A stretch of DNA of 64,000 bases from Haloarcula marismortui ATCC 43049 (GTDB taxonomy: Archaea > Halobacteriota > Halobacteria > Halobacteriales > Haloarculaceae), in contig NC_006396.1 of assembly GCF_000011085.1 (NCBI RefSeq), forward strand, positions 1,054,001 through 1,118,000, in the 5' to 3' direction. The position numbers and the translations under genes were made by a program. The notes beneath the pieces were generated by a model that worked only from the letters and a program-made list of their open reading frames with translations, was not told where the DNA came from and made no database searches. Of the stretch, positions 1-64,000 are shown piece after piece. The stretch's first letter is position 1, and the number at the start of each line of letters is the position of its first letter.

Positions 1-54
1 TTCCCCCATCGAGACGGCTGTTTCGTCGAGGTGTCAGACACAGATAGGACACAG

Positions 55-624
55 ATGACGAGCGTCGACGACCTGTGGTTCCTCTCTGATAAGGCCTGTC
101 AGACGGCCGAACAGACGTATCACGACCTCCGGAAGCGCTACACGGATTTCATTGAGTTCACGCGCCACCGCAACGTCCCGCGGAGTCGGTTCCGAGACGT
201 GGCGACCGGCGCTCGGGATCACGGCGCACCCTACGGCGCACACACGCTCGCCTACCGACCCAGCGGTGAACTCCTGCTCGTCCGCCACGAAGGCGTCGAC
301 ATGTGGGTTCTACCCGGCGGCGAGCTCGACAGAGGCGAGTCCTTCCAAGAGGCCGCACTGCGGGAATTAGGCGAGGAGAGCGGCATCGAAGCAACCATCG
401 AGGGACTGGGGATGCTCGGACGGGTCGAGTTTTACTGCGACGGTAATATGGCCTGGGGCGTGCTGCCAGTGTACGAGGCGCAAGCAGAGACGACCGACAT
501 CGCCGTCGACGACCCGGACCACGAAATCAGCGAGGCCCAGTGGTTTGACAAACTACCGGCCGATACGCGCGACCGCGAAGAGATCCTGCAGTGGCGCGGA
601 CAGCGGTTCAGCGGCAGAGCGTGA
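55..624 (+). CDS. NUDIX hydrolase
   Basis: The protein has about 189 residues with a complete NUDIX box (GGELDRGESF, then REL-EE-GI), which fits G-x5-E-x7-REU-x-EE-x-G-U. This motif binds the metal used to hydrolyse nucleoside diphosphate-linked compounds. About 60 residues precede the NUDIX fold and may help choose the substrate, which cannot be told from sequence. ATG at 55 is preferred; an in-frame GTG at 31 would add eight residues. The gene converges with the next one and is probably a single transcription unit. Confidence 0.85.
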   Translation: MTSVDDLWFLSDKACQTAEQTYHDLRKRYTDFIEFTRHRNVPRSRFRDVATGARDHGAPYGAHTLAYRPSGELLLVRHEGVDMWVLPGGELDRGESFQEAALRELGEESGIEATIEGLGMLGRVEFYCDGNMAWGVLPVYEAQAETTDIAVDDPDHEISEAQWFDKLPADTRDREEILQWRGQRFSGRA

Positions 625-643
625 GCCGCCGAAGTCGGGTCGA

Positions 644-1468
644 TTACTCCGGCCCGAACGACTGCCCGTCGCGGGCGTCGGCGTTCATCCGGCGGATGGT
701 CGCGCGGGCGTTACTCGCGTCGTAACCGAACAGCACGGTCTCGGCGTACTCCTCGGCCACCTCGACGGCCTTCGAGAGGTCGTCCACGTCCACGTCGACG
801 GCGTACAGTTCGATGCTAAAGGGCGTCGAGAGGCGGTCCTGCCACCCTTTCGCCAGGATCTCCAGCCAGTAGGTCGTCGAGTAGGCCATGTCGTAGATGG
901 GGACGACGAACTCATCGACGTACTCGGCGATGTCGTCAACCGCGACGCCCGAGCGGGCCTCGAGGTGGCCGGGGTAGGGGTCTGGATACAGCGTGAGGTA
1001 CATCTTCCCGGGCACGCGCTCGCGAGCCTCGGCGACAAACTCCGTGATGACGTTGCTGCGCCAGGCCGACCAGTCCTCGAACTCGCTGTCGGCGAAGCGC
1101 TGCTCGCAGCGGTCACAGTGGCAGTACTCGTCCCGTGGAAAGCCCACGTCATCGAGGCGGACGTCCTCGTTGACGGCGGCGGCCTCCTCGATGATGTCGA
1201 GCAGGCCCTCGCGGTAGCGGTCGTGGGTCGGGCAGACGTACGTCCAGTCGAAGTACGGCTGGTTCCGCGTTGCCGGCGTCCCCTCGTCGTCGAACGCGAG
1301 CAGGTCCTCCTCGCTTTCGACCGCGTTGTCGCCGAAACAGGACACCATGTTTACCGCGCCCGCAATCGGTTCGACAGCGCGGCCGGTCACGTCCTTGACC
1401 TCGTAGAACGCCCGGTCGAACTCAGACCACTCCGTCTCCTCCTCGTTACGGGTGACGACGCCGTACAT
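644..1468 (-). CDS. Uncharacterised protein, TIM-barrel/glycosidase-like
   Basis: This is a 274-residue protein that I do not firmly recognise. It has no signal peptide or membrane segment. The middle contains the acidic patch LDDVGFPRDEY followed by a Cys pair (CHCDRCEQRF), then strands such as KMYLTLYPDPYPG, FVVPIYDMAYS and TVLFGYDASN. Alternating strands and helices with Asp residues at strand ends resemble the putative glycoside hydrolase-like TIM barrels. That assignment is inference. The start is taken at the ATG in MYGVVTRNEE; the upstream extension looks non-coding. The lower-coordinate end lies 19 nt from the convergent NUDIX gene. Confidence 0.6.
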   Translation of the reverse strand: MYGVVTRNEEETEWSEFDRAFYEVKDVTGRAVEPIAGAVNMVSCFGDNAVESEEDLLAFDDEGTPATRNQPYFDWTYVCPTHDRYREGLLDIIEEAAAVNEDVRLDDVGFPRDEYCHCDRCEQRFADSEFEDWSAWRSNVITEFVAEARERVPGKMYLTLYPDPYPGHLEARSGVAVDDIAEYVDEFVVPIYDMAYSTTYWLEILAKGWQDRLSTPFSIELYAVDVDVDDLSKAVEVAEEYAETVLFGYDASNARATIRRMNADARDGQSFGPE

Positions 1469-1653
1469 ACACGCTGGTACGGCGGTTCGCCGGGTAAGGG
1501 TTCGGAAAGCGACGGCGCTGCCGCTGACAGCGCAGAAGCCGAGAGAATACTGCCGGCCGTCATAGTACCCGACCCAATACAACGCCGTTGAGGACCAGTA
1601 GGCAGGGCGGCCGGCAGTAGGTTCAGAGGGTGATACAGCCGATTCGCGCAGCG

Positions 1654-1722
1654 TTACCGCTTGACGACGTACACGAGGGCAAGTGCCATGACCGCGACGA
1701 GGGCGATGACTTTCTTTGACAT
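1654..1722 (-). CDS. 22-residue single-span membrane microprotein
   Basis: A short ORF begins ATG-TCA-AAG-AAA and ends AAG-CGG-TAA. It encodes MSKK, then about 16 hydrophobic residues (VIALVAVMALALVYVV), then KR. Basic residues on both sides of one hydrophobic stretch are what a tiny transmembrane protein needs. An A/T-rich stretch with a TATA-like TTTATAATC lies about 24-30 nt upstream on the minus strand (near 1744-1754), right for a leaderless transcript. It stands alone between thiC and the TIM-barrel-like gene. The function is unknown. Confidence is limited by length. Confidence 0.5.
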   Translation of the reverse strand: MSKKVIALVAVMALALVYVVKR

Positions 1723-1765
1723 CGTTTCAATAAACGAACACCGATTATAAAGAACTACCGCCGTG

Positions 1766-3208
1766 CTAATCGTCAGCACTCCCCTCTGTATCAGCGGGCA
1801 TATCGGCGTCAGGGCCGGGGATATCGGCCCCGTCGTGGGTACCGACCGGCGGTCGGTTTACCGCTGCCGCTGACGAGTCTTCGAGGGGAGTCCGGTCGTC
1901 AGCGTCGGCCTCGATCGATTCCATGTCGCCGTCAGACCGTGCATCCTGATCGATGCGCATCGAACAGAACTCCACGCCACACATCGAACAAAAACGTGCC
2001 TCCTTGTAGTTGTCACCGGGGAGCGTCTGGTCGTGGTACTCGCGGGCGCGGTCGGGGTCCAGCGCCAGGTCGAACTGCTCGCGCCAGTCGAAGGCGTACC
2101 GGGCTTCCGAGAGGGCGTCGTCCCAGTCCCGTGCCCCCTCGCGGCCGTTTGCCACGTCGGCGGCGTGAGCCGCGATGCGATAGGCCGCGAGTCCGTCCCG
2201 CACATCGGATTTTTCCGGGAGGCCCAGGTGTTCCTTTGGAGTGACGTAACAGAGCATCGCCGCACCGGCACGGCCTGCCTCCGTTGCACCGATGGCGCTC
2301 GTGATGTGGTCGTAGCCCGGCGCAACGTCGGTCACGAGCGGGCCGAGAACGTAGAACGGTGCGCCGTCACAGACCTCCTGCTGACGTTCGACTTGCTCAG
2401 CGACCTGATCCATCGGGACGTGGCCCGGTCCCTCGACCATCACCTGCACGTCGTGTTTCCAAGCGGTCCGCGTGAGTTCCCCGAGCGTATCCAGTTCGGC
2501 GAACTGTGCGTCGTCGCCGGCATCGGCGAGACAGCCCGGCCGGAGGCCATCGCCGAGGCTGAAAGTCACGTCGTACTCACGGAATATCTCGCAGATGGCT
2601 TCGAATTTCGTGTATAGCGGGTTCTCCATGCCGTTCTCCTCGATCCACTTGGCGAGGATGGACCCGCCGCGAGAGACAATCCCCGTTTTACGGCCGTCAG
2701 TCAGCGGCAGGTGTTCCATCCGGACACCGGCGTGGATAGTCATGTAGTCGACCCCCTGCTTTGCCTGCTTCTCGATAACGTCAAGCAGCAGTTCGTGGGT
2801 GATCTCGCTCGGGTCGCTGGCGCGCTTGACCGCCTCGTAGATGGGAACTGTCCCGACCGGCACTGGTGAGTGCGTGACGTTGGCCGACCGTATCTCGTCG
2901 AGGTTGCGCCCAGTCGAGAGGTCCATCACCGTGTCCGCGCCGTAGTGGACAGCGGTGTGAAGCTTCTCCAGTTCGCCCTCGATATCGCTCGTCTCCTCGC
3001 TGTTGCCGATGTTTGCGTTGACCTTCGTCGCAAACTCCCGGCCGATAATCATCGGGTCCAGCGAGTCGTGGCCGACGTTCGCGGGAATCACCGCCTGTCC
3101 GTCAGCGACTTGCTGTCGAACGAACGCCGGGTCGACACCTTCGCGCTCTGCGACTCGCTCCATCTCCTCGGTGACGGTTCCGTTCCGCGCTGCTGCCATC
3201 TGCGTCAT
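1766..3208 (-). CDS. thiC: Phosphomethylpyrimidine synthase ThiC
   Basis: ThiC is the radical-SAM enzyme that converts aminoimidazole ribotide to hydroxymethylpyrimidine phosphate in thiamine synthesis. The 480-residue protein shows family blocks such as [31 protein letters not shown] and [12 protein letters not shown]. The C-terminal cluster motif C-x2-C-x4-C is intact (CSMCGVEFC, near residue 410) and would hold the catalytic 4Fe-4S cluster. An acidic, low-complexity tail of about 50 residues follows. ATG at 3208 is chosen because a TATA box lies 25-32 nt upstream. I saw no TPP riboswitch. Confidence 0.97.
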
Positions 3209-3231
3209 AATCACTAGGTTATACTACCAAG

Positions 3232-3240
3232 TTATAAAAC
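3232..3240 (-). promoter_or_regulatory. TATA box for thiC
   Basis: The minus strand reads GTTTTATAACTT here, 24-32 nt before the ATG at 3208. This is the normal distance for a leaderless haloarchaeal transcript. A second short TATAAC lies between the box and the start, so GTTATA/TATAAC half-sites could serve as an operator. The binding factor is unknown. Confidence 0.5.
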
Positions 3241-3325
3241 ACTATGGTCGAACGCGTGAAAGACACCCCGTCAATACTGGGAACAACCCCAACACGGATG
3301 TACCCGAACGAGAAATGAGCCAATA

Positions 3326-4207
3326 ATGGCCCGACAAACCCGGCGTGCAGTACTTGCGGCACTGGGGAGTGGTATCGCCGCAACCGCTGGCTGTGGGGCA
3401 TTCGGGCAGGAACGGGTAGACGTGCTGGTGGCAGGGAGTTTACAGAAGGCAGCCAGCGAGACGCTCCAGACCCAGACAGACGTCGAAATCGCCGTCGAAG
3501 CCCGCGGTTCAGTGCAGGCCGCCCGCCTGGTCGCTGACGGGAAGCGCGACCCGGCTATTGTCGCGCTGGCGGACCCCACCCTGTTCAACCGGGTCATGGA
3601 CACCGCCTGGCACGCCGTGATCGCCAGCAACGAGATGGTACTTGCGTACAACCCAGAGACAAGCGCCGGGACCCGTATCACGGACGCAGAGCCGTGGTAC
3701 GTGCCGCTCAGACGTGACAGCGTCTCGCTCGGCCGTACTGACCCGGCGCTTGACCCGCTTGGCTATCGAACGCTGTTCGTGCTGGCCCTCGCGGCGGACT
3801 ACTACGACGAACCCGGCCTACCAGATGCTATCCTCTCGCCGGACCAGACGTACCCCGAGACACAACTGCTCGCGCAGTTCGAGACGGGAGCCGTCGACGC
3901 CGCCTTCGTCTACCGGAGTATGGCGGTCGAACGGGACTACCCCTTCCGGGAGTTCCCGCCGGAAATACATCTTGGCGACCCCGCATACGCCGAACAGTAT
4001 CAGACCACCAGCTACGAGCTTCCGAACGGCTCGGCAATCACTGGCAGCCCTATCGAGTACGGGGCTATCCGCCGCAATACCCAGGAAGCGACACGTACAG
4101 CCTTCGAGGCAGTCCTGTCCGGAGACTGGCTCGCATCACACGGATTTACTCTCCGTCAGGCCTATCCTCGACTAGTGGGAGATGTCCCGAACACTGTCAC
4201 GCGGTGA
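3326..4207 (+). CDS. Molybdate/tungstate-type ABC substrate-binding lipoprotein
   Basis: The protein has 293 residues. It begins with a twin-arginine lipoprotein signal (RQTRRAVLAALGSG, then lipobox ATAGC with Cys at residue 23), so it should be exported folded and anchored on the outer face of the membrane. The mature part follows the type II periplasmic binding fold of WtpA/ModA proteins (VLVAGSLQKA near the start, GSVQAARLVADG, NEMVLAYNP). It probably captures oxyanions such as molybdate or tungstate. The stop lies inside the next gene, which encodes the permease. The molybdenum cofactor genes nearby support a molybdate or tungstate role, but specificity is inferred. Confidence 0.85.
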   Translation: MARQTRRAVLAALGSGIAATAGCGAFGQERVDVLVAGSLQKAASETLQTQTDVEIAVEARGSVQAARLVADGKRDPAIVALADPTLFNRVMDTAWHAVIASNEMVLAYNPETSAGTRITDAEPWYVPLRRDSVSLGRTDPALDPLGYRTLFVLALAADYYDEPGLPDAILSPDQTYPETQLLAQFETGAVDAAFVYRSMAVERDYPFREFPPEIHLGDPAYAEQYQTTSYELPNGSAITGSPIEYGAIRRNTQEATRTAFEAVLSGDWLASHGFTLRQAYPRLVGDVPNTVTR

Positions 4208-4982
4208 GACCAGTGCCGGCCACACGGTCGGCGTGCGCGAGCTCGTTCCCGCGCTGGGAGCGGTGCTACTCCTGTATTTTGTCGTTCCGGTGCTGGTGCT
4301 CGTTATCACGTACTCCCCGGCGGCGCTGCTGACGAGTCTGACAGAGACGTACGTCATCAACGCCGCAGTCACATCTCTCGTTGCCGCACTCGGCAGTACG
4401 ACCATCGCTGTCGTATTTGGCCTCCCGCTTGCCTACTGGCTCTCGCGAAACACCAGCGTGCTGGCGACTGCAGCGATGGGTGCCGTCGTCCTCCCGCTCG
4501 TCCTCCCACCGGTTGTCAGCGGGATGTTGTTGTTGACCGTCGTCGGCCCGAACGGACTCGGCGGTCTTACCGACCTGACGCTGACACGGTCGCTGCTTGG
4601 CGTCATCGCCGCCCAGACGTTCGTCGCGTCGCCGTTTTTCGTCGTCACTGCCAAGGCCGCCTTCGATGGCATTGACGACCGGCTCGAAGAAGCCTCACGG
4701 TCGCTCGGACGCGACTGGGTCGGGACGATGCGTTCGGTGACGGTCCCGCTCGCAAAGCCCGGGCTGCTCGCCGGACTCGTACTGACCTTCGCCCGCGCGA
4801 TGGGCGAGTTCGGCGCGACGATGATGCTGGCGTACTATCCGCGGACGCTCCCTGTCCAGATCTGGGCCTCGTTCATCTCTGACGGACTGGATGCGGCGCT
4901 GCCCGTGGCAGTAGTGCTGCTCGGCGTCGCGCTCGGGACGCTGCTGGTGGTCCATGCACTGCGGGCGACGCCGTGGCGGTAG
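4182..4982 (+). CDS. Molybdate/tungstate-type ABC permease
   Basis: This 266-residue polytopic protein has about six hydrophobic segments and the permease EAA loop (EEASRSLGRDWVGTMRSVTVPLAKPGLL, residues about 168-197), which docks the ATPase. It matches the WtpB/ModB family in size and layout. It overlaps the binding-protein gene by 26 nt, so the two are co-translated. No ATP-binding subunit gene follows: the next gene faces the other way and encodes cofactor enzymes. The transporter must borrow an ATPase encoded elsewhere, unless it is non-functional. Confidence 0.88.
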   Translation: MSRTLSRGETSAGHTVGVRELVPALGAVLLLYFVVPVLVLVITYSPAALLTSLTETYVINAAVTSLVAALGSTTIAVVFGLPLAYWLSRNTSVLATAAMGAVVLPLVLPPVVSGMLLLTVVGPNGLGGLTDLTLTRSLLGVIAAQTFVASPFFVVTAKAAFDGIDDRLEEASRSLGRDWVGTMRSVTVPLAKPGLLAGLVLTFARAMGEFGATMMLAYYPRTLPVQIWASFISDGLDAALPVAVVLLGVALGTLLVVHALRATPWR

Positions 4983-5013
4983 CGGTTACTGCAGGAAAAG
5001 TCGCACCACCAGC

Positions 5014-5841
5014 TTATCGCTCGTGTGCCCAGAACTCCTCGTCGACGGTGACTTCCTTCTTGAACAGCGGCACCTCCTCTTTCAGCCGGTTGATACCGTC
5101 TTCGACGGCGCGGAACGCCTCAGTTCGGTGGCCGGCCAGAATGACGACGAAAACGATGTCCTCGCCAGCATCGACCACACCGGTTTTGTGGTGTAGTCGA
5201 ACCGCGTAGACGCCGTCGCGTGCTTCAAGATCCCGCCGAAGTGCGGCCATCTTTTCCGCGGCGACCTCGTCGTAGCGTTCGAACTCCAGCAGCTCCGTTG
5301 GCGGGTCCTCCGGCCCCTCCTGTGCACGAACGCGCCCGGTAAACGTCGCTATTGCACCCGAGTACACCTCGTCCGGGTCCCGCTTTACGTCCGCGACAAG
5401 TGTTTCCAGCGTGATGTAGGGGTCTCGCTCCTCCATCGCGGTGAGGATGTCGTCAAGGTCAGCGTCTGCACCGTGGGGCGTGCGATGGATGACGGGGTCG
5501 GCGGCCTCGCGGTCGCCGAGGACAACTTTCGGGATGTTCGCGTCCGAATACCCCTCTACGAGTACGTAGTCGTAGTCGGGCGAAAGGTCGTCCAGCGTCT
5601 CGTCGAGCGTCCGCGACTGCCCCGTCGCGTACCACTCGCCGTCGTCGGTGAGCGCGACGGTCTCGGCCGCTCCGGCGTCGCGGTGGCGAACCGTGTCTTT
5701 TCCGTCCGTGTCAACATCCGGCGCGTGCGTGCAGTGTTTCACCGTCGCGACACGGCCGGTCCCGGAGAGCCGCTGTGTCAACCGCTCGACCAGCGTGGTC
5801 TTCCCCGAGTCGGAGTGGCCGACGATACCGAGGACTTGCAT
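5014..5841 (-). CDS. MobB-MoaE fusion protein
   Basis: A 275-residue protein joins two steps of molybdenum cofactor synthesis. Residues 1 to about 150 are a MobB-type GTPase with Walker A GHSDSGKTTL; MobB helps MobA attach GMP to molybdopterin. Residues about 150-275 are MoaE, the large subunit of molybdopterin synthase, with ATFTGRVR and the C-terminal KEEVPLFKKEV segment carrying conserved lysines. MoaE pairs with the sulfur carrier MoaD, which is not encoded here. The gene converges with the permease gene and lies in the same direction as moaC and moaB. A TATA-like TATGAAAAAGG lies about 30 nt upstream. Confidence 0.92.
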   Translation of the reverse strand: MQVLGIVGHSDSGKTTLVERLTQRLSGTGRVATVKHCTHAPDVDTDGKDTVRHRDAGAAETVALTDDGEWYATGQSRTLDETLDDLSPDYDYVLVEGYSDANIPKVVLGDREAADPVIHRTPHGADADLDDILTAMEERDPYITLETLVADVKRDPDEVYSGAIATFTGRVRAQEGPEDPPTELLEFERYDEVAAEKMAALRRDLEARDGVYAVRLHHKTGVVDAGEDIVFVVILAGHRTEAFRAVEDGINRLKEEVPLFKKEVTVDEEFWAHER

Positions 5842-5914
5842 ACGCGCCAGTAGCAGGGCGACGTAGATAGACCTTTTTCATAGCGGTGTCGCAGCTGTCG
5901 CCAGTAGCCCTTCC

Positions 5915-6388
5915 TCAGCGGTCGACAGTTTTCTCGACCACACGGATATCTTCGATAGCTGTCGTGGGATACTCGCCGTCATCGTCTTTCTCGTTTGCTT
6001 TCACCATATCCCAGACGACGTTGAGGCCGGTCGTCACGCCCTCCAGCGCCTCCATCTCGCAGCCAGTCTTGCCAACCGTCTCGACGGCCACGACGATTTC
6101 GACGGCCTCGTCGCCAACGGTGAACTCGATGTCGACGTTCGTGATGGGGATCTGGTGGCACATTGGCACCATCTCCCAGGTGTGTTTTACCGCCTGAATC
6201 GCGCCGATACGGGCTGTCGCCAGCACGTCGCCTTTCTCCACCTCGTCGGCGTCGATGGCCGCCAGCGTGGACTCGGTGAGTCGAATCTGTCCGCGTGCGA
6301 CTGCGCGGCGCTGGCTCTCGGCCTTGTCGCCCACATCGACCATCTGTGCGTCCCCCTCCTCATCGACGTGCGTGAACTCCTCGGACAT
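5915..6388 (-). CDS. moaC: Cyclic pyranopterin monophosphate synthase MoaC
   Basis: MoaC completes the first step of molybdenum cofactor synthesis, turning the MoaA product into cyclic pyranopterin monophosphate. The 157-residue protein contains the family signatures MVDVGDK near the start, KTW/HTWEMVPMCHQIP, then NVDIEFTV and the catalytic region VAVETVGKTGCEMEALEGV. The ATG at 6388 gives the standard N-terminus; longer in-frame extensions are arginine-rich and not protein-like. It lies between moaB and mobB-moaE on the same strand. Confidence 0.97.
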   Translation of the reverse strand: MSEEFTHVDEEGDAQMVDVGDKAESQRRAVARGQIRLTESTLAAIDADEVEKGDVLATARIGAIQAVKHTWEMVPMCHQIPITNVDIEFTVGDEAVEIVVAVETVGKTGCEMEALEGVTTGLNVVWDMVKANEKDDDGEYPTTAIEDIRVVEKTVDR

Positions 6389-6432
6389 AGCTATCCGTAG
6401 CCGACGCCGGCCCAAAACCGTGCGGGTCCGCG

Positions 6433-7068
6433 TTACCGGCGGACGAGCCCAAGCAGGTGGCCCACGGCTGGCGCGACGAGTTTCTCCGCGCCCGTCCGGG
6501 CGGCGTTCTCGCTGCCAGGGAGGCAAAACACCAGGCGGTCGTCGACGACGCCGGCGGTCGCGCGCGAGGCCATCGCCATCGGCCCGACTTCCTCGTAGGA
6601 GAGCCAGCGGAACAGTTCACCGAAGCCGGGAACCGGCCGGTCGAACAGCGGTTCGATGGCGTCGACAGTCACGTCGTCGGGCGTGAGCCCAGTCCCGCCG
6701 GTCGTCAGAACCACGTCGACGCCGTCATCTAGCAGGGAAGCGACAGCGTCCTCGATAGCGTCCATCTCGTCCGCGACGAGGCGGCGCTCGGCGATTTTGT
6801 GGCCCGCGTCTTCGCAGGCCGTGGCGATGATGTCCCCCGCCGGGTCATCATCGAGTGTTCTGGAGGTGGAAACTGTGAGAACCCCTATGTCAACCCCTTC
6901 GGCGTCGTGGGCGTGATGGTCGTCATGGGTGTGTTCCTCGTGGCTATGGTCGTGGTCACTGTCGTGTTCGTGCTCTCCGTGGTCGTGGCTATGCTCTCCG
7001 TGTTCATCCTCGCTGTGGCTGTGACCTGCCTCGTCGTGGCCGGTCGCTTCGTCGTGGTCGTGCCCCAT
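6433..7068 (-). CDS. moaB: MoaB/MogA family protein with His-rich N-terminal extension
   Basis: The C-terminal 155 residues are a MoaB/MogA molybdopterin adenylyltransferase-like domain (VLTVSTSRTLDDD, VLTTGGTGLTPDDVT, SRATAGVVDDRLVFCLPGSENAA). This family adenylylates molybdopterin before molybdenum insertion. The first 55 residues or so are almost entirely His, Asp and Glu, with about 19 histidines. The extension resembles metal-binding tails of metallochaperones and could bind divalent cations. The start at MGHDHDE is preferred; an upstream in-frame start would add eight residues. It sits directly upstream of moaC in the same direction. Confidence 0.92.
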   Translation of the reverse strand: MGHDHDEATGHDEAGHSHSEDEHGEHSHDHGEHEHDSDHDHSHEEHTHDDHHAHDAEGVDIGVLTVSTSRTLDDDPAGDIIATACEDAGHKIAERRLVADEMDAIEDAVASLLDDGVDVVLTTGGTGLTPDDVTVDAIEPLFDRPVPGFGELFRWLSYEEVGPMAMASRATAGVVDDRLVFCLPGSENAARTGAEKLVAPAVGHLLGLVRR

Positions 7069-7175
7069 ACCGGAGATGATAGGCGGCGGCAAAATATACC
7101 CTCGGCTGCGTGGCCAGTGGTCGGGCCAACTCGGACAGAGTGCGAAAGTAGGAACCAGCCGAGAGAGCCGGTGGC

Positions 7176-7688
7176 TTACTCGTAGTAGGGGAGCCGTTCG
7201 ACGATCTCCGCGAAGGCCACGTTCTCGCGGACCTGATCCATCTCGACGCGGAGGCGCTCCCCGACATCCGCATTGGAGACGATGACGACGTACCCGCCGT
7301 CAATGCGCGCGACGCCGTCGCCTTTGTCCCCGATGTTCTCGATTTCGACCACACGCGTCTCACCCTCGGCAACGGGCGGGGACGACGGTCCAAACTCCGG
7401 TTCCCTGCTCCGCTCGTCGGACTGTGAATCGGACTGCAGTCCGGATTGAGAACTGGATTGCGGCTCCTGCCTGGAGTCGGAACCAGACTGCGGCTCTTGC
7501 TTGGAGTGGGACTCTGACTGGGACGCGGGTGCCTCAGCCGCCGACTGGAACAGTGCGATCCGGTACAGCGTCTCGGGGGCCAGCGTTCCCAGCTCGACCT
7601 CCTGTTTTGGAATCTCGATCACGTACGAGTCGTGCTGCTCCTCAACGGGTGCGGTAAAGAGACAGTGAAGATCTGAATCGGTCGCCAT
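7176..7688 (-). CDS. TRAM-domain protein with Ser/Gln-rich linker
   Basis: The protein has 170 residues in three parts. Residues 1-50 form a small N-terminal region (LHCLFTAPVEEQHDSYVIEIPKQEV). Residues about 52-103 form a low-complexity linker of Ser, Gln, Glu and Asp built on imperfect repeats such as QEPQSGSDSR and QEPQSSSQSG. Residues 108-170 form a TRAM domain (VVEIENIGDKGDGVARIDGGYVVIVSNADVG), a fold that binds RNA in tRNA-modification enzymes and in stand-alone archaeal proteins. It probably binds RNA. The ATG at 7688 is preceded by a TATA-like AATTATAC. Confidence 0.8.
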   Translation of the reverse strand: MATDSDLHCLFTAPVEEQHDSYVIEIPKQEVELGTLAPETLYRIALFQSAAEAPASQSESHSKQEPQSGSDSRQEPQSSSQSGLQSDSQSDERSREPEFGPSSPPVAEGETRVVEIENIGDKGDGVARIDGGYVVIVSNADVGERLRVEMDQVRENVAFAEIVERLPYYE

Positions 7689-7827
7689 TAGTATAATTGG
7701 TTGGACTAGCACCGGAACTGCATTGATTCTGGTGTTTTCGATCCGCCGGGCCGAACGCTGCTAGAAGGAGTGGCAAACAGGCTGTGCACGCCTGCTATCG
7801 AGCGAGCCGTCGAGCAGCGTGGGGCGA

Positions 7828-8145
7828 TTACTCGAATTCGAACAGCCGACGGAGTTCGCGCTCGATAGCGTCAGTGAACGCCGATAGCACTGTGTCGAAC
7901 GTCGCTTCGTCGCCCGGCAACGACTGCGCACGCGCTGCAGTGTCGTCGGGAAGCCGGATGCTAAACGTCCCGTTGCCCTCGTACACCGGCTCGCTCTCGC
8001 TGAGAATCTGCCGGTCGATCCCACGAAGGACCTCGGAGTCGTACTGCCCGTGCAGTTCCTGATACGCGTTCGAGTACGCCGTTTCGAGCTCTTCGAAGTA
8101 GTGGACGTATTTCTCGTCGAACTTCTCGGCGTCGAACTCGGTCAT
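7828..8145 (-). CDS. Small conserved haloarchaeal protein (DUF5783-like)
   Basis: This acidic 105-residue protein begins MTEFDAEKFDEKYVHYFEELE. From memory of haloarchaeal annotations it matches the DUF5783 family, whose function is unknown. There is no signal peptide or membrane segment; predicted structure is a helical N-terminal half, a central patch (SESEPVYEGNGTFSIRLPDD) and a C-terminal helix. The ATG at 8145 gives the family N-terminus; the upstream extension is basic and out of character. The adjacent minus-strand gene encodes an HD-domain protein. Confidence 0.72.
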   Translation of the reverse strand: MTEFDAEKFDEKYVHYFEELETAYSNAYQELHGQYDSEVLRGIDRQILSESEPVYEGNGTFSIRLPDDTAARAQSLPGDEATFDTVLSAFTDAIERELRRLFEFE

Positions 8146-8200
8146 AGATGCAGTGTCGCCGGGGCGAGGGGAAAAGGTTCTGTGACTCCGTGGACGTCGT

Positions 8201-8866
8201 TTACCACTCCCCCGAAGCCCCGATTTCACCGGCAAAGTGGGTGAAAAACTCGTCCATGAATTCCCGGCGTGTCTGACCGAGACGCCGGCCGGGTTGGGTG
8301 TACAGCGTATCTAATCGTTCCTGCGCCCAGTCTCGAAGCAGTTCGATATCCGGAGAATTCGACGTTCCGAGGTCGGTAGCTGACGTGTCATCGATGACCG
8401 CGTATTTCTCACCCGTCCGCCCAGACCGCTCGCCGACGATACAGGCCAGTCGGACGAGTCCGCGTGCCCCGGCAGCGTCCAGCTTGTCCGCATCGAAGAG
8501 GAGTTTCGCCTCCAGCGTTCTTGGCTCCGGCGAACTCGTGCGGATACTGTGTGCTTGAATGCAGTGTTTGATACGGCCGATTCGGTCGGGTTTCACGCCT
8601 TCGGCCGCGAGTAGCTGTGCGGCTTCCGCCGTGGCCCAGTCGTCGTGGTCATCAATTTCACCGGCCCGCTCCCGGGGCCGACCGATATCGTGGAGCCACG
8701 CTGATGCGGCAAGGACATCCCGGTCGACCGATCCATTGCAGTCGCCCGCGAGCCGAAGCGCGATGTCTCGAACTCGCTTGGCGTGAAACTGGTCGTGCGC
8801 TGGGAGGGCGTCGTCGTAGTACGGCATCGACAGTGTTCGAGCGAGGGGACCCAGTTCCTGTGTCAT
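8201..8866 (-). CDS. HD-domain phosphohydrolase
   Basis: A 221-residue protein with the HD metal-site pattern: His in DQFHAKRV (about residue 28), the HD pair in ASAWLHDIGRP (about 60), a later His in CIQAHSIRT and Asp in LFDADKLDA. The family binds metals and hydrolyses nucleotides or phosphate esters; the substrate here is unknown. Most related annotations say only HD domain-containing protein. The start is the ATG giving MTQELGPLART. It lies 55 nt upstream of the DUF5783-like gene. Confidence 0.85.
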   Translation of the reverse strand: MTQELGPLARTLSMPYYDDALPAHDQFHAKRVRDIALRLAGDCNGSVDRDVLAASAWLHDIGRPRERAGEIDDHDDWATAEAAQLLAAEGVKPDRIGRIKHCIQAHSIRTSSPEPRTLEAKLLFDADKLDAAGARGLVRLACIVGERSGRTGEKYAVIDDTSATDLGTSNSPDIELLRDWAQERLDTLYTQPGRRLGQTRREFMDEFFTHFAGEIGASGEW

Positions 8867-8951
8867 TAGCGGCAGTGGCACCTCGCGTGCCGGCTGGAAT
8901 AATTGCTATGGAATGTGCCAGCCTCACTGACATGACACAGAGTGGAGCCAC

Positions 8952-9611
8952 TCAGCAGGAGTCAAGCAGGTCATCAAGGAGTTTTCGCTGGGCCGCAGCG
9001 AGGTGCTCGGTAAACGTCGAAGTGGAGATATCCAGCGCGTCGGCCACGTCACCGGCGGTCGCATCGCGCGGATGTTCGAAATAGCCCATCTCGTGGGCCC
9101 GAGCCAGCACCTCGCGCTGGCGGCTAGTCAGTTTTGCGCGGTCAAGCACGACCGGCCGGTCCGCCTCGGTGGGGGTGTCTTCCAGTAGCCGCCGGAGTTT
9201 GACGGCCTCGCCTTCCGACTGGAGGTCAGCGACAATCTCTCGCAGGGTCGGAACATCGTCAACGAGGAAGGTGACGACGAGGGATTCGGTGTCCGCCGTG
9301 AACTCATGAACGACGCAGCCGGCTGCTTCGATACGTTCACACACGCAGCCCTGCCCGGCCGCTCTGGACAGTTGGAAAACGTGTCGCTGCTCGTAGGCGA
9401 ACACGTGGTCAACGTTCAGACCATCGGTCTGTAGCACTGACGGCGGCCCGTCACCACCTTTGAGGGTAAACTCTTCGATGACGGGGTCAGCAGCGGCACT
9501 CGTTACGCTTCGGGAGACCGACGACACTGACCACTCCTCATCAGCGTGGGGCTGTACGTGACAGGACCGAGGACCGAACACTTCGACCTCGGCGAGTATT
9601 CGGCCCGACAT
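8952..9611 (-). CDS. narO: NarO-like HTH regulator of nitrate respiration
   Basis: The protein has 219 residues. The C-terminus (about 155-219) is a bacterio-opsin activator-type helix-turn-helix (LTSRQREVLARAHEMGYFEHPRDATAGDVADAL, then STFTEHL). The N-terminal half carries Cys17, Cys89, Cys91 and Cys99, that is C-xn-C-x-C-x7-C. As I recall, the Haloferax regulators NarO and DmsR have this motif and probably sense redox or oxygen through an iron-sulfur centre. It diverges from the narA operon across 179 nt that hold a 12-bp palindrome. A paralogue with the same C-x-C-x7-C precedes the dms genes. Confidence 0.82.
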   Translation of the reverse strand: MSGRILAEVEVFGPRSCHVQPHADEEWSVSSVSRSVTSAAADPVIEEFTLKGGDGPPSVLQTDGLNVDHVFAYEQRHVFQLSRAAGQGCVCERIEAAGCVVHEFTADTESLVVTFLVDDVPTLREIVADLQSEGEAVKLRRLLEDTPTEADRPVVLDRAKLTSRQREVLARAHEMGYFEHPRDATAGDVADALDISTSTFTEHLAAAQRKLLDDLLDSC

Positions 9612-9649
9612 GTTCGATAGATGACTCGGCTCACATAAGAAAGGTCACG

Positions 9650-9669
9650 CGAACATGTTCGTATAAAAA
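9650..9669 (+). promoter_or_regulatory. narA promoter: 12-bp palindrome and TATA box
   Basis: CGAACATGTTCG at 9650-9661 is a perfect palindrome immediately followed by the TATA box TATAAAAAA at 9663-9671. Directly upstream of TATA is where archaeal activators usually bind, so this is a likely operator for the adjacent NarO-like protein. A near copy (GACATGTTCG) overlaps the start codon of narO at about 9606-9616 and may allow self-regulation. Transcription should start near 9695, leaving a leader of about 95 nt before narA. Factor identity is inferred. Confidence 0.65.
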
Positions 9670-9790
9670 ACCGCCATATAATGGGCCTAAGATGTCGGGC
9701 TGGCAGTTCATCGGGGTGCTGGCATAAACCCCGAATACAGCGACGCAGATAGCCGTTCGAATCGCTGGCGAACCGAGATAACACAAGATT

Positions 9791-10366
9791 ATGAGACGCA
9801 ACACGATACTCATCGGTCTGTTGATAACAGCGGTGTTGCTGCCGATGTGGTACGTCGCCTTGCACGGCGAACCACCGTCGGAGGAAATCGCTATCGACGA
9901 GAGCGTCAGCGACATCCGGCCGCTCGAAAGCCCAGTAGAGACGCCGAACAAACTGTCGCCGAGCCAGGTCGGTGTCGTCGTCTGGGTCGCCCTGTTCGGT
10001 CTCGTGGGCGTGCTGACGGCCGCCCACCAGTTTATGAACAGGGCGGTCCGGCCGCCCGACGAGGCCGAGCCGGTCACCGACGGCGGGACCGTTTCGCTGC
10101 CGTGGCTCAACACGGACCACCGCTGGGTCGTCGAGTACCACGACGCCTCGGACGCCATAGAAGGACTCGTCGCCATGAGCGGGCTGACGGTCCTCTCTAT
10201 CGTCTTCGCGGCGCTGTTCACCGGCGAGTACCTCACGCTCGCCCGCACCCAGTACTTCGGGCTGTACGCGACTGGGATGTTCCTCTCGCTCGCGCTCTCG
10301 ACGGTCGCGTACTACGCCTGGTTCATGCCACACGTCGAAGTCGCCGAGATCAGGGGGCACGAATGA
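9791..10366 (+). CDS. narA: NarA, membrane protein of the nitrate reductase operon
   Basis: A 191-residue protein with four hydrophobic segments (about 6-24, 58-79, 125-147 and 156-178) and a polar stretch between the first two. It is the first gene of the operon, matching the position of narA in haloarchaeal narABCGHJ clusters. Its role is not defined; the position before a Rieske protein and cytochrome b suggests a membrane part of the quinol-oxidising module. The stop overlaps the next start (ATGATAG), so narB is translationally coupled. Confidence 0.8.
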   Translation: MRRNTILIGLLITAVLLPMWYVALHGEPPSEEIAIDESVSDIRPLESPVETPNKLSPSQVGVVVWVALFGLVGVLTAAHQFMNRAVRPPDEAEPVTDGGTVSLPWLNTDHRWVVEYHDASDAIEGLVAMSGLTVLSIVFAALFTGEYLTLARTQYFGLYATGMFLSLALSTVAYYAWFMPHVEVAEIRGHE

Positions 10367-11019
10367 TAGACTATCCGAAACCCGATGACGACGACGAGGA
10401 ACAGGGCGACGACTGCTCGTGTGACGGGGCCACCGGTACATCTCCAACGCTGTACGGGGACGCCCGTGCGGAACTCCGCCGGCGTGACTTCGCGAAGTTC
10501 CTCGCGACCGTCGGCGGCCTGACTGCCGTCGCCAGCCTCACCGCGCCCCTCGCCAGCACCACGCAGGTGTTTGAGCGAGGCTACAAGGGACCTGTGTACT
10601 CCGACGGCATCCACCTCGTCGACGGCGAAGGCGAGCGCATCACCGAGGGCCGACTCTCCGAGGGCGAACACATGACTGTGTTCCCGGAGCCACGACCCGG
10701 CATCGAGGACGCGCCCACACTGCTGGTGCGCTACGCCGAGTCCGACTACGGCAGCGACATCTCGGAGGGGTTCACAGTCAACGGCTACGCCGCCTTCTCG
10801 AAGGTGTGTACCCACGCCGGCTGTATGGTCTCGGATCGGGAGGAGGACCTGGTCGTCTGTCCCTGCCACTTCGGGAAATTCAACGTTCTGGAGGGGGCGG
10901 CAGTCAGTGGCGGCCCGCCGGGACGACCGCTCCCACAGCTCCCGATTACGATGACCAGCGACGGATTCCTCGTCGCCACCGGTGACTTCGAGGGGCCAGT
11001 CGGCCCCGGAGGTGGATAA
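10363..11019 (+). CDS. narB: NarB, Rieske iron-sulfur protein
   Basis: A 218-residue protein with an acidic N-terminus, a twin-arginine membrane anchor ([23 protein letters not shown], about 32-54) and a Rieske domain. The cluster ligands are intact in CTHAGC (about residue 147) and CPCHFG (about 166), giving two Cys and two His for a 2Fe-2S centre. The protein should lie on the outer face and pass electrons from quinol, through the cytochrome b made by the next gene, toward the outward-facing reductase. The start overlaps the narA stop and the stop overlaps the narC start. Confidence 0.94.
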
Positions 11020-12413
11020 TGTCCCGCGCCAAAGCCGTCTACGACTGGTTCGACACGCGCCTCGACCTGGAGAACGGCCAGACGTTCCTCGGCAAGGCGT
11101 TCCCGGCCGAGGACTCGTTCCTGCTGGGCGAGGTGGCGCTGTTCTGTTTCCTCCTCCTGATTCTGTCGGGGGTCTTCCTCGGGTTCTTCTTCGAACCCTC
11201 AACCTCCGACGTGGAGTACGACGGCAGCGTCCAGAAGTTCCAGGGCGAGGAGATGCCCGAAGCGTTCGTCTCGGTGTTGCACATCACCTATGACGTGCCC
11301 TTCGGGATGTTCATCCGCCGGCTCCACCACTGGGCGGCCCACCTCTTTGTCGCCTCCATCGGGTTGCACATGTTACGGGTGTTCTTCACGGGCGCGTACC
11401 GCAATCCGCGGGAGCCGAACTGGATCGTCGGCACCGGCCTCGCGGCCCTCTCGATGGGCGCGGCCTACACCGGCTACGCGCTGCCGTTCGACGAGTTCGC
11501 GGCCACGGCCACGAGCATCGGCTACAACCTCACCATCTCCATCCCCCTGTTAGGTGATTTCCTCGGCCAGGTGGTGTTCGGAGGGGAGTTCCCCTCCAGC
11601 GCCACCATCCCGCGGCTGTACTTCCTGCACGTCCTCGTGATACCGGCGGCTATTGCCGTGGGGCTGGCCGTCCACATGGCCATCCTCATCCGACAGAAAC
11701 ACACCGAAGCCCCGCGGGACGGCGACGTGACCGGCGGCCGTCAGTCCGTCGACGAGGACGACGACGACATCATCATCGGCCTGCCCGCGTTCCCGAATCA
11801 GGCCGCCGTCTCCGCGGTGGTGTTTTTCGTCACCGCGGCGACGCTGTCGGCGCTTGCGGGCCTGCTGCCGGTCCACAACGTCGCCGAATACGGCCCGAAC
11901 GACCCCGCATCTACGCCAGCCCTCATCATGCCGGACTGGTTTCTGATGTGGGTGTACGGCTTCCTGAAGCTCCTGCCACAGATCAGCTTCAACGTCGGCC
12001 CGGCCCACATCAACGGGGAGTTTGTCGGCGGCATCGTCCTCCCGGGGCTGGTGTTTGCCGCGGTCGCAATCTGGCCATTCATCGATCGGACGGAACCGAC
12101 CCACTTCACCGCGGACCCGCTGGACCGGGCCTGGCAGACCGGTGTGGGCGTGGCCGCCGTCGCGTTCATCATGATCGCCTCGATTGCGGGGATGAACAAC
12201 ATCCTCGCGGACCAGGTGCTCGGAACGACGACGAACGTGGTCAACCCCATCCTGACGGCCGCGCTGCTGGTCGTCCCACCCATCTTCGGCGGCATCACGT
12301 ACCTGCTGTTGCGCGACGGCGAGCCCACGCCGGCACAGGAGAGCGACGTGGCCGCGGACGGCGGCTCCGTCGGGGATGAACCAGATAACACCGAACCGGA
12401 GGGAGACGGATGA
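11019..12413 (+). CDS. narC: NarC, cytochrome b of the nitrate reductase system
   Basis: A 464-residue polytopic protein resembling fused cytochrome b6 and subunit IV. Haem-ligand histidines appear in [11 protein letters not shown] / [10 protein letters not shown] and in YFLHVLVIP / GLAVHMAIL, the usual four-helix haem b site. The PDWF and YG segments near residue 305 resemble the quinol-site PEWY region. The final 30 residues form an acidic tail. With NarB it makes a small bc-like module, unlike the NarI anchor of bacteria. The stop overlaps the following start (ATGA). Confidence 0.94.
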
Positions 12414-12592
12414 CTGCGAGCGTCGAGCTCACAGAGCGGCAGTATCGCCTGCTGGATACGACGAGCAAGCTGGTCGGCCTCGCGCTGGTCGCCGCCGGCC
12501 TCGAAGTCGGCGGCGGCACGCTCGCCGGCATCGCACTGGCTATCGTCGGGGCTGCCTGCGCGACTGCGACAGTGTTCATCACCAATGAGTAG
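12410..12592 (+). CDS. Small two-span membrane protein in the nar operon
   Basis: A 60-residue protein: polar residues 1-17 ([17 protein letters not shown]), then two close hydrophobic segments (about 19-34 and 37-56) rich in Gly and Ala. It overlaps narC by 4 nt at its start and narG by 8 nt at its end, so it is almost surely co-translated with them. No catalytic residues are visible. It may be an assembly or anchoring subunit between the membrane module and the reductase. Confidence 0.8.
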
Positions 12593-15443
12593 AAACGACC
12601 TGACCGACGACGAGGGGGACAGTGCTGGAATCAGTCGCCGCGACTTCGTTCGTGGCCTCGGAGCCGCATCGCTGCTTGGCGCGACGGGGCTGTCCTTCGC
12701 CGACGACGGCATGGACGGCCTCGAAGCGGTCGACGACCCCATCGGGTCGTATCCGTATCGGGACTGGGAGGACCTGTACCGCGACGAGTGGGACTGGGAC
12801 TCCGTCGCCCGCTCGACCCACAGCGTCAACTGCACCGGCTCCTGTTCGTGGAACGTCTACGTCAAGGACGGCCAGGTCTGGCGCGAGGAACAGGCCGGCG
12901 ACTACCCGACGTTCGACGAGAGCCTCCCCGACCCCAATCCACGGGGCTGCCAGAAGGGGGCGTGTTACACCGACTACGTCAACGCCGACCAGCGCGTGCT
13001 CCACCCCTTGCGCCGCACGGGCGAGCGCGGCGAGGGCCAGTGGGAGCGGATTAGCTGGGACGAGGCGCTGACCGAAATCGCCGACCACGTCATCGACGAG
13101 GTGCAGGCGGGCCGGTACGACGCGATTTCGGGCTTTACCCCCATTCCGGCCATGTCCCCAGTAAGCTTCGCCTCCGGCTCCCGGCTGGTCAATCTGCTCG
13201 GCGGTGTCTCCCATAGCTTCTACGACTGGTACTCGGACCTGCCGCCGGGCCAGCCGATTACGTGGGGCACCCAGACGGACAACGCCGAGTCCGCCGACTG
13301 GCACAACGCCGATTACATCATCGCCTGGGGGTCGAACATCAACGTCACGCGCATCCCCGACGCGAAGTACTTCCTCGACGCCGGCTACGAGGGCGCAAAG
13401 CGGGTCGGTATCTTCACCGACTACTCCCAGACGGCCATCCACACCGACGAGTGGCTCTCGCCCCACGGCGGCAGCGACACCGCGCTCGCGCTGGGCATGG
13501 CCCAGACCATCGTCGACGAGGGACTGCACGACGAGGCACACCTCAAAGAGCAGACCGACATGCCGCTGCTCGTTCGGGAGGACACCGGGAAGTTCCTCCG
13601 GGCGAGCGAGGTCGGCCTCGCCGAGGATGCCGACGACCCCGAGAAGGTCTTCGTTATGGTCGACGCCGACGGCACCCTCCGTCGTGCACCCGGTTCGCTC
13701 GGCGAGCGGGACGGCCAGAAGGATTACTCCGCGAGCATCGAACTCGACTTCGACCCGCAGTTATCGGTCGAGCGGAGCGTCGATACCGACGAGGGCAGCG
13801 TCGCGGTCCGGTCGGTCTGGGAGAACCTCACCGACGAGCTCAGCCAGTATACGCCGGACGTTGTCCACGAAGAGACCGGCGTCGGCGAGAACACCTACCA
13901 GCGAGTCGCACGTGAGTTCGCCGAGGCCGACGCCGCGAAAATCATCCACGGCAAGGGCGTCAACGACTGGTACCACAACGACCTTGGCAACCGCGCCATC
14001 CAGTTGCTCGTGACGCTGACGGGGAACCTCGGCGACCCCGGCACCGGACTGGACCACTACGTCGGCCAGGAGAAGATCTGGTCGTTCCACGGCTGGAAGG
14101 TGCTCTCGTTCCCGACCGGGAACGTCCGCGGCGTCCCGACGACGCTGTGGACCTACTTCCACGCAGGTATCCTCGACAACACTGATCCGGACACCGCAGA
14201 GAAGATACGCGAGTCCATCGACAAGGGATGGATGCCGGTCTACCCCGAGGAACGGGACGACGGGAACCGACCGGACCCGTCCACGATGTTCGTCTGGCGC
14301 GGGAACTACTTCAACCAGGCCAAGGGCAACGTCGCCCTCGAAGAACAGCTCTGGCCCAAACTCGATCTCGTCGTCGACATCAACTTCCGGATGGACTCGA
14401 CGGCGATGTACTCCGACATCGTCCTGCCGGCGGCCAGCCACTACGAGAAGTACGATCTCTCGGAGACGGACATGCACACCTACGTGCACCCGTTCACGCC
14501 GGCCGTCGAACCGCTCGGCGAGGCCAAGACCGACTGGGAGATATTCCGCCTGCTCGCCGAGAAGATACAAGAGCGCGCCCAGGAACGCGGTGTCGAGCCG
14601 ATCGAGGACCGCAAGTTCGACCGGACCATCGATCTCACGACCATCTACGACGACTACGTCCGTGACTGGGAGACCGGCGAAGAACAAGGGCTCGTCGAAG
14701 ACAAAGCCGCGGCGGAGTTCATCCTCGAACACTCTGAGGAGACCAACCCCGAGGGCAGCGACGAGCAGATAACCTTCGACGACATCGACGAGCAACCACA
14801 GCGGTTCCTCGAAGCTGGCGACCACTGGAGTTCCGACATCAAAGACGACGAGGCGTACGTCCCGTGGCAGGACTACGTCCACGATAAGAACCCGTGGCCG
14901 ACCTTCACCGGCCGCCAGCAGTACTACATCGACCACGACTGGTATCTCGAACTCGGCGAGGAACTCCCGACCCACAAGGAGGGGCCGGAGAACACCGGCG
15001 GGGACTACCCGCTGTCGTACAACACGCCTCACGGTCGTTGGTCCATCCACTCGACGTGGCGCGACGACACCAAGATGCTCAGGCTCCAGCGCGGCGAGCC
15101 CGTGGTGTACCTGAACCCCGAGGACGCCCAGCAGCGGGGCATCGAGGACGGTGACACCGTGGAGGTGTACAACGACCTCGGGAGCGTCGAGGTGCAGGCG
15201 AAGATCTACCCCTCCAGCGAACCGGGGACCGTCCGGCACTTCTTCTCCTGGGAGAAGTTCCAGTACCCCGACCGGGACAACTTCAACACGCTCGTCCCGA
15301 TGTACATGAAGCCGACCCAGCTGGTCCAGTACCCGGAAGACACCGGGGAACACCTGCACTTCTTCCCGAACTACTGGGGGCCGACCGGGGTCAACAGCGA
15401 CGTGCGTGTCGATGTCCGACCGAGCGGAGGTGACACCGAATGA
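12585..15443 (+). CDS. narG: NarG, nitrate reductase catalytic subunit
   Basis: A 952-residue molybdopterin enzyme that reduces nitrate to nitrite. A twin-arginine signal (ISRRDFVRGLGAASLLG, residues 16-32) shows export, so the active site faces outside, as known for archaeal Nar. His79, Cys83, Cys87 and Cys122 form the FS0 4Fe-4S site with the NarG-type His ligand. Asp218, in YDWYSDLPPGQPITWG, aligns with the Asp ligand of molybdenum in bacterial NarG. These residues separate it from periplasmic (Cys ligand) and DMSO-type (Ser ligand) enzymes. It overlaps the small membrane protein gene and narH. Confidence 0.97.
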   Translation: MSRNDLTDDEGDSAGISRRDFVRGLGAASLLGATGLSFADDGMDGLEAVDDPIGSYPYRDWEDLYRDEWDWDSVARSTHSVNCTGSCSWNVYVKDGQVWREEQAGDYPTFDESLPDPNPRGCQKGACYTDYVNADQRVLHPLRRTGERGEGQWERISWDEALTEIADHVIDEVQAGRYDAISGFTPIPAMSPVSFASGSRLVNLLGGVSHSFYDWYSDLPPGQPITWGTQTDNAESADWHNADYIIAWGSNINVTRIPDAKYFLDAGYEGAKRVGIFTDYSQTAIHTDEWLSPHGGSDTALALGMAQTIVDEGLHDEAHLKEQTDMPLLVREDTGKFLRASEVGLAEDADDPEKVFVMVDADGTLRRAPGSLGERDGQKDYSASIELDFDPQLSVERSVDTDEGSVAVRSVWENLTDELSQYTPDVVHEETGVGENTYQRVAREFAEADAAKIIHGKGVNDWYHNDLGNRAIQLLVTLTGNLGDPGTGLDHYVGQEKIWSFHGWKVLSFPTGNVRGVPTTLWTYFHAGILDNTDPDTAEKIRESIDKGWMPVYPEERDDGNRPDPSTMFVWRGNYFNQAKGNVALEEQLWPKLDLVVDINFRMDSTAMYSDIVLPAASHYEKYDLSETDMHTYVHPFTPAVEPLGEAKTDWEIFRLLAEKIQERAQERGVEPIEDRKFDRTIDLTTIYDDYVRDWETGEEQGLVEDKAAAEFILEHSEETNPEGSDEQITFDDIDEQPQRFLEAGDHWSSDIKDDEAYVPWQDYVHDKNPWPTFTGRQQYYIDHDWYLELGEELPTHKEGPENTGGDYPLSYNTPHGRWSIHSTWRDDTKMLRLQRGEPVVYLNPEDAQQRGIEDGDTVEVYNDLGSVEVQAKIYPSSEPGTVRHFFSWEKFQYPDRDNFNTLVPMYMKPTQLVQYPEDTGEHLHFFPNYWGPTGVNSDVRVDVRPSGGDTE

Positions 15444-16516
15444 GTACCGACCAACAGGACGACCAAGGCGAAGAGGACACGCTGGTCAACGTCGCTGACG
15501 GCGTCGACCACCAGGTCGCGATGGTGATGGACCTGAACAAGTGCATCGGCTGCCAGACGTGTACCATCGCCTGCAAGAACCTCTGGACGGAGGACGGCGG
15601 CAGCGAGTACATGTACTGGAACAACGTCGAGACCAAGCCCGGCGAGGGCTACCCCCGCGGCTGGGAGGACTCGGGCGGCGGGTGGAAATCCGGCGAGCAC
15701 AAGGAACGCCAGCCCGGCGAGATTCCCGACGAGGAGGACTACGGCCGCGCCTGGGAGTTCAACCACGAGGAGATCATGTACGAGGGTAGCGACGAGCCGC
15801 TGCGGCCCCGCGACGGCGCGGAGTGGGGGCCAAACTGGGACGAAGACCAGGGGGCCGGCGAGTACCCCAACAGCTACTACTTCTACCTCCCGCGTATCTG
15901 CAACCACTGCACCCATCCCTCCTGTGTCGAGGCCTGCCCACGCTCGGCGCTGTACAAGCGCCAGGAAGACGGCATCGTTCTCGTCGACCAGGACCGCTGT
16001 CGGGGCTACCGCTACTGCGTCGAGGGGTGTCCGTACAAGAAGGTGTACTACAACACTGTCTCGAAGAAATCCGAGAAGTGCATCTTCTGTTACCCCCGCA
16101 TCGAAGGGGAAGGCCCCGACGGGGAGACGTTCGCCCCGGCCTGTGCCGAGGAGTGCCCGCCCCAGCTCCGGCTGGTCGGCTTCCTCGACGACGAGGAGGG
16201 ACCGATCCACAAGCTCGTCAATGAGTACGAAGTGGCCCTCCCGCTCCATCCGGAGTTCCGCACGCAGCCGAACGTCTACTACATTCCACCCTTTGCCCCC
16301 GGGCAGCACACGGAGGACGGGGAGACAGTCGACATCGATCGGATTCCCCGTCAGTACCTCCGGGACCTGTTCGGCGACGGCGTCGACCAGGCGCTGGACA
16401 CCATCGAACGGGAGCGCCAGCGGGCCCGACAAGGCGAGGACAGCGAACTGATGGAGCTGCTCCAGGACAAGAACCCGGCCAAACAGTACCGACTGGAGGT
16501 GTTCGACGATGAGTGA
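15440..16516 (+). CDS. narH: NarH, nitrate reductase iron-sulfur subunit
   Basis: A 358-residue electron-transfer subunit with four cluster motifs: CIGCQTCTIACK (about 34-45), CNHCTHPSCVEACP (about 154-167), CRGYRYCVEGCP (about 188-199) and CIFC...PACAEECP (about 215-240). In the third motif a Tyr replaces the second Cys, where E. coli NarH has Trp, the signature of a 3Fe-4S cluster. There is no signal peptide, so it should travel with folded NarG through the Tat system. It overlaps narG by ATGA. An ORF through the following hairpin array starts inside its end. Confidence 0.96.
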   Translation: MSTDQQDDQGEEDTLVNVADGVDHQVAMVMDLNKCIGCQTCTIACKNLWTEDGGSEYMYWNNVETKPGEGYPRGWEDSGGGWKSGEHKERQPGEIPDEEDYGRAWEFNHEEIMYEGSDEPLRPRDGAEWGPNWDEDQGAGEYPNSYYFYLPRICNHCTHPSCVEACPRSALYKRQEDGIVLVDQDRCRGYRYCVEGCPYKKVYYNTVSKKSEKCIFCYPRIEGEGPDGETFAPACAEECPPQLRLVGFLDDEEGPIHKLVNEYEVALPLHPEFRTQPNVYYIPPFAPGQHTEDGETVDIDRIPRQYLRDLFGDGVDQALDTIERERQRARQGEDSELMELLQDKNPAKQYRLEVFDDE

Positions 16517-16539
16517 GCACCGCGAACGAACGTCGAGCT

Positions 16540-16718
16540 CGGAAGACCTGCGGTCTTCCGGCGTTCGAACGAGCGAGCGTAGTGAGCGAGTTCGAATCCG
16601 CTGGCGAATACGCCAGCGGTGTTCGAAGATGAGTAGCGAGCCGCTACGCGGCTCGGAAACGCGAGCGGGCGATGCCCGCGAGCGGTCCCAGTTGGCCGCC
16701 CCTGAGCGTGCTCAGGGG
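16540..16718 (+). repeat. Array of consecutive short hairpins between narH and the haem-subunit gene
   Basis: Five compact, perfectly paired stems occur in 179 nt: 16540-16560 (9 bp, 3-nt loop), 16598-16619 (9 bp, 4-nt loop), 16637-16655 (8 bp, 3-nt loop), 16665-16679 (6 bp, 3-nt loop) and 16699-16718 (8 bp, 4-nt loop). A sixth element pairs TTCGAAC at 16564-16570 with GTTCGAA at 16590-16596 around a GAGCGAGCG / AGTGAGCGAG core. A 75-codon frame (16509-16736) stays open through all of them, starting inside narH and ending inside the next gene. Its product would be rich in Arg and Ser, unlike haloarchaeal proteins, so I treat it as a palindrome insertion rather than a gene. Confidence 0.75.
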
Positions 16719-16728
16719 GTGGTCAACG

Positions 16729-17562
16729 ATGACTGACCACCGACGCACGCTCACACTCACGGCGGTGCTTTCGGCGCTCATCGTCGTCTCGACGGTGGCC
16801 GCGCCGATGGTGAGCGCCCGGCCAGCACACGAGATCCCGGTTTCGGAGGTATCGACGGCCGACCTCGCCGAACCGAACGCCGACGGCTGGGATGAGGTCC
16901 CGGCCTCGGACGTGCCGCTTTCGAGCGCCCCGAGTAGCGTGCCGAACGCCGACGACACGTCCGTCGAGACGGTCGACGTGCAGGCGGCGCGCACTGACGA
17001 GCGCCTGTTCGTCCGTCTGGAGTGGCACGACGCGACACAGGACATGAACGCTAGCGCCACGCGTGAGTTCGCCGACGCGGTCGCGGTCCAGTTCCCGACG
17101 AACACGAGTTCCCGGCCACCGATAGCGATGGGCGGCCCGGACAACCGCGTCAACGTCTGGTACTGGAGCGGAGCGACCGGAACCCAGGAACTGCTGGCCG
17201 GCGGCGCTGGCTCGACGACAGCGTTCGAGAACCCAACCGTGCAGGCGAACGCGAGTCACAGCGGCACTGGCGGCAACGCCACTTGGACGGTGGTCTACTC
17301 GCGCCAGCTTGACGCGCCGAGCGAGAACCGGACCGACCTGCGGACCGACGGCGACCTCGACGTGGCCTTCGCCGTCTGGAACGGCTCGAACGGCGAGCGC
17401 TCCGGCCAGAAAGCCGTCAGCGAGTGGCACTACTACCCGTTCAGCGGCGGCCCGCAGGGCCCGCCCTACGAGACGCTGCTGTGGAGCCTCGCCGGCATCG
17501 CTATCGTCGGCGTCGTCGGCGTCACCAGCTTCGGCATCTACCGCACACGGGGGGCCGAGTGA
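16729..17562 (+). CDS. Exported haem b-binding subunit (ethylbenzene dehydrogenase gamma-like)
   Basis: A 277-residue protein with an N-terminal signal or anchor (LTLTAVLSALIVVSTVAAPMVSA, about 7-29), an external domain and a C-terminal membrane helix (LLWSLAGIAIVGVVGVTSFGI, about 249-269). The external part (TVDVQAARTDERLFVRLEWHDATQD, then FADAVAVQFP, later VAFAVWNGSNGERSGQKAVSEWHYY) resembles the haem b domain of ethylbenzene dehydrogenase and dimethylsulfide dehydrogenase gamma subunits. It could link the cytochrome b/Rieske module to NarGH outside the cell. Start ATG 16729 lies inside the preceding palindromic ORF (ATGACTGA). Confidence 0.8.
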   Translation: MTDHRRTLTLTAVLSALIVVSTVAAPMVSARPAHEIPVSEVSTADLAEPNADGWDEVPASDVPLSSAPSSVPNADDTSVETVDVQAARTDERLFVRLEWHDATQDMNASATREFADAVAVQFPTNTSSRPPIAMGGPDNRVNVWYWSGATGTQELLAGGAGSTTAFENPTVQANASHSGTGGNATWTVVYSRQLDAPSENRTDLRTDGDLDVAFAVWNGSNGERSGQKAVSEWHYYPFSGGPQGPPYETLLWSLAGIAIVGVVGVTSFGIYRTRGAE

Positions 17563-18242
17563 TGGCAACGACACCAACTGACCCCATGGACGACCTCGAC
17601 GAGGGCGCCGCCGCACGAGGTGCGGTGTACGCCACGCTCGCCAAGGCGTTCGAGTACCCCGAGGAGTCGTTCCACAGCGCGGCGGCCGACGGGACGCTGG
17701 AAGCCGATTTGAGAGCGTGTCTCGACCGGACGGGCCTCGACGTGGCCATCCCATCGCTCACCACCGACGACGACTACGAGACGCTCGCGGCCCGCTACAA
17801 CGACATCTTCGAACTCGGCTACAGCGAGTACACGGACCGGACCGACGGCTCGCTGGAGGCGGAGGGGCCGCCGGTCCCGCTGTACGAGTCCAAGTACCGG
17901 CCGGCCCATTCCTGGAACGACGTGAATCTCGACTTATCGCGTGCCTACAGTCACTATGGCCTCGAAATCGACCAGAACCAGCGGGACAACCATGACGCGC
18001 TGACCTACGAACTGGAGTTCGCGGGCTATCTGGCCCGCCGTGAAGCCGCCGTCGGCGAGGACGCCGCAATCGCTCGGCTGGACTTCCACGACCGCCATCT
18101 TGGCCACGCGGCCGCAGGCGTCGCAGACAGACTGGCTGACGAACCGGGAACGGAAATCTACGGCGGCTTCGGCGAACTGCTGGAGGCGTTCGTCCGAGCC
18201 GACCGCAACGACCTCGCGGCACGGCTGGAGGAGCAGCGATGA
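17562..18242 (+). CDS. narJ: NarJ, nitrate reductase assembly chaperone
   Basis: A 226-residue TorD/NarJ-family protein. Family features are the N-terminal helix (ARGAVYATLAKAFEYPEESF), the loop VPLYESKYRP, and HDALTYELEFAGYLARREA near residue 146. These chaperones bind the catalytic subunit precursor and hold it until molybdenum cofactor and clusters are inserted, before Tat export. The start overlaps the preceding stop (TGATG) and the stop overlaps the next start (ATGA). Starts further upstream lie inside the haem-subunit gene. Confidence 0.92.
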   Translation: MATTPTDPMDDLDEGAAARGAVYATLAKAFEYPEESFHSAAADGTLEADLRACLDRTGLDVAIPSLTTDDDYETLAARYNDIFELGYSEYTDRTDGSLEAEGPPVPLYESKYRPAHSWNDVNLDLSRAYSHYGLEIDQNQRDNHDALTYELEFAGYLARREAAVGEDAAIARLDFHDRHLGHAAAGVADRLADEPGTEIYGGFGELLEAFVRADRNDLAARLEEQR

Positions 18243-19090
18243 CGGCGGCGCTACAGCAGCGAGTCAGACCGCTGCTACACGGCGGAAGCCATTCGCTGGC
18301 GGACCTCGCAGTCGGCGCTGCGGCCGTCGCGGTCGCCGCCCGTTACTTCGCTGTGCTGTTCGTCAACGCACCGGGGTATGAGGTTCCGGTCGCGCCCGGC
18401 CCGGTGACGGTCGCGTCGACGGCCGTCGTCGCCGCCGCGGCAATCGCCGTGGCCGTCACCGACGCCGACCCGCTCACCGGCATCGGCTTGCTGTTCGTCG
18501 GCGTGTTCGGGCTGCTGTCGCTGCTCAGTAGCGCCGCGGCGCTGCCGGCGGCCGCCGCAATCGTCCTCGGGACGGCGACCGTCGCCGCCGTCACGGGACG
18601 GCAGCTGGACTTCGTTTCGGCCGGCGCGGCCGCCCTGCTCGTCGCGGCGCTGAGCATCGGGCTGGCGAGCGGCGTCGGCGGCTGGACGGACCTCCGTTCG
18701 GTTGCCTCCAACGTGGCACTGCTCGGCATCGCGTCGACACCGGCGTTCGCCGCGACCGATTGGCGCTCGCTGTCGACGGCGGACTGGGGCGCAGTAATCG
18801 GCGGCCTCGCCGCCTTCGCCGTCGTTCTGAGCGTCGGTCGCGCTGTCCCGTTCGTCACTGGCGCGGTCACGCTCACGGGCACCGGCGTCGTCGGAACGAG
18901 TCTGCCGGTCATCGCACTGGCCGCTGCCGGTGCGGTGACGACGGCCAGCGCCGCGAGTCGAACGCGGCGGTGGCCGCTACTCGCCGGCGTCGCACTGGTC
19001 GCGTTCGCCGGCGTCCCGGCGTCGCTCCCGCGTGCGCTCCCGTTCGCGCTCGGCATCGCCGCGCTCACCGCACAGGAGGGGAGACGATGA
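18239..19090 (+). CDS. Polytopic membrane protein of the nar operon
   Basis: A 283-residue protein that is almost wholly hydrophobic, with about eight or nine membrane segments made largely of Ala, Val, Gly and Leu. I recognise no family. It lacks the motifs expected of a nitrate/nitrite transporter of the major facilitator type. It overlaps narJ and the HEAT-repeat gene by 4 nt each, so it belongs to the operon. Possible roles are transport, quinone-site membrane partner or assembly factor; nothing in the sequence decides. Confidence 0.75.
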   Translation: MTAALQQRVRPLLHGGSHSLADLAVGAAAVAVAARYFAVLFVNAPGYEVPVAPGPVTVASTAVVAAAAIAVAVTDADPLTGIGLLFVGVFGLLSLLSSAAALPAAAAIVLGTATVAAVTGRQLDFVSAGAAALLVAALSIGLASGVGGWTDLRSVASNVALLGIASTPAFAATDWRSLSTADWGAVIGGLAAFAVVLSVGRAVPFVTGAVTLTGTGVVGTSLPVIALAAAGAVTTASAASRTRRWPLLAGVALVAFAGVPASLPRALPFALGIAALTAQEGRR

Positions 19091-19938
19091 CTGGTTGTCA
19101 CGACGACGACGAGTTCGAGAAGCACCTCGAAGAGGACCCGGACCCACAACTGGACCCCGAGCGCAGCCCGGGCCTGCACACCGACATCGAAGCGCTCGAA
19201 GATATCGAGGTGAGCCGAGAGGACGTGACCATCGGCGAGGCGACGCCGGAGGAACTGGCCGCCAGCGACACCGAACCCGTCGCGGACGACGCGGTGGCGT
19301 CGCTGCTGTCCGACATCGAACACGGCGCGAAGACCGACCGCCGCCGCGCCGCCCTCGAACTCAAAGACCGCGCGTCCACCGACGAAATCGTGGCGGCGCT
19401 GGCCCGCGCTGCGACGACCGACGACGACAGCGACGTGCGCCAGTTCGCCGTTGAGGCGCTGACCGCCCACGGCGGCGAGCGGGCCGCGGCAGTGGCGGTG
19501 GAACTGTTGGGCGACCCCAACCCGTGGGTCCGAGCGGAGGCCGTCGTCACGCTCGATAACGTCGACCGCGAGGCCCACGAGGACGATATCGCGGCCGCAA
19601 TCGACGACGACCACCACGCGGTCCGGCGCAACGCGGCTATCTCGCTGTTCAAACTCCGCGGCGAGGCGATGGCCGACCTGCTGTTGGAACAGAGCCACGA
19701 CGACAGCGAGCGGGTCCGCGAGTGGGCCGCCCACATGCTCGGCGGCGTCGACGAGGACCGCGCCCGCGAGCGACTGCGCGAACTAACTGACGACCCGGCC
19801 ACCGTGGTCCGACAGACCGCCGAACGGTCGCTCGACGTGGATCCCGGACGGTTCCGCCGGCAGTTCGGCGGCGCGCTGGAGAACGACGCGCGACTACTGC
19901 CCGGCGAAGACAGACTCAATCGGATGCCCGACCTCTGA
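19087..19938 (+). CDS. HEAT-repeat protein of the nar operon
   Basis: A 283-residue acidic protein. Residues 1-70 are polar and probably flexible. From about 75 on, helical pairs repeat every 30 residues or so (DVRQFAVEALTAHGGERAAAVAVELL, PWVRAEAVVTLDNV, HAVRRNAAISLFKL, ERVREWAAHMLGGV, TVVRQTAERSL), typical of PBS-lyase/HEAT repeats. Such scaffolds bind other proteins. A Cys sits at residue 4 (MTGC). Its place between a membrane protein and the Mrp ATPase gene suggests an assembly role for the respiratory complex, by inference only. Confidence 0.85.
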   Translation: MTGCHDDDEFEKHLEEDPDPQLDPERSPGLHTDIEALEDIEVSREDVTIGEATPEELAASDTEPVADDAVASLLSDIEHGAKTDRRRAALELKDRASTDEIVAALARAATTDDDSDVRQFAVEALTAHGGERAAAVAVELLGDPNPWVRAEAVVTLDNVDREAHEDDIAAAIDDDHHAVRRNAAISLFKLRGEAMADLLLEQSHDDSERVREWAAHMLGGVDEDRARERLRELTDDPATVVRQTAERSLDVDPGRFRRQFGGALENDARLLPGEDRLNRMPDL

Positions 19939-19940
19939 CG

Positions 19941-21179
19941 ATGACTGACGGAACGCCCACTACACTGACCGACCGTATCGAAGCCGCACTGCGAGACGTG
20001 CGCGACCCGAACGCTGACCTCTCCGTGTTCGACGCAGGGTTCGTCGAGAACATCGACGCAGCCGACGGCGAGGTGACAATCGAAGCCGACCTGACCGCGC
20101 TGGACGGGCAGACGAGCACGCAGGTCGTCCAAGCGATGCTCCACGCGGTCGACGACGTGGACGGCGTCGACAGCGTCCACGTCGAACGGACGACGCCCAC
20201 GGGTGAGGGCAACGCCGGCGTCGAGTCCTTCGACCGCGTCGTCGCCGTCGCCAGCGCGAAGGGCGGCGTCGGCAAGTCGACGGTGGCCACGCATCTCGCC
20301 TGTGCGCTGGCCGCCGACAACGACGTGGCGCTGTTCGACGCCGACATCCACGGCCCGAACGTCCCCGAGTTGCTGGACGTGAGCGGCCCGGTCCACTCCA
20401 GCGAGGAGGGCGACCCGCTTCCGGTCCGTGCGGGCGACATGGACGTGATGAGCGTCGGCCTGATGGAAAGCGGCGCGCCGCTGGCCTGGCGCGGGGCAAT
20501 GGCCCACGACGCGCTCAACGACCTCTTCGAGAACACCGCCTGGCGAAACGACGACGTGCTGGTGCTGGACCTGCCGCCGGGAACGGGTGACGTGGTGCTG
20601 ACGACGCTACAGGAGGTCCCGGTCGACGGCGTGGTCGTCGTGACGACGCCGTTTCACGCGAGCGTCAGCGACACCAGCCGAACCGTCGAACTGTTCCGCG
20701 ACAACGACGTGCCGGTGCTGGGAACCGTCGTCAACATGGCCGAATACGTCTGTGACTGCTGTGGCGAACCGAACGACCTGTTCACCGGCGACGCGCTGGG
20801 AGACCTCGATGCCGAGGTGCTGGCCGAACTCCCGTTCTCGCACGACCTGCAGGGGACGCCAGCACCCGGCAGCGTGCCCGACGCTGTCAGCAGTTTGGGG
20901 GACGCCGTCGAGTCCGCCCTCGACACCGCCGGCGAAGTAGGCGTCGACCCGACCGCCGATATCCGGGATTTGCAACCACAAGAGCGCAAAGACCGGGTTC
21001 GCGAACGGTTCACCGCGCTGGACAGCGGCGAGCCGTTCGTCCTCGTCAGCGACCGCGACCCGACCCCCGTCGGACAGTTCCTGGGCCGGCTTGCGGAGGC
21101 GCCACGTGAGGCCTTCGACCCGTTCGAAGTCCGTCGGGAAACGCCCGAGGCTTGGGTGCTGGAGACAGCCAAGCCGTAG
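19941..21179 (+). CDS. Mrp/NBP35-type P-loop ATPase with DUF59 and DUF2249-like domains
   Basis: A 412-residue protein with three parts. Residues 1-90 resemble a MIP18/DUF59 domain. Residues 93 to about 330 are an Mrp/NBP35-type ATPase with the deviant Walker A KGGVGKST (about 110) and the paired Cys of CDCCGEPNDLF (about 270) that hold a bridging 4Fe-4S cluster in this family. Residues about 335-412 resemble DUF2249 (RERFTALDSGEPFVLVSDRDPTPVGQF). The family carries iron-sulfur clusters to apoproteins. As last gene of the nar operon, 2 nt after the HEAT gene, it may supply clusters to NarG and NarH. Confidence 0.9.
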   Translation: MTDGTPTTLTDRIEAALRDVRDPNADLSVFDAGFVENIDAADGEVTIEADLTALDGQTSTQVVQAMLHAVDDVDGVDSVHVERTTPTGEGNAGVESFDRVVAVASAKGGVGKSTVATHLACALAADNDVALFDADIHGPNVPELLDVSGPVHSSEEGDPLPVRAGDMDVMSVGLMESGAPLAWRGAMAHDALNDLFENTAWRNDDVLVLDLPPGTGDVVLTTLQEVPVDGVVVVTTPFHASVSDTSRTVELFRDNDVPVLGTVVNMAEYVCDCCGEPNDLFTGDALGDLDAEVLAELPFSHDLQGTPAPGSVPDAVSSLGDAVESALDTAGEVGVDPTADIRDLQPQERKDRVRERFTALDSGEPFVLVSDRDPTPVGQFLGRLAEAPREAFDPFEVRRETPEAWVLETAKP

Positions 21180-21271
21180 GTATAGTCGCTGGCAGTAAGC
21201 AGTGACAAATAGTATCACGCCGCCAGCGCAGGTCTAAAGGCATAATTGTCCGCACCCATAGTAATACGGTA

Positions 21272-21355
21272 ATGACCGCTATACTCGTGGCGGCGGGCCG
21301 ACTCGCTCGCGGTCGCATACGTGTCAGGTCCCAGTGGGCCGGAGGGGGAACGTGA
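21272..21355 (+). CDS. Possible 27-codon leader ORF before the TRIC-like gene
   Basis: An ATG at 21272 opens 27 codons whose TGA (21353-21355) overlaps the GTG start of the next gene (GTGA). A TATA-like GCATAATTG at about 21240-21248 lies 24-32 nt before this ATG, so the transcript could begin at this codon. The peptide is rich in Arg and Gly and not acidic, which argues against a stable protein; a coupling leader peptide is the more likely role if it is real. Confidence 0.3.
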   Translation: MTAILVAAGRLARGRIRVRSQWAGGGT

Positions 21356-21984
21356 CCGACGCGTTTGCGGTGATGAACGCTATCGGACTGGTCGGGTTCG
21401 CATTCGTCGGCGCGGCGAAAGCCATCGAAGAGCGCTACGACGTGTTCGGCGTCACGGTCGTCGGCGTGATGACGGCACTGGGTGGCGGGACGACGCGGGA
21501 CCTGCTGTTGAACAGGGTTCCGAACTCCCTGCAGTCACCCGGCGAAGTCGCCCTGTCGCTGCTTGGTGTCACCGCCGCTGTGCTGTTCGTGCATTTCCTC
21601 GATGACGGGCACCAGCATCCGGTCGTCCTGACGGCCGACGCTATCGGGCTGGCGGCGTTCACTACCACCGGAGCGTTGCTTGGTCAGCAGGCCGGCCTCC
21701 CGGTGTTTGCCGTCGTCGCGCTGGCGACGGTCAACGCGGCCGGCGGCGGCGCGATATCGGACCTGCTGTTGGGCCGAACGCCCTTTATTCTCCGTGAGGA
21801 TTTCTATGCGTCCTGTGCTGTTATCGGCGGCCTCGCCTTCTGGGCGCTGGCACAGATTGGCGTGAGCGTCAGCGTAGCATCGGCCGGGTGCGCACTCGCA
21901 GTGCTGCTGGCCCGAGGACTGGGCATCGGCCGCGGGTGGTCACTGCCGACGGTACAGGCGTGGGAGCGACGCGACGCGCAGTAG
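21352..21984 (+). CDS. TRIC/UPF0126-family membrane protein
   Basis: A 210-residue protein with about seven hydrophobic segments. The family repeat is visible twice: VTVVGVMTALGGGTTRDLLL (about 30-50) and VVALATVNAAGGGAISDLLLGRTPFILRED (about 115-145). This glycine-rich GGG-x-x-x-DLLL motif marks the bacterial/archaeal relatives of trimeric intracellular cation channels. It probably forms a monovalent cation channel. GTG at 21352 is chosen because GGAGGGG (21341-21347) lies at ribosome-binding distance; a GTG at 21334 would precede that site. It converges with the YihY-family gene. Confidence 0.85.
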   Translation: MTDAFAVMNAIGLVGFAFVGAAKAIEERYDVFGVTVVGVMTALGGGTTRDLLLNRVPNSLQSPGEVALSLLGVTAAVLFVHFLDDGHQHPVVLTADAIGLAAFTTTGALLGQQAGLPVFAVVALATVNAAGGGAISDLLLGRTPFILREDFYASCAVIGGLAFWALAQIGVSVSVASAGCALAVLLARGLGIGRGWSLPTVQAWERRDAQ

Positions 21985-21991
21985 GACGGCG

Positions 21992-23029
21992 TTATTTCTC
22001 GTTCGGCCACCATCTGAGCGTGAGCGCGACCGACTGGTCCAGACCGAACACGTCCGACGAACGGTCGACAGTCGCGGTTTCCGGGCAGTCGATATCGGTA
22101 CGCTCGTCGGCGATTTCGACGGTGATTGTCCCCTGTCCTTGCTGAAAACGGTCGGCAAGTGTCTCAAGTTCGGCCAGCAGCGCCTCGCGGGACATCGTCG
22201 TTGTCCGGATGGTGTTTTGCTGGGAATGTTCGCCAACGACAGGGTCGATATCCACGTCCGCAGAGCGGTTCGAGAGGACGGCGTTGATGGCCGCCCCGAG
22301 CAGTATCACCAGCCCGATGATGTACAGCCAGCTCAGCAGGACGAGGATGCTGGCGATGATGTTCCCGCCCGTCGAACCGGATTTGAACGCCGTGAAGAGA
22401 ACCTGCGCGACGGTAAGTCCGATTGCGGCAAACGCGACGCCGGGAACAGCTTCAAGCGGTGAAACGTCCGTGTCCGGGAAAATGTAGTACATTGGATAGA
22501 AGACAACGAACAATCCGGCGGCCCGGACCAGCCCGCTGGCGACTGTCCACAGCGGGCCACTTCCGGTCTCGGGCAGGACGCTGCCGAGCGCGCTGGCGCT
22601 GAGTATCGCCACTGCGACGGTCACGAGCAGTACCAGCCCGTCGCCGAGCTGGTCGAGGAAGGTGTTCGACGCGCCCGTCTCGTAGATGTCGGAGAAGGCC
22701 GTGTCAAGCCCCCGGAAGATTCGCAGCGAGCCCCAGAGAAGAAAGCCCACGCCCAGCGCCGACACGGACGCGTCGGCCTCGGTCAGTCCCTGCTGGATGA
22801 TGCCGCTTGCCTGTGTGGTCAGAACAGCCTCCATGATGCCGACGATGGAGGCCCGTAGCGTGACGTTCTCCGTTCGCTGGACGAAGGTCAACACCAGCAA
22901 TAACAGCGGAAGAATCGACAGGAACGCGTGGTAGGCTATCGAGCCAGCCATGAACGTGAGCCGTTCCGCCCTGATTTCGTGAACGAGAGCGCGCAGAACC
23001 TCCTCCGTACGGGCGCGACTGAAACGCAT
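21992..23029 (-). CDS. YihY/UPF0761-family inner-membrane protein
   Basis: A 345-residue protein with about six membrane helices in the first 260 residues and the family blocks MAGSIAYHAFLSILPLLLLVLTF, GLLLWGSLRIFRGLD-like (FLLWGSLRIFRGLDTAF), SWLYIIGLVILLGAAINAVLSN. The family was once called ribonuclease BN by mistake; its function is unsettled. A cytoplasmic tail of about 80 residues (SREALLAELETLADRFQQG and a beta-rich end) follows. It is transcribed toward the TRIC-like gene. No operon partner is visible; 222 nt separate its start from dmsD. Confidence 0.85.
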   Translation of the reverse strand: MRFSRARTEEVLRALVHEIRAERLTFMAGSIAYHAFLSILPLLLLVLTFVQRTENVTLRASIVGIMEAVLTTQASGIIQQGLTEADASVSALGVGFLLWGSLRIFRGLDTAFSDIYETGASNTFLDQLGDGLVLLVTVAVAILSASALGSVLPETGSGPLWTVASGLVRAAGLFVVFYPMYYIFPDTDVSPLEAVPGVAFAAIGLTVAQVLFTAFKSGSTGGNIIASILVLLSWLYIIGLVILLGAAINAVLSNRSADVDIDPVVGEHSQQNTIRTTTMSREALLAELETLADRFQQGQGTITVEIADERTDIDCPETATVDRSSDVFGLDQSVALTLRWWPNEK

Positions 23030-23251
23030 ACGCGGAATTCGACGCCGAGAAGCAAATAGACGCCGCCGTAGCGGACGCTCCCCGACGCCGCCGGCGAGGC
23101 GGGTGTCGGTCCAACCGCCGATAGGTGCGGTTTGTCACCCCAGAACCGGTCTGTCACGACCCCAAGTGAGAATAGCAGTTCTGTGGGGTGACCACCCGTA
23201 GAGAACGCGTCTAGTCGCCGCTACAAATCCGGGGAGCGCCCCGAAGCGTCA

Positions 23252-23839
23252 CTACTGATGTATGACCTCTCGGGTCGTCGTTGCCAGCGACGCGTAGAAC
23301 GGTTCCCGTGTTTCTGTCTCGACTTGCCTGAGGAACTCGTCAGTCCAAGCAGCGAGGTGCTCCTCGAAGAACTGGTCAAGCTGGTCGTCGAAGCCCGCTT
23401 CTGCCAGATAGGCAGCGAACTCCAGTTCCGTGGCGATATGGTCCGGGAGGTCCGAATAGGCAGCCGCGGGCTGGACGCCGAACTCTCTGTACCAGCGCAC
23501 GACAGCCATCGTGGCTGGTCCCTTGACCGGGCCGAGTGCATCTGGGTCTTCGCCGTCGCGATAGACGCTCTCGTAGGGCGGACATGGCGGTCCCGCTGGC
23601 CCAATAAACAGTCGGGTGTACTCGGTCCTGAGACGATGTCGGTCAGCCGAGCCGAGGTCACCGACCACCGGAGCCAACTCACCGGCTTCAATGGCTTCGG
23701 TCAGTTGCTCGGTCGGTTCTCGCCAACATTCGGCGAGGACAGCGTAGGTCGCCGCGGCGTCCGACCGAAACCCATCGCTCCCGATGTCGTGCTCAGGAGA
23801 TCGCTCACGTGTGGTGGAGGTGTCAGTCTGTCCAGTCAT
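23252..23839 (-). CDS. dmsD: DmsD, TorD-family chaperone for the DmsA-like reductase
   Basis: A 195-residue protein of the TorD/DmsD family. It has the N-terminal helix (AATYAVLAECWREPTEQLTEAI), the loop GPPCPPYESVYRD (about 84-96), and HIATELEFAAYLAEAGFDDQ. Such chaperones bind the Tat signal of the molybdoenzyme and guide cofactor insertion. It is the last gene of the dms operon and overlaps dmsC by ATGA. It is only distantly like narJ in this window, so each reductase has its own chaperone. Confidence 0.88.
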   Translation of the reverse strand: MTGQTDTSTTRERSPEHDIGSDGFRSDAAATYAVLAECWREPTEQLTEAIEAGELAPVVGDLGSADRHRLRTEYTRLFIGPAGPPCPPYESVYRDGEDPDALGPVKGPATMAVVRWYREFGVQPAAAYSDLPDHIATELEFAAYLAEAGFDDQLDQFFEEHLAAWTDEFLRQVETETREPFYASLATTTREVIHQ

Positions 23840-25131
23840 TGTCGTTCCTGTGTGCCGCCATCAGTTGCATACTGTCCGTCGACTCGCTGAATCGGGACGT
23901 ACTTGAGGCCGAGCGTGACGATGAGCGCGCCGAAGGCGACGATACCGAGGGTGACAACCACCTCGACCAGCGTCGGGGTGTAGGCTCCGGCAGTCGCCCA
24001 GATGCCGGTCGTGATGCCGGCATACTCGCCACCGAGCGAGATGCCCGGTGGGAGGTTGATGTTAGCGACCTCGTATCCCGTGAACACCAGACGGATGCCT
24101 TCGAACATTGTGCCAAAGACCGCGAGAAGGCTCGCGGTGAAGATGACCGACACGCGCTTTCGCAGCGATGGAATCATCAGCATGACAAGCGGGACTGCCC
24201 CGCCGACGACGGTCCAGAGCCAGAAATAAACGGACTCGCCGATGAGGAAGCTCTCTGTGATGGCCCAGAACTCGAAGTGGTTCGCCCAAGCGTGGGGCAG
24301 TCGTTCGGCCGCAAGCAGGTACACCACGTGAAGCGCGAGGAAGATACCGAGTAGCTTGCCGAGGCTCGTGAGTTCCTCGCGGTTGACTTCGTAGTTCGTG
24401 AGCCGGTCTGCGAGGATCGACACGACCAGCAACAATCCGAGTCCGGAGACGAGTGCCTTGGCGATGAACACCGGTGCGACAAGGGGGCTGAACCAGTCTC
24501 CACGTCCGATCTGCGTCGCGAAAATCCACCCGGTCACCGAGTGAAGGGCGACTGCAGTCGGGAGTGCGAGTGCCGCGGTCCAGAACATGAGCGTGCGGTC
24601 ACGCTCGCGTCCGGCGTCGGTGTCATCGACACCCAGTGCAAGTGGCGACCCCCGCGCAGCAAGGTCACGCCGAGTCAGGAGCCACAGATACCAGAGGTTT
24701 AGCACGCCGTAGAGAATGACAATCCCGAAGTCCCACACCATCGGTGAGCGGAAGTCCGGCGAGGTGAAAAACTGGTAGAGCCGCTCGGGCCGCCCGATGT
24801 CCGGGAGGATGAGCAGGCCCGCGACCGTGATACAGGCGAGGCTGACCAGCACGCCAAGCCGCGCGAACCCTTCGTAGCGGTGTGAGTGGAAGAACTTCGG
24901 TGCGCTCGAAATGATGAGCCCGCCGGCGGACAGCCCGACGAACAGGACGAACATCATGATATACAGGCCCCACGAGAAGACGTTGCGCATCCCCGTGGCC
25001 ACAAGGCCCGTGGTGAGTTGGTAGCCCCAGGCTGCCAGTCCAGCGACCATGAGGCTCGCGAGCAGGCCGAGCCACAGCTTTCCTTTCGTTCCGAAGGCCG
25101 GAATCGCGATTCGGGATGAGTCAGCGGCCAT
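23836..25131 (-). CDS. dmsC: DmsC, NrfD/PsrC-type membrane anchor
   Basis: A 431-residue protein with about nine or ten membrane segments. Motifs such as NVFSWGLYIMMFVLFVGLSAGGLIISS, LLILPDIGRPERLYQF and TSPMVWDFGIVI-like SPDFRSPMVWDFGIVI are typical of NrfD/PsrC quinol oxidases rather than of E. coli DmsC. It should oxidise menaquinol and pass electrons to the four-cluster subunit DmsB. It overlaps dmsB by one nucleotide and dmsD by four. Confidence 0.9.
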   Translation of the reverse strand: MAADSSRIAIPAFGTKGKLWLGLLASLMVAGLAAWGYQLTTGLVATGMRNVFSWGLYIMMFVLFVGLSAGGLIISSAPKFFHSHRYEGFARLGVLVSLACITVAGLLILPDIGRPERLYQFFTSPDFRSPMVWDFGIVILYGVLNLWYLWLLTRRDLAARGSPLALGVDDTDAGRERDRTLMFWTAALALPTAVALHSVTGWIFATQIGRGDWFSPLVAPVFIAKALVSGLGLLLVVSILADRLTNYEVNREELTSLGKLLGIFLALHVVYLLAAERLPHAWANHFEFWAITESFLIGESVYFWLWTVVGGAVPLVMLMIPSLRKRVSVIFTASLLAVFGTMFEGIRLVFTGYEVANINLPPGISLGGEYAGITTGIWATAGAYTPTLVEVVVTLGIVAFGALIVTLGLKYVPIQRVDGQYATDGGTQERQ

Positions 25132-25961
25132 CAGTCATCACCTCCGGACCCCACTGCTGGGACGTGTGGAGCTGCATCACCCTCGATGGAGTGGTGGCTT
25201 CCACCCGAGCCACTGCTGTCGCTTTCACCGGCCTCAGCTGGCACGTCCTCTGACCCATCGGACCACGGAGAGACATCGTCGAGCTCGCTCTCCATTTTAT
25301 CCGACGTCTGTGGCCGACCGGGGCTCATCTCGCCGCTGATGTAGTGTGTCTTCGGGTTCGTCCCGCGGTCTTCGAGGAGCCGGTCCGTCTCGTACTCGTT
25401 GATGTACTTCGAGACGGTGCTTCCCTCGTCGTCAAGGTCACCGAAGATGCGTGCGTCGGCAGGACAGTTGACGACACAGGCCGGGTCGAGTCCCTCGTCG
25501 ACGCGATGGCTACAGAACGTACACTTCTCGACGACGCCCTGTGGCCGGGCGGCAACGTCGCCCGTCCCCTCCTCGGGCATATGGTCGGGTTCGTCCCAGT
25601 TGAACACCCGCGCGTTGTACGGGCAGGCGGCCATACAGTAGCGACAGCCGATGCATTTGTCGTAGTCGATTTCGACAATTCCGTCGTCCCGGGTGTACGT
25701 CGCGTTGACCGGACAGACCTTCACGCAGGGCGCGTTTTCGCAGTGCTGGCACGCCGTCGGCTGGTACTGCATATCTAGCGCCCCGCTGCCGCCGTCTTCG
25801 GGGTAGCCACCGGACGGGGTGTCCATCTTGTCGCCGCCCTCCGTGAGGACGCGGTTCCAGAACTGTCCCATCGGGACGTTGTTCTCCTGTTTACATGACA
25901 CTGCGCATGCCTGACAGCCGATACACCGCTCCTGGTCGATTACGAGGCCATAGTTCGTCAT
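25131..25961 (-). CDS. dmsB: DmsB, four-cluster ferredoxin-like subunit
   Basis: A 276-residue electron-transfer subunit with four complete 4Fe-4S motifs: CIGCQACAVSC (about 14-24), CQHCENAPCVKVCP (about 71-84), CIGCRYCMAACP (about 104-115) and CTFC...PACVVNCP (about 145-170). All positions are Cys, so unlike NarH there is no 3Fe-4S signature. The last 70 residues or so are low-complexity Ser, Gly and Asp, longer than usual for DmsB. It links the membrane anchor to DmsA and should be exported with it. It lies 2 nt after dmsA. Confidence 0.93.
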   Translation of the reverse strand: MTNYGLVIDQERCIGCQACAVSCKQENNVPMGQFWNRVLTEGGDKMDTPSGGYPEDGGSGALDMQYQPTACQHCENAPCVKVCPVNATYTRDDGIVEIDYDKCIGCRYCMAACPYNARVFNWDEPDHMPEEGTGDVAARPQGVVEKCTFCSHRVDEGLDPACVVNCPADARIFGDLDDEGSTVSKYINEYETDRLLEDRGTNPKTHYISGEMSPGRPQTSDKMESELDDVSPWSDGSEDVPAEAGESDSSGSGGSHHSIEGDAAPHVPAVGSGGDD

Positions 25962-25963
25962 CG

Positions 25964-28459
25964 TTAGTCACCTCCCACACGTGATGTTTCAGCGCCAGTT
26001 CCACGCGGGTTGTCCGTTTCGTACTTCTCCGTGTCAAGGTCGTCAGGAGCCGGCTCGACGGCGACACGGACATCGTAGAACGACATTGTCTGGCCGACTT
26101 CGCTGACCTCGTTGTGCGTGAGGTCGTTGTGGTGACCCTTGAGGTAGTCACGCGACCACCATCCCTGGTCAGTGTTTACCAGCCCCGGCTGGAATGCCTC
26201 GTTGTATTTTGCCTTCACAATCATCTCGCCGCGGTCGTTGTACACGCGGACGTACTCGCCGTCCTCGATACCACGAGCTTTCGCATCCGATGGATGGATG
26301 TCCAGCTGCGGCTCGGGGTTGACCTCGCGCACCCAGTTCACCATCTCGTACTGTGAGTGGATGCGGAACCGACTGTGCTTCTGCATGAACATCAGCGGGT
26401 ACTCGTCGGCCTTTTCGTAGTCGTCGGCTGTCCGGTCTTCGAGCGGCCGTGGGACGTCGAACGTCACGCCCTCCTCGCTCGGGGCGTCATCGTCGTACAT
26501 TTTGATGCGCCCCGTGTCGGTGGGGAACTCGTCGGTGTACTTGACGATGGGAACGTCCTGCTTCTTTTGAGTCCCCTGCTCGAACAGCGTCTCGAAATCG
26601 ATGGCGTCGTCCCGGCTGGCGAGTTCCCGAAGCATCTCGCGTTTCGTCTCCGGGAAGTAGTCGCCGAAGCCGAGTCGTTCCGCGAGCCCGCGAACCGCGT
26701 AGTAGTCGTCTCTGGCCTCCCACATCGGTTCTTGCACCTTGTGTCGGTACCCGAGGTGTGGATGGGACCCCCAGCCAGAAGTGATGTCCTCCTGTTCGAA
26801 CCAGTGTGGGGCCGGGAGGATGATGTCCGCGTGCTGGACCGTATCCGTGTGGTGCATATCCGCGACCACGTACATTTCAAGGCTCCTGATGGCCTTTCTG
26901 AACCGCTGGCGGTCCGGGAACTGGTTCCCCATCATGTTCGACTCGATAGAGTAGACAGCCCTGACCTTGTGCGGGTCACCGTCGATCATCGCGTCCGGGT
27001 ATTCGGGGAAGAACAGCGACGGTCCGGGGTCGGCGTCCTCCGGAGTGCCCCAGCCACCGGTACTGAGCGACGCACCGCCGGCATGGTGCGCGTGGATGTT
27101 TCCGTGCCGACCGTAGTCACCGGTCAGCCCCATCAGCATCGCATAGGTCTGGCCGAAGACGTGCCCGTGTTTGTACCGCCCGATCGCGTAACTCGGGGCG
27201 ATGCCACCGGGGCCACGAGTCGCCAGCCATCGGACTGCAGTGCGGATGTTCTCCGCGTCGACGCCGGTCTTCTCCGCGACTTTCGATGGGGCGTAGTCAG
27301 CGACGTGGTCCCGGAGTCTGGTCAGCGCTGTCTCACATTCGATGCCGTCGACAGTGAACTCCCCAAAGAGGGCATACGGGCCGTCGGTCTCAGGTTCGAG
27401 TTCGACCGGCGTGTTGCTCCCCTGCTCGACGGCGACAACCTGGTCATCGCTGCCGTCGTCGAAGACGGTGCTCGATTTGAGCAGGTCACCAGTGTCTTTC
27501 CGGACCAGCGCCGGACCGGTCGTCCGCTTCCGAAGGAACTGTTCGTCGTACGTCTCGTCTTCGAAGACGGTGTGCATCATCGCAAGGGCGAGATGCACGT
27601 CTTTCCCGGGCTTGACCGGGAGCCACAGGTCGGCTTTCGACGCTGTCGTCGTATATACCGGGTCCACCACGACAAGCTTCGCGCCGCTCTCGACGGCATC
27701 GAGAACCTTTGAGGCGTCCATCTGGAACTGACTGGAGAAGATGTCCGACCCCCAGACGATGATGGTGTTCGCGTTCTCCCAGTCCTCGGCCTCGTTCGTC
27801 GGTGGCAGGAAGAAGCCGGTCCCAGTGACCCGGTTGAATCCGCGACCGACGTTGGCGTCGATTCCCCATGCAGACTGGGTTGAGCCGAATAGAGAGGCCA
27901 GGCGGCTGAACGCCTTGCCGGTCTGGCCGTAGTTCCCCGACCCCTCATGGAAGAGGACGCTCTCTGCGCCGTGGTCTGTTTTCAACGACTGCATCTTGTC
28001 GGCGACGAGGTCGAGCGCCTCGTCCCACGAGACGCGCTCGAACTCGGCATCCGGACCGCGGCCGTCGGGATTGGGGTCGTCGGGCGACCAGTCGGTGCGC
28101 TTCATCGGGTATTTCAGTCTCGTCGGGTCGTACACGCGCTGGGTGTGTGAGAGCCCGAGCACACAGGCCCGCTTGTACTGCTCATCTTCCGGCGGGTGTG
28201 GCTCGACCTTTCTCACCTGTCCGTCACGGACGTGGACATCGATGGGACACTTCCCGCGACAGTTCGGCGAACAGACGGTCTGGATGACGTCATTTTGCCC
28301 GACGTAGTTCTCGATACCCGTGTTGTGCTTTGACGCCGCCGTGTGGTCCCCGCGTTCGGCCAGTCCCTGAAGGAACTCACCGCCGCCGAGACCAAGGGCA
28401 GCAGCCGCTCCCCCGGCTTTCAGTACATCACGCCGATACAGCCCATCGTTGTCAGTCAT
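25964..28459 (-). CDS. dmsA: DmsA-like molybdopterin oxidoreductase, catalytic subunit
   Basis: An 831-residue molybdoenzyme with a Tat signal (YRRDVLKAGGAAAALGLGGG, 8-27) and a cluster site Cys63, Cys67, Cys71 and Cys99 (VCSPNCRGKC). The C-terminus has the molybdopterin-binding pattern (MFMQKHSRFRIHSQYEMVNW, IEDGEYVRVYNDRG). The dmsR-E-A-B-C-D gene order fits the haloarchaeal DMSO/TMAO reductase. The residue at the likely molybdenum-ligand position appears to be Asp201 (WGIDANVGRGFN) rather than Ser, so the true acceptor is not certain. ATG at 28459 is chosen because it overlaps the dmsE stop (ATGACTGA). Confidence 0.88.
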   Translation of the reverse strand: MTDNDGLYRRDVLKAGGAAAALGLGGGEFLQGLAERGDHTAASKHNTGIENYVGQNDVIQTVCSPNCRGKCPIDVHVRDGQVRKVEPHPPEDEQYKRACVLGLSHTQRVYDPTRLKYPMKRTDWSPDDPNPDGRGPDAEFERVSWDEALDLVADKMQSLKTDHGAESVLFHEGSGNYGQTGKAFSRLASLFGSTQSAWGIDANVGRGFNRVTGTGFFLPPTNEAEDWENANTIIVWGSDIFSSQFQMDASKVLDAVESGAKLVVVDPVYTTTASKADLWLPVKPGKDVHLALAMMHTVFEDETYDEQFLRKRTTGPALVRKDTGDLLKSSTVFDDGSDDQVVAVEQGSNTPVELEPETDGPYALFGEFTVDGIECETALTRLRDHVADYAPSKVAEKTGVDAENIRTAVRWLATRGPGGIAPSYAIGRYKHGHVFGQTYAMLMGLTGDYGRHGNIHAHHAGGASLSTGGWGTPEDADPGPSLFFPEYPDAMIDGDPHKVRAVYSIESNMMGNQFPDRQRFRKAIRSLEMYVVADMHHTDTVQHADIILPAPHWFEQEDITSGWGSHPHLGYRHKVQEPMWEARDDYYAVRGLAERLGFGDYFPETKREMLRELASRDDAIDFETLFEQGTQKKQDVPIVKYTDEFPTDTGRIKMYDDDAPSEEGVTFDVPRPLEDRTADDYEKADEYPLMFMQKHSRFRIHSQYEMVNWVREVNPEPQLDIHPSDAKARGIEDGEYVRVYNDRGEMIVKAKYNEAFQPGLVNTDQGWWSRDYLKGHHNDLTHNEVSEVGQTMSFYDVRVAVEPAPDDLDTEKYETDNPRGTGAETSRVGGD

Positions 28460-28694
28460 CGTCGAATCCCTCAGGTTTGGTCGGTCGCTCGTCTGCACCG
28501 AACTCCGCCAGCACCGCCTCGTGGTACTTTTCGTGGAATTCGGCGTCGCTCAGCTCCCCATTTGAGACGCGGATCGCGTCACGAGCCATCCGTAGCCCCA
28601 GATCAGTATCGTACTCGACGCCGTCGAGCATCGCTGTTGCTTCATCTTCCCACTCCTCAATCGGCGTCAATCTCGGTTGCTGTGGGTTATTCAT
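28452..28694 (-). CDS. dmsE: Small acidic protein preceding dmsA (DmsE-like)
   Basis: An 80-residue acidic protein (RLTPIEEWEDEATAMLDGVEYDTDLGLRMARDAIRVSNGELSDAEFHEKYHEAVLAEFG) with no signal, Cys residues or membrane span. Its position between the regulator and dmsA matches the gene called dmsE in haloarchaeal dmsREABCD clusters. From memory, related proteins are annotated as a ferredoxin N-terminal-like domain, but there are no cluster ligands here. It may be a cytoplasmic maturation partner. Its stop overlaps the dmsA start by 8 nt. Confidence 0.72.
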   Translation of the reverse strand: MNNPQQPRLTPIEEWEDEATAMLDGVEYDTDLGLRMARDAIRVSNGELSDAEFHEKYHEAVLAEFGADERPTKPEGFDDD

Positions 28695-28753
28695 GGCTCT
28701 AGTTGTCGATTGCTCTCGGAACTCGGTAGGAAACGCGCTGTATTATGAAGGGG

Positions 28754-28764
28754 TTTAAATACAG
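28754..28764 (-). promoter_or_regulatory. TATA box of the dmsEABCD operon
   Basis: The minus strand reads TGTATTTAAAC here, 60-70 nt before the dmsE ATG, giving a leader of about 35 nt. Upstream on the minus strand, GGTTC occurs twice about 20 nt apart (28770-28795), as possible factor-binding half-sites. The palindrome seen before narA is absent here, so the DmsR-like factor probably reads another site. Confidence 0.5.
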
Positions 28765-28946
28765 GTGAGAACCGCGCCACTCAGCTTGAACCCACGGTGT
28801 AGCCGATAGGCCGATGGCGTGTCGAGAAGCTAGACTGCCGACCGAAACGCGGTTTCACCCATGGAACGGCCTGTTCGCGTTTGTCTCGGTCGCTACAACG
28901 CCGGCGTCGATGCTACCGCCAGTACGTCCTGACCGAAAAAATGAGG

Positions 28947-29585
28947 TTACGGGTCGAAGGCGGCCGTCGCGAGTTTCGATTCAACGGCGTTCAGGCGCTG
29001 AGAGAGCGCAGATTTCGAGATACCGAGTGTCGATGCGAGGTCGTCGAGAGTCGTCTGTCTGGGCTGCTGGTAGTAGCCTTCGTCGACCGCGATTATCGCT
29101 GCTTCCCGTTGTTTTGTCGTGAGACAGGCGAGGTCGACAGTCGCAGGGTCCGACTCTGTCTTGTTGTCCTGCCGGGATGTCAGCCGTCGCAGGCGCACTC
29201 GTTCAGCCGCTGGTTGCAACTGCTCGACCAGCTCGCTGATGACGCTCCGGTCTGAGACGTACGTCTCGATAAAAAGTGAGTCACCGTCTACGCGCCGGGT
29301 TCGTGGTACACACCCGACCTCGCTAAACGCCAGACAGAGACAGGCGTCCCCGACCTGATTTGTCGAATGCAGGACCCGCGGGGTACCAGTTTCATCAGAG
29401 ACGGTCATCTCCGCGTGACAGACTCCGTCGTCGATCTGGTTATGAACGTTCTCGATGTCTGCATCCGGATCCGAAAGTGGACACGAACAGTCATCGGGCA
29501 GTTCAATTTCAAACAGAACCTCAATGGTCCGTTCGGAAGCGGTGCCCGTTGTTGTCCCTGTGAGCCCGCTTTCGGATTGGTCCAT
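28947..29585 (-). CDS. dmsR: DmsR-like HTH regulator
   Basis: A 212-residue protein with a bacterio-opsin activator-type helix-turn-helix at the C-terminus (LTTKQREAAIIAVDEGYYQQPRQTTLDDLASTL, then KSALSQRL). Cys82, Cys84 and Cys92 form the same C-x-C-x7-C motif as the NarO-like protein, and Cys33, Cys35 and Cys56 lie upstream. It probably senses redox state and activates the dms operon that follows. A TATA box (CGTATTTAAC, 29611-29620) lies 26-35 nt before the start, giving an almost leaderless mRNA. Confidence 0.82.
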   Translation of the reverse strand: MDQSESGLTGTTTGTASERTIEVLFEIELPDDCSCPLSDPDADIENVHNQIDDGVCHAEMTVSDETGTPRVLHSTNQVGDACLCLAFSEVGCVPRTRRVDGDSLFIETYVSDRSVISELVEQLQPAAERVRLRRLTSRQDNKTESDPATVDLACLTTKQREAAIIAVDEGYYQQPRQTTLDDLASTLGISKSALSQRLNAVESKLATAAFDP

Positions 29586-29821
29586 TCTGTCTGTTCATCT
29601 CCGACGTTCAGTTAAATACGTTTTGTCGATTCTCATCGTAACCGACAGACATCGGCAGGTTTGTCCAGAACGTTCATAGAGAATAGCTTCCTGACGTCAC
29701 GACGGCTCCGAATATGAACTGTGCCACGTCGTGTCTCAGATAGACGGCGTCGGGGCCATGTTCACATGTTGGTGTCACCAGAGACACAAGATAAATGCCG
29801 CCTCCGCCTGATACATCGACA

Positions 29822-31615
29822 ATGGTCCTCTCGGACGTTTTGCTTGCCCCCCTGGGACTGGCCGCCCTCCTCCTTACGGTGCCGATCGTCGTGCTGTATC
29901 TCATTCGACCGGACCCGCAGGAACTCACGCTGCCGACGTTCCAGTTTCTCGTCGCCGGAGAACGCCAGCAGTCAGCGACGCCGTTTCTCGAACGGATCTC
30001 ACGGAGCCTGCTGCTGCTGTTGCAGGTGCTGGTCGTGCTGGTGCTCGCGGTCGGACTGGCGACACCGTACGTCACCGTCTCCGAGCGGGCGACAGTAGCG
30101 GAGACGGTCATCGTCGTCGACACGAGCGCGTCAATGCAGACCGACGCTGACGGCCAGACGCGCTTCCAGCAGGCCGTCGCGGCCGCCCGAGATGAGGTGA
30201 CTGGGACAACCTCTGTCGTCACGACGACCAACGGTGGCGAGGTGGTACTCCAGCGTGGCACGCCGACAGCGGCCCAAGGAACGCTGGACGGACTCAGTCC
30301 GACGGATGCGCCGGGAGCGCTCAGCGGCGCTATCTCGCAGGCAGCCTCGCTCGCCGGCGAGAACGCCAGAGTCGTCGTCCTGAGCGATTTCGCGGGCGAG
30401 GAGTGGACGACCGCGGTCACGACGGCTCGCGGGCGCGGGCTCTCCGTCGACCTCCAGCAGTTCGACGGTGGGGGCGACGGGAACGTCGGCTTCATCGACC
30501 GGCGGTTCTCCGGCTCGGCGGTGACGCTGTCGGTGAAAAACTACGGCGACTCGACCGTGACCCGGACCGTCCGGCTCGGGAACGCCCGGCAAGAGCTCCA
30601 GCTCGGGCCCGACGACGTGGGTTCGGTGACGCTCCCGGTCCCGGCCAGTGGGAGTGAGGCCCGGCTTAGCCCAGGCGACAGTTTCCCAACGGATGACAGC
30701 GTTTACGTCGCCGCACCGGCGGACGCGGCCGTCGACGTGCTGGTGCTGACAAACGACCGGAACCGGTACCTGACCACCGCGCTGTCGGTCGTTGACCGGG
30801 TGAACGTGACAGTCAGGCAGCCGCCGACAACGATTCAGGGCGACTACGACATCATCCTGTACAGCAACGTCGACAGGAGTTCGTTGCTCCCCGGGAACGT
30901 CGAAACCGGGCGCGAACTGGTCGAAGACGGTGGCGGCGTGGCGGTGCTGGCACAGGACAACCTCCCGCAGCGGTACCGGGACCTCCTCCTCATCGAACCC
31001 GGCGAGACCAAGGCGGGCGCGACGGTGGGCCAGACAGCACAGACACAGCTCACCCGCGGCATCGACTTCCAGCCTCCCGAGGAGTACGTTTCGGGCTCGC
31101 TGCGCTCCGGGTCGGCCCAGGTACAACTGAGCGACGGGACGCCGCTCATTGCGACCGAGGACCGGAACGGTGGCCGCCTCATGTACTACGGCTACATCGA
31201 GGACCGGTCCAGCTTCAAGTTCAATTACCAGTACCCCGTGTTCTGGAAGCGGGCAGTGTACTACCTCGCGGACAGGGAACCGCTCCCGGCGCTGAACCAC
31301 GAGACCGGCGAGACCGTCCGGTTCGGAAACACCACTGTCGAGGGGCCGGCTGGCCCTGTCTCCGGGAATTCGGTCCCGCTCCAGCGTGCCGGCCTCTACC
31401 GGAGCCAGAGCCGGCAGGTGAGTGCGTCGCTGCTGGACGAAAGCGAGTCAAACACCAATGTCGAAGCACTCGACCAGCGCTCCGGGACGGCCGGGAACCT
31501 CACCCGGACCGAACGGCGGTCGGTGCCACAGCCGTTGACCGAGTACGTCGCGCTAGGCGGGCTGGTACTCGCACTGGCCGAGGTCGGCTATCTCCGCCGG
31601 CGGGGTGACCTCTGA
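29822..31615 (+). CDS. BatA/VWA-domain membrane protein
   Basis: A 597-residue protein. The N-terminus is an aerotolerance-type BatA module with two membrane helices (VLLAPLGLAALLLTVPIVVLYLIRP and LLLLLQVLVVLVLAVGL). A von Willebrand A domain follows with the metal-site motif DTSAS (about 99-103). A large extracytoplasmic part and a C-terminal helix (YVALGGLVLALAEVGYL) complete it. The start at 29822 is favoured because AGATAAAT lies 28-35 nt upstream. It opens a seven-ORF coupled operon with a MoxR ATPase, and MoxR ATPases act on VWA partners in other systems. Confidence 0.85.
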   Translation: MVLSDVLLAPLGLAALLLTVPIVVLYLIRPDPQELTLPTFQFLVAGERQQSATPFLERISRSLLLLLQVLVVLVLAVGLATPYVTVSERATVAETVIVVDTSASMQTDADGQTRFQQAVAAARDEVTGTTSVVTTTNGGEVVLQRGTPTAAQGTLDGLSPTDAPGALSGAISQAASLAGENARVVVLSDFAGEEWTTAVTTARGRGLSVDLQQFDGGGDGNVGFIDRRFSGSAVTLSVKNYGDSTVTRTVRLGNARQELQLGPDDVGSVTLPVPASGSEARLSPGDSFPTDDSVYVAAPADAAVDVLVLTNDRNRYLTTALSVVDRVNVTVRQPPTTIQGDYDIILYSNVDRSSLLPGNVETGRELVEDGGGVAVLAQDNLPQRYRDLLLIEPGETKAGATVGQTAQTQLTRGIDFQPPEEYVSGSLRSGSAQVQLSDGTPLIATEDRNGGRLMYYGYIEDRSSFKFNYQYPVFWKRAVYYLADREPLPALNHETGETVRFGNTTVEGPAGPVSGNSVPLQRAGLYRSQSRQVSASLLDESESNTNVEALDQRSGTAGNLTRTERRSVPQPLTEYVALGGLVLALAEVGYLRRRGDL

Positions 31616-33981
31616 TGGCGGTCTCCTACACCCTCACAGAAGGACTCACCGTTGGTGTCGAGCAGCTGTGGCCGCTGCTGGCCCTGCCAGTCGCCGTCGG
31701 GCTCCTCGCATATCTCATCCGGCGTGGCGAGGGCGGGACGCGGTCGGCCTCGAACCGGAGCCGCCGACTCCTGCTTGCCAGCCGCGTGCTCATCGTCTGC
31801 CTGCTCGTGCTCGGTGCGATGGAGCCGTACACCGTCCAGACCCGGGAGACACCGGGCGAGCCGGGCGTGACACTGCTGACAGACGACTCCGCGAGCATGG
31901 GCATCTATCCGAACACGACCGACGCGCTGGTACGGGATATCGAGGACGAGGGCGTCCCGGTGACGCGGGCGACGATCGGTAGCGGGTCGAACTCGCGGCT
32001 CGGCGACGGCGTAGCGGCAAACCTCCAGGAAAACGGGACGGTCGTCGTCGTCTCCGACGGTCGTGTCACGGAGGGACGAAGCCTTGCAACGGCTGCCGAG
32101 GACGCCGCCGGGCTCAACGCGACCGTCCACAGCGTCACTCCCCAGTCGCCACGAACAGAGCGAGCCGTGACGATAGCCGGGCCGTCGACGGTGAGTCGCG
32201 GCGTCCGGTCGCAGTACACCGTCTCGATGGAGGGCGTGAGCGTCCTCGAACCAGTGCCCGTGGAGGTGACCATCGACGGAGAAACGGTCACCGAGGGCGA
32301 ACTCCGGCCGGACGGGACGCTCACCGTCGACCACACGTTCGAGGCGCTCGGGTCACACCGGGTGACCGCGACGCTGTCCGGCGACGACGAGTACGCGCGA
32401 AACGACGTGTTCTACAAGAGCGTCCGCGTCGTCGAACAGCCCGACGTGCTGTACGTCTCACAGGGAGAGTACCCGCTGCGGAACTACCTCGACTCGCTGT
32501 ACAACGTCTCGACGGCCTCGTCAGTCCCGGCGGACCTCGATGACTACGCCGCCGTCGTCATGCAAGACACGCCGTCGGGCAATATGGGGAACACCACTGC
32601 CCTGCAGGACTTCGTCATCAACGGCGGCGGGCTGGTCGTCGCGGGCGGCGACAACGCCTACGAGAACGGCGGTTACGAGACGTCGCCGGTGGCCTCGATG
32701 CTCCCGGTCCGGGTGGGGAACGCGACCGGCGGCGAGTCGAACATTGTCATCCTCGTCGACGTGTCCGGCAGCGCTGAGAGCGGCCTCTCGGTACAGAAAG
32801 CTGTCGCGCTTGACGTGCTCGACCAGCTCGGCGACGAGAATCAGGTGGGTGTCGTTGCGTTCAACCAGAACGCGTACCGCGTCTCGGAGATGCAAGCGCT
32901 CGGTCAGAACCGGGCAGAGACTGCCGATAAGATACGGCGGCTTGAAAGCGGCGGCGCGACGGACATCGCCGTCGGACTTCAGGGCGCTGACGAACTGCTG
33001 GACGACCGCGAGGGGACGATCATCCTCCTCAGTGACGGGCAGGACCGGCTCGGCCCGCCGGCGGCCGTTGCCAACCAACTGGGCCGCGAGGGGACCCGCG
33101 TCGTCTCGGTCGGCGTCGGCAAGCGCGTCGGCGTCGCGACGATGCGCCAGATCGCCAGCGAGTCCGGCGGCTCGTACTTTGCGGCCGACGAGACCGAGCG
33201 CCTGCGGCTCCTCTTTGGCGGCTCCTCGCGGCGCTACCAGGGCGAAAACCTCACCATCGTCACGGAGGACACGTTCATCACCGCCGGCGTCGAGCTGACG
33301 GCCAATCCCGGCCAGGCGAACAACGTCCAAGTCAAGCCCGGAGCGGACTATCAGGTCGCCACCGCGGACGGGAAGCCGGCCATCGCCTCCTGGCGGTTTG
33401 GGCTGGGCCGCGTGGTCTCTATTACCGCCTACGATTCGGATAACACGATGGGCGGCCTGCTCGACCGACCGGACTCGCTAGTCGTCACGAAATCGGTCAA
33501 CTACGCGGTGGGTGACCCCATGCGCACACAAACCGGCGTCACAGCGGTCGGCGATGCCCGCGTGGGACGGCCAACGACGCTGACCTACCAGGGCGATAGC
33601 CGCCCGGACGCGGCAAACATCTCCTTCCGTCAGGTCGGCGACGGCCGGTATCGCGGCGAGTTTACGCCCAGAGAAGCGGGGTATCAGGCGGCGCTCGACA
33701 CTGAATATGCGGCGAACTACCCCGTCGAGTACGCTTCCTTCGGCCCAAGTGACAGCCTCGATGCGCTCGTCGAAACGACCGGCGGACAGACTTTCACCCC
33801 AGACCAGGGCGAACAGATAGCCAGTGAGGCACGCCAGAAGTCCACCCGGGTCCGCACCGTTCAGGACACCTGGGACTGGGTCGCCCTGCTCGGCGCGCTC
33901 CTGCTGTTCACCGGCGAGGTGGTCGCCCGGCGTGTTCAAGTGTACCGCGGTCGCACCTCTCTGGAGAGTGGGCTCCCGTGA
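31615..33981 (+). CDS. Large VWA-domain membrane protein
   Basis: A 788-residue protein with two N-terminal membrane helices (LWPLLALPVAVGLLAYLI and LLASRVLIVCLLVLGAM) and a C-terminal one (WVALLGALLLFTGEVVA). A central VWA domain carries DVSGS (about 383-387) and TDIAVGLQGADELL. A second DDSAS near residue 90 suggests a degenerate additional VWA-like fold. The middle resembles the glutamine amidotransferase-like/VWA proteins found beside MoxR. The start overlaps the previous stop (TGATG) and the stop overlaps a GTG start. Confidence 0.83.
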   Translation: MAVSYTLTEGLTVGVEQLWPLLALPVAVGLLAYLIRRGEGGTRSASNRSRRLLLASRVLIVCLLVLGAMEPYTVQTRETPGEPGVTLLTDDSASMGIYPNTTDALVRDIEDEGVPVTRATIGSGSNSRLGDGVAANLQENGTVVVVSDGRVTEGRSLATAAEDAAGLNATVHSVTPQSPRTERAVTIAGPSTVSRGVRSQYTVSMEGVSVLEPVPVEVTIDGETVTEGELRPDGTLTVDHTFEALGSHRVTATLSGDDEYARNDVFYKSVRVVEQPDVLYVSQGEYPLRNYLDSLYNVSTASSVPADLDDYAAVVMQDTPSGNMGNTTALQDFVINGGGLVVAGGDNAYENGGYETSPVASMLPVRVGNATGGESNIVILVDVSGSAESGLSVQKAVALDVLDQLGDENQVGVVAFNQNAYRVSEMQALGQNRAETADKIRRLESGGATDIAVGLQGADELLDDREGTIILLSDGQDRLGPPAAVANQLGREGTRVVSVGVGKRVGVATMRQIASESGGSYFAADETERLRLLFGGSSRRYQGENLTIVTEDTFITAGVELTANPGQANNVQVKPGADYQVATADGKPAIASWRFGLGRVVSITAYDSDNTMGGLLDRPDSLVVTKSVNYAVGDPMRTQTGVTAVGDARVGRPTTLTYQGDSRPDAANISFRQVGDGRYRGEFTPREAGYQAALDTEYAANYPVEYASFGPSDSLDALVETTGGQTFTPDQGEQIASEARQKSTRVRTVQDTWDWVALLGALLLFTGEVVARRVQVYRGRTSLESGLP

Positions 33982-34640
33982 GCGCAATCGGTCGCCGGAT
34001 CAACCTCGGACTCGTGGTGTTCGTCGCCCTCTCGATGGTTGGCACCGGCGGAACGACGGTGCTGTACCAAGACTCAGCCAGCGACCTGCGCTCGCAGAAT
34101 CAGGAGCTTCGCCAGCAAAACGCCGAACTCCGGGAGAATCTAGACGACACCAGAAATGACTTGGAATCTACCCAGACCCGCGTTGACGAACTCGAAGACC
34201 AACTGGAGACGCGGTCGGAGGACGTCGATCAGGTCGCGACCAATCTGAATCAGACAGAAGAACAGTTGAACGCCACAGAGAGCCAGTTAGCAGAGACTCG
34301 GCAGTCGCTCCGGGATAGCGAGGACCGCGTCGAAGAACTAGAGGGGACGGTCGATGACCTGCAGGATGAGCGCGACACGCTCCAAAACGAGGTTGACGAC
34401 CTTGAGTCGACGATCGATGATCTGGAGAGCGAAAACGAGGATCTAGAGGACGAGCGTGCCGAACTGGAGGACCAGGTGTCAGACCTGCAGGACGACATCG
34501 ACAGTCTGGAATCACGGATAAGTACGCTCGAAGACGATATTGAGGAGCTTGAAAACCAGAACCAAGAGCTGCGAGACGATATCGAGACGCTCTGTAGCCA
34601 GCCGGAGAACCAGGAGAAAGCTACCTGCGAGGGCTACTGA
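33978..34640 (+). CDS. Membrane-anchored coiled-coil protein
   Basis: A 220-residue protein with one N-terminal hydrophobic helix (INLGLVVFVALSMVGTGGTTVLY, about 8-30). The next 170 residues form an uninterrupted acidic coiled coil with repeating heptads (LEDQLETRSEDVDQ, LEGTVDDLQDERDTLQ and similar). It ends in a short tail with two Cys (LCSQPENQEKATCEGY). It would project a long rod from the membrane, perhaps spacing or tethering the VWA proteins. The GTG start overlaps the previous stop, confirming operon membership. No catalytic domain is visible. Confidence 0.82.
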   Translation: MSAIGRRINLGLVVFVALSMVGTGGTTVLYQDSASDLRSQNQELRQQNAELRENLDDTRNDLESTQTRVDELEDQLETRSEDVDQVATNLNQTEEQLNATESQLAETRQSLRDSEDRVEELEGTVDDLQDERDTLQNEVDDLESTIDDLESENEDLEDERAELEDQVSDLQDDIDSLESRISTLEDDIEELENQNQELRDDIETLCSQPENQEKATCEGY

Positions 34641-35589
34641 TGGACAAACCAGATACAAACATCGGAGAGAACGGCGGTGAGGAGCCGCCTGAAAGCGAAC
34701 GGGCACAAGCACGCGAACGGATGGCCGCCGCCATCGCCGAGGTGAGACGCGAGGGAAAGAAGGCGGCGTTCGTCTACGCCATCGTTGACGCGGTGTTGCT
34801 CTTTCTTCTGGTGAACATCCTCCTGACTGTCCTCTCGCCGGCCGAACTCCCGACACAGGTGTCGGTTCCGGCGGCGGTGACGGACCCGGTTGAGGCGGCT
34901 GTCGGCCGCTCGGTACCTGCGCTGTCGTTCCCGACAGGCGCAGTCGTTGGCATCGCCATCGGAGTGTGCTGGCTCATCGGCGAGTATCTGTACCGAGTCC
35001 GTCAACCGCTCGTCGAGCAGTTCGAGGCGGCGAACGCGAACGTCACCGACGCGCTCCGAACGGCGCGGGATACGGTGGAAGACGAGGCCGAGACACGGAT
35101 GGCGGCCCGGCTCTACGAGGATGTCCTCGATGGGCTGAAACAGAGTTCAAGCGTCGCGCTCGTCGACAGCCGGCGACTGCTCGGGACGCTTGTTGTCGTT
35201 ATCCTGCTGAGTCTGGCGACAGTGCAGGTAGCCGTCGTGGACATCGGCCTGCTCGACCGCGACCCGGTCGAGACGGAGTCACCAAACGACCGGCCAAGCC
35301 AGTACGAGGGGCTCGAAGACGGCGACGCGATACTCGGCGACAGCGAGGACGTACAGGCGGGCGACGAGAACCTCACCGCCGAGATTGACTCGACGGGCGG
35401 CGACGAAGAAATCGACCGGAGTCAGTCGTTCCCGTCGTCGGACACCGAGGGGCCGGGGAGCGGCAGTGGGACAGTCGACAGCCAGCAGGCCGGGTTCGCC
35501 GGTCAGGAAGACGTCGAGGATGCGGACCTCATCCGCGAGTACAATCTCAGGATTCGAGATCAGGACACAGACGACGAGGACACCGACCC

Positions 35590-35593
<4 letters not shown>
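34640..35593 (+). CDS. Three-span membrane protein of the MoxR operon
   Basis: A 317-residue protein. It has a cytoplasmic acidic start, membrane segments near 49-74, 100-118 and 180-205, a helical polar stretch between the last two (QFEAANANVTDALRTARDTVEDEAE), and an acidic tail of about 100 residues rich in Glu, Asp, Ser and Gly. I do not recognise the family. Both ends overlap neighbours (TGATG and ATGA). It may be a membrane partner of the MoxR ATPase encoded next. Confidence 0.78.
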
Positions 35594-36527
<934 letters not shown>

Positions 36528-36531
<4 letters not shown>

Positions 36532-36590
36532 GCGACTCAGTGACCGCGGTTCAGCGGGCGGCACAGCAAGAATGGGAGGGACAGTCGTGA
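36528..36590 (+). CDS. 20-codon ORF coupled between moxR and the DUF58 gene
   Basis: The ATG (36528) overlaps the moxR stop in ATGA, and the TGA (36588-36590) overlaps the GTG start of the DUF58 gene in GTGA. The encoded peptide (MSDSVTAVQR...WEGQS) is soluble, with a helical look and Glu/Gln-rich end. Every other junction in this operon uses the same overlap style, which supports real translation. It could be a small partner protein or a coupling leader. No homologue can be named. Confidence 0.45.
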
Positions 36591-37453
36591 CTATCGAACC
36601 GGACTTTCTGGACGAACTCGGCCGGTTCACCGCCGCGCTGAACCGCCAGACGACCTCGATTCGGCAGGGCGACCAGCAGTCCCCGCGGGTCGGCGAGGGG
36701 CTCACGTTCAGCGATTACCGGCGGTACTCGCCGGGGGACGACACGCGACGGATCGACTGGAAGCTGTTTGCCCGCACAGAAGAGTACTTCATCAAGCAAT
36801 ACGAGGAAGAGCGGAGCCTGACCGTCCACCTGCTCGTCGACACGAGCGCGTCGATGGACTACGGCGACGCGACGAGTCACAAGTTCGAGTACGCCGCCAA
36901 GCTCGGGCTCGGCTTCGCCTACCTTACCGCGGAGGAAAACAACGACTTCCAGTTCTGCACGTTCCGCGACCGTGTGAACCGGATCGATACCGGCCAGTCG
37001 AACCGCGGCGAACTCCTCTCGCTCATCGACCAGTTGAACGAGATGACGCCCGGCGGGACGGCCGATTTCGAATCCGCGCTGGAAGCGTACGCCGAACGCA
37101 TTCGGTCGCGCTCGCTCGTCGTCGTCTTCAGCGACTGTCTGGCCGACCCGGAGGCACTCGAATCCGGTATCGCCGCGCTCGCACGCAACGACGCCGACGT
37201 GTTGCTGGTCCGCGTGGTCGCGCCAGCGGAACGGGACCCTGGCGTCGTCGGTGACGTGCTGTTTGCCGACCCCGAGAGCGACGAGACACGCCGATCGTAT
37301 TTCAGCGGCTCGCTGGCAGAGACGTACCAGTCGCGGCTCGACGCCCACATCGATTCGGTGTCAAACCGCGTTACGGCACTCGGTGCAGACCACGTACTGA
37401 TCAATACCGGCGAAGACTACTTCGACTCGTTTGCGAGCATCTGGCTACAGTAG
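36587..37453 (+). CDS. DUF58 family protein with VWA-like fold
   Basis: A 288-residue protein. It has the DUF58 signature GEGLTFSDYRRYSPGDDTRRIDWKLFARTEEYFIKQYEEER (about 32-72), then a VWA-like metal site DTSASMDYG (about 83). DUF58 proteins accompany MoxR ATPases and VWA proteins. GTG at 36587 gives the usual N-terminus (TIEPDFLDEL) and overlaps the upstream TGA; the alternative ATG at 36572 would add MGGTV. No membrane span is present. It ends the operon. Confidence 0.9.
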   Translation: MTIEPDFLDELGRFTAALNRQTTSIRQGDQQSPRVGEGLTFSDYRRYSPGDDTRRIDWKLFARTEEYFIKQYEEERSLTVHLLVDTSASMDYGDATSHKFEYAAKLGLGFAYLTAEENNDFQFCTFRDRVNRIDTGQSNRGELLSLIDQLNEMTPGGTADFESALEAYAERIRSRSLVVVFSDCLADPEALESGIAALARNDADVLLVRVVAPAERDPGVVGDVLFADPESDETRRSYFSGSLAETYQSRLDAHIDSVSNRVTALGADHVLINTGEDYFDSFASIWLQ

Positions 37454-37474
37454 CAAAGCGGCAGCAAGGTCGGC

Positions 37475-37942
37475 TTACTCTGCGAGGATGTGTGCCGGCA
37501 GGTCGTCGCGGATGATCGTATCGCAGTACTCACAGCGGACACCGTCGTCGCCGACGGCAAAGCGCGAGTCGACGGGTTCGTTCTCGGTCGTGATGCAGTT
37601 GTGGTTCGGGCATTCGAGGACACCCTCGACGACCGACGGGCGCTCGACGCGGCCTTTTTCGACAACCTCGTAGTCGCGAATGATGTTGATCGTCGCCGCA
37701 GGGGCAATGAGCGAGAGCACGTCGACCTCGTTCTGTGAGAGTTCGCGGCCCTCAACCTTGACCACATCCTTGTGACCCAGGCGGTCCGAGGGCATATTCA
37801 TCGCGACGGAGACGGAGTCGCCACTGGTGCCGTCAATGCCGAGAATCGCCAGGACGTTTAGCGCCTGTCCGCCCGCGATGTGGTCGATGACGGTGCCGTT
37901 CTGGATCTTCGAAACGCGGAGTTGCTGGTCGTTGTCGCTCAT
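37475..37942 (-). CDS. pyrI: Aspartate carbamoyltransferase regulatory chain PyrI
   Basis: A 155-residue protein that binds nucleotide effectors and tunes the catalytic chain PyrB in pyrimidine synthesis. The N-terminal domain reads [29 protein letters not shown]. The C-terminal zinc site is intact: Cys pairs in CPNHNC and CEYC. It overlaps pyrB by ATGA and converges with the DUF58 gene. Confidence 0.97.
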
Positions 37943-38853
37943 TGGTCGCCTCCGAGCATCAGGTCAAGCAGCGCCATCCGTACGGGAACACCGTTGTGGG
38001 CCTGCTGGAAGTACTGTGCGTGGGTGGTCTCGTCGACGTCGTGAGCGATCTCGTCAACGCGTGGGAGCGGATGCATCACGGTCAGGTCGTCTTTGGCCGC
38101 CGCAAGCGTGTCGCCGTCGATCTGGTACTGGCCGGCGACTTCGCGGTACTCGCTCTCGTCGGGGAACCGCTCGGCCTGGATGCGGGTCACGTAGAGCACG
38201 TCCAGTTCCGGGAGTATGTCGTCAAGTTCGGTGTGTTCGCGGATGCCTGCGCCGGCCTCGTGGAGGTCGTAGCGAACCGACCGCGGAAGCTGGAGCGACT
38301 CCGGGCTAATGAAGTGCTGGCTGGCGTCGACGGTCGTGAGTGCGTGGGCCAGCGAGTGGACGGTTCGTCCGTACTTCAGGTCGCCCATGATGCCGATAGT
38401 CAAGTCGTCGAAGCCGGCGTTTTCACGGATCGTGTAGAGGTCGAGCAGCGTCTGTGTCGGGTGCTGACCGGCCCCGTCGCCGGCGTTGACGAGCGGCACG
38501 TCGACGAACTCGCTCGCCATCTTCGCGGAACCCTCCATCGGGTGCCGGAGCACGAGCGCGTCGGTGTACCCCTCGACGACGCGGACAGTGTCAGCCAGTG
38601 ACTCGCCTTTTTTCACGCTTGAGGACTCGACAGAGCCCATGTCGACGATGTCGCCGCCGAGGCGTTTCATCGCCGTTGTGAAGCTCATCTTCGTCCGGGT
38701 GCTCGGCTCGAAAAAGAGGAGGCCAAGCAGCGTGTCGCTGTGCCGGTCCGCGAACGCTCCCGGGTCAGCCGCGATGTCAGCCGCGTGGTCGAGCACCGTC
38801 TCGATGTCGCCCCGCGAGAGTTGTTTCGCGCTGATGATGTGGTCGTGCCGCAT
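37939..38853 (-). CDS. pyrB: Aspartate carbamoyltransferase catalytic chain PyrB
   Basis: A 304-residue enzyme condensing carbamoyl phosphate with aspartate, the first committed pyrimidine step. The carbamoyl phosphate motif [11 protein letters not shown] (about 52-62), the swinging loop SSVKKGESL and [11 protein letters not shown] are all present, as is the aspartate-side HPLPRVDEI. Its length is standard. It is the first gene of a two-gene pyrB-pyrI operon, in the same order as in other archaea. Confidence 0.97.
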
Positions 38854-39011
38854 TTCACTCGATACCGCGCTCCGGACGCTCTTGAATCCCCCGACACGGG
38901 AATTGAACGGTCACTTACATCGTCAGGTTCGGCTTCGGGAACATCGTCGCTGGGTTCGAAAGCAAGGCCAGAGAGAGCCTAGCGGCCAAAATAACACAAC
39001 GAGGCGACTCG

Positions 39012-40148
39012 TCAGGGGTTGCTCTGCCAGACATCGACGCGGGGCTCGGTGTACGCCTTGCCGACGATGTCCGGGACGCCGTCACCGTCGAGGTCGACGA
39101 CCTTCGCCTCGTGGGTGGGGATGCCGGTGTTCAGTTCCTTCTGCTCAAAATTCCCCGCGCCGTCGTTGTGGAACACGAGCTGTCGCGGTTCGTGTCCGTC
39201 CTCTAGACCCATTTCTGCGACGAAGATATCGGGATTACCGTTACCGTCGAAGTCCGCCACGTCGAGGCTGTGCGGGTTCGAAAGGTCGTCGTGCAGCAGG
39301 GTCAGGTCCCACTCGGGTGGGTCGAACACGCCCAGCCTGGCCGGGCGGTCGTCGAGATACGGTTCGTCACCCTCGACGAGGATTATCTCTAGGTCGCCGT
39401 CGCCGTCAACGTCCTTGATAGCGACGCGAGTACACTGCCAGTCCTCGGCGATTGGCTCCCGGTCCCATCCGTCGGCCGTCCGGTGGAAGACGTTGGGGCC
39501 GGCGACGATTTCGACCGCACCGTCCCCGTCAATGTCCTCGACAGCGACGCCCTCAACATCGAGGTCCTCGGCGACGACGTGTCGGTTGGCCACCGGCCAC
39601 GGTTCTCGCGTCGGGTCCGCAGGAATATCGTAGTAGAACACTGTCTTTGACTCCTGGGACAGCCCAACGACCTCGTTCTGTCCATCGCCGTCCACGTCCG
39701 CCACAGCGGTGTCGTGATATTTCTCGAAATCGTCGGTGATGAGCCGGCGCGTCCACTGCTTCCGTGGGTTGTCCGGTATCTCGAACCACCACAGTTTGTG
39801 CTGGTGGATGTTCTGGCCGGCGACCATATCCGGTCGGCCGTTCCCCGTGATGTCACCAAGCGAGCCACCGACGGATAGTTCCGGTGCGCTGGCAACGTCG
39901 TGGCGCTCCCAGCCGGGGTTTTCGTACCAGAACACGTTCGTCTGGAGCCAGCGGGCCAGCGGCCCCATACCGAATACGGACAGCAAGTCGACTGACTTGT
40001 CGACGAGTGGGAACTGGACCTCGTGCGTGTCGCCGAGCGCCCCGACGATGACGTCCGGTCGGCCGTTCCCCGTGAGGTCGGTTGTAAGACAGAAGCTCAT
40101 CGTACTCGCCGGCGGCGAGGCTTCGATGCGCTCGTGGTGTAGGTTCAT
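39012..40148 (-). CDS. FG-GAP/VCBS beta-propeller protein
   Basis: A 378-residue protein made of about seven repeats, each with a calcium-binding loop: DLTGNGRPDVIVG, DITGNGRPDMVAG, DVDGDGQNEVVG, DIDGDGAVEIVAG, DVDGDGDLEIIL, DFDGNGNPDIFV and DLDGDGVPDIVG. Seven FG-GAP blades suggest a closed propeller that binds protein or sugar ligands. Start MNLHHERIE (40148) is favoured because a TATA-like CTATAACA lies about 29-36 nt upstream. From this start there is no signal peptide, unusual for a family that is mostly external. The in-frame upstream extension is not a clear signal either. Confidence 0.8.
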   Translation of the reverse strand: MNLHHERIEASPPASTMSFCLTTDLTGNGRPDVIVGALGDTHEVQFPLVDKSVDLLSVFGMGPLARWLQTNVFWYENPGWERHDVASAPELSVGGSLGDITGNGRPDMVAGQNIHQHKLWWFEIPDNPRKQWTRRLITDDFEKYHDTAVADVDGDGQNEVVGLSQESKTVFYYDIPADPTREPWPVANRHVVAEDLDVEGVAVEDIDGDGAVEIVAGPNVFHRTADGWDREPIAEDWQCTRVAIKDVDGDGDLEIILVEGDEPYLDDRPARLGVFDPPEWDLTLLHDDLSNPHSLDVADFDGNGNPDIFVAEMGLEDGHEPRQLVFHNDGAGNFEQKELNTGIPTHEAKVVDLDGDGVPDIVGKAYTEPRVDVWQSNP

Positions 40149-40362
40149 GTCCCAGCCCTTCGGGTACATCGGTATTGTTATAGCCGGGCTAACACCGGCC
40201 GACAGCGGCCACAACCTGAAACTGCGCCCGACAATGGAACCCAGCGCGTAAGGGTAGGCAACAGCCAACCGACGTAAGTCAGACCTTCCGGCCCAGTTTT
40301 GCGGTCACTGTTTGTGATTCATAGTACGAGGATTCAAAACCGATAGGCAGTCCACCCTCACT

Positions 40363-40989
40363 ATGCTCGCAATCGCTGGCGGCAAGGGTGGCTGTGGCAA
40401 AACGACCATCGCCCTCGGGCTCGGTCAGGCACTGGGAACGCCCACCCGGCGGTCGCTAGTCGTGGACACCGACCGCGACATGCCGAACCTCCACCGTCGC
40501 GCTGGCGTCGCTCCGACACCCGGAATCGCTGATATCACAGCCTCGGCTGAGCCGACCGCAGTTGCCCAGCCCGCCACGACCGTCGAGAACGTCGACGTAC
40601 TTCCCTGTCAGACCGCACCCGGAGCCGCTATCGACAATGCTATTGACAGTCTGTCTCGGTGTGATGGCCCTGTAGTACTCGACTGTCCAGCCGGCGCTGG
40701 CCCGGATGCCGCCCAGCCGCTACGGGCGGCCGACAGGACGGTGCTTGTGAGTGCACCAACCCGACAGAGCCTCACCGACACAGCCAAAACCGCGGCGATT
40801 GCCCGTGCGCTTGACGCGCCGCCCGCCCTCACAGTCCTCGTCGGCGGTGACGGGTCCGTGGACCCATCGGACCTGCTGTCCTGCTCGGGAACGGTTCACG
40901 TTCCATCGGTGTCGAGGCCGTTGGAATCGGACCGGGCGGTGGCAAAATACGTCGAGATGGCGAACGTTCTCGCCAAGCGGAATACTTAA
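40363..40989 (+). CDS. MinD/ParA-like ATPase
   Basis: A 208-residue P-loop protein with the deviant Walker A GGKGGCGKTT at residues 6-15, then VVDTDRDMPNLH and VVLDCPAGAG as Walker B. It is shorter than typical MinD (about 260) and lacks an obvious C-terminal amphipathic membrane helix. It may position protein complexes or partition cargo. A downstream RecA/KaiC-like gene 28 nt away, same direction, is the likely partner. Confidence 0.88.
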   Translation: MLAIAGGKGGCGKTTIALGLGQALGTPTRRSLVVDTDRDMPNLHRRAGVAPTPGIADITASAEPTAVAQPATTVENVDVLPCQTAPGAAIDNAIDSLSRCDGPVVLDCPAGAGPDAAQPLRAADRTVLVSAPTRQSLTDTAKTAAIARALDAPPALTVLVGGDGSVDPSDLLSCSGTVHVPSVSRPLESDRAVAKYVEMANVLAKRNT

Positions 40990-41017
40990 TCTCGTGGGTA
41001 AATAAGCTCTCAGTGGT

Positions 41018-41647
41018 ATGGCCAACCGGTTGCGAACGGGCATCGATGTCCTCGACAGAAAGCTCGATGGTGGCATCCCTGCGGGGAGTATCGTCGTGCT
41101 CTCTGCCCAGCCGGCTAGCCAAGCGGAGCTGTTCCTCTACGAACTTACCGCCACGCGCGGGACGCTGTGGCTGTCGCTCGACCGGACCGCCGAATCAGTC
41201 ATCGCGAGCATCGAACAGACGCCGGCCAATACCGGCGACCCGACGGTGCGGCACATCTCCGGCGAAGCGCCGCTTGACAACGCCGGCAAGCTCGTCTCGG
41301 CACTGCCGGAGACCTCAAACCTCATCGTCGACCCGCTCGACGTGCTGGAAGCCCAAGAGCCACACTCGCGCTTTCGCGCGTTCATGAACGACCTGCAGAA
41401 CCATATCGTCAACACCGGGAGCCTCGCTATCGTCCACTGTCTCGACGGCCGTGACGTGCCACCGCTTCGAGATACGACCGAGCACTTCGCTGACGTGGTG
41501 TTCCAGCTTAACACCACAACGAACGGTGACGAGGTCGAAAACCGGCTCGCGATTCCGAAGTTCCGCGGCGGGCGCGCTCCCACTGATATCATCAAGCTCA
41601 ATCTCGTCGAAGAGGTCAGCATCGATACGAGCCGCGACATCGCCTGA
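41018..41647 (+). CDS. RecA/KaiC-like protein lacking a P-loop
   Basis: A 209-residue protein with the layout of RAD55/KaiC domains (LRTGIDVLDRKLDGGIPAGSIVVLSAQP, later NLIVDPLDVLEA and LAIVHCLDG). Where a Walker A GxxxxGKT should follow GSIVVL, the sequence is SAQPASQAEL, so ATP binding at the normal site is unlikely. Short relatives are common in haloarchaea, often described as HTR-like or RAD55-family. A TATA-like TACTTAAT lies 27-34 nt before the ATG, so it has its own leaderless promoter. It may serve as a scaffold or sensor partner of the MinD-like protein. Confidence 0.75.
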   Translation: MANRLRTGIDVLDRKLDGGIPAGSIVVLSAQPASQAELFLYELTATRGTLWLSLDRTAESVIASIEQTPANTGDPTVRHISGEAPLDNAGKLVSALPETSNLIVDPLDVLEAQEPHSRFRAFMNDLQNHIVNTGSLAIVHCLDGRDVPPLRDTTEHFADVVFQLNTTTNGDEVENRLAIPKFRGGRAPTDIIKLNLVEEVSIDTSRDIA

Positions 41648-41649
41648 TT

Positions 41650-41850
41650 CTATTCGCCGCCGGGCCGTGGCTCTCTGTCCGTCGAGCCGAACTCAGTGCC
41701 GACGAGTATCAACAAGAATAGTCCGAGACCAACGCCAACGCCTGCTGCCAATCCTGCGCCGGTGCTTCCAGTCAGCACGACCGTGCCGACGCCAAACGCG
41801 ATTCCCGGCGGGAGCGCGAGCAGTGACGGGTACACCAGCGACACTCGCAT
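41650..41850 (-). CDS. Small two-span membrane protein
   Basis: A 66-residue protein with two hydrophobic segments (SLLALPPGIAFGVGTVVLTG and GLAAGVGVGLGLFLLILVGTEFG) and a short polar tail. A TATA-like TTATACGC lies about 20-27 nt before the ATG on the minus strand, in keeping with a leaderless mRNA. It converges with the preceding RecA-like gene, only 2 nt away. Function is unknown. Confidence 0.65.
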   Translation of the reverse strand: MRVSLVYPSLLALPPGIAFGVGTVVLTGSTGAGLAAGVGVGLGLFLLILVGTEFGSTDREPRPGGE

Positions 41851-42016
41851 GCGTAGTGATGACGTGTCGTGCGTATAACGGTTCTCCCGTATTGGCCGTC
41901 AGAAAGTGGCAGTTGCTAGCGCCTAGAACGGTAAAACCGCCCGCTACCGCTCGATACCGCAACCCCGTTCGCTGTCGCTCAGCACCGTAGAACCGCTCGG
42001 CGTGCTCGCGGCGAAG

Positions 42017-42961
42017 TTACTCTTCGGCGCCTTCGATCTCTTCGACGATCTCCTCGGCGTCAACGTCGGCGTCTTCCAGCGCGTCTTCGATGTCAGCACC
42101 GCCGGCACCGCCCATGCCGCCCATCATGCCGGGCATGCCCATGCCGCCGCCACCGATCTCTTCCTGCACGATGATGCGGTCAATATCGAGTAGCTGCGTG
42201 AGCTGCTGGGCGATCTGCTGTTTGCCCATCATCCACTGCTGGTTCATCGTCAGCTGCGGCGTCGCCTCGATGTAGAGCGTCTCCTTCTCGACTTCGACGG
42301 TTTCGTACTCGGGCTCGGACTCTTCGTCTTCATCCTCGTCCTCGCTCTCGACGAGCTGTTCTTCCTCGACGGTGTCAGTCTCGAACCACACGTCGAGTTC
42401 CATGTCGAGCATCATCTGGATGATGCCCTGTGCCTTCTCCTCGCGGTCCGTGACCTCTTCGAGGACTTCGTAGTCGTACTCGACGTCTTCACCGGCCAGC
42501 GGGTGGTTGAAGTCCACTCGCGCGCGGCCGCCGATGATGGTCTCGACGTGGCCGTGTTCGCCCTCGAGGTCGACGTGCGCGCCGGGGTAGCGGTCGTCCT
42601 CGGGGATCTTGTCCTTCGAAACCGTCCGGACCTCTTCCTCGTCGTACTCGCCGAAGGCGTCGGCAGCCGCAACGGTCACGTCACCCTCGTCGCCGACCTC
42701 CTTCCCGTAGATGTCCTGCTCGACATCCGGGAAGATGTGGTTCTCACCCAGCACGATGGTTCGCGGACCGAACTCCTGCTGTTCGGTATCAATACCGTCG
42801 TCCTCGGCGACTTCCTCGTCGGTCGTATCGACAAGCTGACCGCCGTCGACGGTGCGGGCAGTGTAGGCGAGCTTGACGACATCGCCCTTCTGGAGTCCCT
42901 CAGCCTGTTCTTCTTCGTCTGCGGTCTCCTCGTCTACGTCGGTCTCAGACTCGTTGCTCAT
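42017..42961 (-). CDS. FKBP-type peptidyl-prolyl isomerase with long acidic C-terminal region
   Basis: A 314-residue SlyD-like isomerase. Residues about 25-190 form the FKBP domain with the insert-in-flap chaperone segment (GDVVKLAYTARTVDGGQLVDTT, DAFGEYDEEEVRTV, GGRARVDFNHPLAGEDV). A C-terminal region follows with an acidic stretch (ESEDEDEDEESEPEYE), a Met- and Gln-rich helix (LTMNQQWMMGKQQIAQQL), a Gly/Met-rich stretch and an acidic end. It should catalyse proline isomerisation and hold unfolded proteins. No signal peptide is present, so it is cytoplasmic. Confidence 0.92.
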   Translation of the reverse strand: MSNESETDVDEETADEEEQAEGLQKGDVVKLAYTARTVDGGQLVDTTDEEVAEDDGIDTEQQEFGPRTIVLGENHIFPDVEQDIYGKEVGDEGDVTVAAADAFGEYDEEEVRTVSKDKIPEDDRYPGAHVDLEGEHGHVETIIGGRARVDFNHPLAGEDVEYDYEVLEEVTDREEKAQGIIQMMLDMELDVWFETDTVEEEQLVESEDEDEDEESEPEYETVEVEKETLYIEATPQLTMNQQWMMGKQQIAQQLTQLLDIDRIIVQEEIGGGGMGMPGMMGGMGGAGGADIEDALEDADVDAEEIVEEIEGAEE

Positions 42962-43040
42962 ACCCTGTTCGTCAGTCGTGGCACTCTTAAGGACAACGTT
43001 TCCCGGTCAGTAGCGGTCGAAGAACTTCGGAAGTGGTCGG

Positions 43041-44069
43041 CTAGTACTCGCTTTCGGCCAGCAGTCGGTCAAACTTCTCTCGGTCGATGTTCCGTCCCGA
43101 AATGGGAAGGACGACCGTCTCGCCCCGTAGTTCGTCACCAGCCTGAATCGCTGCGGCGACAGCCGTCGCACAGGCCCCTTCCATGACGATGCGGTCTGTT
43201 TCGAACAGGCGCGCCACGGCATCGGTAATGGCGTCTTCGGACACGAGTCGGAAATCGGCGAGTCCCGCCTGCAGGATTTCGGTCGGGAGCGCGAACGGAA
43301 CCCGGGTTGCGACACCCTCGGCGATAGTGTCGACGCTGTCGAGGGCGTCCAGCGTCTCGTCCTGCCAAGCGCGGTACACCGCGGGCGCGCCCGCAGCCTG
43401 CACGCCGACGACATCGGCGTCGGTCATCGCCCCGAGCGTAGTGCAGTACCCGGCCGCGGCGGTGCCGCCGCCGACGGGGCAGAACACACGGTCGACGTCG
43501 GGGCGCTCGTCAAGGATTTCGAGCCCCGCCGTGCCGACGCCGGCGAGCAGCTTCGGTTCGTTGCCCGAGTGGACGTAGCGCGCCTCGCGCTGGGTCGCCA
43601 AGTCCTCGATGTGTTCGCGGGCCTCGTCGTAGTCCTCGCCGTACTGGATGACTTCTGCGCCGAGTTGCTCCAGCGCGCCGACCTTTCCGGCGTTGGCTTC
43701 TTCGGGGACGCCGATAGTAACGGGTACGTCGAACTCACGCCCGGCCCAGGCGATAGACTGGCCGTGGTTTCCCGTGCTCGCGGCGAGCAGTCCGGCGTCG
43801 TGGAACTCCTCGTCGAGGGACGCGACGAGGTTCACCCCGCCGCGGACTTTGAACGCGCCGGTCGGGAGCGTATCTTCTCGCTTGAGCAAGACATCCGCGT
43901 CGAGGGCTTCGGAGAGGGCTTCGCTTCGGACCAGGGGCGTCTCCGGGAGGTGCTGTCGGATGCGTTGCCGGGCGCGAGCGACCGTTGCAACTGTCGGCGG
44001 CGTCAGGTCGTGGTACGGAAAGAGGGTCGTCTCGTCCGGGGAGTCGATCGGTTCGTAGCGACCGGCCAT
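43041..44069 (-). CDS. Threonine/serine dehydratase (PLP enzyme)
   Basis: A 342-residue fold-type II PLP enzyme. The cofactor lysine lies in REDTLPTGAFKVRGG, the phosphate loop in CPVGGGTAAAG and the asparagine loop in AASTGNHGQS. The sequence resembles threonine ammonia-lyase (IlvA/TdcB), which makes 2-oxobutanoate for isoleucine. No C-terminal regulatory ACT domain is present, so a catabolic or serine dehydratase role is also possible. The start at MAGRYEPID is preferred over an upstream MSALPG extension. Confidence 0.85.
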   Translation of the reverse strand: MAGRYEPIDSPDETTLFPYHDLTPPTVATVARARQRIRQHLPETPLVRSEALSEALDADVLLKREDTLPTGAFKVRGGVNLVASLDEEFHDAGLLAASTGNHGQSIAWAGREFDVPVTIGVPEEANAGKVGALEQLGAEVIQYGEDYDEAREHIEDLATQREARYVHSGNEPKLLAGVGTAGLEILDERPDVDRVFCPVGGGTAAAGYCTTLGAMTDADVVGVQAAGAPAVYRAWQDETLDALDSVDTIAEGVATRVPFALPTEILQAGLADFRLVSEDAITDAVARLFETDRIVMEGACATAVAAAIQAGDELRGETVVLPISGRNIDREKFDRLLAESEY

Positions 44070-44149
44070 ACTACTACCCGGGAGGGCGGACACAGTAAAG
44101 GGCGCGGTCGACGGGAGTGTTTTTCAGCGGCCCGGCCCAGCCACACAGT

Positions 44150-44692
44150 ATGTACGAAGTCGAGGTGAAAGTGCCGGCGGATATCGAGGCTGTCGCGGAG
44201 CGACTCGACGAGCTCGGAGCCGAACAGGTCGATACGGTGATACAGACGGACACGTACTACGATGCGCCCCACCGGGATTTCGCCGAGACAGACGAGGCGT
44301 TCCGGGTCCGCCGTGAAACAAGAAAAGGGGTAACGAACGCGAAAGTCACCTACAAGGGGCCACTCCTCGAAGCGGAGTCGAAGAGCCGAGAAGAGTTCGA
44401 AACGGGCGTCGAGAACGGCGACCACATCGACGCTATCGTCCAGCACCTCGGCTTCGAGCCCGCGGCGACGGTCCGGAAGAACCGCCGAGTCTACGAGGTC
44501 CGAGAGTACGATGTCACTCTCGACGCTGTCGACGATGTCGGCGAGTTCGTCGAAGTCGAGCGCGAAACCGACGGCGATATCGAACCCGTTCGAGAAGGAG
44601 CCTACGAGGTGCTTCGGGACCTCAGTCTGAACCCCAACGACCAGCAACGGACCTCCTATCTCGGGATGCTACTTAGCGATGCGAACGAGTAA
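44150..44692 (+). CDS. CYTH-domain protein (class IV adenylate cyclase/thiamine triphosphatase-like)
   Basis: A 180-residue protein beginning MYEVEVKVP, the EXEXK signature of the CYTH fold. Further conserved basic and acidic residues line the tunnel (FRVRRE, KVTYKGP, KNRRVYEV, DDVGEFVEVE). The family binds triphosphates and two metals and includes CyaB cyclases and tripolyphosphatases; the archaeal substrate is uncertain. ATG at 44150 gives the motif at the N-terminus; an upstream in-frame start adds eleven residues. It lies 59 nt before the S-adenosylmethionine synthetase gene. Confidence 0.87.
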   Translation: MYEVEVKVPADIEAVAERLDELGAEQVDTVIQTDTYYDAPHRDFAETDEAFRVRRETRKGVTNAKVTYKGPLLEAESKSREEFETGVENGDHIDAIVQHLGFEPAATVRKNRRVYEVREYDVTLDAVDDVGEFVEVERETDGDIEPVREGAYEVLRDLSLNPNDQQRTSYLGMLLSDANE

Positions 44693-44751
44693 TCATTCCG
44701 CTGTTATCTGTTCCCGTAAGTTATAGAACCCGGCCAGACGAAGTCGAGTCA

Positions 44752-45954
44752 ATGACTGAGCGGAACATCCACGTCCAACCTGCAAGCGGACTCGCAGTCG
44801 AAGATCAGGACATCGAAGTCGTAGAGCGCAAGGGTATCGGCCATCCGGACACCATCTGTGACGGCATCGCAGAGACGGTTTCACGTGCACTGGCACAGAC
44901 GTACATCGACCGGTTCGGCACAGTCTTGCACTATAACACAGACGAGACACAGCTCGTCGCCGGCACTGCCGCCCCTGCGTACGGCGGCGGCGAAGTGCTT
45001 GAGCCGATCTACATTCTGGTCGTCGGTCGAGCGACGAAGAAGTTCGACGGCGAGCGTATCCCGGCTGAAAGCATCGCCCTCCGGGCCGCACGCGACTACC
45101 TCGACGAGCAGTTCCCCCACCTCGATCTCGGCTCCGACGTCATCGTTGACGTTCAGTTCGGCGAAGGGTCAGGCGACCTCCAGACCGTGTTCGGTGAGGA
45201 AGCAGCAATTCCGATGGCAAACGATACCAGCTACGGTGTCGGCCACGCCCCGCTAACGGAAACCGAACAGATCGTCCGCAACACCGAGCAGAAATTGACC
45301 GGCGAGTACGCCGAGTCCAACCCAGTCGTCGGCCAAGACGTGAAGGTGATGGGCAAGCGCGAGGGCGACCACATCGACGTGACTGTGGCCGTTGCGATGG
45401 TCGACGAACACGTCCCGGACCTCGATGCGTACAAAACTGCCGTTTCGGACGTGCGAGCGTTCGTTACTGACCTCGCCGAAGAGTACACCGACCGAGACGT
45501 AACGGTCCACGTCAACACGGCCGACGATTACGACGCCGAGTCCATCTATCTCACCACCACCGGGACAAGCGCCGAGCAAGGCGATGACGGCTCTGTCGGG
45601 CGCGGGAACCGCGCGAACGGCCTCATCACGCCGAACCGCCCGATGAGCATGGAAGCGACATCTGGCAAGAACCCAGTCAACCACATCGGGAAGATCTACA
45701 ATCTCCTTTCGACAGAAATCGCACAGTCCGTCGCAAATGAAGTCGATGGCATCCGACAGGTCCAGATGCGCCTGCTCTCACAGATCGGGTCGCCGATTGA
45801 CGAGCCCCACGTTGCTGACGCGACGGTCGTCACCGAAGACGGCGTTGCGGTCGGCGATGTCGAAGCAGACATTCAGGCCACAATTGACGACGAACTGGCC
45901 GATGTGACCGACATCACGCGGCAGGTCATTGAGGGCGACCTCTCCACGTTCTGA
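44752..45954 (+). CDS. S-adenosylmethionine synthetase, archaeal type
   Basis: A 400-residue enzyme of the archaeal MAT family, which makes S-adenosylmethionine from methionine and ATP. Family blocks include [19 protein letters not shown] (about 23-41), [71 protein letters not shown]. Length is standard. A TATA-like AAGTTATAG lies about 30 nt upstream, so the transcript is probably leaderless. Confidence 0.96.
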
Positions 45955-46001
45955 GACGGCGAGGCGACACCCCTTTACTCACTGCTAGTCAACTCGCTGG
46001 C

Positions 46002-47189
46002 ATGCATCCGCCAGACGCCGACAGCGTGCTCGTCCGCCACGGCGAACTCGGCGTCAAGAGCAACCAAGTCCGTCGAAAGATGGAGCAGCAACTGGCGGAC
46101 AATCTCCGCGCGATGCTCGACGTGCGCGACCTGTCAGGAGGCATTGAACAGCGACGGAACCGGCTGTTCATCCATACTGACCAGCCAGAGAGTGTGGCCG
46201 CAGCCGCGGCCGACACGTTCGGCGTCACCTCCGCCTCGGCGGTCACGACCGTCGATCCGACGTTGTCTGCAATCAAAACGGCACTGGCCGCGACCGCACG
46301 AGAACAGCACGACGGCGGCACTTTCGCTGTCAACGCTCGCCGGGCAGGGCCAGCAGACGCACACCCCTTTTCGAGTACGGACATCGAATCCGATGGCGGG
46401 ACCGCCGTCTGGGAGGCAATTGAAGAACTGGGCAGCGAGCCCGCCGTCGACCTCAACGACCCCGATTTCGAACTGTTCGTCGAGTGTCGCGCCGACGAGG
46501 CGTACGTCTTCTGTGAGAAACGTTCGGGCCCGGGCGGACTCCCACTCGGGACCCAGCGGCCCGTCGTTGCCCTCATCAGCGGTGGTATCGACTCGCCGGT
46601 CGCCGCCTGGAAGCTCATGAAACGCGGCGCACCCGTGATTCCAGTCTACGTCGACCTCGGTGACTACGGCGGCCCCGACCACCGGGCACGAGCCGTTTCG
46701 ACCGTCAAAACACTCGCCTCGTACGCACCCGGGCACGACCTGTCCGTCAACGTCGTTGAGGCCGGTGACGTCGTCACCGACCTCTCTCAAAATCTCGGGT
46801 CGCTCCGAATGCTCGTTCTCCGCCGGTTCATGCTCGCAGTCGCTGAGGCTATCGCGCACGACTACGACGCTGTCGGCATCGTCACCGGCGAAGCTATTGG
46901 GCAGAAATCCAGCCAGACGAGCGCGAACATCGCAGTCACCGATGCCGCAACCACACTCCCCGTGTACCGACCGAACCTCACCGTCGACAAGTCCGAGATA
47001 ACCGATCATGCGCGAACCATCGAGACCTTTGAGGATTCGACAATCGACACCGGTTGCAACCGCGTCGCGCCATCACATCCGGAAACCAATGCCTCGCTAG
47101 AGGCGGTTCGGGTAGCCGAACCCGACGACCTGTTCGAGCGCGCCGAAGCCTGCGCCCAGGACCGTACTGTCGTCCCCATCGAAAGCTAA
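46002..47189 (+). CDS. thiI: tRNA sulfurtransferase ThiI
   Basis: A 395-residue protein with a ferredoxin-like plus THUMP region (about 1-165) and a PP-loop ATPase domain (ALISGGIDSPVAAW, about 187-200). It makes 4-thiouridine at position 8 of tRNA and can support thiazole synthesis. No C-terminal rhodanese domain is present, as in other archaeal forms, so sulfur must come by another route. The late motif NRVAPSHPET has no active-site Cys of the rhodanese type. The cysK gene nearby deals with sulfur as well. Confidence 0.94.
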   Translation: MHPPDADSVLVRHGELGVKSNQVRRKMEQQLADNLRAMLDVRDLSGGIEQRRNRLFIHTDQPESVAAAAADTFGVTSASAVTTVDPTLSAIKTALAATAREQHDGGTFAVNARRAGPADAHPFSSTDIESDGGTAVWEAIEELGSEPAVDLNDPDFELFVECRADEAYVFCEKRSGPGGLPLGTQRPVVALISGGIDSPVAAWKLMKRGAPVIPVYVDLGDYGGPDHRARAVSTVKTLASYAPGHDLSVNVVEAGDVVTDLSQNLGSLRMLVLRRFMLAVAEAIAHDYDAVGIVTGEAIGQKSSQTSANIAVTDAATTLPVYRPNLTVDKSEITDHARTIETFEDSTIDTGCNRVAPSHPETNASLEAVRVAEPDDLFERAEACAQDRTVVPIES

Positions 47190-47216
47190 ATTTCCGGGGC
47201 GGGCCAGGGTTGAGCC

Positions 47217-47756
47217 ATGACGCAGGTCTGTCTCGTCGGGAGCGACGACGTGAATCTTCGATACGAACTCCTCTCTCGCGAGACCGCACGGAACGCACTC
47301 GCCACCTACGACCTGCAGGAACCGTTTGCGAATACCGTCGCCGTCGACACCGTGAGCCTCGGGGCGGCGGTGGCGCTGCTCAACGACCTGAACTGGTATC
47401 TCGTTCGCTTCGCTGACGCCGCGTTCGTTCGTGATCCGTCAATTAGTGAGACGGAATGGCTCTCTCGAAACCTCGCCGCAGCGATACGAGACGACGACAT
47501 CGCGCCCGAAGAGACCGGGCGCTTTCTCAAGGTGTACGGCATCGTCGACCCGGACAGGACCAGCGACGCTGACGATGAAGGCCCGACGGAAGGAGAGTCA
47601 ACGCCCGACACGCAGTCGGTGGAAGCCGACGGCCCACCGGAACTGGTCGAGCCGATGCTCCTGACACGGACTGGCGACACGATTCCCGACTACGACCTCC
47701 AAGATGTGGACGAAACGCTCATCGTTAGAGTGACCGAGTCGGAGTTCGGGGCCTGA
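47217..47756 (+). CDS. Conserved haloarchaeal protein (DUF5804-like)
   Basis: A 179-residue protein beginning MTQVCLVGSDDVNLRYELLSRETARNALATYDL. From memory this resembles the haloarchaeal DUF5804 family. The first 105 residues or so are well-structured; an acidic, Ser-rich linker (about 118-145) precedes a short C-terminal strand region. No membrane segment or known active site is visible. It lies 27 nt after thiI, same strand, and may be co-transcribed. Confidence 0.72.
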   Translation: MTQVCLVGSDDVNLRYELLSRETARNALATYDLQEPFANTVAVDTVSLGAAVALLNDLNWYLVRFADAAFVRDPSISETEWLSRNLAAAIRDDDIAPEETGRFLKVYGIVDPDRTSDADDEGPTEGESTPDTQSVEADGPPELVEPMLLTRTGDTIPDYDLQDVDETLIVRVTESEFGA

Positions 47757-47789
47757 GTCGGGTCACGCTGCGCGCAAGACAGACCGTTT

Positions 47790-48701
47790 TCAGTCGAACA
47801 TTCCGGTCGACATGTATCGCTCACCACTGTCCCAGTAGACTGTGACGACGAGCGGGTCGTCAACACCGTCCCTGATGAGTTGCTCAGCAAACTCTCTTGC
47901 CGCGAGGTTCGACGCACCAGAGGACTGGCCGACGAGGATTCCCTCCTCGTGGGCGAGGCGGCGGCACTCGTCTTCCGCGTCCGGGAGTTCGACCGTCATC
48001 ACGTCGTCCAGCAGATCGGTGTCTAAGTTGTCGCTGACGAATCCCGGCCCCATTCCCTGAAAGCTATCCTCGCCAGTGCCCGGTTCCATCCCCGAAAGCA
48101 CAGCGTTGTCCGCCGGCTCGACCGCGACGATGTCCATCCCAGGAAACGCGTCCTGCAGTCGACGGCCGGTGCCGGTGAGTGTCCCGCCGGTGCCGACACC
48201 GGCCACCAGCGCGTCGACAGTCCGGTCGCCCACCTGTTCAAGTATTTCCTCGCCCGTCGTCTCGTAGTGCGCTGTCGGGTTCGCCGGGTTCTCGAACTGC
48301 CGGAGTTGGACGTAGTCATCGCGCTCGCATAGCTCGTTTGCGCGCTCTTTCGCGTCGGAGATATCACCCTCGACAAGTTCGATCTCCGCGCCGTACGCCT
48401 TCATTATCTGCCGGCGCTCCGGCGACTTCGAGGACGGCATCACTAGCACCACGTCGTACCCCTTCGTTGCCCCGACCATCGCCATCCCAATGCCGGTGTT
48501 CCCACTCGTCGGCTCGACAAGCGTATCATCCGGTTGGAGCGAGCCGTTTCGTTCGGCGTCGTCAATCATGTACTTCGCCGGCCGGTCCTTCGCGGACCCA
48601 CCGGGATTGAACGACTCGATCTTCGCTGCAACGGTTGCCCCCTCCGGTGCGCGAACCGAGACCAGTGGGGACCCGATTGTATCGAGAATAGAGTCTTTCA
48701 T
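47790..48701 (-). CDS. cysK: Cysteine synthase (O-acetylserine sulfhydrylase)
   Basis: A 303-residue PLP enzyme that makes cysteine from O-acetylserine and sulfide. The lysine lies in NPGGSAKDRPA (about 33-43), the substrate loop in EPTSGNTGIGMA, the phosphate loop in GVGTGGTLTGTG. Length and motifs fit CysK/CysM. A TATA-like GTTTAAGT lies 23-32 nt before the ATG (48724-48733). Which donor it uses in vivo cannot be told from sequence. Confidence 0.94.
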   Translation of the reverse strand: MKDSILDTIGSPLVSVRAPEGATVAAKIESFNPGGSAKDRPAKYMIDDAERNGSLQPDDTLVEPTSGNTGIGMAMVGATKGYDVVLVMPSSKSPERRQIMKAYGAEIELVEGDISDAKERANELCERDDYVQLRQFENPANPTAHYETTGEEILEQVGDRTVDALVAGVGTGGTLTGTGRRLQDAFPGMDIVAVEPADNAVLSGMEPGTGEDSFQGMGPGFVSDNLDTDLLDDVMTVELPDAEDECRRLAHEEGILVGQSSGASNLAAREFAEQLIRDGVDDPLVVTVYWDSGERYMSTGMFD

Positions 48702-48801
48702 CGCCGCCGGCTACGCGGCCCCGACTTAAACGCCTACTGAAGGTCTCAAACGGTTCGTGGACTTCCGAGACGCGGCAGTCCTTTCCGGCGTCGACACCGT
48801 C

Positions 48802-49221
48802 TCACGTGAACATATTTATGTCGTCGACCGGCAGCACCGAGTAATCGACTGACAGCGTGTCTTTCGTGGCTCGGACCTTACCGACGAACGCAGAGATGTC
48901 CTCTAACTGGCCCTCCAGCACAAATAGTTCCATACAGTACCGGTCGCCGACGTGGCTGTGGAAGTTCGACGCGACGATGGACTCGTGGTCGTGGCGGAGA
49001 TGCATCATTTTCTCCTCGACGGTTGTCGTCTCGTAGTCGAACAACACAGTGACGACCGCCATCAGTTCGCGGTCTTCCAGCCGCTTGTCCTCAAACTCTC
49101 CCATCAGATTCCGGACTGCTTCTCGAACGACTTCGCTGCGACCCGTGTACCCATGTTCGTCGGCGAACGTGTCGATTCGCTCCTCCAGCTCGTCCGGCAT
49201 CGAGATACTTACAACGCCCAT
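48802..49221 (-). CDS. nikR: NikR-type nickel-responsive regulator
   Basis: A 139-residue ribbon-helix-helix repressor ([33 protein letters not shown]) with the nickel site His77, His88, His90 and Cys96 all intact, aligned with H76/H87/H89/C95 of E. coli NikR. The C-terminus is the ACT-like tetramerisation domain. A TATA-like ACTATTAATAC lies 21-31 nt before the ATG. No nickel transporter gene is adjacent, so its target lies elsewhere or is itself. Confidence 0.9.
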
Positions 49222-49362
49222 ATATTAACTGAGCGCCGTTAGAGTATTAATAGTTCATATCTCTCCGCACAGACTGGCATTCCTTCGGATAGCGCTGCCG
49301 CTTCGTCTCTCAAGCTACGGCGACTGGCTTGTCGATTTGATGTGAGTCTGTTTAAATACAGA

Positions 49363-49399
49363 AAGCCCACTCGGGAGAGATGCCTCTCCTGAGTGGGCT
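49363..49399 (-). terminator. Terminator hairpin after the rRNA operon
   Basis: AGCCCACTCGGGAGAG (49363-49378) pairs with CTCTCCTGAGTGGGCT (49384-49399): a 16-bp stem with one G-T pair and a five-base loop. On the minus strand it lies just after 5S rRNA and is followed by TTTCTGTATTTAAA. It probably ends the rRNA transcript or protects its 3' end. No tRNA-Cys is found between 5S and this hairpin. Confidence 0.75.
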
Positions 49400-49414
49400 A
49401 TGAAAGGTATGAAT

Positions 49415-49536
49415 GGTGGCGGCGAACCGCGTTTCCCAGAGGCTCGCGCACTCCAGTACTCCCCGGAACGCTGGTGGGCTTATCTTCCGTGTTCGGGATG
49501 GGTACGGGAGGCAACCCCACCGCTGTGGCCGCCTAA
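49415..49536 (-). rRNA. rrf: 5S ribosomal RNA
   Basis: Read on the minus strand, the 122-nt stretch begins TTAGGCGGCCACAGCGGTGG, contains CCCATCCCGAACACGGAAG and CCCACCAGCGTTCCGG, and ends with GGTTCGCCGCCACC. The two ends pair as helix I. These are typical of haloarchaeal 5S. It is the distal gene of the operon. Confidence 0.95.
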
Positions 49537-49588
49537 CGTCGAGTCACGGAATCGAACCGCGATAGTACCAGTCTCGATTAACTCTTCC

Positions 49589-49664
49589 ACCGTGTGATTA
49601 CGTGCGATCCAGTTTGCGCCTGGACTCGTTCAGCGACGAGTTAAATCGTCGGTGAATGAGTCAC
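49589..49664 (-). other. 3' arm of the 23S rRNA processing stem
   Basis: This stretch after the 23S 3' end is complementary to 52605-52660 before the 23S 5' end. CTGGATCGCACG pairs with CGTGCGATCCAG, CACACGGT with ACCGTGTG, TGGACTCGTTCAG with CTGAACGAGTCCA, and GTGACTC with GAGTCAC. Together the arms form the long helix, with internal bulges, that archaeal splicing endonuclease cuts to release pre-23S. Confidence 0.8.
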
Positions 49665-49675
49665 AGTGCGTATGA

Positions 49676-52597
<2,922 letters not shown>

Positions 52598-52604
52598 CGT
52601 CGTT

Positions 52605-52660
52605 GTGACTCGTTCAACTGAACGAGTCCAGTGGACGCCTGGATCGCACGTACACACGGT
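52605..52660 (-). other. 5' arm of the 23S rRNA processing stem
   Basis: Complement of 49589-49664 across 23S. It holds ACCGTGTG, CGTGCGATCCAG, TGGACTCGTTCAG and GAGTCAC on the minus strand, in the order needed for one long helix broken by short bulges (a bulge-helix-bulge substrate). Confidence 0.8.
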
Positions 52661-52865
52661 TTCATACTCGCCCCCAAGGTGGAGATGGTGGGCGAATCGA
52701 CCCTTCCCAGGCTCGGTTTTACCCGGCTTGGTGCATCTGTCGTCGTATCACATTCGAACGCCGTCCCACACTTAAGGGGACGGATTTCGAAGCGATACGG
52801 AGTACGGACCCGTCGGGAGTTGCACCCGACATCCCTGTGAGGGGATATCCGCCTCGGATAGGTCT

Positions 52866-52894
52866 TGTGAGCCCAGCGGGCCCATGCAGTAGTC
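52866..52894 (-). other. 3' arm of the 16S rRNA processing stem
   Basis: On the minus strand this reads GACTACTGCATGGGCCCGCT and continues GGGCTCACA. It is complementary, with few mismatches or bulges, to the leader sequence at 54519-54546. Together they form the stem that releases pre-16S rRNA. Confidence 0.8.
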
Positions 52895-52972
52895 GGCGCT
52901 TACCGACTCGCGGTGACTTGTGGTCACCAGTCAGTGTAGGTGGGTCAGGGCAGAGCCCTGATCCCGGTCAGT

Positions 52973-54444
<1,472 letters not shown>

Positions 54445-54518
54445 GTGCTGATATACATCAGCGGCGGAAGTGGTTGCACTCCGTCGGAAGCTAACACACT
54501 GGTTCCTACACCAGTGTT

Positions 54519-54546
54519 GACTACTGCATGGGTCCGTGGGCTCACA
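54519..54546 (-). other. 5' arm of the 16S rRNA processing stem
   Basis: On the minus strand this leader segment reads TGTGAGCCCACGGACCCATG and continues CAGTAGTC. It pairs with 52866-52894 in the spacer to close the 16S processing helix. Confidence 0.8.
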
Positions 54547-54697
54547 TCAGATTCCATCTTAACGGCGGACCGCAGGGGTGGAATCCTCATAGGGTGGATC
54601 TCGCAGGCCCCAGAGGGGAAAGCGAGATCCTCTCGTAGCTCAAGCCGACCCAGGTGGCCGACCGAGCGTGTCGACCCGGGCTCGCTGCCCGGTGCGA

Positions 54698-54735
54698 CCT
54701 TCGCATTAGTCCAGAAGACGGGGGAACATATAAAT
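54698..54735 (-). promoter_or_regulatory. rRNA operon promoter
   Basis: On the minus strand TCATTTATATGTT (about 54723-54735) is a TATA box, and AATGCGAAGG follows about 20 nt later (54698-54707). The pair matches the haloarchaeal rRNA promoter, in which transcription starts within TGCGAACG-like sequence. The start would lie near 54704, giving a leader of about 260 nt. Further TATA-like elements upstream (GATATATAATGG near 54893-54904; GCGATTATGCG near 54800) may be additional promoters, since haloarchaeal rRNA operons often have several. Confidence 0.65.
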
Positions 54736-54957
54736 GAATCGTCTCACACCCGCCCTGTATAGGACACACACGACGCATACGTAACGTGATGGCGTGACAC
54801 GCATAATCGCAAGACAGCGCCAGTCTGTCTATCATCCAATGTGTATTTGTTCTTGAATCCTGACATGGGGTTCAATGACCGGAGGTCAGAAAGCCATTAT
54901 ATATCAATTGGAAGGGATACAGACCTGACGGTAGACAGTCGTAGTATACCAGACACT

Positions 54958-55050
54958 ATGACGAAACAGGCGTCAGGAGACGCAGGAAGACAGCAGTCAG
55001 AACAGGGGCCCGCCGGGGTTGTGATAGAGAACTATCTCAGGTCGTTGTGA
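54958..55050 (+). CDS. Possible 30-residue ORF upstream of the rRNA operon
   Basis: ATG at 54958 opens MTKQASGDAGRQQSEQGPAG and ends with NYLRSL before TGA. The composition is polar. A TATATA stretch (54896-54903) about 55 nt upstream could drive it or, on the other strand, the rRNA operon. It converges with the aIF-1A gene. No family recognised; it may be chance. Confidence 0.28.
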   Translation: MTKQASGDAGRQQSEQGPAGVVIENYLRSL

Positions 55051-55076
55051 ACCAGGACGCGGGTACAGTGGTAAAA

Positions 55077-55373
55077 TTAGGCGGTCAGCGAGTCAATGTG
55101 GCCTTCCGAACGGAGCTGGTCGGCGTCTTGCCCCTTGTAGCGCCATTCGATGTTGGCCTTCTCGTCTTGCCAGTCCCACGGTTCGGCGAGAACGATGTCA
55201 TCCTCGTTAATCCAGGTCCGGAACTTCATCCGACCTGGAATCCGGCCGAGTCGGGTTTCGCCGTCCTCACAGCGAATGCGGACGTGGTTCCCGCCAAGGT
55301 GCTCTGTTACCACTGCAAACATCTCGTCGTTTGTAGGCATGCGGAGATTCCGCCGCCCTGAATCGTCGCTCAC
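55077..55373 (-). CDS. Translation initiation factor aIF-1A
   Basis: A 98-residue OB-fold factor that binds the ribosomal A site and aids start-codon selection. Family core: [44 protein letters not shown], then [23 protein letters not shown]. The GTG at 55373 is chosen because a TATA box (ACTTATACG, about 55396-55404) lies 24-31 nt upstream; the longer ORF extends past that box and cannot be right for such a transcript. The gene faces the rRNA operon promoter region. Confidence 0.93.
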
Positions 55374-55526
55374 AGCATAAATACGGTCGCCTCCCGTATA
55401 AGTCGTTTGAGAGGCGGGATAGCGTGTACCATGGATCCGACACAACGGCCGTACCACGGCAAGAGCTGACCAATAGCTATCGGAAGCAGTGAAACGATAA
55501 GAACGGACTGGCGACAGTGCGTTGAT

Positions 55527-55763
55527 TCAGTCGGCAGTCAGGGCCTGTGGCTCGTCGGCTTCCTCGGCCATCGCATCCGTCAGTCCGGACGCGAGCGCAA
55601 AGACCCCTTCTTTGTGGTCTGTCTTCGATTTGTGGATTGATGTCGGTTTGACACCAAGGTCAGCGTAGAGATCGTGCTCAACGCTTGTGTCCGCCTCGTG
55701 CTCGTAGTGGTGTTGTACCTGTGCGAGAAGACTGTGAAGGTGAATGAGTTCTTGCTTCTTCAT
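55527..55763 (-). CDS. UPF0058 family protein
   Basis: A 78-residue protein beginning MKKQELIHLHSLLAQVQHHYE, the start of the UPF0058 family, with a His-rich helix (HLHSLL, HHYEHEAD) that could bind metal. The middle is DLGVKPTSIHKSKTDHKEGVFALASGL. No function is established. A TATA-like ACTATTACC lies about 23-31 nt upstream of the ATG, so the mRNA is probably leaderless. Confidence 0.85.
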   Translation of the reverse strand: MKKQELIHLHSLLAQVQHHYEHEADTSVEHDLYADLGVKPTSIHKSKTDHKEGVFALASGLTDAMAEEADEPQALTAD

Positions 55764-56284
55764 TAGTATCCAATCTTATGGAGTGAAGGGTAATAGTACT
55801 ACCTTGCCAATGACCCACACGTAATGCTCATTCGGATGCAACACTCACCAATCTCAGTTGCAAAAATAGAGCTGTCTACCGGCGCAGTACCGTTTACCTC
55901 TTGTGCTTTCGGTTACAGATAGTAATATTCTTCTTTCAGGCCCTAATATTAAATGTAACGGCGGAAACTTTGTCGTGTCAATTATCACTCAATACTGGTT
56001 AACGTAATTGAGTGGGCTGCTGACCTGCGAAGCGCTCTCAATCATGAAAAACCACGACAATATATTAGTTATCGAACACTTCATGACTGCTGAGCACGTA
56101 CCTATAGTCGTAATGAACTGGAAGCACCCACGAGACAAGACTGCGGCTATGGCGAAACAAGAAGAAGCAAACAGCGGGACGGAGTGGTCATTCATCGCGG
56201 CGCTGATGACTGCTGCATAACGGCTTTCTCACCGCTCAGGACTGAAATCCCATAGCGACAGATCTATGCACCGCGTACAGGCCG
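55764..56284. other. A/T-rich intergenic stretch without a supported gene
   Basis: Base composition drops clearly compared with both sides, mainly between 55780 and 56060. It holds the UPF0058 promoter at its left end. The only open frame of note, TTG 56008 to 56220 (+), has 70 codons with few acidic residues and matches nothing I know. The right end (after 56220) runs up to the stop of the pilin-like reading frame. It may be the remains of an inserted element, but no terminal repeats were found. Confidence 0.45.
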
Positions 56285-57040
56285 TTAGGTAACGGTACGG
56301 ATATCAACCGTTGTGTTGTGGACGACAGCGCGGCTGATGCCTGTACACTGGTACGTGTGTGGTTCCGAGTGGCCCGACCAGTTTGGTAGTTCCTGCTCAA
56401 ATAGACGGTGCCACGCATCCGGGTACGCAGTCTCCGAGACGTTGATCAAGACGGTTGTCGCGGACGGTGGCTTGCCAGCCTAGGGCGAAACGAGCGTCTT
56501 ATTCTGGACAGCAGTCTCGATTGTGACGCGACTCGACGAGGAGAAGTCCGTCTGTCCGTCAAGCGAAAGGACGGAGAGGTATGCACTGCTGCTATCAGGG
56601 GTACACCGGAAACTGGGTTTCCGTGAGACGACCAGTCCCTCCTGCTGGACCCGATACACTGCACCGCTGGTGTAGACGATATCCGTCTCGGAGTCAGTCT
56701 CCCGGATGAACGCTCCGGTCGAGATATTCGTTGACCGTCCGTCAACAGTTACGTTCAGCGTTGACGACCGGATGGAGAGCCCGTGGCCCTGGAGTTTCAT
56801 ACTCGTGGTCCGTCGTGGGGCATCGCCCTGGATGTGGTCATCTGTAGTCTCCGCGAACCCGATCATCGACGTTTCGGCGACATCAGTTGTTGCCCCCTGT
56901 TGGATAGCGTCGAACGCACCGAGCCCACCGAGCGTCACCAGCGCAATGCCAGTGATGATGATACTGAACGTAAGCGTAAACGCAAGCAGATCGGACACGC
57001 CACGGTCGTGACTGTCTGGGATTGACAGTGGCGATGTCAT
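56285..57040 (-). pseudogene. Pilin-like protein gene interrupted by an in-frame TAG
   Basis: The first 186 residues have a pilin-type N-terminus (DRGVSDLLAFTLTFSIIITGIALVTLGG, about 12-39) and a beta-rich remainder, ending VQNKTLVSP before TAG (56480-56482). Without any shift, the same frame runs on for 64 more codons (AGKPPSATTVLINVSETAYP, then DAWHRLFEQELPNWSGHSEP and more) to TAA at 56285-56287. The tail looks like real protein, so the gene seems to have a nonsense codon near its end. Alternatives are read-through, a tolerated truncation or a sequence error. It overlaps its upstream neighbour by ATGA. Confidence 0.7.
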
Positions 57041-57501
57041 CCGCGTGTCACCTTCATGCAGTCGGCCGTCGCATTGTACGAGACGGCTAGTGGCCCGCTG
57101 GAAACGACAGATGGGCAGACATTAGTTTCATTTTCGAATCGGACGACAGCGTACCGATTCAGTCCTGATGCATTCACGTACACGCGTGTGCGCGAGGTAT
57201 CTGGAGAGACCTCGACATTGTACGACTGGTCAGCGATCCGCTCCGGATACGTCGCACGAAACGACACCGTCGAATTGAGGCTCTCAGTGTTGAACGCATC
57301 CAGACGAACCAGGTCGCGCGCGATACCATCGCCGACGTTCTCTAGGGCTTCTTCGGTCACTCGCTCACGCTGTGAATCGACCATCTGGCTCCCGCCGATG
57401 AGGAGACCAGTCACCAGCAGCGACGTGATACCGATAGTGAGCGCCTGCGTGACTGCAGGTGAGACGCCACGGCTGTCGGACAGGAGACGGTCGAGGCTCA
57501 T
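57037..57501 (-). CDS. Pilin-like protein 4 of the pil operon
   Basis: A 154-residue protein with a type IV pilin-type N-terminus: SDSRGVSPAVTQALTIGITSLLVTGLLIGG (about 8-37), a charged stretch then one hydrophobic helix. The rest is predicted beta-rich and external, with two Cys (NVCPSV and ADCMKV) that could form a disulfide. Similar haloarchaeal proteins are named DUF7266, from memory. It overlaps both neighbours by ATGA and is probably a minor pilin or pilus-associated protein. Confidence 0.78.
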   Translation of the reverse strand: MSLDRLLSDSRGVSPAVTQALTIGITSLLVTGLLIGGSQMVDSQRERVTEEALENVGDGIARDLVRLDAFNTESLNSTVSFRATYPERIADQSYNVEVSPDTSRTRVYVNASGLNRYAVVRFENETNVCPSVVSSGPLAVSYNATADCMKVTRG

Positions 57502-58388
57502 CCGTCGTCCACCTCCACAAGGACTGTTCGGTTGTAGCTCGCAGATGGTGTGTCATAGGTCAAGTCGACAGCAGGAACGACGGGATACGGTGCGGTGTCT
57601 CCGGAATCGTAGCTCGTGCCTGGGAAGTTACCGATGGCCGCGAAGCGGTAAGTACCACGTGCGCGGTTTCCCTTCTCAATGCTGACAGTGTACGGTGCGT
57701 CGAGTGTTTCAGTAAACGCCGGGAATGTTCCGGGCGTCCCGCCGATGTCACAGGTCCCGGCGAGGAGGTCGACATCGGCGTCACCGGCCCCTGAACAGGT
57801 AGTCGTCGATCCGGAAGGTGGGGTGACCGCCACCTCCTTATTGCCGGGTTCTGTCACGACCATCTTCCAAGTATCCCCACTGTCGCCTTCCACTTTGACA
57901 ATAAATTCTTGCCCCACTCCAGGGATACGGGTCACTGTCAGATTGAATACGACAGCGCGGTCCACGCTTCGAGCGATATCCCAGTCAACGTTTGATCCCG
58001 TACCGCCGGGTCGATTGAACCGAGATGAGGACGTTTGGTTCACTTCGGTTCCATTCGACGCCGACTCGTTCAGCGTCGCGTTCAGATAGGCCCCCCCGCT
58101 GCCTCCGACGACGCGATTGTGCGTCTCCGTATAGTTCTGAAGCGCGTTCTCGTATCGCGCCTCAAATTCATCGAGGTCATCGCCCCGCGTTTCGGCCGCA
58201 AGCCGTCCGAGATCACGTTCAACGGAGGCTTCGCGGTCAGCCGACCGTTCAATAGTATCCGCACTGCCGGTGGTCGTGATGCCGTCAGTGACAGCGAGAC
58301 TGTGGGCAAACAGTATCGTACTGAACACGACGATAGCGATGGCGACGCCACCGATCAACAGCAGTTGTCCGCGCTCGTTGGCTACCAT
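57498..58388 (-). CDS. Pilin-like protein 3 of the pil operon
   Basis: A 296-residue protein, the largest of the set. The N-terminus is MVANERGQLLLIGGVAIAIVVFSTILFAHSLAV, a short charged start and one long hydrophobic helix. The external part has many Asn-x-Ser/Thr sites (about a dozen), two Cys and the pattern expected of DUF7261-like haloarchaeal proteins (from memory). It overlaps the preceding gene by 7 nt and the next by 4 nt. Confidence 0.78.
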   Translation of the reverse strand: MVANERGQLLLIGGVAIAIVVFSTILFAHSLAVTDGITTTGSADTIERSADREASVERDLGRLAAETRGDDLDEFEARYENALQNYTETHNRVVGGSGGAYLNATLNESASNGTEVNQTSSSRFNRPGGTGSNVDWDIARSVDRAVVFNLTVTRIPGVGQEFIVKVEGDSGDTWKMVVTEPGNKEVAVTPPSGSTTTCSGAGDADVDLLAGTCDIGGTPGTFPAFTETLDAPYTVSIEKGNRARGTYRFAAIGNFPGTSYDSGDTAPYPVVPAVDLTYDTPSASYNRTVLVEVDDG

Positions 58389-58948
58389 ACGACCAGACGC
58401 ACCTCCACGACGTTGTAGACGATAGAGTCAGGCTCCGCGTCGGGAGCAAAATACCCGCCGACCGCCGAGAGAGGCGGGCCGGTACCGCTGCAGTCGCCGA
58501 TTCGGGCAGGCATATTGTCGGTCAGGGTCACCGTTTCGGTTGCGACAGCTGCATCAGCCGGCCGCTCAGCGACGTTCTCATCTGATTCCTGCGAGGCAAG
58601 AACTGTCTGGCGCACGCCTGAATCCGAGTAACTGAAGTAGAGATTGTACTGTTCTCCCTGACGGTCGAAAGTACGGTTCAACATCCGCTCGAACTCGGTT
58701 GAGCTGCCCGTCTGGTTACCGTTGAGTGTCGGTGTGCCGACGCTGTAACACGCCGTCGCGTTGTGCAGCGCGCCGGTTTCTGCCGCCAGTGATAGCGTGT
58801 CGCTTGCGCGGGTTTCCAGTGCCGCGGTTCGTTGCTGGGCGCCGGTCTGGAACGGGCCGGTGTCGACTGCCGACAGGCCGTAAACGGTCGCGGTCACAAC
58901 GACAATAGCCGCGAGAACGCCTTCCAAGGTGTAGGCTTGGCCACGCAT
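58382..58948 (-). CDS. Pilin-like protein 2 of the pil operon
   Basis: A 188-residue protein beginning MRGQAYTLEGVLAAIVVVTATVYGLSAVD, a pilin-type start with Glu at about the fifth position of the hydrophobic helix (TLEGV). Cys pairs in ATACYSV and IGDCSGT may form a disulfide. The ATG at 58948 is used; the longer ORF adds residues that overlap the neighbour. The stop lies inside the next gene. From memory it resembles DUF7288. Confidence 0.78.
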   Translation of the reverse strand: MRGQAYTLEGVLAAIVVVTATVYGLSAVDTGPFQTGAQQRTAALETRASDTLSLAAETGALHNATACYSVGTPTLNGNQTGSSTEFERMLNRTFDRQGEQYNLYFSYSDSGVRQTVLASQESDENVAERPADAAVATETVTLTDNMPARIGDCSGTGPPLSAVGGYFAPDAEPDSIVYNVVEVRLVVW

Positions 58949-58950
58949 CG

Positions 58951-59487
58951 TTACCACACCCTCACGACAAGCCAGCAGACCGGGTCGCACTGGCCGGTTG
59001 CGTTGGTCAGTTTCACTACGCGGGACGCCGTCGCAACGTTGTCTCTATCGGCGACATCAGGCCCCCAAGCGAGCCGCTGGTCGTGGTCATCAACTGCCGG
59101 GTCCCGTGTTCCTGCTTTGAGCGATGACGCGTTGACCACACTTACATTGAGTGTGGCGTTTGTCCGGCGTTGTGTTGCGGTGTCGAGACCGGCACTCGAT
59201 TTCAGGTCGCCAAGCGTTCCGCTGTGCTTGGCTATGTCATTGTTGAGGGACTCGTTGATCCCACCGCTCGTGTTGTATCGAATGAGGTTCCGTGTCCCCT
59301 CAACCGAGTGGTTTTCAACAAGGTACGTCGCCGCTCTGTCCGCAATTGGTTGGTTACGCTGTACGTCTGGGGATTCGTACACGCCGACCGCACTACCCTG
59401 TACGAAGGCCAATACCCCGATTATCGTCACGAGCAGGACACTCACCCCCACGGCGAAGTCCTGCGGTGTTTGTGCTCTTGAATCCAT
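58951..59487 (-). CDS. Pilin-like protein 1 of the pil operon
   Basis: A 178-residue protein starting MDSRAQTPQDFAVGVSVLLVTIIGVLAFVQGS: a polar leader, then one hydrophobic helix as in type IV pilins. The external part has several Asn-x-Ser/Thr sites and a CDPVC pair near the end. ATG at 59487 is preferred to an upstream GTG at 59496. It lies 57 nt after the platform gene and 2 nt before the next, and resembles DUF7287 (from memory). Confidence 0.78.
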   Translation of the reverse strand: MDSRAQTPQDFAVGVSVLLVTIIGVLAFVQGSAVGVYESPDVQRNQPIADRAATYLVENHSVEGTRNLIRYNTSGGINESLNNDIAKHSGTLGDLKSSAGLDTATQRRTNATLNVSVVNASSLKAGTRDPAVDDHDQRLAWGPDVADRDNVATASRVVKLTNATGQCDPVCWLVVRVW

Positions 59488-59544
59488 ATCCCACACACCC
59501 TATTTATTATCTGATACGTCCGCTGTCGAACCGCGAGTGAGGCG

Positions 59545-61581
59545 CTAACCCACGGCGATCCACACCACCAGTGCAATCGTCGACAGGACGACTGCAAACT
59601 TGACGCCTGCGACGAGCTTCACTTCCCGAATGTAGCCGGCGATAAACGACGACAGCAACGCCTGCAGCGTCACTGCGTGGAAGAACAGCATCGACAGCAG
59701 TTCCGTGTCGACGCTGCCGCCGAAGCCGCCACCGGGCGCGCTCGAGCTGCTTGACCCGGAGGCCTGCGTCGCCAGCCCCGACATCACATCAAGGAACTGT
59801 GTCTTTAGCAACGCCATCACGCCGAGCAGCGTCAGGTAGGTCATCAGGATGATGACCGTCTGCATCCGCGTCCGGGATTTGCGCTCCCGTTCGATGTCGT
59901 CCTGATTCTCCGAGGCCTGCGCGGCCGTCGAGAGCACGTCCTGAATCTGGCTGGAGGCTTCCTGTGCCTCCGCGATGAGCTTGACCGTCCGCGCCAGTCG
60001 TGGGACGTTGTACTTGTTGTTGAATTCTCGAAGCGCGTCTTTCAGGCTCGTTCCGTAGTTGACCTTTGCGTGGATGGTCTCGAACTCGTCGGAAAGCTTT
60101 CCGGAAGACGTCTCGGAGACCACCTTGACCGACTCTAGCAACGTCATCCCGGTGTCGTTGGCCGATGCAAGCTTCCGGAGGTTTTCCGAGAGTTTCCCGA
60201 TGATTGCCTTCCGCGAGCGCTGGTTCCACTCGTAGAAGATCATCAGCGGGATGAAGTTGAGGTACATCGGGACGTACACCCAGAAGAACGTCGAACGAAC
60301 CGGGACAGCGATCATCCCGTCTAGCGATAACGGGGCCCAGCCGATGACGATAGCCGCGACAACAGCGAGAATTGACAGTGGAACCGTCAGCCACAGCACC
60401 AACAGGGGATGGTCACGGAAGAACAGGTCAGGCCGTGTGAGGATGGCGAGAAGTTCGTGAGTTCCCTCCCGACTCTTGATCCGGTCGAAGACGCTGTAGG
60501 TCCCCGTGTAGCTCTCGATGAGCCCGAGGTTGAACACGCCGACGCCCTCATCGACGACGAGTTCCTTCTCGCCGGGGCTCGAGCGCAGATAGCCGTCCCC
60601 GATTGAGTCCTGCGTGACAGTCGAAACGAGGACGAGAAAGCCCAGGCCGGTCAGGGGAATCAACCCGTACACAGTCCCATAAATAAGCGACTGCTGTGCG
60701 TTCCCCATCATCGACATGATGACCAGAATGATAATGAGAAGCAGTGGAAACAGCGAGAGCGTCATGTACATCTCGCCGAACAGCTCCAGCGTCTCCAGCA
60801 TCTTCTCCTGTTCCTGCCGGGCGGTTCGCATGTGCTTTTCCTTCTGGTCTTCGAGGAAAGAGGTCATGTCACCGCCGGAATTGATGATAGAAAGCATATC
60901 CGTCAGGAACTGCGACAGTTCGTCTGAGGGCGTCTGAAGCGCCTGGTTCCGGACGGCGGTTCGGTAGTCGGTATCGAAATACTCCGTCTCCAGTACGATG
61001 GACTGGAACTCTTTTGCGACTTCACCGTACGTGTCTTCGGCTTTCCCCATCGACTGCAGGATTTCGAGTTGGTTGAGCCCACCCACGGACAGCGCATACA
61101 TGAACGAAATTGAGTCGGACAACAAGACGTTGATTTCGCGCTCACGCGCGCTCGAACGGAAATACGGAATCGAGACCAGCGACCCGAAGCCGATACCGAA
61201 CCCGATGGCACCGAAGACGAAGCCGGTCACGATGACGAGGAAGGGGAGTTTCAGCACGGCGAGAATCTCTGAGACGCTCTCAGACACTGGAATCCCGATG
61301 AGCGTCGGCGCTTCTCCACTGGCAAACAACAACTGGACCAGCAGATACCCGAGGAACGTGCCGACGAGCCACAGCGCTAGACCCGCGATGACACCGACCG
61401 CGAGTGCACGTGCGAGGAACATCTCTACGTTGTCGGCCATCCGGGCCTCCGCGAGTTTGTTCTCGACACTGCTGACGAAGTCGCCCTCGTCGTCGAACAC
61501 CATCTGGTACGCCGGGTAGAACGTGTCGCCGAGCGCACCGCCGCTGCCGACCTGTTGCTGACCCGGTGTGTCGAGGCTCAT
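59545..61581 (-). CDS. pilC: PilC/TadC-type pilus platform protein
   Basis: A 678-residue membrane protein with two T2SF (GspF) domains: about 130-320 (SDSISFMYALSVGGLNQLEILQSMGK) and about 440-620 (LRKLASANDTGMTLLESVKVVSE, then FNNKYNVPRLARTVKLIAEAQEASSQIQDVL). About ten hydrophobic segments are seen. It forms the inner-membrane base on which pilins are assembled, working with the ATPase encoded upstream. The start overlaps the ATPase stop by ATGA. Confidence 0.92.
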   Translation of the reverse strand: MSLDTPGQQQVGSGGALGDTFYPAYQMVFDDEGDFVSSVENKLAEARMADNVEMFLARALAVGVIAGLALWLVGTFLGYLLVQLLFASGEAPTLIGIPVSESVSEILAVLKLPFLVIVTGFVFGAIGFGIGFGSLVSIPYFRSSAREREINVLLSDSISFMYALSVGGLNQLEILQSMGKAEDTYGEVAKEFQSIVLETEYFDTDYRTAVRNQALQTPSDELSQFLTDMLSIINSGGDMTSFLEDQKEKHMRTARQEQEKMLETLELFGEMYMTLSLFPLLLIIILVIMSMMGNAQQSLIYGTVYGLIPLTGLGFLVLVSTVTQDSIGDGYLRSSPGEKELVVDEGVGVFNLGLIESYTGTYSVFDRIKSREGTHELLAILTRPDLFFRDHPLLVLWLTVPLSILAVVAAIVIGWAPLSLDGMIAVPVRSTFFWVYVPMYLNFIPLMIFYEWNQRSRKAIIGKLSENLRKLASANDTGMTLLESVKVVSETSSGKLSDEFETIHAKVNYGTSLKDALREFNNKYNVPRLARTVKLIAEAQEASSQIQDVLSTAAQASENQDDIERERKSRTRMQTVIILMTYLTLLGVMALLKTQFLDVMSGLATQASGSSSSSAPGGGFGGSVDTELLSMLFFHAVTLQALLSSFIAGYIREVKLVAGVKFAVVLSTIALVVWIAVG

Positions 61582-64000
61582 TCGCTATCTGCCTCCGCAC
61601 CGGCCTTCGGAACGAACTGACCGAAGTCGATGCTGTCTTCGTCAGCGCTCTCCTCGGAATCGTCCATCAACGCTGAGACAATGTCCGGCGTTTCGCGGCT
61701 CTTGTAGGTGTTAAACAGTGGCTGGGCGTTGTCAAGCACCTGCTTTGTCTCCTCGACCATTTCCGGCGGCGCGTCCGGCCGGGGCACCATTTCCTCTTTT
61801 TCGGGGTCGATATCGATCTTGACAGATTCCATCTCTCGGAGGTCCTCGAGTGACAGTTCGAGCTGGTCGTTGGCGATGAGCGTGAGAATGGTGTCGGGGT
61901 CATTAATAAACGCCTGGATGGTCGCCGCAACCTGCGTGTAGGTGTTGAGCCCCTTCTCGATGAGATATGCGAGGACGACTTTGCGCTTGAACAGCTCTTC
62001 GTCGAGTTTTTCTTGGGTCCACCCACGGTCGAACTTGATCTCTTCAAGCGTGTTCGAGTTCCCCATCTGGATGTACTCATCCGTCTCGGCGCGCCACTCG
62101 TACACGTCCCGGACGTTGATCTCATCGTTCTCCGCGGAGTACTCGTTAATTTCGGTCAGGGACTTGTTTCGGCGAACCTTGTTGCCGTCGACCCGCGTCT
62201 GGGTCTGAATCGACACCAGATCAAGCGCGGTAAACAGCGTCTTCGAGACGTTGATCGGTTCGGTGGTGAACCGCTTGATGACCTCACCGACCGAGTCGGC
62301 GTGGAACGTGGTGTAGGTGGTGTGCCCGGTCGACATGACCTGGAACAGCGTCCGACCTTCTTCACCGCGGATCTCACCCATGACAATGTAGTCCGGACGC
62401 TGACGGAGTGCGGCTTCCAGCAGGTCGAACTCGTCGACGTCACCCTTGTCGTCTTCACCAAAGGAAGGGCGCGTAACGCTTGCCACCCAGTTTCGCTGTG
62501 GCAGTTCGACCTCACGCGTGTCCTCAATGGAGACGATCTTGGAGTTCGATGGGATGAACAGCGAGACGGCGTTCAGGCTTGTCGTCTTCCCCGAGGCAGT
62601 ACCGCCGGCGAAGATGAGGCTCTTGTTGTTCTCGATACAGAGCCAGAGGAACGCCATCTCGTCCAGCGAAAACGTGTTCCAGTTGATGAGGTCGATAGGG
62701 GTAAAGGGGACGTCCTTGAACTGCCGGATAGTGTAGTTCGTCCCGTGGTCGGACACTTCCCTACCCAGTGTCAGCTGGGCACGCGACCCGTCCGGGAGCG
62801 TCGCATCGACCTGTGGCTGGCGCTTCGAGATACCCTTCCCGGACCGCTGTGCGAGCTTCACGACGAAGTCGTCGAGTTCCCCTTTTCCGTGTTCGACGTT
62901 CGAGATGATCTGCTCGTAGTCAGTGTGATAGACGAACACCCGGGAGTTGTACCCGTCACAGGAGATATCTTCCACGTTGATATCGTGTTTGACGCCGTCG
63001 ATGCGGGCGTAGCCGACGAAGTCCCGCTTGAGCATATACAGCAGCTTCTCGACCTGATACTCGTTTAGCTTCGGTTCGTCATCTTCAAGAATAGCCGGTT
63101 CGGGACGTGTCGAAATGCCGGAGAGTTGTCCCGTCGTTTCACTTTGTGTTTCCTCGTCCAGCCCGAACAGTTCCTTGACCTGTCCGAGAACGCTCTCTTC
63201 ACCACGGCTGGAAACTGAGCCGTCGTAGAGGTCATACCGCGAGAGGAGCTGTTCGGCCTCCCGCTGGATGACCTGTGCCCGGTCAGCATCAGTCCCCTGA
63301 ACGATCACGTCGTCCTCGGAGTACTTGATCGCGGTCTTGAGTTTGCCCGAGAGGAACTCTCGAAGGTCGATCTCAATATCGGTGAGATACGGCTCAATGA
63401 CGTAGTACTTCTTCTCGTTCTCTTTCCGTGAGTGGAAGATGATAACGCAGGCGTAGGGTTTGTTGACCCAGTACCGTTCCAGTTCGTTGAAATGTGATTT
63501 CTTCGACTGGGGAACAGCTTTTTCGAGGTCGTAGCGGTTGACGACGGTCGTGTGGCCGTCCCGTGTCGAGAAGAACTCGTCTTCGTCCAGCTCCGGGTTC
63601 ACGTCAACGGTGTTTTCATCGACGTACTCGTGCAGTTCACTGGCGATGTCTTCAGCGGCGGACAGTTTGTTTTCCGTGTGTTCAGAGTCGAAGTGCAGAT
63701 ACTCACTTGCATCAAACGGAATAACTTCGCCGTCACTGTCACGGGGGAGACTGCCGTCCTCGTAATAGTACTCCTGTTTGAAATGCTCCCACGTGTAGAT
63801 GTCTTTCGCGACTGGTGTCGTAGTTGGGTCGAGATACTCTTCGAACGGCGCTTGCAGTGTTTTCCCGGCACTCGCCGCGTCTTCGAGTCGCTGACTGAGT
63901 TCTCTCGGCTCGAAGCCGAGGTACACGCTCCGGTCGAACCGCCCCCCATCGTGTACCTCTCGCCGGAGATCATCCCACGTGTATTCGCCGACCCGTACAG
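61578..64000 (-). CDS. pilB: PilB-type secretion ATPase (5' end outside window)
   Basis: At least 782 residues plus an upstream portion that runs off the window. The C-terminal half is a VirB11/GspE-type ATPase: Walker A GGTASGKTTSLN, Walker B DYIVMGEIRGEEGRTLFQ, and the His box STGHTTYTTFHAD. A GTG at 63926 is not the true start: the frame stays open to position 64000, with GEYTWDDLRREVHDGG, which echoes YTWEHFKQEYYYEDG about 50 residues later. The protein powers pilin assembly through PilC. It heads the operon seen here. Confidence 0.93.
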   Translation of the reverse strand, partial: VRVGEYTWDDLRREVHDGGRFDRSVYLGFEPRELSQRLEDAASAGKTLQAPFEEYLDPTTTPVAKDIYTWEHFKQEYYYEDGSLPRDSDGEVIPFDASEYLHFDSEHTENKLSAAEDIASELHEYVDENTVDVNPELDEDEFFSTRDGHTTVVNRYDLEKAVPQSKKSHFNELERYWVNKPYACVIIFHSRKENEKKYYVIEPYLTDIEIDLREFLSGKLKTAIKYSEDDVIVQGTDADRAQVIQREAEQLLSRYDLYDGSVSSRGEESVLGQVKELFGLDEETQSETTGQLSGISTRPEPAILEDDEPKLNEYQVEKLLYMLKRDFVGYARIDGVKHDINVEDISCDGYNSRVFVYHTDYEQIISNVEHGKGELDDFVVKLAQRSGKGISKRQPQVDATLPDGSRAQLTLGREVSDHGTNYTIRQFKDVPFTPIDLINWNTFSLDEMAFLWLCIENNKSLIFAGGTASGKTTSLNAVSLFIPSNSKIVSIEDTREVELPQRNWVASVTRPSFGEDDKGDVDEFDLLEAALRQRPDYIVMGEIRGEEGRTLFQVMSTGHTTYTTFHADSVGEVIKRFTTEPINVSKTLFTALDLVSIQTQTRVDGNKVRRNKSLTEINEYSAENDEINVRDVYEWRAETDEYIQMGNSNTLEEIKFDRGWTQEKLDEELFKRKVVLAYLIEKGLNTYTQVAATIQAFINDPDTILTLIANDQLELSLEDLREMESVKIDIDPEKEEMVPRPDAPPEMVEETKQVLDNAQPLFNTYKSRETPDIVSALMDDSEESADEDSIDFGQFVPKAGAEADSE

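Follow-up and report, generated by a model that had tools for sequence, protein, structure and literature searches.

Does an in-frame TAG within a pilin-like gene of the Dead Sea archaeon Haloarcula marismortui ATCC 43049 mark the natural end of a short protein, or does it interrupt a longer one, and if so, is the interruption a mutation, a recoded codon or an error in the sequence? We addressed this question in the window, that is, the whole stretch of 64,000 nucleotides analyzed (C8:1054001-1118000), part of a 9-contig genome with a total of 4,274,642 bases.

An interrupted frame at the end of a pilus-type operon

The frame lies on the minus strand, starting with an ATG at 57040 and running for 186 codons to the TAG and for 64 more to a TAA, so that 251 codons are split by the TAG at codon 187 (56480-56482). 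The front comprises codons 1-186 (56483-57040) and the tail codons 188-251 (56288-56479), followed by the TAA at 56285-56287, which we consider the original stop and whose position matches that of the stop in the nearest orthologues. All coordinates, residue counts and stops given for this frame in the preliminary description were exact. The N-terminus of the product, RGVSDLLAFTLTFSIIITGIALVTLG, is similar in sequence to the RAVS/DAVS sites listed for the pilins of H. volcanii (PMC4371748), and may be a signal of the archaeal type IV pilin kind.

Regarding the protein family, the front alone matches most of the Pfam domain DUF7289 (PF23960), with an E-value of 5.8e-28 and 98.5 bits, the curated cut-off being 27 bits. 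The match covers profile positions 1-171 of 238; hence, the product ends at position 171 and the domain is not full-length. When the whole protein was searched with an X at the stop, the match extended over positions 1-208 (5.2e-35), while an intact orthologue (L031) gave positions 1-231 (8e-38). The same genome contains five further matches to DUF7289, all of them without a stop, and the stop after profile position 171 is thus peculiar to the interrupted copy among the matches of this genome.

Upstream of the interrupted gene, and also on the minus strand, we found a DUF7266 gene (57037-57501), whose stop shares an ATGA with the start codon of the interrupted gene, a DUF7261-like gene that falls below the Pfam cut-off (57498-58388), a DUF7288 gene (58382-58990), a DUF7287 gene (58951-59496), a gene for a T2SSF type II/IV secretion platform protein, PilC/ArlJ-like (59545-61581), and a gene for a PilB-type ATPase (61578-64000), which extends past the window end. 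The ATPase has a T2SSE domain along with a PilB3_C domain above the cut-off, with PilB3_N remaining below it. As judged from its gene content, with both a PilB-type ATPase and a PilC-type platform protein present, the cluster is an archaeal type IV pilus operon of the PilB3/PilC type. It resembles the PilB3-PilC3 operon of Haloferax volcanii in having an ATPase with PilB3_C, then T2SSF, then small pilin-like genes, but differs from it by the interrupted last gene, the likeness being one of kind. In H. volcanii, PilB3 and PilC3 are required for PilA pili (PMC4371748). The pilin-like gene had been described as the last of its operon and this holds; the next gene on the same strand (55077-55457), which by reading of its sequence appears to encode an aIF-1A-like protein, lies 827 bases downstream.

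Within this cluster, the DUF7261-like gene stands apart in its divergence. Its identity to the counterpart in one congener (G005) is 67%, while most flanking operon genes show 93-99%, and the two congeners G005 and G012 share 61% identity in this gene. From these low identities, we read it as a fast-evolving or exchanged pilin-like gene.

The tail beyond the stop in related proteins

The preliminary description had taken the openness of the 64 codons past the TAG, in a region held to be poor in A and T, as a sign of a real tail. This argument proved weak on both counts: with the base composition of this region, 64 codons would stay open by chance in about 9% of cases, and the locus, with around 57% GC, lies where the window is less GC-rich, its initial 50 kb ranging from 58 to 71%. 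So, in order to evaluate the tail by homology, we searched 32 Haloarcula genomes (E <= 1e-30) and obtained 22 orthologues besides the query genome's own, 40-93% identical to it. All 22 align across the TAG site as one protein, up to residue 249-251, none contains an internal stop, and they are uninterrupted proteins of about 235-260 residues with stops at codon 234-252, counted from the start of the match. Front and tail, which the preliminary description had proposed to search as one protein in related haloarchaea, indeed align as such over residues 1-251. An ending near residue 186, which had been named as the observation that would show the tail to be accidental, was found in none of the 22 orthologues. 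In addition, the tail alone gives a weak match to the C-terminal part of DUF7289 (positions 179-235 of 238, E = 0.011).

According to these alignments, the 64-codon tail is genuine protein sequence and forms the conserved C-terminal portion of the interrupted protein, and it is this homology, not the openness of the frame, that places it above chance. The idea that the tail is open by accident, and that the protein naturally has 186 residues, could draw on the 9% chance of such a run, but has next to no probability when the tail is present, in frame and conserved in every orthologue, and we rejected it on these grounds.

The conservation of the tail is also visible at the level of selection. 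Of the tail's differences from the sister-species copy L002, 19 are synonymous and 3 nonsynonymous (dN/dS of 0.036); for L003, the counts are 17 and 5 (dN/dS of 0.072). In comparison with these sisters, the tail is under what reads as strong purifying selection, although such low values are equally expected if the full-length protein is still made, and carry no power to discriminate with so young a stop.

The full-length protein contains two cysteines, one on each side of the TAG. Cys146 (codon at 56603-56605), before the stop, is a cysteine in 26 of the 29 aligned relatives, and Cys232 (56345-56347), which is absent from the truncated product, in all 29. This pattern suggests that Cys232 takes part in a disulfide, with Cys146 as its probable partner in most members of the family. 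The three homologues without Cys146 (L025, L029 and L030) have a second cysteine near the equivalent of Cys232, which suggests a shifted disulfide within the DUF7289 family. A structure predicted for an intact orthologue together with five relatives reached a mean pLDDT of 29.9, too poor to be used.

The base change at codon 187 and how it is decoded

At the position equivalent to codon 187, the 11 nearest orthologues carry CAG (9 of 11) or CGG (2 of 11), and the next three carry GGA, CGT and AAG. Because the nearest relatives have CAG or CGG, the TAG is best explained as a C-to-T nonsense change specific to the query genome. The alignment shows the nonsense change in the deposited sequence; that translation stops there, with loss of function, is what we infer from it. 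Three explanations had been offered initially (a recent nonsense mutation, read-through of the TAG or a sequencing error), and among them a genome-specific nonsense change fits best. We estimate at about 0.83 the probability that a real mutation truncates the pilin-like protein.

We polarised the substitutions on the query genome's own branch with three species, leaving out the stop codon. The own branch has 27 synonymous and 10 nonsynonymous changes, similar to the 27:8 and 24:9 of the sisters, and we saw neither an excess of amino-acid changes nor a frameshift on it. Hence, the stop looks young. Relaxed selection on the own branch was considered as well and no sign of it was seen, in a test that is low-powered for a young stop. 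Two changes within the tail, S198L and S219P, replace a Ser that all or almost all of the 14 nearest orthologues carry; two changes are insufficient to claim relaxation. Taken together with the intact relatives, the gene resembles young prokaryotic pseudogenes created by one nonsense change, which likewise have one stop, no other decay and intact copies in all relatives.

One could argue that the TAG is read through, by a suppressor tRNA, pyrrolysine or a programmed event, to give the full-length protein, since the frame past it is open and conserved. We consider this very improbable. TAG is the stop of about a fifth of the window frames compared, and within the operon itself TAG terminates the T2SSF and DUF7288 genes, at positions shared with a congener, which argues that TAG is a normal stop here. 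No relative has a TAG at codon 187, so there is no conserved read-through signal. Screening of the whole genome revealed no pyrrolysyl-tRNA synthetase (PylS) above the family cut-off, and the sub-threshold matches resemble those found in most control genomes. Of the 46 tRNA matches of the genome, ARAGORN assigned a type to 44 under standard settings and, once an intron was allowed, to another (L058), as Arg(TCT); none of these 45 has a CUA anticodon. With neither PylS above the cut-off nor a CUA tRNA found, pyrrolysine and an amber suppressor were both rejected.

The one tRNA match that ARAGORN gave no type, even with introns allowed, is a tRNA-like gene whose anticodon arm carries an intron-like insert (L085, G000:C8:984958-985059), and its loop region presents no obvious CUA.

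The locus shares with the pyrrolysine decoding of UAG in Methanosarcina and relatives an in-frame UAG with a conserved continuation, but differs from it in that no PylS above the cut-off and no CUA tRNA were found, and in the Gln or Arg codons of its relatives. Moreover, a review of recoding names solely selenocysteine and pyrrolysine as read-through demonstrated in archaea (PMC8211752). A context-dependent, partial read-through that yields both the short and the full-length pilin-like protein, in a haloarchaeon without pyrrolysine, has a slighter chance still. We regard the gene as an ordinary nonsense allele; nothing points to a novel kind of decoding.

A further explanation for the TAG is a mistake in the deposited sequence or its assembly, the true gene being intact. 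One base from one assembly does not tell mutation and error apart, and the lack of visible decay past the stop agrees with both. The base adjoining the TAG, the third of codon 186, is also unique to the query genome (CCC, vs CCA in the 11 nearest orthologues); given 18 unique positions in 753, two adjacent ones have a chance of around 4-5%, which may be a mild hint of a two-base mutation or of a local misread. Against an error, the change is a plain transition, and the other bases found only in this genome are spread along the gene as its branch length predicts. In finished genomes, substitution errors are rare relative to real nonsense alleles.

Nor did we detect a clear excess of interrupted genes in the rest of the window. 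Comparing its approximately 50 conserved genes with two congeners, the pilin-like gene was the sole clear interruption, and the other interrupted frames that had been flagged in the window were mostly shadow frames of longer genes. We found no paper that deals with errors in the published sequence of H. marismortui. On balance, a sequence error is an unlikely explanation. Sequences exist for two further strains of this species (PMC12189638, PMC3404096).

A second candidate for an interrupted gene, at 28950-29681 on the minus strand, was discarded: the gene has a plausible start of its own (MDQSESG) after the inner stop, which is therefore not a break. At this locus, the frame of the congener is open further upstream, and the start in the window copy is probably further downstream.

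Probable consequences for the pilin-like protein

The truncating mutation can be pictured as follows. In the DUF7289 pilin-like gene that ends the pilus operon, a C-to-T change would have converted the glutamine codon 187 from CAG to TAG. Translation most likely halts at this TAG, giving a protein of 186 residues that lacks the C-terminal 64. Judging from the conserved cysteines, Cys146, the one cysteine retained in the short product, would be left unpaired, and this product probably fails to fold or assemble properly. The gene would then be a young pseudogene or an allele of reduced function.

Alternatively, the nonsense change could be real and the short protein functional, a variant favored by selection in this strain, for instance through an altered pilus or the loss of a virus receptor. 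Pilin-like proteins do vary between strains, as seen for the DUF7261-like gene next to its well-conserved neighbors, and single mutations commonly remove or alter surface appendages. Still, no sampled homologue is naturally so short and the conserved Cys232 is gone, which makes such a variant highly unlikely.

The preferred reading, a real truncating mutation, matters mainly for annotators and for users of the strain. For annotation, the 186-residue protein should be taken as a truncated product that has lost about a quarter of the protein, and not as a pilin that is short by nature. Should the mutation be real, the sequenced strain, which is in common laboratory use, may lack a pilus component or have an altered one, which would be relevant to studies of adhesion and biofilm formation.
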